Part shown: positions 1 to 34,019 of the stretch, piece after piece
Position numbering within the stretch: the first letter of the stretch is position 1
Layout: every line of letters begins with the position of its first letter
Assembly (NCBI GenBank): GCA_012798435.1
Contig: JAAZNF010000029.1
Span: 1-34,019, forward strand
Source: Myxococcales bacterium
GTDB taxonomy: Bacteria; Myxococcota; B64-G9
Direction: 5' to 3'
Length of the DNA: 34,019 nt
Translations under genes and position numbers: made by a program
Notes under the pieces: generated by a model
Told to the model about the DNA's origin: nothing
Seen by the model: only the letters and a program-made list of their open reading frames with translations
The model's database searches: none

Positions 1-431
1 AAGAAGTTCCCCCGCCTCCTCCTCCACCGACGCAGCCCAAGCCCACGCCCCGCGAGGAACGCGTGATCCAGCCCGAGGCCCGGGTGGAGGTCACCTCGGC
101 CATGAAGGACATGACCTGGCTCGGCTTCCAGCAGACCGCCGACGCTTCGCGCGTGTTCATCAAGACCAACGAACCGGTCCGCTACCGGGTGGTGGAGGAG
201 GGCGACGATCTGGTAGTGCTCGAACTCGAGAACACCCGCATCCCGCTGCGCAACAACCGGCGCTTCCTCGACACTCACTTCTTCAACACCGCGGTCACCA
301 TGATCACCCCGCGGGAGATCGAGGGCGTGAGCCGCAACGTGCGCGTGGAGATCCAGTTGCGCCACAAGGTGCCGTACTCGGCCACCCAGGAAGACAACGT
401 GGTGTACCTGCGCTTCGAGCGGCCCCGTTGA
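1..431 (+). CDS. AMIN-domain protein, C-terminal part (5' end outside the window)
   Basis: The reading frame is open from base 3 to the stop at 429-431, so this is the tail of a longer protein. The first visible residues form a proline-rich linker (EVPPPPPPTQPKPTP), then about 100 residues resemble an AMIN domain: alternating hydrophobic strands with the pieces RVFIKTNEPVRYRVV and DDLVVLELENTRIPL. AMIN domains are periplasmic modules found in PilQ-type secretins and amidases, where they bind cell-wall or envelope components; that is family knowledge. The GTG at 63 lies after the linker and is probably an internal valine. The stop overlaps the proposed TTG start of lptD by the TTGA sequence, which suggests translational coupling. 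The upstream part is not visible, so whether this is a secretin subunit or another AMIN protein cannot be decided. Confidence 0.7.
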   Translation, partial: EVPPPPPPPTQPKPTPREERVIQPEARVEVTSAMKDMTWLGFQQTADASRVFIKTNEPVRYRVVEEGDDLVVLELENTRIPLRNNRRFLDTHFFNTAVTMITPREIEGVSRNVRVEIQLRHKVPYSATQEDNVVYLRFERPR

Positions 432-2953
432 GCCTGCCTTTCGAACCCCGCTGCCCGGTCTCTCTACGGTGCCCCTCCCGTCTGTCTGCCGGTAGAGCCT
501 TTTGCATCAGCCTGCTCGCATCCCTTGTCGATGGTCCTGAGGCCGACCGGAGGCGAGGCTTCGAAAGCCAACGCGGGCGGTCGCGCGATTTCGCTCCGGC
601 CAGACGCGACCGCCGACCCGTCGGACGAGCGCGCGGCAACGGGGCTCAGGTCGCGGCCGTGGCGCTCGGCTTTCTGCTCTCGCTGCCGCATTTGGCGCGC
701 GGACAGGGCGCGCCTCGGGCGGCGGATTTTCTCGAGGGATTGATGTTCTCGCGGGGGGAGGTCCAGGTCGAAGCCGACCGGTTGCATTTCTCCGAAGCCG
801 AGAGCCTGTTGCGCCTGGATGGGCGGGTCGTGGTATCCGGGTCGGGCGCGCGGCTGCAGGCGGATCACGCGGAACTGTGGCTTGCCGAGCGGCGCGCGCG
901 CTTCTTCGGTCGGGTGCGCCTCATTCACGACAAGCAGGTGATCCGGGCCGAGCAGGTCGTGCTGGACCGCGAGCGTGCCGAGCAGACCTTCTTTCTGGCC
1001 ACGCTGCTCGTCAAGGAGCGAGAGGTGTCCGCCGCTTGCGCCGAGGAGCGGCGAGACGCACCGTGCGGCCGGAACACTCTGGTCATCCAGTGCGGCAAGC
1101 TCCTGCGTCGGGAAAAGCAGAGCCTCCTGGTCGCGGCGCGCTTCACCCCTTGCGATTGCGGTCCGGACGAGGCACCCACCTTCGAAGTTGGAGCGAGTCG
1201 CGCAGCCCTCGAGCCCGGCGAGGGGGCCTGGCTCTCCTGGCCGGTGTTCTACGCCAAGGGGGTGCCGATCCTGGGCCTGCCCGGCGTGTACTTGCCTCTG
1301 TCCGAGCGGCGCAGCGGATTCTTGTTCCCGCGGGCCAACTACTCGGGCCGGGACGGCGTGGTGCTCTCCGAATCGTTGTTTGTCACCCTGGGCCGCTCGG
1401 CCGACGCCACTCTCTCGCTCGACTGGTTCGAGGAGCGTGGCCTGCGCGAGCGCGTGGAGTTGCGCGCTGCCCCGGCGGCCGGTGTCTGGACGCGGGCGGA
1501 ATTCTCTCACATCGCGGACCGCAAGCACCCGGCCTTCGAGCGGCGCTACAGCCTGGAGGCCGAGGCCGCGGTGCATGGCCCGCTTTCGCTGGCGGCGGAT
1601 GTACACCTGTTCAGCGACAGCGATCAGAGCCGGGACTTCGCCACCGACCTGGCCGGCCGCTCCGCCGAGGAGGCACCCTCGCGTCTGCGGCTTTCCTGGG
1701 AGCGTACCGCGTACGGGCTCGAGGCCGATCTCTCCTATCACCAGGATCTGCGAGTCCCAGGCGTGGATCTGTTCTCTGCGGACGGCGCGGACACCATCCA
1801 CCGCCTGGGGGGCGTGACCTTCCGGTGGCGGCCGGTCCTGGCCGCGGTGCCCTTCGCGGGCCTCGACGTCGTTGCCGAGGCGGCCAATTATTCTTCCCTG
1901 GGGTATTCGGTGCGAGACCTCGGTCTGGACGGGACGGCGGGGAGCGGCGATGTCGGCGAGGCGGACGGGGTGGTCTCCTTCGGCGAGGTGCGGCGAGCCC
2001 TGCGCTTGAGGGCCGAGCCGGCGCTCAGCTTGGCCGGTGGTGGGCGAATCCTGCGCTACTCCGGGCGGCTCTCCCACCGCCAGCTGGTGTACCTCCCCCA
2101 CGGCTCCGCAGCCCCCGGGCCGGCCACCCGCGGGCTCAGCCGCGTCGAACTGGAGCTGTTTTCCGAGATCTCGCGGCGCTACGGGGAGGGAGAATCCTCC
2201 CTCGGGCACGTGCTGCAGCCGCGCCTCACTCTCGTCGGCGTCTGGCCCGGGGCCGAGGCCGGCGACTTTCGGACCTACTTCGATGAGCTGGATCGGCTTT
2301 CTCGCCAAGCCGCGCAGCTGCTGGCCGGGATCGACTCCGACCTCTATGCGCGCGAAGGCTTCGGCTGGGCGCGGCGGCTGCGGTTGGCACTGCGCCAGGC
2401 CGTCGATCTGGAGCGGCGCCGGATCGGCCAGAGCGCGGCGCACCTGTGGCTCGACCAGGCTCCGTGGCAGGTCTCCGGCTGGCTGTCGTTGGCGCCCGAG
2501 CAGGCGAGACTGTGCGAGATCGAGCTCGTGGCCGGAGTGATGGATCGACGGGGAGATCGGCTGCGGCTGGGGTATCGGTACCTCCCCGTGTTCGCGCAGC
2601 AGGACGGCTCGAGGTGGATCTTGGCCGAACGAATGAACCGCGAGGAGGGGTTGCTTGCCGGTCTTTCGCCGGACGCCTGGCACCTCGTAAGCGGCGAGGT
2701 CCACTTCCTGGAGGGGCAGGGGACGGTCGCCCTGGGCGCGGGCGTGGCGCTCTCGGCGCTGGCCAACCTGGATCTGGCCGGCGGCCACCTGATCGGGGCC
2801 GGCGGGGGCGTCTCGTACCGTTCGCCCTGCCAATGTCTGCTGGCCTCGCTGGACGTGCGCTGGGTGCGCGGCCAGTCCTACCCCGACGTGTTCTTTCTGC
2901 TGGATCTGGCCATGCTGGGATCGGCAGGGGGAGGGACGGCGCAGAGGTTCTAG
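428..2953 (+). CDS. lptD: LPS-assembly outer-membrane protein LptD
   Basis: LptD is the outer-membrane barrel that, with LptE, inserts lipopolysaccharide into the outer leaflet. From about residue 104 there is an OstA/LptA-like beta-jellyroll (GEVQVEADRLHF, LLRLDGRVVV, QADHAELWL). Next comes a cysteine-containing stretch ending in TPCDCGPDEAPTFEV, then PVFYAKGVPILGLPGVYLPL, which leads into the barrel; this order is typical of LptD. The length (841 residues from the TTG at 428, against roughly 780 in E. coli) is somewhat long. The N-terminus is doubtful: a hydrophobic stretch, VAAVALGFLLSLPHLARG, near residues 75-92 looks like the signal peptide, so translation may start later, for example at an in-frame GTG at 659, or the first 70 residues may be an unusual extension. 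The stop codon shares CTAG with the stop of the convergent TetR gene. Confidence 0.85.
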   Translation: MSLPFEPRCPVSLRCPSRLSAGRAFCISLLASLVDGPEADRRRGFESQRGRSRDFAPARRDRRPVGRARGNGAQVAAVALGFLLSLPHLARGQGAPRAADFLEGLMFSRGEVQVEADRLHFSEAESLLRLDGRVVVSGSGARLQADHAELWLAERRARFFGRVRLIHDKQVIRAEQVVLDRERAEQTFFLATLLVKEREVSAACAEERRDAPCGRNTLVIQCGKLLRREKQSLLVAARFTPCDCGPDEAPTFEVGASRAALEPGEGAWLSWPVFYAKGVPILGLPGVYLPLSERRSGFLFPRANYSGRDGVVLSESLFVTLGRSADATLSLDWFEERGLRERVELRAAPAAGVWTRAEFSHIADRKHPAFERRYSLEAEAAVHGPLSLAADVHLFSDSDQSRDFATDLAGRSAEEAPSRLRLSWERTAYGLEADLSYHQDLRVPGVDLFSADGADTIHRLGGVTFRWRPVLAAVPFAGLDVVAEAANYSSLGYSVRDLGLDGTAGSGDVGEADGVVSFGEVRRALRLRAEPALSLAGGGRILRYSGRLSHRQLVYLPHGSAAPGPATRGLSRVELELFSEISRRYGEGESSLGHVLQPRLTLVGVWPGAEAGDFRTYFDELDRLSRQAAQLLAGIDSDLYAREGFGWARRLRLALRQAVDLERRRIGQSAAHLWLDQAPWQVSGWLSLAPEQARLCEIELVAGVMDRRGDRLRLGYRYLPVFAQQDGSRWILAERMNREEGLLAGLSPDAWHLVSGEVHFLEGQGTVALGAGVALSALANLDLAGGHLIGAGGGVSYRSPCQCLLASLDVRWVRGQSYPDVFFLLDLAMLGSAGGGTAQRF

Positions 2954-3594
2954 GCGTTCAGGCCGCTGGCGCCGCGCAGGAAGGAGTCCACCAGGGCGCG
3001 TTTCATACCCTCGTAGGCCTCGTCCTTCTCCGGCGGCAGGGTGTGCAGCAAGTATCCGGTCAAGATGAGCTCGATGGAGCCGAAGAGCATGTAGGCCAGC
3101 AGCTTGGGATCGAGGTCGGCGCGGACCTCGTGCAAGCGCTGGTGATGGGCCAGGATCTCGGAGAGTTTCACGAAGGCCCGCTCGAAGGTTTCGATGCGCG
3201 GGCGCTTGAGGAGCTTGCTGGAGCGGGCGATCTCCATCACCATCACCTGGATGATGTCGGGTACCATGCGGTGGGCGTCGAGGATGAAGGAGACGATGTT
3301 GAGCAACTTCTCCTCGATCGTCCCCGGCCCCTCGCCGACGTTCTCGATGGCCCGGGTGAGCAGCCCCCAGTTTTCCTCGAAGATGGTGTTGAGGATCTCT
3401 TCCTTATTCTCGAAGTAGTGGTACACCAGCCCATAGGCCACGTCGGCGGCGCTGGCGATGTCCGAGATGCGGCACTGGTGAAAGCCTTTCTGCGAGAAGA
3501 CCTGGATGGCGGCGTTCAAGATGCGGCGGCGCTTTTCCCGGGAGGCCTCGGGCCGCTGGCGGGAGAAAGTGTTTTTCTGCTTCTTGTCCTTCAT
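2950..3594 (-). CDS. TetR/AcrR-family transcriptional regulator
   Basis: This 214-residue protein has the TetR architecture. An N-terminal helix-turn-helix is seen in REKRRRILNAAIQVFSQKGF, ISDIASAADVAYGLVYHYF and ENKEEIL, followed by an all-helical ligand or dimerisation domain (residues about 60-214). The ATG at 3594 is chosen because GGAG lies 5 bases upstream and because a sigma-70-like promoter would start transcription near 3613; the frame stays open upstream but lacks such signals. TetR proteins bind palindromic operators and release them on binding a small molecule. Here a palindrome overlaps the gene's own -35 element, which points to autoregulation. The divergent gene at 3770 is a possible second target. 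The ligand is unknown. The gene is convergent with lptD and the two stop codons overlap. Confidence 0.9.
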   Translation of the reverse strand: MKDKKQKNTFSRQRPEASREKRRRILNAAIQVFSQKGFHQCRISDIASAADVAYGLVYHYFENKEEILNTIFEENWGLLTRAIENVGEGPGTIEEKLLNIVSFILDAHRMVPDIIQVMVMEIARSSKLLKRPRIETFERAFVKLSEILAHHQRLHEVRADLDPKLLAYMLFGSIELILTGYLLHTLPPEKDEAYEGMKRALVDSFLRGASGLNA

Positions 3595-3619
3595 GTTGAC
3601 TCCGGCGTCAAACGGGCAG

Positions 3620-3648
3620 GTTCTATGGCAGGACACGGGGCATGTCAA
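3620..3648 (-). promoter_or_regulatory. Sigma-70-type promoter of the TetR gene
   Basis: Read on the minus strand, a perfect TTGACA (-35, 3643-3648) is followed by a 17-base spacer and TAGAAC (-10, 3620-3625, 4 of 6 matches to TATAAT). The predicted start near 3613 leaves a leader of about 19 bases with GGAG before the ATG at 3594. The spacing and leader fit the chosen start well. Confidence 0.6.
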
Positions 3649-3661
3649 GCACAATGCCCCG
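3636..3661. promoter_or_regulatory. Palindromic operator candidate for the TetR regulator
   Basis: Perfect 8-base inverted arms, CGGGGCAT at 3636-3643 and ATGCCCCG at 3654-3661, are separated by 10 bases. The element straddles the -35 box of the tetR promoter, in the intergenic region between tetR and the divergent beta-barrel gene. TetR dimers bind palindromes of about this size, so the site is a natural autorepression operator. Binding is inferred from position and symmetry only. Confidence 0.5.
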
Positions 3662-3769
3662 CAGCTTTGCTTGATCATTCGTCGAACCCGTGCCAGGGTG
3701 CACCTTGGACAGCGCTGAAGACACGAGCGCGAGCCGACGTCACAGAGAGGCAAACCCAAGGAGGAACCC

Positions 3770-4282
3770 ATGAACAAGCGAATGGCAATGCTCGCGGCGG
3801 TGGTGGCTCTGGCGATGCTGGCGGCGCCCGCCGCGATGGCGCAGCCCGATCGCCAGTCGGTCGGGCTCGGCGTCTCCATCGGAGCGGCCTGGCCCGAGGG
3901 CAAGTCGAGCGAGATCCAGTACGACGACTGGTCCACCAGCTTCAACTGGGGCTTCTACGTCAACATCCCCCTGCTGTGGACGTTCCACCTGACGCCCTCG
4001 GCGGAGCTGTACCGCTTCGGCGACATCAACGCCACCGACATCTCGCTGGCGTTCAAGTTCATCATCCCGGTGTGGAAGCTGGACATCTTCGTGGGCGTGG
4101 TACCGGGGCTCACCACCATCGGCGACGACACGCTGTTCAACATCGGCGGCCTCGGCGGCGTGTCCTTCAACCTGTTCTCGAACATCGACGCCTTCCTGCA
4201 GGTGAAGTACAAGATCATCATCCAGGACGACGAGAACAAGCGCGTGCTCCACGCCAACGCGGGTTTGTTGTTCCGCTTTTAG
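3770..4282 (+). CDS. Small outer-membrane beta-barrel-like protein
   Basis: The 170-residue product has a clear signal peptide (MNKRMAMLAAVVALAMLAAP, cleavage probably after AMA-Q). The mature part is made of short alternating strands rich in aromatic and glycine residues (SFNWGFYVNIPLLWTF, LAFKFIIPVWKLDIFVGVV, GGVSFNLFSNIDAFLQVKYK) and ends in the terminal aromatic signature LLFRF, as expected for an outer-membrane barrel recognised by the Bam machinery. A strong ribosome-binding site (AAGGAGG) precedes the ATG. The length would suit a barrel of eight or so strands. It is divergent from the TetR gene, so it might be regulated by it. No specific family was recognised and the cargo or role is unknown. 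Confidence 0.75.
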   Translation: MNKRMAMLAAVVALAMLAAPAAMAQPDRQSVGLGVSIGAAWPEGKSSEIQYDDWSTSFNWGFYVNIPLLWTFHLTPSAELYRFGDINATDISLAFKFIIPVWKLDIFVGVVPGLTTIGDDTLFNIGGLGGVSFNLFSNIDAFLQVKYKIIIQDDENKRVLHANAGLLFRF

Positions 4283-4424
4283 GTGTATTCGCACATTAAA
4301 TCAATTAGTTGCGGCATACGTCACTTGACCGATTGCCAGGCATGACCGTTGGCGGTATCCCTGGAGGCGAAAGGCGATTGAACCAGGCTCAGGAGAGCCA
4401 AACATTCTAGGAAAGGAGAGTGTC

Positions 4425-4667
4425 ATGCTGAGAAAAATGAGAGGACGTAGAGGCCAGGGTATGACCGAGTACATCATCATCGTGGCGCTGATCGCGATCG
4501 CCGCCATCGGCGTGGTGTCGCTGTTCGGCGACAACATCCGCGCGCTCTTCGGCACCTCGGCGAACGCGCTGGCCGGCAACGAGGCCGCCGAAGCTCTCAC
4601 CAACTCGTCCACCGATGCTCTGCACGGGCACCGCAACTTGAAGGACTTCGGCAAGACCAACAAGTAG
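4425..4667 (+). CDS. flp: Flp/Tad-type (type IVb) pilin
   Basis: This 80-residue prepilin has a short basic leader (MLRKMRGRRG), the processing motif GQGMTEY with cleavage expected after Gly10 and Glu at mature position 5, then one hydrophobic helix (IIIVALIAIAAIGVVSLF). That is the Flp family, the major subunit of Tad tight-adherence pili. The tail after the helix is polar and ends FGKTNK. A good ribosome-binding site (AAAGGAGAG) lies upstream, and a strong terminator follows at 4711. A prepilin peptidase gene follows downstream, but no tadA, tadB or tadC appears in the window. A weak sigma-54-like sequence at 4338-4352 (AGGCATG-N4-TTGG) lacks the key C at -12, so it is not called as a promoter. 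Confidence 0.85.
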   Translation: MLRKMRGRRGQGMTEYIIIVALIAIAAIGVVSLFGDNIRALFGTSANALAGNEAAEALTNSSTDALHGHRNLKDFGKTNK

Positions 4668-4710
4668 CGCCGGACCCGGTGCGCCAGGGTTTTCTCTGGC
4701 GACGAAAGAG

Positions 4711-4744
4711 ACAGGCAGCCCAGGCGGGCTGCCTGTTTTCTTTT
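4711..4744 (+). terminator. Rho-independent terminator after the Flp pilin gene
   Basis: A perfect 11-base-pair stem (ACAGGCAGCCC / GGGCTGCCTGT) with an AGGC loop is followed by TTTCTTTT. It lies 44 bases after the pilin stop and before the prepilin peptidase gene. This would let the abundant pilin be made as a monocistronic message, with read-through giving less peptidase. Confidence 0.9.
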
Positions 4745-4874
4745 GAAGGCAGACGCGAGCGAAGTCTATCGGGGTGGCTCGGGCCTGCTCGAGAGGGGAC
4801 GGGGCGAGGGTGCGGTGCAGAGCGTTGTCTGCGCGCGGATTGACTGGTGGGGGAACGGGCGGTAGGCTCCGGTC

Positions 4875-5414
4875 ATGTCCTGGGTCGAAGTGGCGCGTCT
4901 TTCCCTGATGTTGGCGGCGGCTGCCGCCGGCTGCGCCATGGACCTGTGGAAGCGGCGCATCCCCGATCTCATTACCTGGCCCGCGCTGGGAGCGGGGCTC
5001 ATCCTCTCCTTCGCCGAAGATGGCCTGGGTGGGGCCTTCGAGCGTGGCCTGGTGTCGGCTGTTCTGGGTGCGGCCTTTTGCGGCTTCGTCTTCGGCATGT
5101 TCTATCTCTGGAACCGCGGCATGGGCGCGGGCGACGTGAAGCTCATGGCCGCCATCGGCGCGCTGGCGGGCTTTTCCGGGTCGCTGGGGATCGCCATGTG
5201 CGTGGGGATCGCGGGTGCGGTATTGGCGCTCGTCTGGATCGTCGTCTCGCGGCGGGTCGGCGAGCAGGTGCAACGGCTGGTGCGACGATTTCGCCGCGCC
5301 CCCAAAGAGCCCGAACCGGGCGCCGCGCCGCCGGAGCGGCTGACGGTGCCCTACGGCATCGCCATCCTGGCGGGAGCCGTGTGGGGGGCCCTGGTTCAAT
5401 ACGGCATCCTGTGA
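4875..5414 (+). CDS. cpaA: Type IV prepilin peptidase, CpaA/TadV type
   Basis: The 179-residue integral membrane protein belongs to the A24 family of aspartyl peptidases that cut the leader from type IV and Flp prepilins at the inner membrane. The first catalytic aspartate is Asp23 in the segment MDLWKRRIPDLIT, and the second is Asp87 in the GxGD motif (GMGAGDVKLM). Hydrophobic segments surround both. It lacks the N-terminal methylase domain of PilD, which fits the short CpaA/TadV group. It sits just downstream of the Flp pilin, its likely substrate. The C-terminal loop near residues 135-155 is basic and proline-rich. No strong ribosome-binding site is visible before the ATG. Confidence 0.85.
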   Translation: MSWVEVARLSLMLAAAAAGCAMDLWKRRIPDLITWPALGAGLILSFAEDGLGGAFERGLVSAVLGAAFCGFVFGMFYLWNRGMGAGDVKLMAAIGALAGFSGSLGIAMCVGIAGAVLALVWIVVSRRVGEQVQRLVRRFRRAPKEPEPGAAPPERLTVPYGIAILAGAVWGALVQYGIL

Positions 5415-5496
5415 CTGGCGCCGTCAGACGATCCGAATGACCTCGCGGCGGTGCCATGGATCGCCAGAGCGGGGGTTCGTTCGCGGGATGTCGGTC

Positions 5497-5526
5497 TTGT
5501 CAGGCGTTGTACGGGGAATGTAGACT
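5497..5526 (+). promoter_or_regulatory. Possible promoter of the PEGA protein / kinase pair
   Basis: TTGTCA (5497-5502) and TAGACT (5521-5526) are 18 bases apart. The start would fall near 5533, directly at the ATG at 5534. No ribosome-binding site is visible before that ATG, so a leaderless transcript is conceivable. The match is partial (5 of 6 and 4 of 6). Confidence 0.3.
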
Positions 5527-5533
5527 GCTCGCG

Positions 5534-6706
5534 ATGTCAAAGCCTTGGGTGTGGATCACCGTTCTGCCGCTGCTTCTGGCCCGGCCGGCGCCGGTCTCGG
5601 GCGAGTCCTGCGTGTTATGGCTGCGACAGCAGGAGTCGACGGTCCAGGAGCGGGAAGCCATCCAGCAGGCGATCGTCCAGGCCTTCGCCGAACGCGGCTT
5701 GCCGGAGCCGCTGTTCGTCGGCTCGGCCCTGCCGCCCGAAGAGCTCGCCGCCCGGGCCGGCCGTGCGCAACAGCTCCTGGAGCAGGCCCGCGACGAGTAT
5801 CGGCGCTTCGAGAGCGACGCGGCGCTGGCGTCGGTGGGTGCAGCGCGAGAGGCCCTCGCCGAAGGGTGCGGCGTGGCGCCGAGCGACCTGGCGCTTTCCA
5901 TCGAGTTGTTGGAGGGGATGATTCATTTCAGCGGCGGCAATCGCGAGCAGGCCGAGCGGGCCTTTGCGCGCCTATTCGAGCTGGACGCCGAATACACGCC
6001 GGATGAAAACGTGCTTTCGCCGAAGATCGTGGCGCTGCTGTCTCAGATCCGCGTCGCGGTCCAGGCTCGGCCCGCCTCGGTGCTCGTGGTTCGCGTGCTC
6101 CCCGCGGATGCCGAGGTGCGGCTGGATGGGCGGGTCTTCGGCGGCGCCGCGCACCGGTCGAATCTGCCCGCGGGCGAGCATTGCCTGTCGGTTTCGCATC
6201 CGCTGTTTCTCACGGCAGTGCAACGCCTGCGCCTTTCCCCCGGACAGCAGCTTTCGCTGGACGTCGTTTTGTCGCCTGTGCTGGAAGGGCGCGAAGAGTT
6301 TCGCAGCATCGCCGGGGCGGTGGCCGCGCGCTATGGAAGTGATTGGATGATCTGGCTCGAGGTGGTGGGCGACACGACGGAAGTGCTCTTCGCCTCCGCG
6401 GCCGCAGGCGCCGTGCCCGCATCCGTGTCGTGTCCCCCCGGCGACGTTGCCCGGTGTGTGGCACAGCAGTTCGAAAAGATGCGAGCGGCGCGAAAACAGA
6501 TCGTGGAATTGCCACCACCCCTGGCCCCGCCGCCCCAGCCCGTGCCGGCGCCGGTTCCGAGCCCCGAGCCCGTGCGCCCGTGGTACCGGCAGTGGTGGTT
6601 CTGGACCTCGGTCGGGGCCGCGGTGGCGACCGGTGTGGCGCTGGGGCTGGCGGCTGCCCTGTCCGCGGACTCGCCGGGGTACCGGATCGTCCTCGGCCGT
6701 CCCTGA
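5534..6706 (+). CDS. PEGA-domain membrane protein
   Basis: The 390-residue product starts with a signal peptide (MSKPWVWITVLPLLLARPAP). Then comes a helical region (about residues 30-180), including an alanine- and glutamate-rich stretch and a repeat-like part (LEGMIHFSGGNREQAERAFARLF, given here only as its position near 135-160). A PEGA domain follows at about 182-250 (VLVVRVLPADAEVRLDGR, NLPAGEHCLSVSHP). A proline-rich linker (PPPLAPPPQPVPAPVPSP) precedes a C-terminal membrane helix at about 354-378. PEGA domains are small extracytoplasmic beta-sandwiches common in myxobacterial surface and signalling proteins. The ATG at 5534 is preferred over an upstream in-frame ATG at 5456 because the signal peptide begins there. 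The kinase gene follows after 8 bases, so the two are almost certainly co-transcribed. The exact function is unknown. Confidence 0.75.
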   Translation: MSKPWVWITVLPLLLARPAPVSGESCVLWLRQQESTVQEREAIQQAIVQAFAERGLPEPLFVGSALPPEELAARAGRAQQLLEQARDEYRRFESDAALASVGAAREALAEGCGVAPSDLALSIELLEGMIHFSGGNREQAERAFARLFELDAEYTPDENVLSPKIVALLSQIRVAVQARPASVLVVRVLPADAEVRLDGRVFGGAAHRSNLPAGEHCLSVSHPLFLTAVQRLRLSPGQQLSLDVVLSPVLEGREEFRSIAGAVAARYGSDWMIWLEVVGDTTEVLFASAAAGAVPASVSCPPGDVARCVAQQFEKMRAARKQIVELPPPLAPPPQPVPAPVPSPEPVRPWYRQWWFWTSVGAAVATGVALGLAAALSADSPGYRIVLGRP

Positions 6707-6714
6707 GGCACGGC

Positions 6715-8262
6715 ATGGCCAACACCTACCGGATCTTGGGCCGGATCGGCAGCGGCGGGATGGCCGAGGTGTTCCTGGGCAAGGCGCGTGGGGCCGCGGG
6801 GTTCGAGCGGACGGTGGCCATCAAGTGCATCCTGCCGGCGTACTCCGAGAACCCGCAGCTTTGCGCCATGCTGATCCAGGAGGCCAAGGTGGCCACCTGG
6901 CTCACCCACGCCAACGTCGTCCAGGTGTTCGATCTGGGAGAGCACCAGGGGCGGTACTTCATCGTCATGGAGTACGTGGACGGCAACGATCTGGACGCGC
7001 TGCAGAAGAACCTATCTCAGAGAGGGGAGCGACTTCCTCCGGCGCTGGCGGTGTGGATCATACGCGAGGTGCTGCGGGGTTTGGAGTTTGTCCACGGGCG
7101 CTGCGACGACGCCGGTCGGCCGCTACACCTGGTGCACCGCGACATCAGTCCGGCGAACATCCTCGTCTCTCACAGCGCAGAGGTGAAGCTGGCCGATTTC
7201 GGCATCGCCCGCGCCCGCTACCTGGCCCGCACCACCCAGGCGGGGATGGTGCGCGGCAAGCTGGGTTACATGTCGCCCGAGCAGGCGGCCGGCGAGGACG
7301 TGGACGAACGCAGCGACCTCTTCTCCACGGGCGTGGTGTTGTACGAGCTACTCACTGGTCAGGCCTTGTTCCCCGGGAGCAACCTCTCCGAAATCGTGCG
7401 CCGGCTCTATGGCCCAGAAACCCCGCGGCCATCCGAGACCTGTCCAGGTCTGCCGCCGGCGCTAGACGCGGTGGTGATGCGGGCGCTCATGCGAAAACCC
7501 AAGGACCGTTTCGCCTGTGCCCGCGAATTCGATCGCACCCTGGAGCAAGCCGCCGCGGAGGCCGGCCTCAAGGCCTCGCGCGCCGAGTTCGCGGACTGGC
7601 TGCACCAGGCGATCCCGCCGCGCCGCATCCAGCCGCTGGCGAGCGAGGCCGACGTCGTCCTGGGCTCATCCACCTCGCCGGCGGCGGCGGTGCCCACCAC
7701 CCGTGAACTCGCCACGCCAGAGCCGCAAGAGAAGCGGCGGGCGGTTCTGCCATGGCTGTTGTTGCTGGTGGGTTTTGGCGGCGCCGTGGCGCTGGTGGCG
7801 TTTTTCTGGTGGTGGCCCGGCGCAGGAGAACCGCCGGTTGCATCCCAGCGCCAGGCCCTCTCCGCTCCTTCCAGCGGCCGCGAACCGGTATTTGCGGACG
7901 GTGGCTCGGCCGACGGCCCGGCCGACGCGGCCGCGGGGACAAATTCCCTCGACGGCGGGACCGAGGACCGAGCGAGCGAGGCGGGGAGGGCAGCCGGCGA
8001 CCGGGCGCCGGCGGCTGCCATCGTTCGCCCCTCGGGGACGCTGGTGCTCAACTCGGAGCCCTGGGCCCGCATCTTCGTGGACGGCAAGGACACCGGGGTG
8101 ACCACCCCGACCATCTCCGGTCTGGCGCTGCCGGCGGGGCGGCACCGGGTGACCCTGGTCAACCCGGCGCTGGAACTCACCGCCACCTTCGAGGTGGACA
8201 TCCTGCGTGGACAGGTGACCAAGCGCTTCGTCGACCTGGCCCGCGAGGGAAGACAGCAATAA
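6715..8262 (+). CDS. Membrane-anchored Ser/Thr protein kinase with an extracytoplasmic PEGA domain
   Basis: This 515-residue PknB-type kinase has the full catalytic set: glycine loop GRIGSGGMAEVFLG, Lys37 in VAIKCI, HRD at 141-143 in HRDISPANIL, DFG at 161-163, and SPE at the end of the activation segment (GYMSPEQAAG). After the kinase domain (to about 290) comes a Ser/Ala/Pro-rich linker and one membrane helix at about 343-367 (WLLLLVGFGGAVALVAFFWW). A low-complexity spacer follows, then a PEGA domain at about 441-505 (GTLVLNSEPWARIFVDGKDT). The kinase would thus be cytoplasmic and PEGA outside the inner membrane, as in a receptor. It lies 8 bases after a second PEGA protein. Two in-frame TAA stops follow one another at the end. 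Confidence 0.93.
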   Translation: MANTYRILGRIGSGGMAEVFLGKARGAAGFERTVAIKCILPAYSENPQLCAMLIQEAKVATWLTHANVVQVFDLGEHQGRYFIVMEYVDGNDLDALQKNLSQRGERLPPALAVWIIREVLRGLEFVHGRCDDAGRPLHLVHRDISPANILVSHSAEVKLADFGIARARYLARTTQAGMVRGKLGYMSPEQAAGEDVDERSDLFSTGVVLYELLTGQALFPGSNLSEIVRRLYGPETPRPSETCPGLPPALDAVVMRALMRKPKDRFACAREFDRTLEQAAAEAGLKASRAEFADWLHQAIPPRRIQPLASEADVVLGSSTSPAAAVPTTRELATPEPQEKRRAVLPWLLLLVGFGGAVALVAFFWWWPGAGEPPVASQRQALSAPSSGREPVFADGGSADGPADAAAGTNSLDGGTEDRASEAGRAAGDRAPAAAIVRPSGTLVLNSEPWARIFVDGKDTGVTTPTISGLALPAGRHRVTLVNPALELTATFEVDILRGQVTKRFVDLAREGRQQ

Positions 8263-8295
8263 TAAAAGGACCGACCGCCGGGGCGACCGGTCCTT
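8258..8295 (-). terminator. Intrinsic terminator of the dockerin-like lipoprotein gene
   Basis: AAGGACCG (8266-8273) pairs with CGGTCCTT (8288-8295) around a GC-rich loop. On the minus strand the stem is followed by TTTTATTATT, a U-rich tail. It lies 27 bases past the stop of the minus-strand gene and just after the kinase stop. The stem may also slow transcription from the kinase side, although the tail is poor in that direction. Confidence 0.75.
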
Positions 8296-8321
8296 CATCG
8301 CGGGCCATGCGGCCCGTCATA

Positions 8322-10646
8322 TCAATCGATACCGTCGTCCAGCATGACCTGGCAGGTGCGGATGGCAGGGGATGGATCGCTCACGGGGCAGGTGAACGAG
8401 ATGGTGATGGAGGCCCCGATGGGATGCACCCAGCCGGTACAGCCTTTTTCAGTGAACACCACGTCGGTGTCCAGGCAGGCCTTCTCGCCGAGCACGGTCG
8501 TAAGGACATCAGTGAACGTCAGGGCGCATCCCTCCTGGCGCACGGGCAGGTACACCGTGGTGCCGGATGGGATTCCCGAACAGTCGCCGGTCACGAAGTA
8601 CGAGCGGGCCACGTTCCGGCAGTTGGCCGCGCGGCAGGTCTGAAAGCCCACGCAGTCCTCGGCGCAGTTGCAGCGGTTCTCCCATGCGCTTTCGCAGGTG
8701 CCGTTTCCGCAGTCGCTGCACACGTAGCAGGGGCAGTTGGGAAAGGCACAGCCGGCATTGTCCGCCCGGGCCTCCGAGATGGGTTCGAGGCCGGGGCAAC
8801 AGCGGTTCTGGGTGTCGAAGCTCTCATAGGTCTCGCCCGCCCGGAGGCACGTGCCGGAGGTCTGGCAGATGCCGCTCGCGCTGTCGCAGATCTCGCCCGC
8901 CCAGCACGAATACCCCCCGATGCAGGCGGCGAACTGGAAACACTCCCGCGGGCAGCCCTCGCAGCCGCCGTTCTCGTAGCCGTTCGAGCCGGGGCAACTG
9001 CAGTTGCACAAACCGACGTAACCGGGCCAGCAGGAGCTCATGGACAGACAGGCGATCTCGTCCTTCACCTGGGCGCAGTGGTCGAGCCGGCAATCCGGCT
9101 CGCATTTGTCACTGGTCGGATCGCACACCAGCCCCTCGGCGCAGGGCGGGCCGTGCGTGCACAGGCAGGGATCGAACTCCCACAGGATCTGTTCCCATTC
9201 GCCACTGCTGTTGCAGCGGTAGCACTCCGGTTGCTCCTGGTAGAGGTTGTCGCAGTCGCAGGAGCGGGTGGCGCCGGGCTCGCACCCGGCCAGGGGCCGG
9301 CACACGCCGGTCTGGGTGTCGCAGAACTGCGAGGCGGTGCAGTGCGGCCAGTTGCGACAGTCACAGGGATCGGCATAGTACAGGATTTCGTGCCACTTGC
9401 CGTCCTCGCCGCACTCGAAACAGTCCGGCTGGATCACGTACTGGTTCTGGCAAGCGCAGGCCACCCGCTCGCCAGGCTTGCATTCGGGCACGGGGCAGTC
9501 CTGGGGGCTGTTGCAGAAGTTCTCGCCTAGCCCGCAGGACTGGTCGCCCGCCTCGACGCACACGAAACACAAGCAGCGCGGGCAGGAGCAGTCCAGCCGG
9601 CCGTCGGGGGTGAGCACGGGGGTGCAGTCGGCCACCCGCTCGAGGTCGGCGCAGCAGAAGTTGGCCGGGTTGTTGGGGTTCTCGGAGTCCACGGTGAAGT
9701 GCTCGCCCAGGCCGCGGCACTCGGTGGTACACTGCGCCTCGGGGGTCTTGATGCAGTGGAAGGCGCCGTTCTCGCAGGTGCACCAGGGGACCTTCTTGCC
9801 GCTCGGGCAGGTGAACTCCCGGGTCTCCCCGCTCTGGCATTCGGGGCAGTCCTGCACACAGTTACAGGGGTTCTCGCCCGGGCCGCACACGCCGTTGCCG
9901 CACTTGGCGCATGCGTAGTTGGCGCGGTTCAGTGGGTAGCAGGCCCCTTCCCACCACGCCTCGAACGGGATGGGCAGCGTCCCCGGGCAGCACATCCCGG
10001 TGGGGTCGCCGGTGGCGAACTCGGAGCCCTCGGGCAGGCAGTCGTCGCCGCACACGCAGAAGCCGCGCGCCTCGTCGCACACCGATGGGCAGTGCTCGAT
10101 GAAAGCGCACTCGGCGTCCTGAGCGCAAGGCACCTTGCACTCGCAGCGCGAGAACTCGTTGCAGCGCGCCGGGCAGTTGAGGAAGATGCAATCCTCGTCC
10201 TGGCCGCACATCCCCTGACAGTGGCACTTGCCGTCAGCCCCGCAGTAGGCGGGGCAGTTGAGCGCGCTGCAATCTGCGATGGTCTGACAGATGATGTCCG
10301 GTGGCTGGCACTCGCTGAACTGCCCGTCGAACTCGGGATCGCAGCACACCGTGCCGTTCCCGGCGACCACGCAGCAGGCGCCGCTCTGGGTGATCTGGCC
10401 ACCGTTCTTTACGCACAGCATCCGCTCCAACTCGGCCTGGTCGGCCGCGTCCACCTTGCCGTCGCCGTTGAGGTCGGCCTCCTTCTGGTACCCGACGGAG
10501 GCGATCAGCGATTTTATAGCGTCGAGATCCTTCTGGGTGATCTTCCCGTCGCGATCCACGTCACCGAGGAGGACCGGAGTGTAGTTCTGGCAGCCGATGG
10601 CCAGCAGGGCCATGAGCGCCAAGCCACTGAAAGCTGCGTTTCTCAT
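8322..10646 (-). CDS. Cysteine-rich lipoprotein with a dockerin-like calcium module
   Basis: The 774-residue product has a lipoprotein signal with lipobox LAIGC (Cys19). Residues 28-69 carry two EF-hand-like loops: D29-x-D31-x-D33-G-x-I with D40, then D58-x-N60-x-D62-G-x-V with D69. This is the dockerin type I pattern. The rest is extremely cysteine-rich and built from duplicated modules. There are three units of about 26 residues at 120-199 (first one CQTIADCSALNCPAYC). Three units of about 70 residues begin near 203, 310 and 600 and end in variants of CGNGxCxxxENxxNCxxDC. Two units near 396-530 contain QPDCFEC or QPECYRC. A C-terminal region from about 670 is less cysteine-rich (TTVYLPVRQEGCALTFTDV). 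The ribosome-binding site AAGGAG precedes the ATG. It probably sits on the cell surface, held by disulfides and calcium. No enzyme domain was recognised. Confidence 0.75.
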   Translation of the reverse strand: MRNAAFSGLALMALLAIGCQNYTPVLLGDVDRDGKITQKDLDAIKSLIASVGYQKEADLNGDGKVDAADQAELERMLCVKNGGQITQSGACCVVAGNGTVCCDPEFDGQFSECQPPDIICQTIADCSALNCPAYCGADGKCHCQGMCGQDEDCIFLNCPARCNEFSRCECKVPCAQDAECAFIEHCPSVCDEARGFCVCGDDCLPEGSEFATGDPTGMCCPGTLPIPFEAWWEGACYPLNRANYACAKCGNGVCGPGENPCNCVQDCPECQSGETREFTCPSGKKVPWCTCENGAFHCIKTPEAQCTTECRGLGEHFTVDSENPNNPANFCCADLERVADCTPVLTPDGRLDCSCPRCLCFVCVEAGDQSCGLGENFCNSPQDCPVPECKPGERVACACQNQYVIQPDCFECGEDGKWHEILYYADPCDCRNWPHCTASQFCDTQTGVCRPLAGCEPGATRSCDCDNLYQEQPECYRCNSSGEWEQILWEFDPCLCTHGPPCAEGLVCDPTSDKCEPDCRLDHCAQVKDEIACLSMSSCWPGYVGLCNCSCPGSNGYENGGCEGCPRECFQFAACIGGYSCWAGEICDSASGICQTSGTCLRAGETYESFDTQNRCCPGLEPISEARADNAGCAFPNCPCYVCSDCGNGTCESAWENRCNCAEDCVGFQTCRAANCRNVARSYFVTGDCSGIPSGTTVYLPVRQEGCALTFTDVLTTVLGEKACLDTDVVFTEKGCTGWVHPIGASITISFTCPVSDPSPAIRTCQVMLDDGID

Positions 10647-10693
10647 CTTGGCAGTCTCCTTTTCTCGTAGAGATAACGTTCACAAGGTGTAAA

Positions 10694-10708
10694 GCACTTT
10701 CCGTGCCA
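10694..10708 (-). promoter_or_regulatory. Sigma-54-type (-24/-12) promoter
   Basis: Read on the minus strand the sequence is TGGCACG-N4-GTGC, against the consensus TGGCACG-N4-TTGC. The invariant GG and GC are both present with the required spacing, and only -15 differs. The predicted start near 10682 gives a leader of about 36 bases with AAGGAG before the ATG of the cysteine-rich lipoprotein. An AT-rich tract (10720-10738) just upstream could aid DNA bending. Sigma-54 promoters need an AAA+ activator, so expression would be strictly signal-controlled. Confidence 0.6.
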
Positions 10709-10863
10709 GCGGCCCGTAGAAAAAAAATCAATTAGAGCGGGAGGTTGGTGCGGCGCCCCGCGGCAGGGTCCCGGGCAGAATCGGCGCCTGCTCCCTCCAC
10801 TTTCGGTGATGGCCGGTAACAGTTCGGACGAGAAGGTCTTTTTTGGCGGGTTTTTCCCCGGGG

Positions 10864-11532
10864 TCAGGAGCCTTTCACGAGGAAGCCTTTCTCCAACTTG
10901 TAAAGATGATGCCTGATTCCTCCGAGCCAGGCGGCGTCATGGGTCGCCAGCAGGACGGTGGTGGATTTCTTTTCCGCCAGGGTGGTCAGGGCGTCGAGCG
11001 CCCTCTTTTGCGAGTCCAGGTCGAGCGCTAGCGTGGGTTCGTCGAGGAATAGCACCTCGGGTTCCACCGCCAGGGCGCGGGCCAGGTCGACGCGTTTTCG
11101 CTCGCCCCCCGAAAGCTCGCGCGAGGAGCGAGAAAGCAGCCGGCCGAGGTCCAGCAGGTCCGCCGCGCGCTCCGCTCGTTCGGCGCAAAGCCGCCGCGCG
11201 ACGCCGCGACAGCGCAGGCCGAACTCGAGGTTCTCGCGCACGGACCCCGCGAATAAGAACGGCTCCTGGAACGCCGAGGCGGTCCGCCTGCGCAGGATTC
11301 GCGGCGCCGGGGCACGGCCACGGTGAAACACCTCACCGCCGAGGAGCACCTCGCCTGCGGCCAGGTCGAGAAGGCCCGCGCAGGCGAGCAGCAAGGTCGT
11401 CTTACCGGCGCCGTTGTCGCCGACGATGACGCTGATGTTGCCACCTTCGAAACAGGCCTTTTCGATGTCGATGACGGTGTGCTCGCCGCGTCGCACCCGC
11501 AGCGACCGCAGTATAAGGTCGGGCGCGCTCAT
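10864..11532 (-). CDS. tupC: Tungstate ABC transporter ATP-binding protein
   Basis: The 222-residue ATPase has Walker A GDNGAGKTT (about 38-46), a Q-loop region (SAFQEPFLF), the ABC signature LSGGERKR, Walker B EVLFLDEP and the H-loop LLATHD. It powers uptake of an oxyanion through the adjacent permease. The start overlaps the permease stop by four bases (ATGA), so the two are translationally coupled. Assignment to tungstate, not molybdate or phosphate, comes from the TupA-type binding protein in the same operon. The length is typical for this group, and it lacks the C-terminal regulatory domain found in ModC. Confidence 0.85.
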   Translation of the reverse strand: MSAPDLILRSLRVRRGEHTVIDIEKACFEGGNISVIVGDNGAGKTTLLLACAGLLDLAAGEVLLGGEVFHRGRAPAPRILRRRTASAFQEPFLFAGSVRENLEFGLRCRGVARRLCAERAERAADLLDLGRLLSRSSRELSGGERKRVDLARALAVEPEVLFLDEPTLALDLDSQKRALDALTTLAEKKSTTVLLATHDAAWLGGIRHHLYKLEKGFLVKGS

Positions 11533-12224
11533 GGCGCCCTCCGAGGCTTCGCCGATGACAGCCGGCGCGCCATCAACACCAGAAGCAGCGCGGGGAACAG
11601 CAGCAGGATCCCCAGGGCGATACCCAGGGAAAACTCTCCCTTCATGGTCTCGAGGGCGATGGCGGTGGTGATGTTGCGGGTGACGCCGGGGATGTTTCCG
11701 CCCAGCATCATGGAGACGCCGACCTCCGAGAACACGCGCCCGAAACCGATGAGCATGGCGCCCGCGAGCGGCCGGCGGTATTCGACGAGCATGTTCAAGA
11801 ACAGGCGCCAGCGCCCGCCGCCCAGGCCGAATACGGTGAGTTCCAGGCGGGGTTCGGCGCGCTCGAGCACCGCCACCACCAGCGACACCACGATGGGCAG
11901 CGCCAGCAGGGTCTGCCCGAGGATCATGGCCGCGGGGGTGAAGAGCAGCTCGAGCCCGCCCAGCGGCCCGTGCCGCGAGAGCATGCCGAAGGCGACGAGC
12001 CCGATCACCACCGTAGGCACCGCCACGCAGGTGTTCACCAGGGCCACCAGGGCGCCGCGGCCGAAGAAGCGCCCCCGGCCCAACCAGTAGCCGAGCGGCA
12101 GGGCCAGGGCGCAGGCGATGAGCGTGGCCGTGCCCGACACCAGACAGGAGATCCGTACCGCCGACCACACCTGCGGGCTGCCGCTCAGGATGAGCCCCAG
12201 CGCCTCGGAAAACCCTCCGCTCAT
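11529..12224 (-). CDS. tupB: Tungstate ABC transporter permease
   Basis: A 231-residue inner-membrane permease with about five hydrophobic helices (CLVSGTATLIACALALPLGY, NTCVAVPTVVIGLVAFGM, ILGQTLLALPIVVSLVVAVL). The cytoplasmic coupling region is GLGGGRWRLFLNMLVEYRRP followed by GAMLIGFGRVFSEVGVSMML, which contains the conserved EAA-type loop that docks on the ATPase. This pattern, with the SEVG and MMLGGNI motifs, is that of TupB/WtpB-type anion permeases. The gene overlaps tupA at its 5' end (12221-12224) and tupC at its 3' end, so the three form a tightly coupled unit. Confidence 0.85.
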   Translation of the reverse strand: MSGGFSEALGLILSGSPQVWSAVRISCLVSGTATLIACALALPLGYWLGRGRFFGRGALVALVNTCVAVPTVVIGLVAFGMLSRHGPLGGLELLFTPAAMILGQTLLALPIVVSLVVAVLERAEPRLELTVFGLGGGRWRLFLNMLVEYRRPLAGAMLIGFGRVFSEVGVSMMLGGNIPGVTRNITTAIALETMKGEFSLGIALGILLLFPALLLVLMARRLSSAKPRRAP

Positions 12225-13057
12225 GGCGCCTCCCCGACAGCGGGTTCGAAGAGGCGCGTTCCCGCCGCCGTCACGGAGCCGATCAGGCGCTGCCCCTCCG
12301 GCGAAAGCAAAAATTCGAGCAACTGGTGCGCTTCTCGGTGGCGTGCGTGCGGGTGACGCGCGGGGTTGACCAGCAGGATGGCGTACTCGTTTCGCACCTC
12401 TCGGCCTCCCTGATGCAGGATCTCGAGCTCGAAGCGCTTCTTCGCGCGCAGGAAGGTCGATCGATCGGAGAGCGCGTACCCCCGCTTCTCATCGGCCATG
12501 AGCAGGGTCTCGATCATCCCTTGACCGGCCGAGAGGTACCAGGCTTCCGCCGGCCGGATGCCGCATTTTTCCCACAGCCGCCGCTCGGCGCGGTGCGTGC
12601 CGGAGTCGTCGCCGCGGGAGATGAAAAAGGCGCCCTTCTCAGCGACGCGGCGGAAGGCTTCGATGATCGATGGGGACTGCCGGACGCCGGCCGGGTCTTC
12701 GGGCGGCCCCACCACCACGAAGTCGTTGCGCGCGAACATGCGGCGCTCGATCAGGACGCCGGCCGAGAGCAGGCGCTCCTCCCCTTCCCGATCGTGGACC
12801 AGCACGGCGTCGCAGTCGCCGGACTCGGCGAATTTCAGCGCCTGGCCCGTCCCCACCACCACCGCATGGACGGAAATGCCGCTATGCCTCTGGAACGCGG
12901 GCAGCAGGACATCCAGCAACCCGGACGCCTCCAGGGAAGTGGTGGTGGCGATCCGCAGCGAACGGCCGGGGCCGAGCCCGGCCGGGTCTTCGCCGGAACG
13001 ACACGCGGTCAGCAGGAGCATCGCCGCCGCCGTCGCTGACAGGCGGGCAGGTGTCAT
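12221..13057 (-). CDS. tupA: Tungstate-binding lipoprotein TupA
   Basis: The 278-residue solute-binding protein carries a lipoprotein signal (lipobox LLLTAC). The mature domain has the TupA signature: ATTTSLEASGLLDVLLPAFQ starts the anion site, followed by VVGTGQALKFAESGDCDAVL, NDFVVVGPPEDPAG, and FISRGDDSGTHRAERRLW. The TTTS segment and the RGDDSGTH segment are the parts that bind the oxyanion in this family. TupA proteins are known for very high selectivity for tungstate over molybdate, so the cell probably uses tungsten, for example in aldehyde:ferredoxin oxidoreductase or formate dehydrogenase; no such enzyme is in the window. It follows the beta-propeller lipoprotein by 61 bases on the same strand. 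Confidence 0.9.
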   Translation of the reverse strand: MTPARLSATAAAMLLLTACRSGEDPAGLGPGRSLRIATTTSLEASGLLDVLLPAFQRHSGISVHAVVVGTGQALKFAESGDCDAVLVHDREGEERLLSAGVLIERRMFARNDFVVVGPPEDPAGVRQSPSIIEAFRRVAEKGAFFISRGDDSGTHRAERRLWEKCGIRPAEAWYLSAGQGMIETLLMADEKRGYALSDRSTFLRAKKRFELEILHQGGREVRNEYAILLVNPARHPHARHREAHQLLEFLLSPEGQRLIGSVTAAGTRLFEPAVGEAP

Positions 13058-13118
13058 GGCCCTTCACCTTTGTGCAGGGCGCGAGGTCGTGGCGCGCGAT
13101 GCTCGTGGTTGCTGCGCT

Positions 13119-14576
13119 TCATTCGTCGTGCACCCGCAGCAGCCCCCCCAGGGTGCCCAGGTAGGCCGCGCCGTCCGGGCCGATGGCCATGGGCGAGCCG
13201 AAGTTGGCGGCTTCCAGGCCGGTGCCGGTCGGGATGCGTAGCCGCCTCTTTCCGCTGTTGCCGTCCAGCGCCGTGAGGAAAAAATCGTACTCGGCGTCCG
13301 CTCTGTGCTCGTAGGTGTAGATGTAGAGCAGGCCGTTCTTCAGCGACAGCTTGGGCAGGACGCCGGACGACTTCTCCGGGCTGTGCCATACGACTTCACA
13401 TATCCAGCTCCCATTTCCGTCCGGACGCATGTCGATACGGGCCATGCCACCCTCGTGGTCCAGCCAGGAACGCCCCTCGAGCTGGATGTGGCTGCGATCG
13501 ATGCCGTAGTTGTTGTCGGCGAACACGGTGTACTCGAGGCCATGCGGGCCGCGGCGCGCGAAACCGGGCAGGGCGTTCTCTGTCCCCGAGCGGCCCGCCG
13601 GGAACACCGGGACCGAGCAGGCCGTGGTGCCGTCGGGGCGCCGCAGGAACAGGACGTTCATCTGCGGCTCGGCGTTGTCGGCGATGGCCACGAACTCGTC
13701 GAAGAGGTGCGGCGTGGTGCCGGACCCCTGGTTGAACTGCCCCGGCTTCACGCGGCTTCCCCGGTCGTACTCCGTGCGCCAGTCTGCGACCGGCGTGCCG
13801 TCCGCCGCCGCCGAGAAGCGGTACAGGGCATGGTCGGTCACTATGTACGCTCCGTCCTCGCCGACGGCGAAAGAGTTCTCGATCTCCTCGCCGTCGAGGT
13901 CGATGGTGCGGAAACTGCCGCTACTGGGATCGAGGGTGCCCACGCGGCCGTAGCGGGTGGTGAACCACAAGTATTTTCCCGACCAGTCCGGGATGGCCAT
14001 CTGCAGATGGTCGCGGGACGGGGGTGTCCGTGGCGCAAGAGCCGGACGGAGATCGAAGCGCGCCACCAGCTCGAAAGCGCTCCTTGCGTCGTCGAAGCGC
14101 AGGAGCTGGACGGCGTTCTCGGCGTCCGCCAGGATGACGCGCCCGGCGTGGTCCAGCACGAAGTAGGTGGCCCCCGAGGTGTCGTCATAGGGGAACAAGG
14201 GGTCCGAGGGGTCGCGCGGCGGCAGCGGGTAGTCCGCCAGGCTCTCGAGCGTGAGCGGATCGATGAGCCGGATGGAGAAGGAGAGCATCTCGGCGCCGGT
14301 GGTGATCACCCGTCCGGTCTCGTCGAAGACCACCGTGGCGCAGGTGTTGACGCCGGCGGCGTAGCTCTTCACCGTCGCCGTCGCATCCAAGCGCGCGGGC
14401 CCGGCGATCTCGTAGCTGTCGGACATGTAGGCGTCGTTGTGCATGTTGCTGCGGCCGTTGGGGGCAAGGAACGGGTGCTGGGGCACAAGAAGGTGCGAAA
14501 GCGCTGGCCCACCACCCTCGCTCGAGCAAGCGCAGGCCAGAGCAGCGACGATGGCGGGGATCCATGGATGGTTCAT
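13119..14576 (-). CDS. Beta-propeller-like lipoprotein upstream of tupABC
   Basis: The 485-residue product begins with a lipoprotein signal (MNHPWIPAIVAALACACSSE, lipobox ACAC). The ATG at 14576 has GAGAGG upstream; longer in-frame starts lack this. The body is made of repeated four-strand blades such as TCATVVFDETGRVITTG, ATYFVLDHAGRVILAD, KYLWFTTRYGRVGTLDPSSG, EDGAYIVTDHALYRFS and GSPMAIGPDGAAYLGTLGG, which resemble quinoprotein, NHL or SGL propellers. No quinone-binding or catalytic residues were recognised. It is separated from tupA by 61 bases and from the gene above it by 150 bases, so it probably heads the tupABC transcript. A role in anion metabolism is possible only by association. 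Confidence 0.7.
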   Translation of the reverse strand: MNHPWIPAIVAALACACSSEGGGPALSHLLVPQHPFLAPNGRSNMHNDAYMSDSYEIAGPARLDATATVKSYAAGVNTCATVVFDETGRVITTGAEMLSFSIRLIDPLTLESLADYPLPPRDPSDPLFPYDDTSGATYFVLDHAGRVILADAENAVQLLRFDDARSAFELVARFDLRPALAPRTPPSRDHLQMAIPDWSGKYLWFTTRYGRVGTLDPSSGSFRTIDLDGEEIENSFAVGEDGAYIVTDHALYRFSAAADGTPVADWRTEYDRGSRVKPGQFNQGSGTTPHLFDEFVAIADNAEPQMNVLFLRRPDGTTACSVPVFPAGRSGTENALPGFARRGPHGLEYTVFADNNYGIDRSHIQLEGRSWLDHEGGMARIDMRPDGNGSWICEVVWHSPEKSSGVLPKLSLKNGLLYIYTYEHRADAEYDFFLTALDGNSGKRRLRIPTGTGLEAANFGSPMAIGPDGAAYLGTLGGLLRVHDE

Positions 14577-14726
14577 CTCACAACCTCTCATCGCGATCCG
14601 ACCGCGCCAGCTTTGGCGACTCCGCGGTCGCTCGCGGCCAAAATCGTTCGCGCACACGAAGCACATTTTTCAGAGAAATTCAATGAGGTTGAGTCAGCGA
14701 GGCTGGACAGGGGAGCGCGGGCGCGT

Positions 14727-16031
14727 TCAGGTTCCGAGCAACCGCCAGGCCTTGCCGTCGTGGACGAAAAGGATGCGCTCGATGGAGACGTAATCAGACC
14801 TGACCTTGCGATAGCACAGGCCCAGCTCCTTGGTTTTTTGGAACCGCTCGATGGCGCTCGCAAGGTCCGACCAGCCCATGGCCAGGGGAGGGCAGGGCTC
14901 GAGGGCGAAGCCGGTCTTTCGGGTATGGCGCAGGTTCTCCATGATGCTCGGCGGGTCGCGGTTGGCGCGCCTGGGGTCCGCGTGGGAGAACAACGCCGCG
15001 AAGGCTTTCGAGTCGTCGCGCTCGACCAGCGAGAGCGCTTGCTTCAGGAGCGGCAGCGCCTCGAGGTACGCTTGCCGGTACGGTGCGTACCCGGGGATCT
15101 GCTCCGGCCGCTCGGGCACTTCCTCGCGCACCGCGAAGGGCAGCTCCTCGAGCCGGCGCCCGGTGCCGTTCTTCTCCATCTCCAGGCCGCGCGGGTAGGC
15201 CTCGGCGAGCAAGGTCAGCGATTCGGCCATGGCGTCGAACTCCTTCGCCCGGCGCCACACGTCGAAGGCCGCCTCGTCGTCGCCCGCCCGGTAGCGCTGC
15301 AGCCGAAGCAAGCCCTGGGTGCGTCCGTGGCTCGACCAGAAGCAGGAGCGCTTCTGATCGAACACCATCTGGTACTGGGTTGCGACGAGATCCGAAAGCA
15401 GCGTACGGCGCAGTTCCACCAGCGCTCCAGCGTACGGCGCGCGGCTCGCCCCGTCGAGGTATTCCTGCATGCGCTTGCAGAATTCGCCGGTCTCCATGGC
15501 CTTCGTCGGCAGGGCCCGCGCGAAGGCCGCGGTCGAGGCGCGGTAGCGAGGCTGGGCGTTGAGCAGACGGTCCGTAAGCGGCCCGACGCGGGCGGGCGCC
15601 TCGGCCAGCGATGAAAAACTCTCGCTGGCGCGCGAGGTGACCTTGCCTTCCCGGGCGTCGATGATCTGCAGGTTCAGCACGAACAGGTTGTCGAGCTTGC
15701 CGATGGTGCCGCCGACCAGGAAATCCGCTCCCAGGATGCCGGCCAGCCGCGTCATGCAACCCTCGTCGCTGCAGCCGAGGAGCTGCGCCTGTTGCTCGGC
15801 CGCCAGCAGCGAGCGCACGTCCGAAGGCCCGACGGCGCGAATGCCGTGGCGCGACAGCATGGCCTCCAGCAGCAGATCGTTCAGCACCTCCGCCGTCCCG
15901 GACGGGATGCCCGGGTAGGCGATGATGCCCGGGACCACGATCTTCCAGTCCTTCTGCGGGGGCGGCGGCGCGGTCTGGGCCAGGGCGTGAGCGGCAAGCA
16001 GTCCAAGCAGCCCGATCGTTATCGATCGCAT
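14727..16031 (-). CDS. Secreted protein with a CsgG/TolB-like N-terminal domain
   Basis: The 434-residue product has a signal peptide (MRSITIGLLGLLAAHALAQ). Residues 28-150 carry a pattern seen in many myxobacterial secreted proteins related to the CsgG/TolB N-terminal fold: a strand start (KIVVPGIIAYPGIPSG), then a helix and strand region with LLGCSDEGCMTRLAGILGAD, FLVGGTIGKLDNLFVLNLQI and IDAREGKVTSRASESF. The two cysteines in GCSDEGC may form a disulfide. The C-terminal half (about 165-434) is helical and not recognised. It follows the gene at 16069-17214 by 37 bases on the same strand, so both are probably one operon. The function is unknown; an outer-membrane or periplasmic scaffold role is a guess. 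Confidence 0.65.
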   Translation of the reverse strand: MRSITIGLLGLLAAHALAQTAPPPPQKDWKIVVPGIIAYPGIPSGTAEVLNDLLLEAMLSRHGIRAVGPSDVRSLLAAEQQAQLLGCSDEGCMTRLAGILGADFLVGGTIGKLDNLFVLNLQIIDAREGKVTSRASESFSSLAEAPARVGPLTDRLLNAQPRYRASTAAFARALPTKAMETGEFCKRMQEYLDGASRAPYAGALVELRRTLLSDLVATQYQMVFDQKRSCFWSSHGRTQGLLRLQRYRAGDDEAAFDVWRRAKEFDAMAESLTLLAEAYPRGLEMEKNGTGRRLEELPFAVREEVPERPEQIPGYAPYRQAYLEALPLLKQALSLVERDDSKAFAALFSHADPRRANRDPPSIMENLRHTRKTGFALEPCPPLAMGWSDLASAIERFQKTKELGLCYRKVRSDYVSIERILFVHDGKAWRLLGT

Positions 16032-16068
16032 GGATTCTCCTTGGCGGCGTGTCCACCGCCCGGGCCGG

Positions 16069-17214
16069 CTAGAAGCGGCCCCCCACCAGCCCGAGCTCCA
16101 ACCCCACGGCCCGCGTGCCGTCGGCGCGGCGTGGCCCGGGACGGAAGCGCGGCACCGGCGCCCCCACCGCCCAGCCCTCGGGGGTGAGCTCGAGCAGCGA
16201 AAGTCCCGAGGCGGTTGCCGCAGGCTCGTCGTAGTTGCGGGTGAAGAAGGCCCCCGCCGCCAGGCCGGCCACGGTCATGCCCAGCTCGAGGCCCACCGCG
16301 GCCCGGATGTTGTCGGGCTCGGCCAGGGCCAGGATGCCGGCGCCCACCAGGGCGCCCATCAGCCCGCCCAGGTTGATGAGGTTGACCCGCCCGGCGCTCA
16401 TGTCGAACTTGCCGGTGAGCAGCGCCGCCCCGGCCACGCCCGCATCGCCGCCGGCCAGCAGGATGGGGATCCACACCTTCTCGTCGTCGAAGAACTCCTC
16501 CTCGGCGATGAGCGTGCCGATGGCGGCGGTGAACCAGGTGAACCACGGCCCGGTGGTGGACACCAGGGCGGCGTCGCCGTCGGCCACGTCCAGGTAGTGG
16601 GTGAGCGCGAAGGCGCCGCCCCAACCGAGCGCGCTCAGGCCCAGCGAAAGCGAAAAGGTGGTGCGCACGCTGAGGTCGGGGGCCGGCATGAGCGAGAAGG
16701 CCATGCCGTGCCACAGGCCCCAGCTCCAGCCGAAGTTGATCGTGGTGGCCCGGCCGGTGGACATGGGAAGATCCGACGACAGCAGGATGGACGGGATCAG
16801 GCCCGCCACCGAGCCACCGATGGCCGCCCAGATGGCCGCCTTGCTCTCGTCCTCGTCGATGTCCTCGTTGATGGCGATCATGGCGATGGAGAACCCGCTC
16901 CAGGCGCCGTACAGCGTGGCACCGGTGATGAACTGCGCCCGTCCTTCGCGGTTGAGGCGGCCCTTGCCCGACTTGAGATCCTCGAGCTTGGGGCGGGCCC
17001 AGCAGGCGAACAGGCCGTCCGGGTACTGCGTCAGCAGCCGCTCGAGCAGCTCGCGGGCCTGTCCCAGGTTCCCCTTGACCTCGGCCGCCAGGGCCTCCTC
17101 GTAGAGCGCCCGGGCCTGCTCTTCCTGGGCCGAGACGCCGGGGCACGCGGCGCGCGCCGCGGCGGGACCGGCGACGACGGCAGCGAACAGGACGAGGAAC
17201 AAGGGAGCCTTCAT
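16069..17214 (-). CDS. Secreted or membrane protein with an N-terminal TPR-like segment and several hydrophobic segments
   Basis: The 381-residue product starts at the ATG at 17214 with GGAGG upstream. It has a signal peptide (MKAPLFLVLFAAVVAGPAAA), then a TPR-like helical pair (EEQARALYEEALAAEVKGNL, GQARELLERLLTQYPDG). From about residue 90 it has a run of hydrophobic, glycine-rich segments (AQFITGATLYGAWSGFSIAM, AIWAAIGGSVAGLIPSILLS, GVAGAALLTGKF, LGGLMGALVGAGILAL), which could be membrane helices or barrel strands; the closing segment VGLELGLVGGRF ends in Phe, which favours a barrel. No domain family was recognised. The gene pairs with the CsgG/TolB-like protein downstream, and the divergent gene at 17335 shares its upstream region. 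Confidence 0.6.
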   Translation of the reverse strand: MKAPLFLVLFAAVVAGPAAARAACPGVSAQEEQARALYEEALAAEVKGNLGQARELLERLLTQYPDGLFACWARPKLEDLKSGKGRLNREGRAQFITGATLYGAWSGFSIAMIAINEDIDEDESKAAIWAAIGGSVAGLIPSILLSSDLPMSTGRATTINFGWSWGLWHGMAFSLMPAPDLSVRTTFSLSLGLSALGWGGAFALTHYLDVADGDAALVSTTGPWFTWFTAAIGTLIAEEEFFDDEKVWIPILLAGGDAGVAGAALLTGKFDMSAGRVNLINLGGLMGALVGAGILALAEPDNIRAAVGLELGMTVAGLAAGAFFTRNYDEPAATASGLSLLELTPEGWAVGAPVPRFRPGPRRADGTRAVGLELGLVGGRF

Positions 17215-17334
17215 GGAACCTCCGCTGAAAATGACGACCAATCGAGAGCAAGAATGAGTGAGAGGCTGTGTCCGAGTCAAGGTGAAAACAAAGATCTTGA
17301 GTGTGTGGGCCGATTTTGGTTGATTCGCTCTTCG

Positions 17335-18090
17335 ATGGAAACCTTTCGCAGGCTCGGCACGGAGCTTCGGGATCTGGCACGAGGGCTCCGGCCCTTCGAG
17401 GCGGTGGCGCTGACGGCCGGCGCGCTATTGCTGCTGCTATGCTGGCTGCTCCTCGGCGGCCGGGCGTTCTTCGTCGCCCACCTCGCTCCCGCCTGGCTCG
17501 CGGGCGAGCCCGCCGCGGTCGTCGAGTGGTGGTCGCTCATCTACCAGTTCGCTTGCGCCCAGCTCTTGTTCCTGTGGCTGCCGCTGCTCATGTTCCGGGT
17601 TCGCCGCATCCCGTTGCGGACGCTGGGCCTCGGCCTGGGCGACGTGCGGGCCGGCTTCGGAGTGGTGGTCCCGCTGGGGATCGTGCTGCTCGCCATCCCG
17701 GGCGGGCTCATGGCGGCGACGCAACCGGATTTTCTGGCCGAGTACCCCATGGCGCGCCTGTCCGCAACCGCGGGGGCGAACTTCGTCATCTACCAGCTCG
17801 CCTACGGTCTGTTGTACTACGCGGCCTACGAGGCCTTCTTCCGTGGCTTCCTCCAGCTCGGCCTCACCCGCGTGATCGGCGCCTTGCCGGCCCTGCTGGT
17901 GCAGACCTCGATCACCACCCTGCTCCACATCGGAAAGCCTACAGGCGAGATCGTCTCGGCGTTGTTTGCGGGTCTCTTGTTCGGCGCGCTGGTGCTACGC
18001 CTGGGCTCGGTGTGGCCCTTGTGGCTGGTCCACTGGGCGCTCGGCGCCGCCACCGACTTCTTCTGCGCGCGCGCAGGGGGCCTGTGGTGA
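17335..18090 (+). CDS. CPBP-family intramembrane protein (CAAX protease-like)
   Basis: The 251-residue protein has about six hydrophobic segments and the CPBP (Abi) motif order: motif 1 YEAFFRGFL (Tyr165, Glu166, Arg170), motif 2 TLLHIGKPTGE with His198, and a final motif HWALGAATDFF. The usual motif 1 is EExxxR; here the first glutamate is a tyrosine, which may weaken or change protease activity. Members process CAAX proteins or act in bacteriocin self-protection, but many have no known substrate. The ATG at 17335 lacks a clear ribosome-binding site; an in-frame ATG at 17254 would add 27 residues. The stop overlaps the GTG start of the next SDR gene by four bases (GTGA), so the genes are coupled. 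Confidence 0.75.
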   Translation: METFRRLGTELRDLARGLRPFEAVALTAGALLLLLCWLLLGGRAFFVAHLAPAWLAGEPAAVVEWWSLIYQFACAQLLFLWLPLLMFRVRRIPLRTLGLGLGDVRAGFGVVVPLGIVLLAIPGGLMAATQPDFLAEYPMARLSATAGANFVIYQLAYGLLYYAAYEAFFRGFLQLGLTRVIGALPALLVQTSITTLLHIGKPTGEIVSALFAGLLFGALVLRLGSVWPLWLVHWALGAATDFFCARAGGLW

Positions 18091-19079
18091 GGCGGGCGCT
18101 GGTCACCGGGGCCAACGGGTTCATCGGCGCCCACCTGACGCGCCGCCTTCTGGCCGAGGGCCTCGAGGTCCATGCCCTGTCCCACCGGTCGGCGGATCGT
18201 CTGGCGGGGCTCGGCGTGCGGGTGTTTCAGGGGGACGTGACGCAGGCGGATTCTCTGGTGCCAGCCTTTACGGGAGTCGACGTGGTGTTTCACCTGGCCG
18301 CCCGCGCCACCGACTGGGGGCCGCGACGCGAGTTCTTTCGGATCAACGTCGAGGGCACCCGGGCGGCGCTCGAGGCGGCGCGCGGGGCGGGGTGCCGGCG
18401 CTTCGTGCTGCTGAGCTCTCTGGCGGTGCACCGCTTCACCGGGCACCTGGACGCGGACGAGGACACGCCCGCCGACCAGCGGCGGTACCATTACGGCGCC
18501 TCCAAGGTGGCGGCGGAGGCGCTGGTGCATACGGCGCAGCGAGAGGGCTGGTTGGAGACGACCATCCTGCGGCCGGGCGTGGTGGTGCACGGGCCGGGCG
18601 ATACTACGGCGTTCGTCCACATGGCCCCGGTATTGGAGCGGGGCCGCTGGGCCCACGTGGCCGGCGGACGGCGGGTCTTCTGTTATTCCTATGTGGAGAA
18701 CCTGGTCGAGGGCATCCTGACGGCGGGGCTACAGCCGGTCGCGGCCGGGCGCACCCTCATCCTCACCGATGACCTCCGCGTCACCTGGGCGGAGTACATC
18801 GAGGTGCTGCTGCGCATGTTCCAGAACCCGCGGCGCAGCCTTTCCTTCCCGGTGCCGGTGGCCCGCGCCGCTGGCTGCATGGCCGAGTGGGTGTTCCGCC
18901 TGTTTCGCGCCAAGAACCCGCCACCGATCACCGACTACCGCACCGCCCTGGTGTCGAAGGACTTCCACTTCTCCTGCGCCCGCGCCAAGGAGATCCTCGG
19001 CTACCGGCCACGGGTGCCGTTCGAGGAGGGGCTGCGGCGGACGGTGGAGTGGTACCTTGGTTCCAAGGGGCGGGCGTAG
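18087..19079 (+). CDS. Extended SDR / NAD-dependent epimerase-like enzyme, copy 1
   Basis: The 330-residue enzyme begins with a Rossmann nucleotide motif TGANGFIGAHL (Gly8, Gly11, Gly14) and has the catalytic YxxxK at Tyr136-Lys140 (HYGASK) with an upstream serine pair (LLSSLAVHRF). Other family landmarks are VDVVFHLAARATDWG, ILRPGVVVHGPGDTT and ITDYRTALVSKDFHFS near the C-terminus. The pattern is like 3-beta-hydroxysteroid or sterol-4-carboxylate dehydrogenase and dihydroflavonol-reductase-like SDRs; the substrate is not known. The GTG at 18087 is chosen for the GTGA overlap with the CPBP gene. A close paralog lies at 26480-27505, on the other side of the giant gene. Confidence 0.85.
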   Translation: MRRALVTGANGFIGAHLTRRLLAEGLEVHALSHRSADRLAGLGVRVFQGDVTQADSLVPAFTGVDVVFHLAARATDWGPRREFFRINVEGTRAALEAARGAGCRRFVLLSSLAVHRFTGHLDADEDTPADQRRYHYGASKVAAEALVHTAQREGWLETTILRPGVVVHGPGDTTAFVHMAPVLERGRWAHVAGGRRVFCYSYVENLVEGILTAGLQPVAAGRTLILTDDLRVTWAEYIEVLLRMFQNPRRSLSFPVPVARAAGCMAEWVFRLFRAKNPPPITDYRTALVSKDFHFSCARAKEILGYRPRVPFEEGLRRTVEWYLGSKGRA

Positions 19080-19108
19080 CGCCTCAGAGGGATTCCCCGG
19101 CCAACCTG

Positions 19109-19117
19109 TGGTAGAAT
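19109..19117 (+). promoter_or_regulatory. Possible extended -10 element upstream of the giant gene
   Basis: TGGTAGAAT (TGn plus TAGAAT) lies 24 bases before the ATG at 19142. No convincing -35 was found at the right distance, which is tolerated for extended -10 promoters. It would give the giant gene its own start inside the SDR cluster. Confidence 0.3.
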
Positions 19118-19141
19118 CGCGCATTCCTGCCGGGAGGAAGC

Positions 19142-22100
19142 ATGCCGAGAAAACCCCTGTGGTTGGTCTGGTGTATGGGCCTGTCTGTTGTGGTGGGCGG
19201 ATTCGCCTGCTCCGATCAGTCCGCCACACCCCAGGATGGTCCGCAGACCTGCACCCGCGCCGAGGACTGCCCCATCGGCCAGGACTGCATCGACGGAGTT
19301 TGCCAGACCCCGGGCGGCGATGGGGATCGCTGCGTGCGCGACGAGGATTGCGGCGCCGGTCAGGTGTGCCGCGAGGGCCACTGCGTCGAGGCGCCTGATG
19401 GGGGCGATGACGGGGGCGACGGCGATGGCGCGGACGAGCCCGACATCGAGATCCTGGAGCCGACGCTGGCGGGGAGCCCCCCGGCGTACCTTCTGGACTT
19501 CGGCTCGGTGACGGTGAACCAGCAAGTGGCGGGCGTCATCCGGCTGCGGAACACCGGCGCCGCCGAGCTCCGGATCGTGGAACTCAACTTCGAGATGGGG
19601 AGCTCGAGCGAGTTCTTCCTGGACGCCGCCACCCGGGATCGCCTGCCGATCAATGTGGCCCCGGGAGAATCTACGGTGATCGAGGTGCAGTACCTGGCGC
19701 AGGACGGGCGCTCGGACAACGGCGTGCTCGACATCCTCTCCAACGATCCCGACGAGCCCCGGGTGCCCATCCTCTTGCTCAGCGAGTTCAAGGGCCGCGC
19801 GCGCATCTCGCTGAACCCGGCCTCGTTGGACTTCGGCGACATCCGTGTCGGGGACAGCGCCAGGCTCTCCTTCTCGGTCTCGAACCAGGGAACGGGAAAC
19901 TCCGTGCTCACCGTGCGCGGCGTCCAGCTCGCCAGCCTCGTCAACGACCACTTCGCGCTCGTCGAGCTGGCCGCGTTTCCTTTCTACCTCGGAGTGGGGG
20001 ACGCGCTCTCGGTGGTCGTGGAATTCCATCCCGCCGCCGAGAGCACCCTCGCCGACCGGGTGATCGTGGTGAGCGATGATGCGGACCTCCCGCAAGCGGA
20101 GGTGGGGCTGGCCGGTCGCGGGGTCTCGCCCAACCTCAAAGTCGATCCGGCGCCGGTGGACGTGGGCGAGGTGCGGATCGGCTGGGTGGGCGAGCTGCCG
20201 GTCGAGATCAGCAACCAGGGCGGCGCGCCGCTGGCCGTGACCGGGCTCCGACTCGGCGACGGAACCCCGGAGTTCGTCCTGGCCTCCGACCCGGCGACTG
20301 GCTTCGATCTCGTCAACCTGTCCCCAGCCCAGCCGCAGCTCCTGTCGCCGGGGGAGGGGAGGTGGTTGTCCCTCTCATACGCACCGGTGGACGAGGGCGA
20401 GGACAACGCCGAGCTCGTGGTGGAGAGCCCCGACATCGCTCCTTCACCCCGGCGGGTATCCGTGCGCGGGCTCGGCTACTTCCCGCCGGCCATCGAGGTG
20501 GAACCGCAGCGGCTCGACTTCGGCGATCTGCACGTGCGGGCGGTGCTTAGCGCCAACCTCGTGGTGCGCAACATCGGGCGCCGCTTCCTCTCCGTCTCCG
20601 AGATGCGGATCGTCGGCCCGGCCAACACCTTCAGCTTCTCCCCGCCGGCGCTACCCGCGCTCGGTCCGGGGGAGCAAGCCCTGCTCCAGGTGGGTTTTTC
20701 CTCGCAGACCATCGGGTGGCGCGAGGGTGTGCTGGAGCTGGTGAGCAACGATCCCGATCGGCCAGTGCAGAACGTGCCGCTCTCCGGCAACGCCATCGAT
20801 CCCAACATCTTCATCCTGCCCCTGTCGCCGTACGACTTCGGCTCGGTGTACCGTGGCCAGTCGGCCACGGTGACGGTGTACCTGACCAACGCCGGCGTCG
20901 GGCCGCTGGAGATCAGCGCCATCTCGATCAACTCCGGGAGCTCGCCGGACTTCGCCCTGGAAAACCTGCCGGCGCTGCCGCTCACCATCGCCAACTCCTC
21001 CGAGATCGTGACCTTCACCATCCGCTACTCGCCACTCGAGGTGGCGCAGGACGACGGCGCGGTGCGCATCGAGAGCCTGGACCTGGACGCCCCGGTGCGC
21101 ATGCTGGTGCTCACCGGCCGCGGTGGCGGCTGTCCCACGGGCTTCTGGGACATCGACGGCGATCCCGCCAACGGCTGCGAGTACCCATGCAACCTGACGA
21201 ACAACGGTCTGGAGGCCTGCGACACCATCGACAACGACTGCGACGCGCTCACCGACGAGGACTTCGACTTGGCGACGAACCCCCTCCACTGCGGCGCCTG
21301 CAACCGGCGCTGTGGCTTCGTGCATGCCCAGGCCCTGTGCCAGGGTGGGCAGTGCCTCATGGGAGCTTGCGACGTCGGCTACTGGGACATCGACCATAGC
21401 GACGCCGACGGATGCGAGTACCCTTGCAGCCGGACGAACAACGGCGTGGAGGCCTGCGACCGTATCGACAACGACTGCGACGGCGACACCGATGAAGGCT
21501 TCGATACCCAGAGCGACGTCTCCAACTGCGGCTCCTGCGGAAACCTGTGCTCACTGTACCGCGCCACCCCGGCCTGTGTCGGCGGGCAGTGCCGCGTCTC
21601 GAGCTGCGACATCGGGTTCGGCAACTGCGACAACGTCCACGCCAACGGATGCGAGGCTGACCTGGCCAGCGATCCGCTCAACTGCAACGGCTGCGGCAAC
21701 GTGTGCGTCATCCCCAACGCGCCGCCGAACTGCGTCGGCGGGATGTGCGTCCCCGGCGACTGCAGCAGCGGCTTTTTCGACTGCGACGGGGATCCCGGCA
21801 ACGGCTGCGAGACCAACCTCAACATCGACTTCGCCAACTGCGGCGCCTGCGGCCACGCCTGCGACGCGGGAGAGAACTGCGCCGGCGGCCAGTGCCACTG
21901 CGGCACCATCGGGCCGGACTGCGCGACCCCGGAGACGTGCTGCGACATCGAGTGCGTGGACTTGCAGGCGAGTCAGGATCACTGCGGTTCTTGCGGCAAC
22001 GCCTGTCAGGCGGGTGAGAGCTGCCTCGCTGGCCAGTGTCGCTGCGGTGGCACCGGCCCCGATTGTGATGCCAGTCAGATCTGTTGCGGCACCGGCTGCT

Positions 22101-25100
22101 TCGACCCCTTGACCTCGGTGGCCCATTGCGGGCAATGCGCTGTCTCCTGCGATGCCGGCGAGACCTGCCAGCTCGGCTCTTGCCGCTGCGGCGGCAGCGG
22201 CCCCGACTGCTCCGGCATCTACGTGTGCTGCGGCACTGCCTGCATCGATCCCATGAGCGACAACCTGCACTGCGGAGGCTGCGGCAACGCCTGCAACCCC
22301 GGCGAGGTGTGTACCGGCGGGATCTGTCGCTGCGGTGGCACGGGACCCGATTGCAGCGCGCCGCTCTCGTGCTGCGGAACCCAGTGTGTCAACCTGCAGG
22401 GCGACAACAGCGACTGCGGCAACTGCGGCATCGCGTGTGACGCGGGCGAGTCCTGCCTGGCGGGCGCCTGCCGGTGCGGCGGCAGCGGCCCCGACTGCTC
22501 CGGCTCGCTGTCGTGCTGCGGCACCGCCTGCGTCGACCGGCTCATCGACGAGAGCAACTGCGGCGCCTGCGGCGTGCTGTGCGACAGCGGCGAGTTCTGC
22601 ATCGATGGGCAGTGCCGCTGCGGAGGCATCGGGGCCAACTGCTCGGCTCCGCTCACCTGCTGCGGCAGCAGTTGCGTGAACCTCTCCAGCAACCCCGGCA
22701 ACTGCGGTGGCTGCGGAAACATCTGCGATTCCGGCGAGAGCTGCGTCTCGGGGACATGCAAGTGCGGCGGCACCGGCTCGGACTGCGGGCCGGGCCAGAC
22801 CTGCTGCGGCACGAGCTGTGTCAACCTGCAGAGCGACGGCAGCAACTGCGGCTTCTGCGGCAACGTCTGTGACCCCGGCGAGTCCTGCGCCAGCGGCGTG
22901 TGCCGCTGCGGTGGCACCGGCAGCGACTGCGGCTCCGCGCAGGCCTGTTGCGGCACCCAGTGCGTGGACCTCTCCTCCAGCGAGACGAACTGCGGCGCCT
23001 GCGGCAACGCCTGCGATCCGGGCGAGTTCTGCATCAGCGGCGTGTGCCGCTGCGGTGGGAGCGGCCCCGATTGCGTTTCGGGCCAGACCTGTTGTTCCAC
23101 GAGCTGCGTCGACCTCCAGAGCGACCCGGCCCACTGCGGCACCTGTACCACCGTCTGCGATGCGGGCGAGAGCTGTGTCGCCGGCGCCTGCCGCTGCGGC
23201 GGGAGCGGTCCCAACTGCTCCGCGCCCATGTCCTGCTGTGGAACCAATTGCGTGAACCTCCAGAGCGATCCGCTCTACTGCGGCAACTGCGCCACCGCCT
23301 GCGACCCGGGGGAGAGCTGCGAGGCCGGATCCTGCCGCTGCGGCGGCACCGGGCCCAATTGCAGCAGCCCCAGCTCGTGCTGTGGGACCAGCTGCGTCAA
23401 CCTCCAGTCCGACCCCGCCCATTGCGGCACCTGCACGATGGCCTGTGACGCCGGCGAAAGCTGCCAATCCGGTGCCTGCCGCTGCGGGGGCACCGGCCCG
23501 AACTGCACGCTCCCCCTGAGCTGTTGCGGGGTGGACTGCTTCAACCTCGAGAGCGACGGTGCACACTGCGGAGGCTGCGCGACGGTGTGCGATGCTGGGG
23601 AGACCTGCCAGTTCGGGGTATGCCGGTGCGGCGGGAGCGGGCCGGACTGCGTAAGTCCGCTCTCGTGCTGCACCACCTCGTGCGTGAACCTCCAGAGCGA
23701 CGCGACGCATTGCGGCAACTGCTCCACCGCCTGCGATCCCAACGAGACGTGCGTGTCCGGGGGTTGCCGTTGCGGCGGCACCGGGCCCAACTGTGCATCT
23801 CCGCAGAGCTGCTGTGGCACCTCCTGCGTCAATCTCCAGACCGACTCCACCAACTGCGGTGGCTGCGGCATCGTGTGCGATCCGGGGGAGAGCTGCGTGA
23901 ACGGCGCGTGCCGCTGCGGCGGCACGGGAGAGAACTGCACCTCCGCCCAGATCTGCTGCGGGACGCTGTGCTACAACCCGCTCACCGATCCGCTCCACTG
24001 CGGCTCCTGCGCCAACGTGTGCGACGCGGCCGAGAGTTGCGTGAACGGCGCCTGCCGCTGCGGCGGCAGCGGACCCGATTGCGCATCCGACCAGATCTGT
24101 TGCGGCACGGCATGCTACAACCCGCTCAGCGATCCCGCCCACTGCGGCAGTTGCAGCACCGTGTGCGACGCCAACGAAACCTGCGTGAGCGGGGCCTGCA
24201 AGTGCGGCGGCAGCGGGCCGGACTGCGCCTCCCCGTTCAGTTGCTGCGGCACCTCCTGCGTCAACCTGCAGACCGACCGCAACCACTGCGGCAGCTGCCC
24301 GAACGCCTGCCAGGCAGGCCAGTACTGTAGCGCCGGCTCCTGCGTGCCGGGGTGCCTTTCCGACGCCGACTGCGGCGGGCTCTCCTGCTGCTCCAACCAG
24401 TGCGTGGACCTGTCCAGCAACAACTCCTTCTGTGGCTCCTGCACCAACGCCTGCGGTGTCGGCGAGAGCTGCGTCAGTGGCGCCTGCAGGTGCGGCGGCA
24501 CCGGGCCCGACTGCGCCTCCAGTCAGATCTGTTGCGGCGCGGGCTGCTACGATCCCCTCAGTGACGAATCCCACTGCGGCTCCTGCGCCACCGTGTGCGA
24601 CGCGGGCGAGATCTGCACCGGCGGCCTGTGCAAGTGCGGTGGCAGCGGGCCCGACTGCAGCGGTGGCCTGGCCTGCTGCGGCACCTTGTGCGTCAACCTG
24701 CAAAGCGACAACAGCCACTGCGGGAGCTGCACCAACGTGTGCGACGCCAACGAGAGCTGCGTGAGCGGGGCCTGCAAGTGCGGGGGCATCGGCGCGGACT
24801 GTGCGAGCCCGCTCTCCTGCTGCGGAACGAGCTGCGTGAACCTCGGGAGTGACAACAACCACTGCGGCGCCTGCGGCAACGTGTGCGGGGCGGGCGAGAG
24901 CTGCGTCGGGGGCCAGTGCCGCTGCGGCGGCAGCGGCCCCGATTGTTCCTCCTCCCAGATCTGTTGTGGGACGAGCTGCTACGATCCGTTGACCAATCCA
25001 TCCCACTGCGGCAATTGCGCCACGGCGTGCGATGCCAACGAACAGTGCGTGGGGGGCGCCTGCCAGTGCGGCGGCAGCGGGCCGGATTGCTCGTCGGCGC

Positions 25101-26470
25101 AGATCTGCTGCGGCACCTCGTGCTACAACCCGCTTACCGATCCCGCCCACTGCGGAAGTTGCGCCACCGCTTGCGACGCCAACGAGACGTGCGTGAGCGG
25201 CACCTGCAAATGCGGCGGCAGCGGGCCGGACTGCGGCGGCGGGCTCATCTGTTGTGGCACGAGCTGCTACGATCCGCTGACCCACCCCTCCCACTGCGGC
25301 AACTGCTCCACGGTGTGCGACGCCAACGAGCAGTGCGTGGGAGGCACCTGCAAGTGCGGTGGCAGCGGGCCGAACTGCGGCGCGGGGCAGCTGTGCTGCG
25401 GGACGAGCTGCGTCGATCCGGCCACCGACGAGTCGAACTGCGGCGGCTGTGGAGTGCTGTGCGACGCCGGGGAGATCTGCAGCGCCGGCGTGTGTCGCTG
25501 CGGCGGGAGCGGCCCCAACTGCAGCGCGCCCGAGGTGTGCTGCGGCACCGTGTGCGCCAACCTGGCCAGCCACAACGCCCACTGTGGCGCCTGCTTCAGC
25601 CCCTGCGACAGCAACGAGGTGTGCGTGAGCGGCCAGTGCCGCTGCGGCGGCAGCGGGCCCAACTGCAGCACGCCCATGTCCTGCTGCGGGACGAGCTGCG
25701 TGTCGCTGGCCTCGGACGCCAGCAACTGCGGCTCCTGCGGTTTCGCCTGCAACCAGAACGCCTACTGCAACGGGGGGAACTGCGCCTGCACCAGCCCCTT
25801 CGCCAACTGCAACGGCAGTTTCTCCGACGGCTGCGAGATCGACACCAGCACCGACGTGGCCCACTGCGGCAGCTGTGACCAGGCTTGCAACCTTCCCCAC
25901 GTGTCCGTGCACAGCTGCAGCGGCTCGGTCTGCCACATCCAGACCTGTAGCGCCACCTGGAACAACCTGGACGGAAGCGACCCTACCGGCTGCGAGTGCC
26001 AGGATGTAGGCAACGAGGCCAGCGGCAATAGCTGCGCCGCAGCCATCGACCTCGGCGTGCTGCCCGACAATGGCGCCACCGCTTCCTACACCGGCAACCT
26101 GAGCTTCGTGGGGGACGTGGACTGGTACAAATTCACCGCCTCCGACGGCGAGGACACACTCTCCAACTGCGGGGCCGGCAACGGTGAGACCTTCGACCTC
26201 CAGATCGCCATCGCGCCGACGCCCGGTGAGTTCCGCGTCTCGGTCTTCCGCGGGGATTGCGCCACCGAGGTGTGTCACCTGGACGAGAACGGTTTCCGCC
26301 TCGATGTTTCGTACAGCGCTCCAGATCACGGCGAGTGCCCGTGCCTGCCGTACGTGGCGAACGGCTACAAGGTTTGCAAGGCCTGGGGCGCGGTGTACTA
26401 CCTCAAGATCGAACGGGCCACCCCGACTACCTGCGGGACCTATACCCTGAGCCTGAGCAACGGCCTGTAA
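19142..26470 (+). CDS. Giant cysteine-rich surface protein with 27 Stig1-like repeats
   Basis: The 2442-residue product has a signal sequence ending in FAC (MPRKPLWLVWCMGLSVVVGG then Cys23), so it is probably a lipoprotein. Order: DxDC-type cysteine motifs (about 36-83: CTRAEDCPIGQDC, CVRDEDCGAGQVC); an Asp/Gly linker; five ASH/Hydin-type Ig-like domains beginning near 113, 221, 332, 451 and 555, each with a variant of LDFGDIRVG; two MopE-type motifs (IDNDCDALTDEDFD, IDNDCDGDTDEGFD) within about 664-790; a transition region; 27 tandem 48-residue repeats at 919-2214; and a C-terminal beta-rich domain (about 2215-2442, GDVDWYKFTASDGED) resembling pre-peptidase C-terminal domains. The ribosome-binding site GGGAGGAAG is strong. 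The architecture suggests a long, rigid, disulfide-bonded surface fibre. It lies between two paralogous SDR genes. Function is unknown. Confidence 0.88.
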   Translation: MPRKPLWLVWCMGLSVVVGGFACSDQSATPQDGPQTCTRAEDCPIGQDCIDGVCQTPGGDGDRCVRDEDCGAGQVCREGHCVEAPDGGDDGGDGDGADEPDIEILEPTLAGSPPAYLLDFGSVTVNQQVAGVIRLRNTGAAELRIVELNFEMGSSSEFFLDAATRDRLPINVAPGESTVIEVQYLAQDGRSDNGVLDILSNDPDEPRVPILLLSEFKGRARISLNPASLDFGDIRVGDSARLSFSVSNQGTGNSVLTVRGVQLASLVNDHFALVELAAFPFYLGVGDALSVVVEFHPAAESTLADRVIVVSDDADLPQAEVGLAGRGVSPNLKVDPAPVDVGEVRIGWVGELPVEISNQGGAPLAVTGLRLGDGTPEFVLASDPATGFDLVNLSPAQPQLLSPGEGRWLSLSYAPVDEGEDNAELVVESPDIAPSPRRVSVRGLGYFPPAIEVEPQRLDFGDLHVRAVLSANLVVRNIGRRFLSVSEMRIVGPANTFSFSPPALPALGPGEQALLQVGFSSQTIGWREGVLELVSNDPDRPVQNVPLSGNAIDPNIFILPLSPYDFGSVYRGQSATVTVYLTNAGVGPLEISAISINSGSSPDFALENLPALPLTIANSSEIVTFTIRYSPLEVAQDDGAVRIESLDLDAPVRMLVLTGRGGGCPTGFWDIDGDPANGCEYPCNLTNNGLEACDTIDNDCDALTDEDFDLATNPLHCGACNRRCGFVHAQALCQGGQCLMGACDVGYWDIDHSDADGCEYPCSRTNNGVEACDRIDNDCDGDTDEGFDTQSDVSNCGSCGNLCSLYRATPACVGGQCRVSSCDIGFGNCDNVHANGCEADLASDPLNCNGCGNVCVIPNAPPNCVGGMCVPGDCSSGFFDCDGDPGNGCETNLNIDFANCGACGHACDAGENCAGGQCHCGTIGPDCATPETCCDIECVDLQASQDHCGSCGNACQAGESCLAGQCRCGGTGPDCDASQICCGTGCFDPLTSVAHCGQCAVSCDAGETCQLGSCRCGGSGPDCSGIYVCCGTACIDPMSDNLHCGGCGNACNPGEVCTGGICRCGGTGPDCSAPLSCCGTQCVNLQGDNSDCGNCGIACDAGESCLAGACRCGGSGPDCSGSLSCCGTACVDRLIDESNCGACGVLCDSGEFCIDGQCRCGGIGANCSAPLTCCGSSCVNLSSNPGNCGGCGNICDSGESCVSGTCKCGGTGSDCGPGQTCCGTSCVNLQSDGSNCGFCGNVCDPGESCASGVCRCGGTGSDCGSAQACCGTQCVDLSSSETNCGACGNACDPGEFCISGVCRCGGSGPDCVSGQTCCSTSCVDLQSDPAHCGTCTTVCDAGESCVAGACRCGGSGPNCSAPMSCCGTNCVNLQSDPLYCGNCATACDPGESCEAGSCRCGGTGPNCSSPSSCCGTSCVNLQSDPAHCGTCTMACDAGESCQSGACRCGGTGPNCTLPLSCCGVDCFNLESDGAHCGGCATVCDAGETCQFGVCRCGGSGPDCVSPLSCCTTSCVNLQSDATHCGNCSTACDPNETCVSGGCRCGGTGPNCASPQSCCGTSCVNLQTDSTNCGGCGIVCDPGESCVNGACRCGGTGENCTSAQICCGTLCYNPLTDPLHCGSCANVCDAAESCVNGACRCGGSGPDCASDQICCGTACYNPLSDPAHCGSCSTVCDANETCVSGACKCGGSGPDCASPFSCCGTSCVNLQTDRNHCGSCPNACQAGQYCSAGSCVPGCLSDADCGGLSCCSNQCVDLSSNNSFCGSCTNACGVGESCVSGACRCGGTGPDCASSQICCGAGCYDPLSDESHCGSCATVCDAGEICTGGLCKCGGSGPDCSGGLACCGTLCVNLQSDNSHCGSCTNVCDANESCVSGACKCGGIGADCASPLSCCGTSCVNLGSDNNHCGACGNVCGAGESCVGGQCRCGGSGPDCSSSQICCGTSCYDPLTNPSHCGNCATACDANEQCVGGACQCGGSGPDCSSAQICCGTSCYNPLTDPAHCGSCATACDANETCVSGTCKCGGSGPDCGGGLICCGTSCYDPLTHPSHCGNCSTVCDANEQCVGGTCKCGGSGPNCGAGQLCCGTSCVDPATDESNCGGCGVLCDAGEICSAGVCRCGGSGPNCSAPEVCCGTVCANLASHNAHCGACFSPCDSNEVCVSGQCRCGGSGPNCSTPMSCCGTSCVSLASDASNCGSCGFACNQNAYCNGGNCACTSPFANCNGSFSDGCEIDTSTDVAHCGSCDQACNLPHVSVHSCSGSVCHIQTCSATWNNLDGSDPTGCECQDVGNEASGNSCAAAIDLGVLPDNGATASYTGNLSFVGDVDWYKFTASDGEDTLSNCGAGNGETFDLQIAIAPTPGEFRVSVFRGDCATEVCHLDENGFRLDVSYSAPDHGECPCLPYVANGYKVCKAWGAVYYLKIERATPTTCGTYTLSLSNGL
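21896..25783 (+). repeat. Tandem array of 27 coding repeats, 144 bp each
   Basis: The array spans exactly 27 x 144 bp without a single net insertion or deletion and encodes 27 units of 48 residues. The consensus runs RCGGSGPDC, then CCGTSCVNLQSD, HCGSC and CDAGESCVSGAC. Cysteines sit at unit positions 2, 9, 15, 16, 20, 30, 33, 37, 43 and 48 in every unit, including the divergent unit 18 (24344-24487, which begins VPGCLSDADC and has its first two cysteines at 4 and 10 instead), giving 270 cysteines. The pattern matches Stig1-like repeats known from myxobacterial secreted proteins; that link is from memory of the family. Confidence 0.92.
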
Positions 26471-26479
26471 CCGGTACCC

Positions 26480-27505
26480 ATGGCGGATTTTGCATCCATT
26501 CTCTCGCCCGTCCTGGTCACCGGGGCCAACGGCTTCATCGGCTCCGAGCTGTGCCGCGTCCTGCGCGCGCACGGCTGCGCGGTGCGGGGGCTGGCCCTGC
26601 CCGGCACCCCGGTGGAGGCGCTCCACGAGTTGGGCGTGGAGGTGTTTTTCGGAGATGTGTGCGATCCGGCCTCGCTGGCCGAGCCCTGCTCGGGCGCGCG
26701 CACGGTGTTTCACCTGGCGGCGCTGGCGCGCGACTGGGGGCGCTTCCATGATTTCATGCGCATCAACGCCGAGGGGACGGGGAACATGCTGGAGGCCGCC
26801 CGGCGCGGCGGCGCGCGCCGCTTCGTCCACATGAGCTCGCTGGCGGTGCACCGCTTCCGCGGGTACCGCGACGGCGACGAGAGCGTACCGGCGGACAACG
26901 TCGCCTTCGGCTACTGCGCCTCCAAGGTGAAGGCCGAGGCGCTGGTGCGAGCGGCCCATTCGCAACAAGGCATGCACACCACCATCATCCGGCCCGGGGC
27001 CATCATCCACGGGCCCGGGGACACCACCAGCTTCATCCACCTGGCGCCCGCCATCGAGGCGGGCGGCTTGCCCCTGGTCGACGGCGGCCGGCCGCTCACC
27101 TGCTTCTCGTTCTCCCGGAACCTGGCCGAGGGTATGCTGCTCGCCGCGGCGAGCCCGGCCGGGGCGGGGGAGACCTTCGTGCTGGCCGACGAAGTGCGTC
27201 TCACCATCCGCGAGCACCTCGAGGCCATCGCCCGCGAGCTGGGCGTTCCCGGCCACTTCCGTTCCGTGCCGGCCTGGCTGGCGCGGGCGGCGGCGTGGGT
27301 GGTCGACGGCGTGTTCCGGCTGGCCGGAGCCAGGGAGGCGCCGCCCATCCACCGCTACCGGGTGGGGCTGGTGGCGCGGGACTTTCGCTTCCACTCTGCC
27401 AAGGCCCGCTCGCTGTTGGGGTACGCACCGTGCGTGCCGTACGACGAGGCCATCCGGCGCACCGTGGCCTGGTACCGCGAGTGGCGGCGCCAGGTGAAGG
27501 CATAG
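26480..27505 (+). CDS. Extended SDR / NAD-dependent epimerase-like enzyme, copy 2
   Basis: The 341-residue enzyme has TGANGFIGSEL near the N-terminus, the pair MSSLAVHRF, catalytic Tyr145-Lys149 (YCASK), and IIRPGAIIHGPGDTT. It is clearly paralogous to the gene at 18087-19079, sharing TGANGFIG, SSLAVHRF, the HGPGDTT block and a similar C-terminal block (RYRVGLVARDFRFHSAKARS). It has a likely oxidoreductase or epimerase role on a sterol-like, sugar or hydroxyacyl substrate; none can be named. It starts 9 bases after the giant gene's stop with no strong ribosome-binding site, so it depends on co-transcription or coupling, and is followed after 18 bases by a third SDR. Confidence 0.85.
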   Translation: MADFASILSPVLVTGANGFIGSELCRVLRAHGCAVRGLALPGTPVEALHELGVEVFFGDVCDPASLAEPCSGARTVFHLAALARDWGRFHDFMRINAEGTGNMLEAARRGGARRFVHMSSLAVHRFRGYRDGDESVPADNVAFGYCASKVKAEALVRAAHSQQGMHTTIIRPGAIIHGPGDTTSFIHLAPAIEAGGLPLVDGGRPLTCFSFSRNLAEGMLLAAASPAGAGETFVLADEVRLTIREHLEAIARELGVPGHFRSVPAWLARAAAWVVDGVFRLAGAREAPPIHRYRVGLVARDFRFHSAKARSLLGYAPCVPYDEAIRRTVAWYREWRRQVKA

Positions 27506-27523
27506 GGAGGGGGGGGCGCGGTC

Positions 27524-28510
27524 ATGCGAGTGCTCATCACCGGGGCCACCGGCTTTCTGGGCTCCCATCTGGCCGAATACCTCTCGCGCCTGACCGGCCT
27601 GGAGCTCGTACTGCTGCTGCGGCCCACGTCCGACCCGCGCTGGCTGGCGGGGGCGCGCTTCGAGCGGGTCGGCGGAGACGTCACCGAGCCGCCGGAGGTT
27701 CTCGCACGCAAGTTCGAGCGGGTGGATGTCGTGTTGCACCTGGCCGGCATCACCAAGGCGCTCGCGCGGAGGGCCTTCTTCGAGGTCAACCAGGGGGGCG
27801 TGCGCAACGTGCTCGAGGCCTGTCTGCGCCTGTCCGCGCCGCCGCGGCGGGTGGTGGTGGTGTCCAGCGCCGGGGCGCTGGGGCCCGGGGTGGACGGTCG
27901 TCCCGTGCGCGACGACCAGCCGCCCCATCCGGTGGACGTGTACGGTGAGAGCAAGCTCGCCGCGGAGGCCGAGGCGAAGGTTCGCCAGTCGCGGCTCCCC
28001 ATCGCCATCGTACGCCCTGGTGCCATCTACGGCCCGCGCGATCTCGAGCTGCTGCCGTACTTCCGCGCGCTTCACCGGGGCCTGGCGGCGCGCATCGGCC
28101 TGAAAGAGGCCTGGATGAACCTGGCGTTCGGCCGCGACGTGGCCCGGGCCATCTGGTTGGCGGCGACCGCACCCGCGGCGGCGGGGCAGGCGTGCCTGGT
28201 CGGCGGGCAGGACGTGGAGGCGCGCGAGCTGTGTCGCCTGGCGGCCGCGGCGCTGGGACGGCGGCGGGTGATCTCGGTCGCCATTCCGGGGCCGCTGTTT
28301 TCGCTGGCGGCGCTGGCCAGCAGCGCCATCGGGGCCATCACGCGAAGGCCCCGCATCTTCACCTGGGGGACCCGGCGCCGGCTGCTGGCCCGGGACTGGC
28401 GCCTGGATCTTTCGCGCGCCGAGAGCATCCTCGGCTACCGGCCCGAGGTGCCGCTCGTCGAGGGCCTGGCCGAGACCGTGGCCTGGTACCGGGCGCAAGG
28501 GCTTCTGTGA
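27524..28510 (+). CDS. Extended SDR / NAD-dependent epimerase-like enzyme, copy 3
   Basis: This 328-residue enzyme is a more distant SDR relative: Rossmann motif TGATGFLGSHL, VVLHLAGITKALARR, VVVSSAGALGPG, catalytic Tyr140-Lys144 (YGESK) and IVRPGAIYGPRD. The typical SDR tail motif ESILGYRPEVPLVEGLAETV is present. A GGGAGGGGG run a few bases before the ATG at 27524 serves as ribosome-binding site. It ends the plus-strand SDR cluster. The substrate is unknown. The N-terminal GATGFLGSHL fits NAD(P)-dependent nucleotide-sugar epimerases and reductases alike. Confidence 0.85.
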   Translation: MRVLITGATGFLGSHLAEYLSRLTGLELVLLLRPTSDPRWLAGARFERVGGDVTEPPEVLARKFERVDVVLHLAGITKALARRAFFEVNQGGVRNVLEACLRLSAPPRRVVVVSSAGALGPGVDGRPVRDDQPPHPVDVYGESKLAAEAEAKVRQSRLPIAIVRPGAIYGPRDLELLPYFRALHRGLAARIGLKEAWMNLAFGRDVARAIWLAATAPAAAGQACLVGGQDVEARELCRLAAAALGRRRVISVAIPGPLFSLAALASSAIGAITRRPRIFTWGTRRRLLARDWRLDLSRAESILGYRPEVPLVEGLAETVAWYRAQGLL

Positions 28511-28588
28511 AGAAATCCTGGCGTGGATTGTGTTGGGGCGTGGCAGCTTTTTTTCGAGCCCTCGCGTAGCCTCCGCCCGACCTTTGCT

Positions 28589-28635
28589 GTCAATGGCCTT
28601 TGGTCGCTTCGCGACTCGCTGCGCTCGCCATTGAC
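28589..28635. repeat. Nested inverted repeat
   Basis: A 9-base outer stem (28589-28597 with 28627-28635) encloses a 5-base-pair hairpin at 28603-28615. It could form a branched hairpin on either strand. Confidence 0.6.
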
Positions 28636-28669
28636 GGCGGCCGGGCTTCGGCTGGACTTGCAGCTATGA

Positions 28670-28689
28670 GGAGCATGCAGGCATGCTCC
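28670..28689. repeat. 20-base palindrome
   Basis: Nine-base arms GGAGCATGC and GCATGCTCC are separated by AG. The same gap holds another inverted repeat 35 bases to the left. Confidence 0.6.
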
Positions 28690-28878
28690 ACTTCGTAGAC
28701 ATGGGTATTCAGTTTCTTCTGCCATGTTCAGTGTCAGCAGGCTGTTCTGCATTTTACCTGGATAAGAGGTTCCTCCGGTTTTTCCGTGAGCTCCCTGTGG
28801 GCACGCCCCCTTGCCCCCGGAGAGAATCCGTAAAAAATCCTGCTGATCTATTGGCGGCGCCTTTTCAGAACCTTTTCT

Positions 28879-29823
28879 CTACTTGCCTGGGTTGAGCATG
28901 CGCGCAAGCTCGTCGGCCAGGTAGTCCTTGACCGCGGCGATGGTGCGGCGCTTCGCCTCCACGTCGGCCTGCATGGCCTTGATCTGGGGCATGGAGCAGT
29001 CGGTGAGAAGCTCGAGGTAGCGCCACACCAGCCCGTCGTCCAGGCCGTGGATGCGGGCGCGGATGGCGTCGGGACTCTCGTGCAGGCAGATGGTGTTGCC
29101 GCACGACTTGGACATCTTGCTGCCGACGAACTCGCCCTCCCGCAACAAGGCGTCGGTGCCCTCCAGAAGCTCGGTGGTCACGGCGCACAGCGGCGGCAGG
29201 CCGCGCGCGGCCATGATCTCGCGCGCTAGCAGAAAGTTCTGTACCTGGTCCTGGCCGCCGACCTCCACGTCGATTTCGAGGTGCAAGGCGTCGTAGGCCT
29301 GCAGCAAGGGGTACAGGATCTCGTGCAACCCGAGATCGGGCCGGCGCGCCAGATCCTCGCGTGTGGCCAGGCGCTGCAGCGGCACCAGGCGCGCCAGCTC
29401 CAGCAGCTCCTCGAGCTTGAGGGAGGCCAGCCAGCTCGAGTTGTGCTCGATGCGCAATCGCGAAAGGTCGAGGAGGCGCCCCACCTGGTCGCGGTAGGTA
29501 CGCGCGAACTCGTCGACCTGGCTCCGCTCGAGGCGCGCGCGGCCCTCGTTGCGGGCCGAGGGATCCCCCACCGTGGCGGTGAAGTCGCCGATGAGGAAGA
29601 TCACCTCGTGGCCCAGGTCCTGGAACTGCCGCAGCTTGCGCAGCAGCACCGCGTGCCCCAGGTGCAGATCCGGCGCGGTAGGGTCGAAGCCGGCCATGAC
29701 CCGCAGCGGCCGGCCGGTCTCCATGGAGCGACCGAGCCGCGCCAGCAGCTCCTCGCGCTCGATCACCTCCGCGGTGCCCCGTAGGAGCAGGTTGAGCTGT
29801 TCGCTCGGATGGGCAAAGGCCAT
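28879..29823 (-). CDS. tyrS: Tyrosyl-tRNA synthetase lacking the C-terminal S4 domain
   Basis: The 314-residue class Ic enzyme attaches tyrosine to its tRNA. The HIGH-type motif is HLGH (54-57, in GFDPTAPDLHLGH) and KMSKS is at 236-240. Tyrosine recognition is supported by Tyr171, Gln175 and Asp178 (YPLLQAYD) and by VEVGGQDQVQN, so this is not a tryptophan enzyme. Typical bacterial TyrRS has about 400 or more residues, with an RNA-binding S4 domain at the end; here the protein stops right after the anticodon-binding helical region (EAKRRTIAAVKDYLADELAR). The region beyond the stop shows no S4 sequence in any frame that I recognise. It is 12 bases downstream of ymdB, in the zapA-rny-ymdB cluster. 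Confidence 0.88.
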   Translation of the reverse strand: MAFAHPSEQLNLLLRGTAEVIEREELLARLGRSMETGRPLRVMAGFDPTAPDLHLGHAVLLRKLRQFQDLGHEVIFLIGDFTATVGDPSARNEGRARLERSQVDEFARTYRDQVGRLLDLSRLRIEHNSSWLASLKLEELLELARLVPLQRLATREDLARRPDLGLHEILYPLLQAYDALHLEIDVEVGGQDQVQNFLLAREIMAARGLPPLCAVTTELLEGTDALLREGEFVGSKMSKSCGNTICLHESPDAIRARIHGLDDGLVWRYLELLTDCSMPQIKAMQADVEAKRRTIAAVKDYLADELARMLNPGK

Positions 29824-29835
29824 GTCGTCCCCCTT

Positions 29836-30636
29836 TCAGCCCGCGATTCGCCATTCCCGGCGCGCCACGGACAGGCAGCGCCCGCTGTCGGGGTCCACCT
29901 CGATGAGCGCGCCTTGCAACTGCACGTCCCCCCGGGCCAGCTCGAAGGGCGAGTGCCGCTTGGTGAGGAAGCGCCGGAGCGCGTCGGCGCTCTCGACACC
30001 GATGACCGAGTCGCAGGGGCCGCACATGCCCAGATCGGTCTGGTAGCCGGTGCCGCCCGGCAGCACCTCGGCGTCGGCGGTGGGCACATGGGTGTGGGTG
30101 CCGACCACCGCGCTGACCCGGCCGTCCAGGTAGCGGCCCATGGCGCGCTTCTCGCTGGTGGCCTCGGCGTGAAAGTCCACCACCACCATGCAGGTCTCGC
30201 GGCGCAGCGCCTCCAGGGCCTGGTCGGCCGCCCGGAAGGGGCAGGGCAGCGGGCCCATGAAGAGCTGTCCCTCGAGGTTGAGTACGCCCACCTTGACGCC
30301 CTCTTTGCTAGCGAAGACGCCGAAGCCCCGGCCGGGCGTGCCCTCCGGGTAGTTGGCCGGGCGCAGCAGGCGCGGCTCCTGGTCGATGAAGTTCTCGATC
30401 TGGCGGTACTTCCAGATGTGGTTGCCGCTGGTGAGCACGTCGATGGGCAAGGAAAGAAGCTCGCGCGCCACCTCCGGGGTCACGCCTACCCCGCCGGCGG
30501 CGTTCTCGGCGTTGGCGATCACGAAGTGCGCGCCGCACTCCTCGCGCATGCGGGCCATGGCTTGGCCGAGCGCCTGCCGGCCGGGCTTGCCCACCACGTC
30601 GCCAAGCATAAGGATGCGGAAGGGCTCACTTGGCAT
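29836..30636 (-). CDS. ymdB: YmdB-family metallophosphoesterase
   Basis: The 266-residue protein has all the YmdB landmarks: [51 protein letters not shown] and [10 protein letters not shown]. The Asp, Asn and His residues in these segments bind two metal ions. Family members hydrolyse 2',3'-cyclic nucleotides and affect RNA turnover and cell development; the gene regularly sits next to rny. Its ATG overlaps the end of rny by 11 bases, which suggests coupled translation. The function is inferred from the family. Confidence 0.93.
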
Positions 30637-32188
30637 ATTCCACCGCCCGGGTCTCGCGGATGACCGTGACCTTGATCTGGCCCGGGTAGGTGAGCTCCTG
30701 CTCGATCTTGCGGGCGATCTCCCGCGACAGCAGGGTGGCCTCGTCGTCGCTGACCTTGCTGTTCTCCACCATCACCCGGATCTCGCGCCCGGCCTGGATG
30801 GCGAAGGCCTTCTCCACACCGGCGAACGAGCGAGAGATGCGCTCCAGGTCGTCGAGGCGCTTCACGTAGGACTCGAGCATCTCGCGCCGCGCCCCGGGCC
30901 GCGCCCCGCTCAGGGCGTCGGCGGCCTGGATCAGGATGGCCAGCACGGTCTCGGGCGGCTCGTCCTCGTGGTGCGCGCGCACCGCGTGCAGGATCTTGGG
31001 CGATTCGCCGTACTTCTTGAGCAGATCGGCCCCGATCACCGCGTGCGACCCCTCCACCTCGTGGTCGATGGCCTTGCCGATGTCGTGCAGCAGGCCGGCC
31101 CGCCGGGCCAGCCGGATGTTCATGTTCAACTCGCCGGCCATGATGCCGGCCAAAAACCCCACCTCCACGCTGTGCTGGAGCTGGTTCTGGCTGTAGCTGG
31201 TGCGGTACTTGAGCCGGCCCAGGGTCTTGATGATGTCGGGGTGGATGCCGTGGATGCCCAGCTCGAAGCAGGCGTGCTCCCCGGCCTCCTTGATGACCTG
31301 CTCCAGCTCCTTCTCGGTCTTGGCCACGATCTCCTCGATGCGCGCCGGGTGGATGCGGCCGTCGGCGATGAGCTTCTCGAGGCTGAGGCGCGCCACCTCG
31401 CGGCGCACCGGGTTGAAGCCGGAGATGATCACCGCCTCGGGGGTGTCATCGATGATGAGGTCCATGCCGGTGGCCGCCTCCAGCGCCCGGATGTTGCGGC
31501 CCTCGCGCCCGATGATGCGGCCCTTCATGTCATCGTTGGGCAGCGGCACCACCGATACGGTGGCCTCGGAGACGTAGTCGCCCGCGTAACGCTGGATGGC
31601 GGTGGCCAGGATGTGCTTGGCGCGCTTGTCCGCCTCCTGGCGGGCTTCCTCCTCCACCTGCTTGATGAGCTTGCCCGACTCGTGCCGCGCCTCCTCCACC
31701 ATGGAGTCCAGCAGGGTCTTCTTGGCCTCCTCGGCGGACATGCCGCTGACCTTCTCGAGCTGGCGCTGGGCTTCCTGCAGGATGGCCTCGCGTTTGGTTT
31801 GCAACTCTTGCAGTTTCTGCTCGCGCGCCTGGAATTCCTTCTCGCGCCGCTTGAAGTCGTTGTCCTGCCGGTCCAGCAGGTCGGCGCGCTTCTCCAGGCT
31901 CTCCTCCCGGTGGAGCAGGCGTTTCTCCTGGGCGGAGAGGTTCTCTTGCTTGTTCCGGATCTCCTGATCGAGCTCCCGCCTGCGCTTGTCGACGATCTCC
32001 TTGGCCTCGATCTCGGCGGTGCGCTGGGCAAGCTCGGCCTGCTTGCGGGCCTCGTCCTGGATGCGCTGGGCGTCCCCGCGAGCGCGGGAGACGATCGAGC
32101 GGGCGGAGCGAACGGCCACAAGGTACGTGATCAAGGAGGAACCGACCACGGCGCCGACGGCGATCAAGATGACGATGATGGGGGACAC
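30626..32188 (-). CDS. rny: Ribonuclease Y
   Basis: The 520-residue endoribonuclease starts mRNA decay. It has an N-terminal membrane helix ([20 protein letters not shown]), a long charged coiled coil (about 30-200), a KH domain ([19 protein letters not shown] near 220) and an HD domain with His368-Asp369 ([12 protein letters not shown]), upstream histidine in [13 protein letters not shown] and [12 protein letters not shown]. The GTG at 32188 is chosen because GGGGGAGG lies 7 bases upstream and because the membrane helix begins right there; an upstream-extended frame has no such signals. The length agrees with the family (about 515-520). It is followed by ymdB with an 11-base overlap. Confidence 0.95.
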
Positions 32189-32489
32189 GGAGCACCTCCC
32201 CCGGACGCGATTGAAGCGTCCGGATATGTCAAGCCGGCCCCTGAAGGGCACGGCGGGTTGCGACGGCCGCGCGGGGCGAAATACCCCATGCGCCCGGGCA
32301 CCGGGGAAGGGCCTGGAGGAACGCCGGGAACAGGATGGACGATCGGGGTCGGACCGCGGGCCGACCGGCTCAGGACTTCCTTCTCCTTTCCCGATAAATC
32401 GTTGTCGTCCGCAGTCCACGAGGCGCCCGGTAGCGGACGCCCTCTCGCAAATCAGCACCACCTGTGGGATCGCGCATCACTATCCCGGA

Positions 32490-32675
32490 CACTCTGGGTC
32501 CCCGGGCTATGTGAACCCGTCCAAAACGGGACGGGGCCGTCTCGAAAAACCCCCGCCGTGGCCGTCGAGGCGAACGAAGGCAATGAACCTCGCCTTCAAA
32601 AAGGTGGGCGCGCCGTGACGGCGTCAGGCAACTTCCGCAGAAGCTGCACACGGCCGCAAGAGGGCGCTCCCAGGT
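32490..32675 (-). ncRNA. Structured RNA candidate, possibly 6S RNA (ssrS)
   Basis: In many Proteobacteria the 6S RNA gene lies just downstream of zapA, and that is where this segment is. On the minus strand it can form several hairpins: GCAGCTTC-TGCG-GAAGTTGC (one G-U pair), CGCCG-TCA-CGGCG, GAAGGC paired with GCCTTC, and CCCGTCC-CGTTTT-GGACGGG (32516-32535). A CTGGG near 32670 could pair with CCCAG near 32493, making a closed form of about 180 bases, close to 6S size. The exact ends are guesses: a GGGGGTTTTT run near 32546-32555 could end a shorter RNA of about 125 bases. I could not confirm the 6S consensus by eye. Confidence 0.35.
32516..32535. repeat. Perfect 7-base-pair hairpin in the zapA-rny gap
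   Basis: CCCGTCC (32516-32522) and GGACGGG (32529-32535) surround a 6-base loop. There is no U-run directly after it on either strand, so it is not a normal intrinsic terminator; it may be part of the structured RNA. Confidence 0.6.
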
Positions 32676-32739
32676 TTGTAAACGTTGGTTCATCCGTTTT
32701 CTATTCGCCCGTCACGCACCCGGCAGGGGAAGCGTGCCT

Positions 32740-33042
32740 TCAGTCCTTTTCCGCGCCCTCTCCGCAGGCCTGCCGGACGGTCTTCACCAGGCGGCGGATC
32801 CTCTCTCTAACCTCTCGAAGAACCTGCTCTTTTTCCTCTCTGGCCTTGAATAGCGCATCGGCGATGTTGAGCGCGGCCAGCACCGTCACGTTGTGCGTGG
32901 CCACGGCCTGGGAGGTGCGCTGGATCTCGGTGATCTGATCGTTTACGAACTTGGCCAGGTTCTGGATGTACTCCTCGCCGTCGTCGCTCTTTACCTTGAA
33001 GCGCTGGCCCAGGATTTTGACTTCTACGGTGCGCATTGTCAT
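32740..33042 (-). CDS. zapA: Cell division protein ZapA
   Basis: ZapA binds FtsZ and stabilises the division ring. The 100-residue product has the N-terminal beta strand and core (MTMRTVEVKILGQRFKV, EEYIQNLAKFVNDQI) and a long C-terminal coiled coil (LNIADALFKAREEKEQVLRE) that makes the tetramer. The ATG at 33042 is chosen over an in-frame ATG at 33063 because the promoter at 33068-33097 would start transcription near 33061, leaving the longer start at or beyond the 5' end; 33036 is a further in-frame alternative. The gene probably heads a transcript through the RNA candidate into rny, ymdB and tyrS. Confidence 0.9.
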   Translation of the reverse strand: MTMRTVEVKILGQRFKVKSDDGEEYIQNLAKFVNDQITEIQRTSQAVATHNVTVLAALNIADALFKAREEKEQVLREVRERIRRLVKTVRQACGEGAEKD

Positions 33043-33067
33043 CCCATCTCGATACCACGCCATCCGA

Positions 33068-33097
33068 AGTATATTTTTCGAGATCGCATGTTGTCAA
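33068..33097 (-). promoter_or_regulatory. Sigma-70 promoter of zapA
   Basis: On the minus strand, TTGACA (33092-33097) and TATACT (33068-33073) are separated by 18 bases. The -35 is a perfect match and the -10 matches 5 of 6. The start near 33061 gives a leader of about 19 bases to the ATG at 33042. The surrounding sequence is much more AT-rich than the rest of the window, as expected of a strong promoter. Confidence 0.75.
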
Positions 33098-33213
33098 GGA
33101 ATCTATTGTTTTGTGCGTGTTTTGAATTAGCTATCAAGAACAGATACTTATGTCTTCAATCGCGGGGTCTCCCCGACAAGGTCGGATACCACGGGGCTGA
33201 AAAAAACCGTAAG

Positions 33214-33237
33214 GATAAAAAGACCTTGCAGTGTCTT
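33214..33237 (-). terminator. Weak terminator candidate after the Yip1 gene
   Basis: On the minus strand, AAGAC (33237-33233) pairs with GTCTT (33224-33220) around an 8-base loop and is followed by TTTTATCC; a further TTTTTTT run lies beyond. The stem is short and 118 bases past the gene's stop, so this is uncertain. Confidence 0.3.
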
Positions 33238-33354
33238 GCGCGAGCCTCGAGCCGAGCGGGGCGATCTTGCTTTTACCTCTCTTTACCTCTCGGGTGGAAC
33301 CTGGCGGACTCGGTCCTGGGGACCGGTCCACATGAAGGAGAGCCGGAGGGTTTC

Positions 33355-33975
33355 TCAGTGCGGGATGGGGATGGGCTTTCCCGCGTGGACGATGGCGGGA
33401 GGGACGAACGCCGAGCCGATGATCTGCTCGACGACGATGCCGGCGATCACCGTGGCCACCAGCAGGACGCCGATGGCGGCCAGCGAGAATGCGATGGCCT
33501 TCTCCTCCGGGGTGTCCATCAGGATGCGGCAGCCCTGGTACACCAGGTACACCGAGTAGCCGAAGCCGGCCAGCAGGGCCAGGATGGAGAGCCCGGGGAA
33601 CAGCGTGAGCACCCCGGCCACCCACACCGGGGTCACGCCGTAGATCATGAGCTTGTAGGCGGCGTTCTCGTTGCGCACCGTGCCGAACGACGGCGCCATG
33701 GCGTTGACCACTGGCCCGATGAGGAACATGGTGCCGAGGTACACCCCCAGCATGAGCGCCGAGTACAGCAGCGAGAAGCCGAACCCCAGGCCGTAGGAGA
33801 GCTGGCCCAGGAAGCTGCACACCGTGGGCACGGCCGCCAGGACCAGGGTGTAGCGCAGGATGAGCGAGCGGCCCGGCACGGTCTCGTCGCGGATCACCCG
33901 GAAGGCGCGGCGCGGGTTGGTGAGCAGTTCGATGGCCCGGTTGATGATGGCGGCGTAGTCCAGCATGCGGGGCAT
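33355..33975 (-). CDS. Yip1-family membrane protein
   Basis: The roughly 206-residue protein has about five membrane helices (LILRYTLVLAAVPTVCSFLG, FGFSLLYSALMLGVYLGTMF, PVWVAGVLTLFPGLSILALL, AIAFSLAAIGVLLVATVIAG) with the short soluble start INRAIELLTNPRRAF and the inter-helix segment KLMIYGVTPVWVAG typical of the Yip1/YIPF domain. A TTG at 34002 would also be in frame, but an ATG at 33975 or 33966 fits the family better; no strong ribosome-binding site is seen. The bacterial role of these proteins is unknown. It lies at the window's end on the same strand as zapA but is separated from it by the zapA promoter. Confidence 0.75.
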   Translation of the reverse strand: MPRMLDYAAIINRAIELLTNPRRAFRVIRDETVPGRSLILRYTLVLAAVPTVCSFLGQLSYGLGFGFSLLYSALMLGVYLGTMFLIGPVVNAMAPSFGTVRNENAAYKLMIYGVTPVWVAGVLTLFPGLSILALLAGFGYSVYLVYQGCRILMDTPEEKAIAFSLAAIGVLLVATVIAGIVVEQIIGSAFVPPAIVHAGKPIPIPH

Positions 33976-34019
33976 GGTACGGATCGGGTGGCGCAAAGTC
34001 AAGGCGCGGATCCTCGTCG

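Follow-up and report, generated by a model that had tools for sequence, protein, structure and literature searches.

6S RNA forms a long hairpin whose central bubble mimics an open promoter; it binds the sigma-70-type holoenzyme of RNA polymerase, the housekeeping form, reduces transcription from a large number of promoters as growth slows, and is released when the polymerase copies it into a short pRNA. According to the available part of a survey of beta- and gamma-proteobacterial operons, the 6S gene (ssrS) always lies directly after zapA (PMC7641849), and ygfA is described as adjoining 6S in several groups, including some delta-proteobacteria (available part of PMC9130861, citing Barrick 2005 and Wehner 2014). 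The accessible part of PMC2245857 holds nothing on a zapA-6S-rny neighbourhood, and an open-literature search with the words 6S RNA, zapA and Deltaproteobacteria together found no paper.

The window, by which we mean the whole stretch of 34,019 nucleotides analysed here, contains a single Rfam match at curated cut-offs, to the 6S family RF00013. It lies at 32546-32732 on the minus strand, scores 64.7 bits against a cut-off of 46.4 (E 8.9e-11, cmscan) and covers the full model, positions 1-187; a focused scan with residue-level alignment returned the same match, and a whole-genome RF00013 search found one copy in the source genome. The original prediction had proposed a 6S RNA after zapA and named an Rfam search as the way to check it; the family and the neighbourhood were right, while the proposed span, 32490-32675, covers 130 of the 187 nt and lies about 57 nt too far downstream. 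We assign the locus as a 6S RNA gene (ssrS) of about 187 nt, with a probability of roughly 0.96. This settles the identity of a gene that had no annotation, in a lineage that has been little studied: it is 6S, a known family in a known kind of place and as such ordinary. The only surprise at the locus is a second conserved stretch, uncharacterised, which lies between 6S and rny.

All the neighbouring genes discussed here are on the minus strand. zapA (32740-33042; Pfam PF05164, 76.3 bits) lies upstream, its stop 7 nt before the start of the 6S model match. Downstream follow rny, encoding RNase Y (30626-32185; RNase_Y_N at 176.1 bits, with HD and KH_1), ymdB (29836-30636) and a class I tRNA synthetase gene (28879-29823), the last two also over their Pfam cut-offs. 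The ZapA and RNase Y domains are likewise above cut-off, and the gap between the zapA stop at 32740 and the GTG start of rny at 32185, previously put at about 550 bases, measures 554; it is crossed by mechanical open reading frames on both strands. Elsewhere in the window, a 2442-residue open frame on the plus strand (19142-26470) contains many cysteine-rich repeats like CGGSGPDC...CCGTxCVNLQSD, and perhaps encodes a large secreted or surface protein.

The zapA-6S-rny order recurs in the window's family and in some others. A strictly filtered RF00013 search, which overlooked the window's own genome, gave matches at E <= 0.001 in 43 of 58 sampled genomes of the phylum; 14 other unmatched genomes were searched again and two gained a match, bringing the total to 46 of 58 including the window's own, with 43 over the family cut-off. 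A missing match is not proof of absence, because these genome searches scored only part of the first-look candidates. By a zapA profile, zapA lies upstream of 6S on the same strand in 20 of the 46 loci, and 11 of the 46 have both zapA upstream and rny downstream, a count that leaves out L046, where the rny match is weak and a frame resembling zapA was visible by eye. Eight of the nine genomes of the window's family gave a 6S match, each time between zapA and rny and starting 7 to 30 nt downstream of the zapA stop codon; in one locus outside the family (L027) it overlaps the zapA end by 21 nt. A ZapA scan of named genomes gave at least 80 loci, 40 of which were scanned with Rfam. Of these, 23 (15/20 and 8/20 in two batches) have a 6S over the cut-off beside zapA, between 20 nt ahead of its stop and 118 nt past it, three of the 23 (L054-L056) being the same contigs as three family loci. 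Among the ZapA loci listed, the nearest relatives with names carry the label Myxococcales or Deltaproteobacteria.

Two individual relatives are worth describing. In one 98%-complete family genome (G001; locus L053, C10:162400-164000), zapA and rny are in place and 6S was not found, either in two genome searches that scored part of the candidates or in an Rfam scan of the zapA-rny stretch at E 10, which gave only sub-threshold matches. In a distant relative (L135, genome G091), a frame resembling ygfA (5-formyl-THF cyclo-ligase) was seen by eye directly upstream of rny.

On the minus strand, positions 32540-32740 reach a predicted −94.2 kcal/mol against a shuffle mean of −77.6 (sd 4.6; z −3.6), lower than all 200 shuffles, so that the hairpins originally noticed on the zapA strand exceed chance. 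The window's 6S sequence and 20 hand-picked relatives (21 sequences in all) were aligned with MAFFT rather than fitted to the Rfam model. Folded with no reference structure from Rfam, the alignment takes up the arrangement typical of 6S: a closing stem, a central bubble and an apical stem. In this alignment 92.8% of the cells are paired (80.4 when shuffled, 39.5-49.0 when slid), 23 of 41 pairs are changed on both sides (15.0 when shuffled) and the covariation score is 0.433 against 0.197; none of 500 shuffles is as high on all five measures. Covariation in relatives, which had also been named as a check, thus supports the long hairpin with its central bubble. On the 5' side of the bubble, the 21 sequences strongly conserve a GAACCAAC stretch, which by analogy with E. 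coli 6S would lie near the pRNA start.

Two other explanations of the locus were weighed. The original prediction had allowed for a shorter RNA ending at the GGGGGTTTTT run. This run exists, at 32545-32554 on the minus strand, and is a possible RNA end point, but it consists of the 3' strand of the closing stem of 6S with a T run and is the last part of the model match, in a stem of which four of the 14 pairs are changed on both sides across the 21 aligned sequences. Because this run forms the 3' end of the 6S RNA itself, that alternative merges with the 6S assignment, and a shorter unrelated RNA or a zapA mRNA tail ending there is improbable in the extreme. A decayed, non-functional 6S copy is only slightly less improbable: the window's score is below those of six of the seven family relatives with 6S (58.8-90 bits) and the result for G001 suggests that the family may lose 6S, but the window's match is full length, most stem pairs are kept and, as noted above, no shuffle folds as low.

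A sigma-70-type promoter candidate for a zapA-6S transcript, TTGACA-N18-TATACT, lies at 33068-33097 on the minus strand and matches 11 of 12 consensus bases. Promoter-like TTGACA-N18 sites with 10-11 of 12 matches precede zapA in all nine family loci, while shuffles of the same 150-nt stretches reach 10/12 in 26 of 2700 cases. Just before 6S, the best match in the window is 4/12, and the eight family loci with 6S reach 4-8/12 at no common site (mean 6.38, shuffled 5.98). We considered the missing promoter match before 6S as proof of co-transcription and rejected it: the 25 loci at which no zapA was detected next to 6S do no better (6.24, or 5.73 when shuffled), and since these too are without a strong match, its absence is weak evidence. 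What remains in favour of co-transcription are the promoter conserved before zapA and the 7-30 nt spacing, which together suggest a common transcript.

We infer that the 6S RNA is expressed, most likely from this zapA-6S transcript, which would start at the zapA promoter, run through 6S and be trimmed afterwards to the RNA of about 187 nt. The trimmed RNA would fold into the long hairpin with its promoter-mimicking bubble and, by analogy, would bind the sigma-70-type holoenzyme and hold RNA polymerase in check until freed via pRNA synthesis. A promoter of its own inside the 3' end of zapA, so that 6S would not be cut from the zapA transcript, stays a live rival to the co-transcription part of this scheme, although we think it somewhat improbable. 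E. coli ssrS has dedicated promoters, hexamers like a −10 element occur near the 6S start in some relatives (TATAAT in L032, CATAAT in L007), and nine loci outside the family with zapA within 30 nt of 6S score 6.56 against 5.50 when shuffled. The phylum may also not follow the E. coli consensus, given that loci without a detected zapA score little above shuffles. What speaks against a separate promoter is the contrast between the poor, unaligned matches before 6S and the uniformly good ones before zapA.

Other signals were seen around the 6S gene in relatives. In L010, an inverted repeat, CCCGTATCGCTTAGCGATACGGG, lies between the zapA stop and the 6S start and is perhaps a processing site. In three loci of one other family (L020, L026 and L035), GCTCTTTNAC, which we liken to boxA, lies 20-25 nt upstream of 6S. 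It occurs in three of the 46 loci, against 0.0025 predicted by base shuffling of the three regions concerned, hinting at possible antitermination of 6S transcription; an open-literature search with the words 6S RNA, boxA and antitermination together found no paper. On the minus strand after the window's 6S, a terminator scan found no classical short-hairpin terminator.

The second conserved region occupies the interval between 6S and rny and contains TTNACATA motifs beside predicted hairpins. The motif mostly occurs twice per family gap, once directly behind 6S and once ahead of the rny ribosome-binding site. In the window, module 1 (32508-32535, minus strand), just after 6S, consists of a hairpin at 32516-32535 followed by TTCACATA at 32508-32515; module 2 (32201-32232, minus strand), just before the rny ribosome-binding site, has TTGACATA at 32225-32232 followed by a hairpin at 32201-32224. 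Ten gaps (nine family members and L065) hold 16 exact copies of TTNACATA against a shuffle mean of 0.1 and a maximum of 2, a comparison that overstates the significance because the motif was picked after viewing the gaps and the sequences are related. Copy 1 reads TTTTTATA in L036, copy 2 is without the first T in L010 and L065, and the second copy is absent in L053; one exact copy also occurs in each of the gaps of L002 and L003, and none in that of L007. As a promoter element TTNACATA was rejected, no consistent −10 or −35 partner being visible by eye and copy 2 lying close to the rny start. Rfam gave no match to the 6S-rny region at E 1 in the window or at E 0.5 in ten relatives.

Evidence for structure in this region is modest. 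The hairpins beside the motif have Stouffer z-scores of −3.6 (upstream) and −1.9 (downstream) for module 1 and −4.8 and −4.2 for module 2, each from ten windows, the module 2 window of L053, which has no motif at that place, being set on a stand-in; the mean of 179 control windows is −0.44. The module 2 hairpin, which abuts the rny ribosome-binding site and is absent in L013, has 83.3% of its cells paired, against 33-50% when slid, with four of 500 shuffles as high. Its covariation is reached by six of 500 shuffles, its both-side changes by 133 and its further pair types by 161, a mixed result overall. A separate comparison on hand-registered arms proves little, as those arms were picked for their pairing. 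MAFFT and RNAalifold applied to the first 240 nt of the region in nine family members revealed no shared structure beyond one 7-pair stem with the 6S tail. A model of module 1 (R1), with three base pairs only, matches the window at 32454-32535, the window being one of its training sequences. In each of the nine family genomes it has a single match, always at this locus, and the next best match has E 0.0099; these nine sequences are the training set. In G020, G013 and G026 it failed to recover the region.

The family genome G001 is informative about how the two conserved elements relate. Although 6S was not found there, its zapA-rny stretch keeps zapA, a hairpin in the place of the post-6S one, TTTACATA and rny; since the region is kept where 6S was not found, it is not a by-product of 6S. 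For the same reason, the idea that the post-6S hairpin is just the 6S terminator was judged unlikely.

A role of the region in transcript processing or in self-regulation of RNase Y is plausible. RNase Y prefers a G at the cut site, a preference that TTNACATA does not match consistently, as its third base varies. In Bacillus subtilis, RNase Y regulates its own mRNA via cleavages in the 5' untranslated region and the early coding region (available part of PMC10303841), and the consensus of its sites is weak (available part of PMC11780869). A paired site for processing or self-regulation is plausible because of that self-regulation and that weak consensus: the rny 5' untranslated region in the window could be an RNase Y target, like the self-regulated mRNA of B. 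subtilis, although the part of PMC10303841 available to us mentions no such motif pair in B. subtilis rny. More specifically, and as a speculation that we consider rather unlikely, the region may be an undescribed leader RNA, in which two modules of hairpin, TTNACATA and hairpin act as paired processing or autoregulatory sites, perhaps RNase Y's, freeing 6S from the shared transcript and tuning rny translation via the ribosome-binding-site hairpin. If so, maturation of a growth-phase regulator of RNA polymerase would be coupled to the level of the main decay enzyme. Should the region prove functional, it would gain in importance by tying the biogenesis of 6S to the control of RNase Y within a single transcript, a link that we propose as a hypothesis from the nucleotide sequence.

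Compared with known 6S genes (RF00013), the locus is alike in its full-length match, fold, covariation and place after zapA. It differs in that no strong sigma-70 match of its own was found before the 6S in the window, in that the zapA stop is only 7 nt from 6S, and in that 6S is followed by rny rather than by ygfA or EVE. Set beside the zapB-zapA-ssrS-(fau1)-EVE operons, as presented in the available part of PMC7641849, the window differs in its downstream genes, which are rny, ymdB and a class I tRNA synthetase gene, and agrees in having 6S immediately 3' of zapA; for those operons, the same source suggests that a polycistronic transcript may include 6S.
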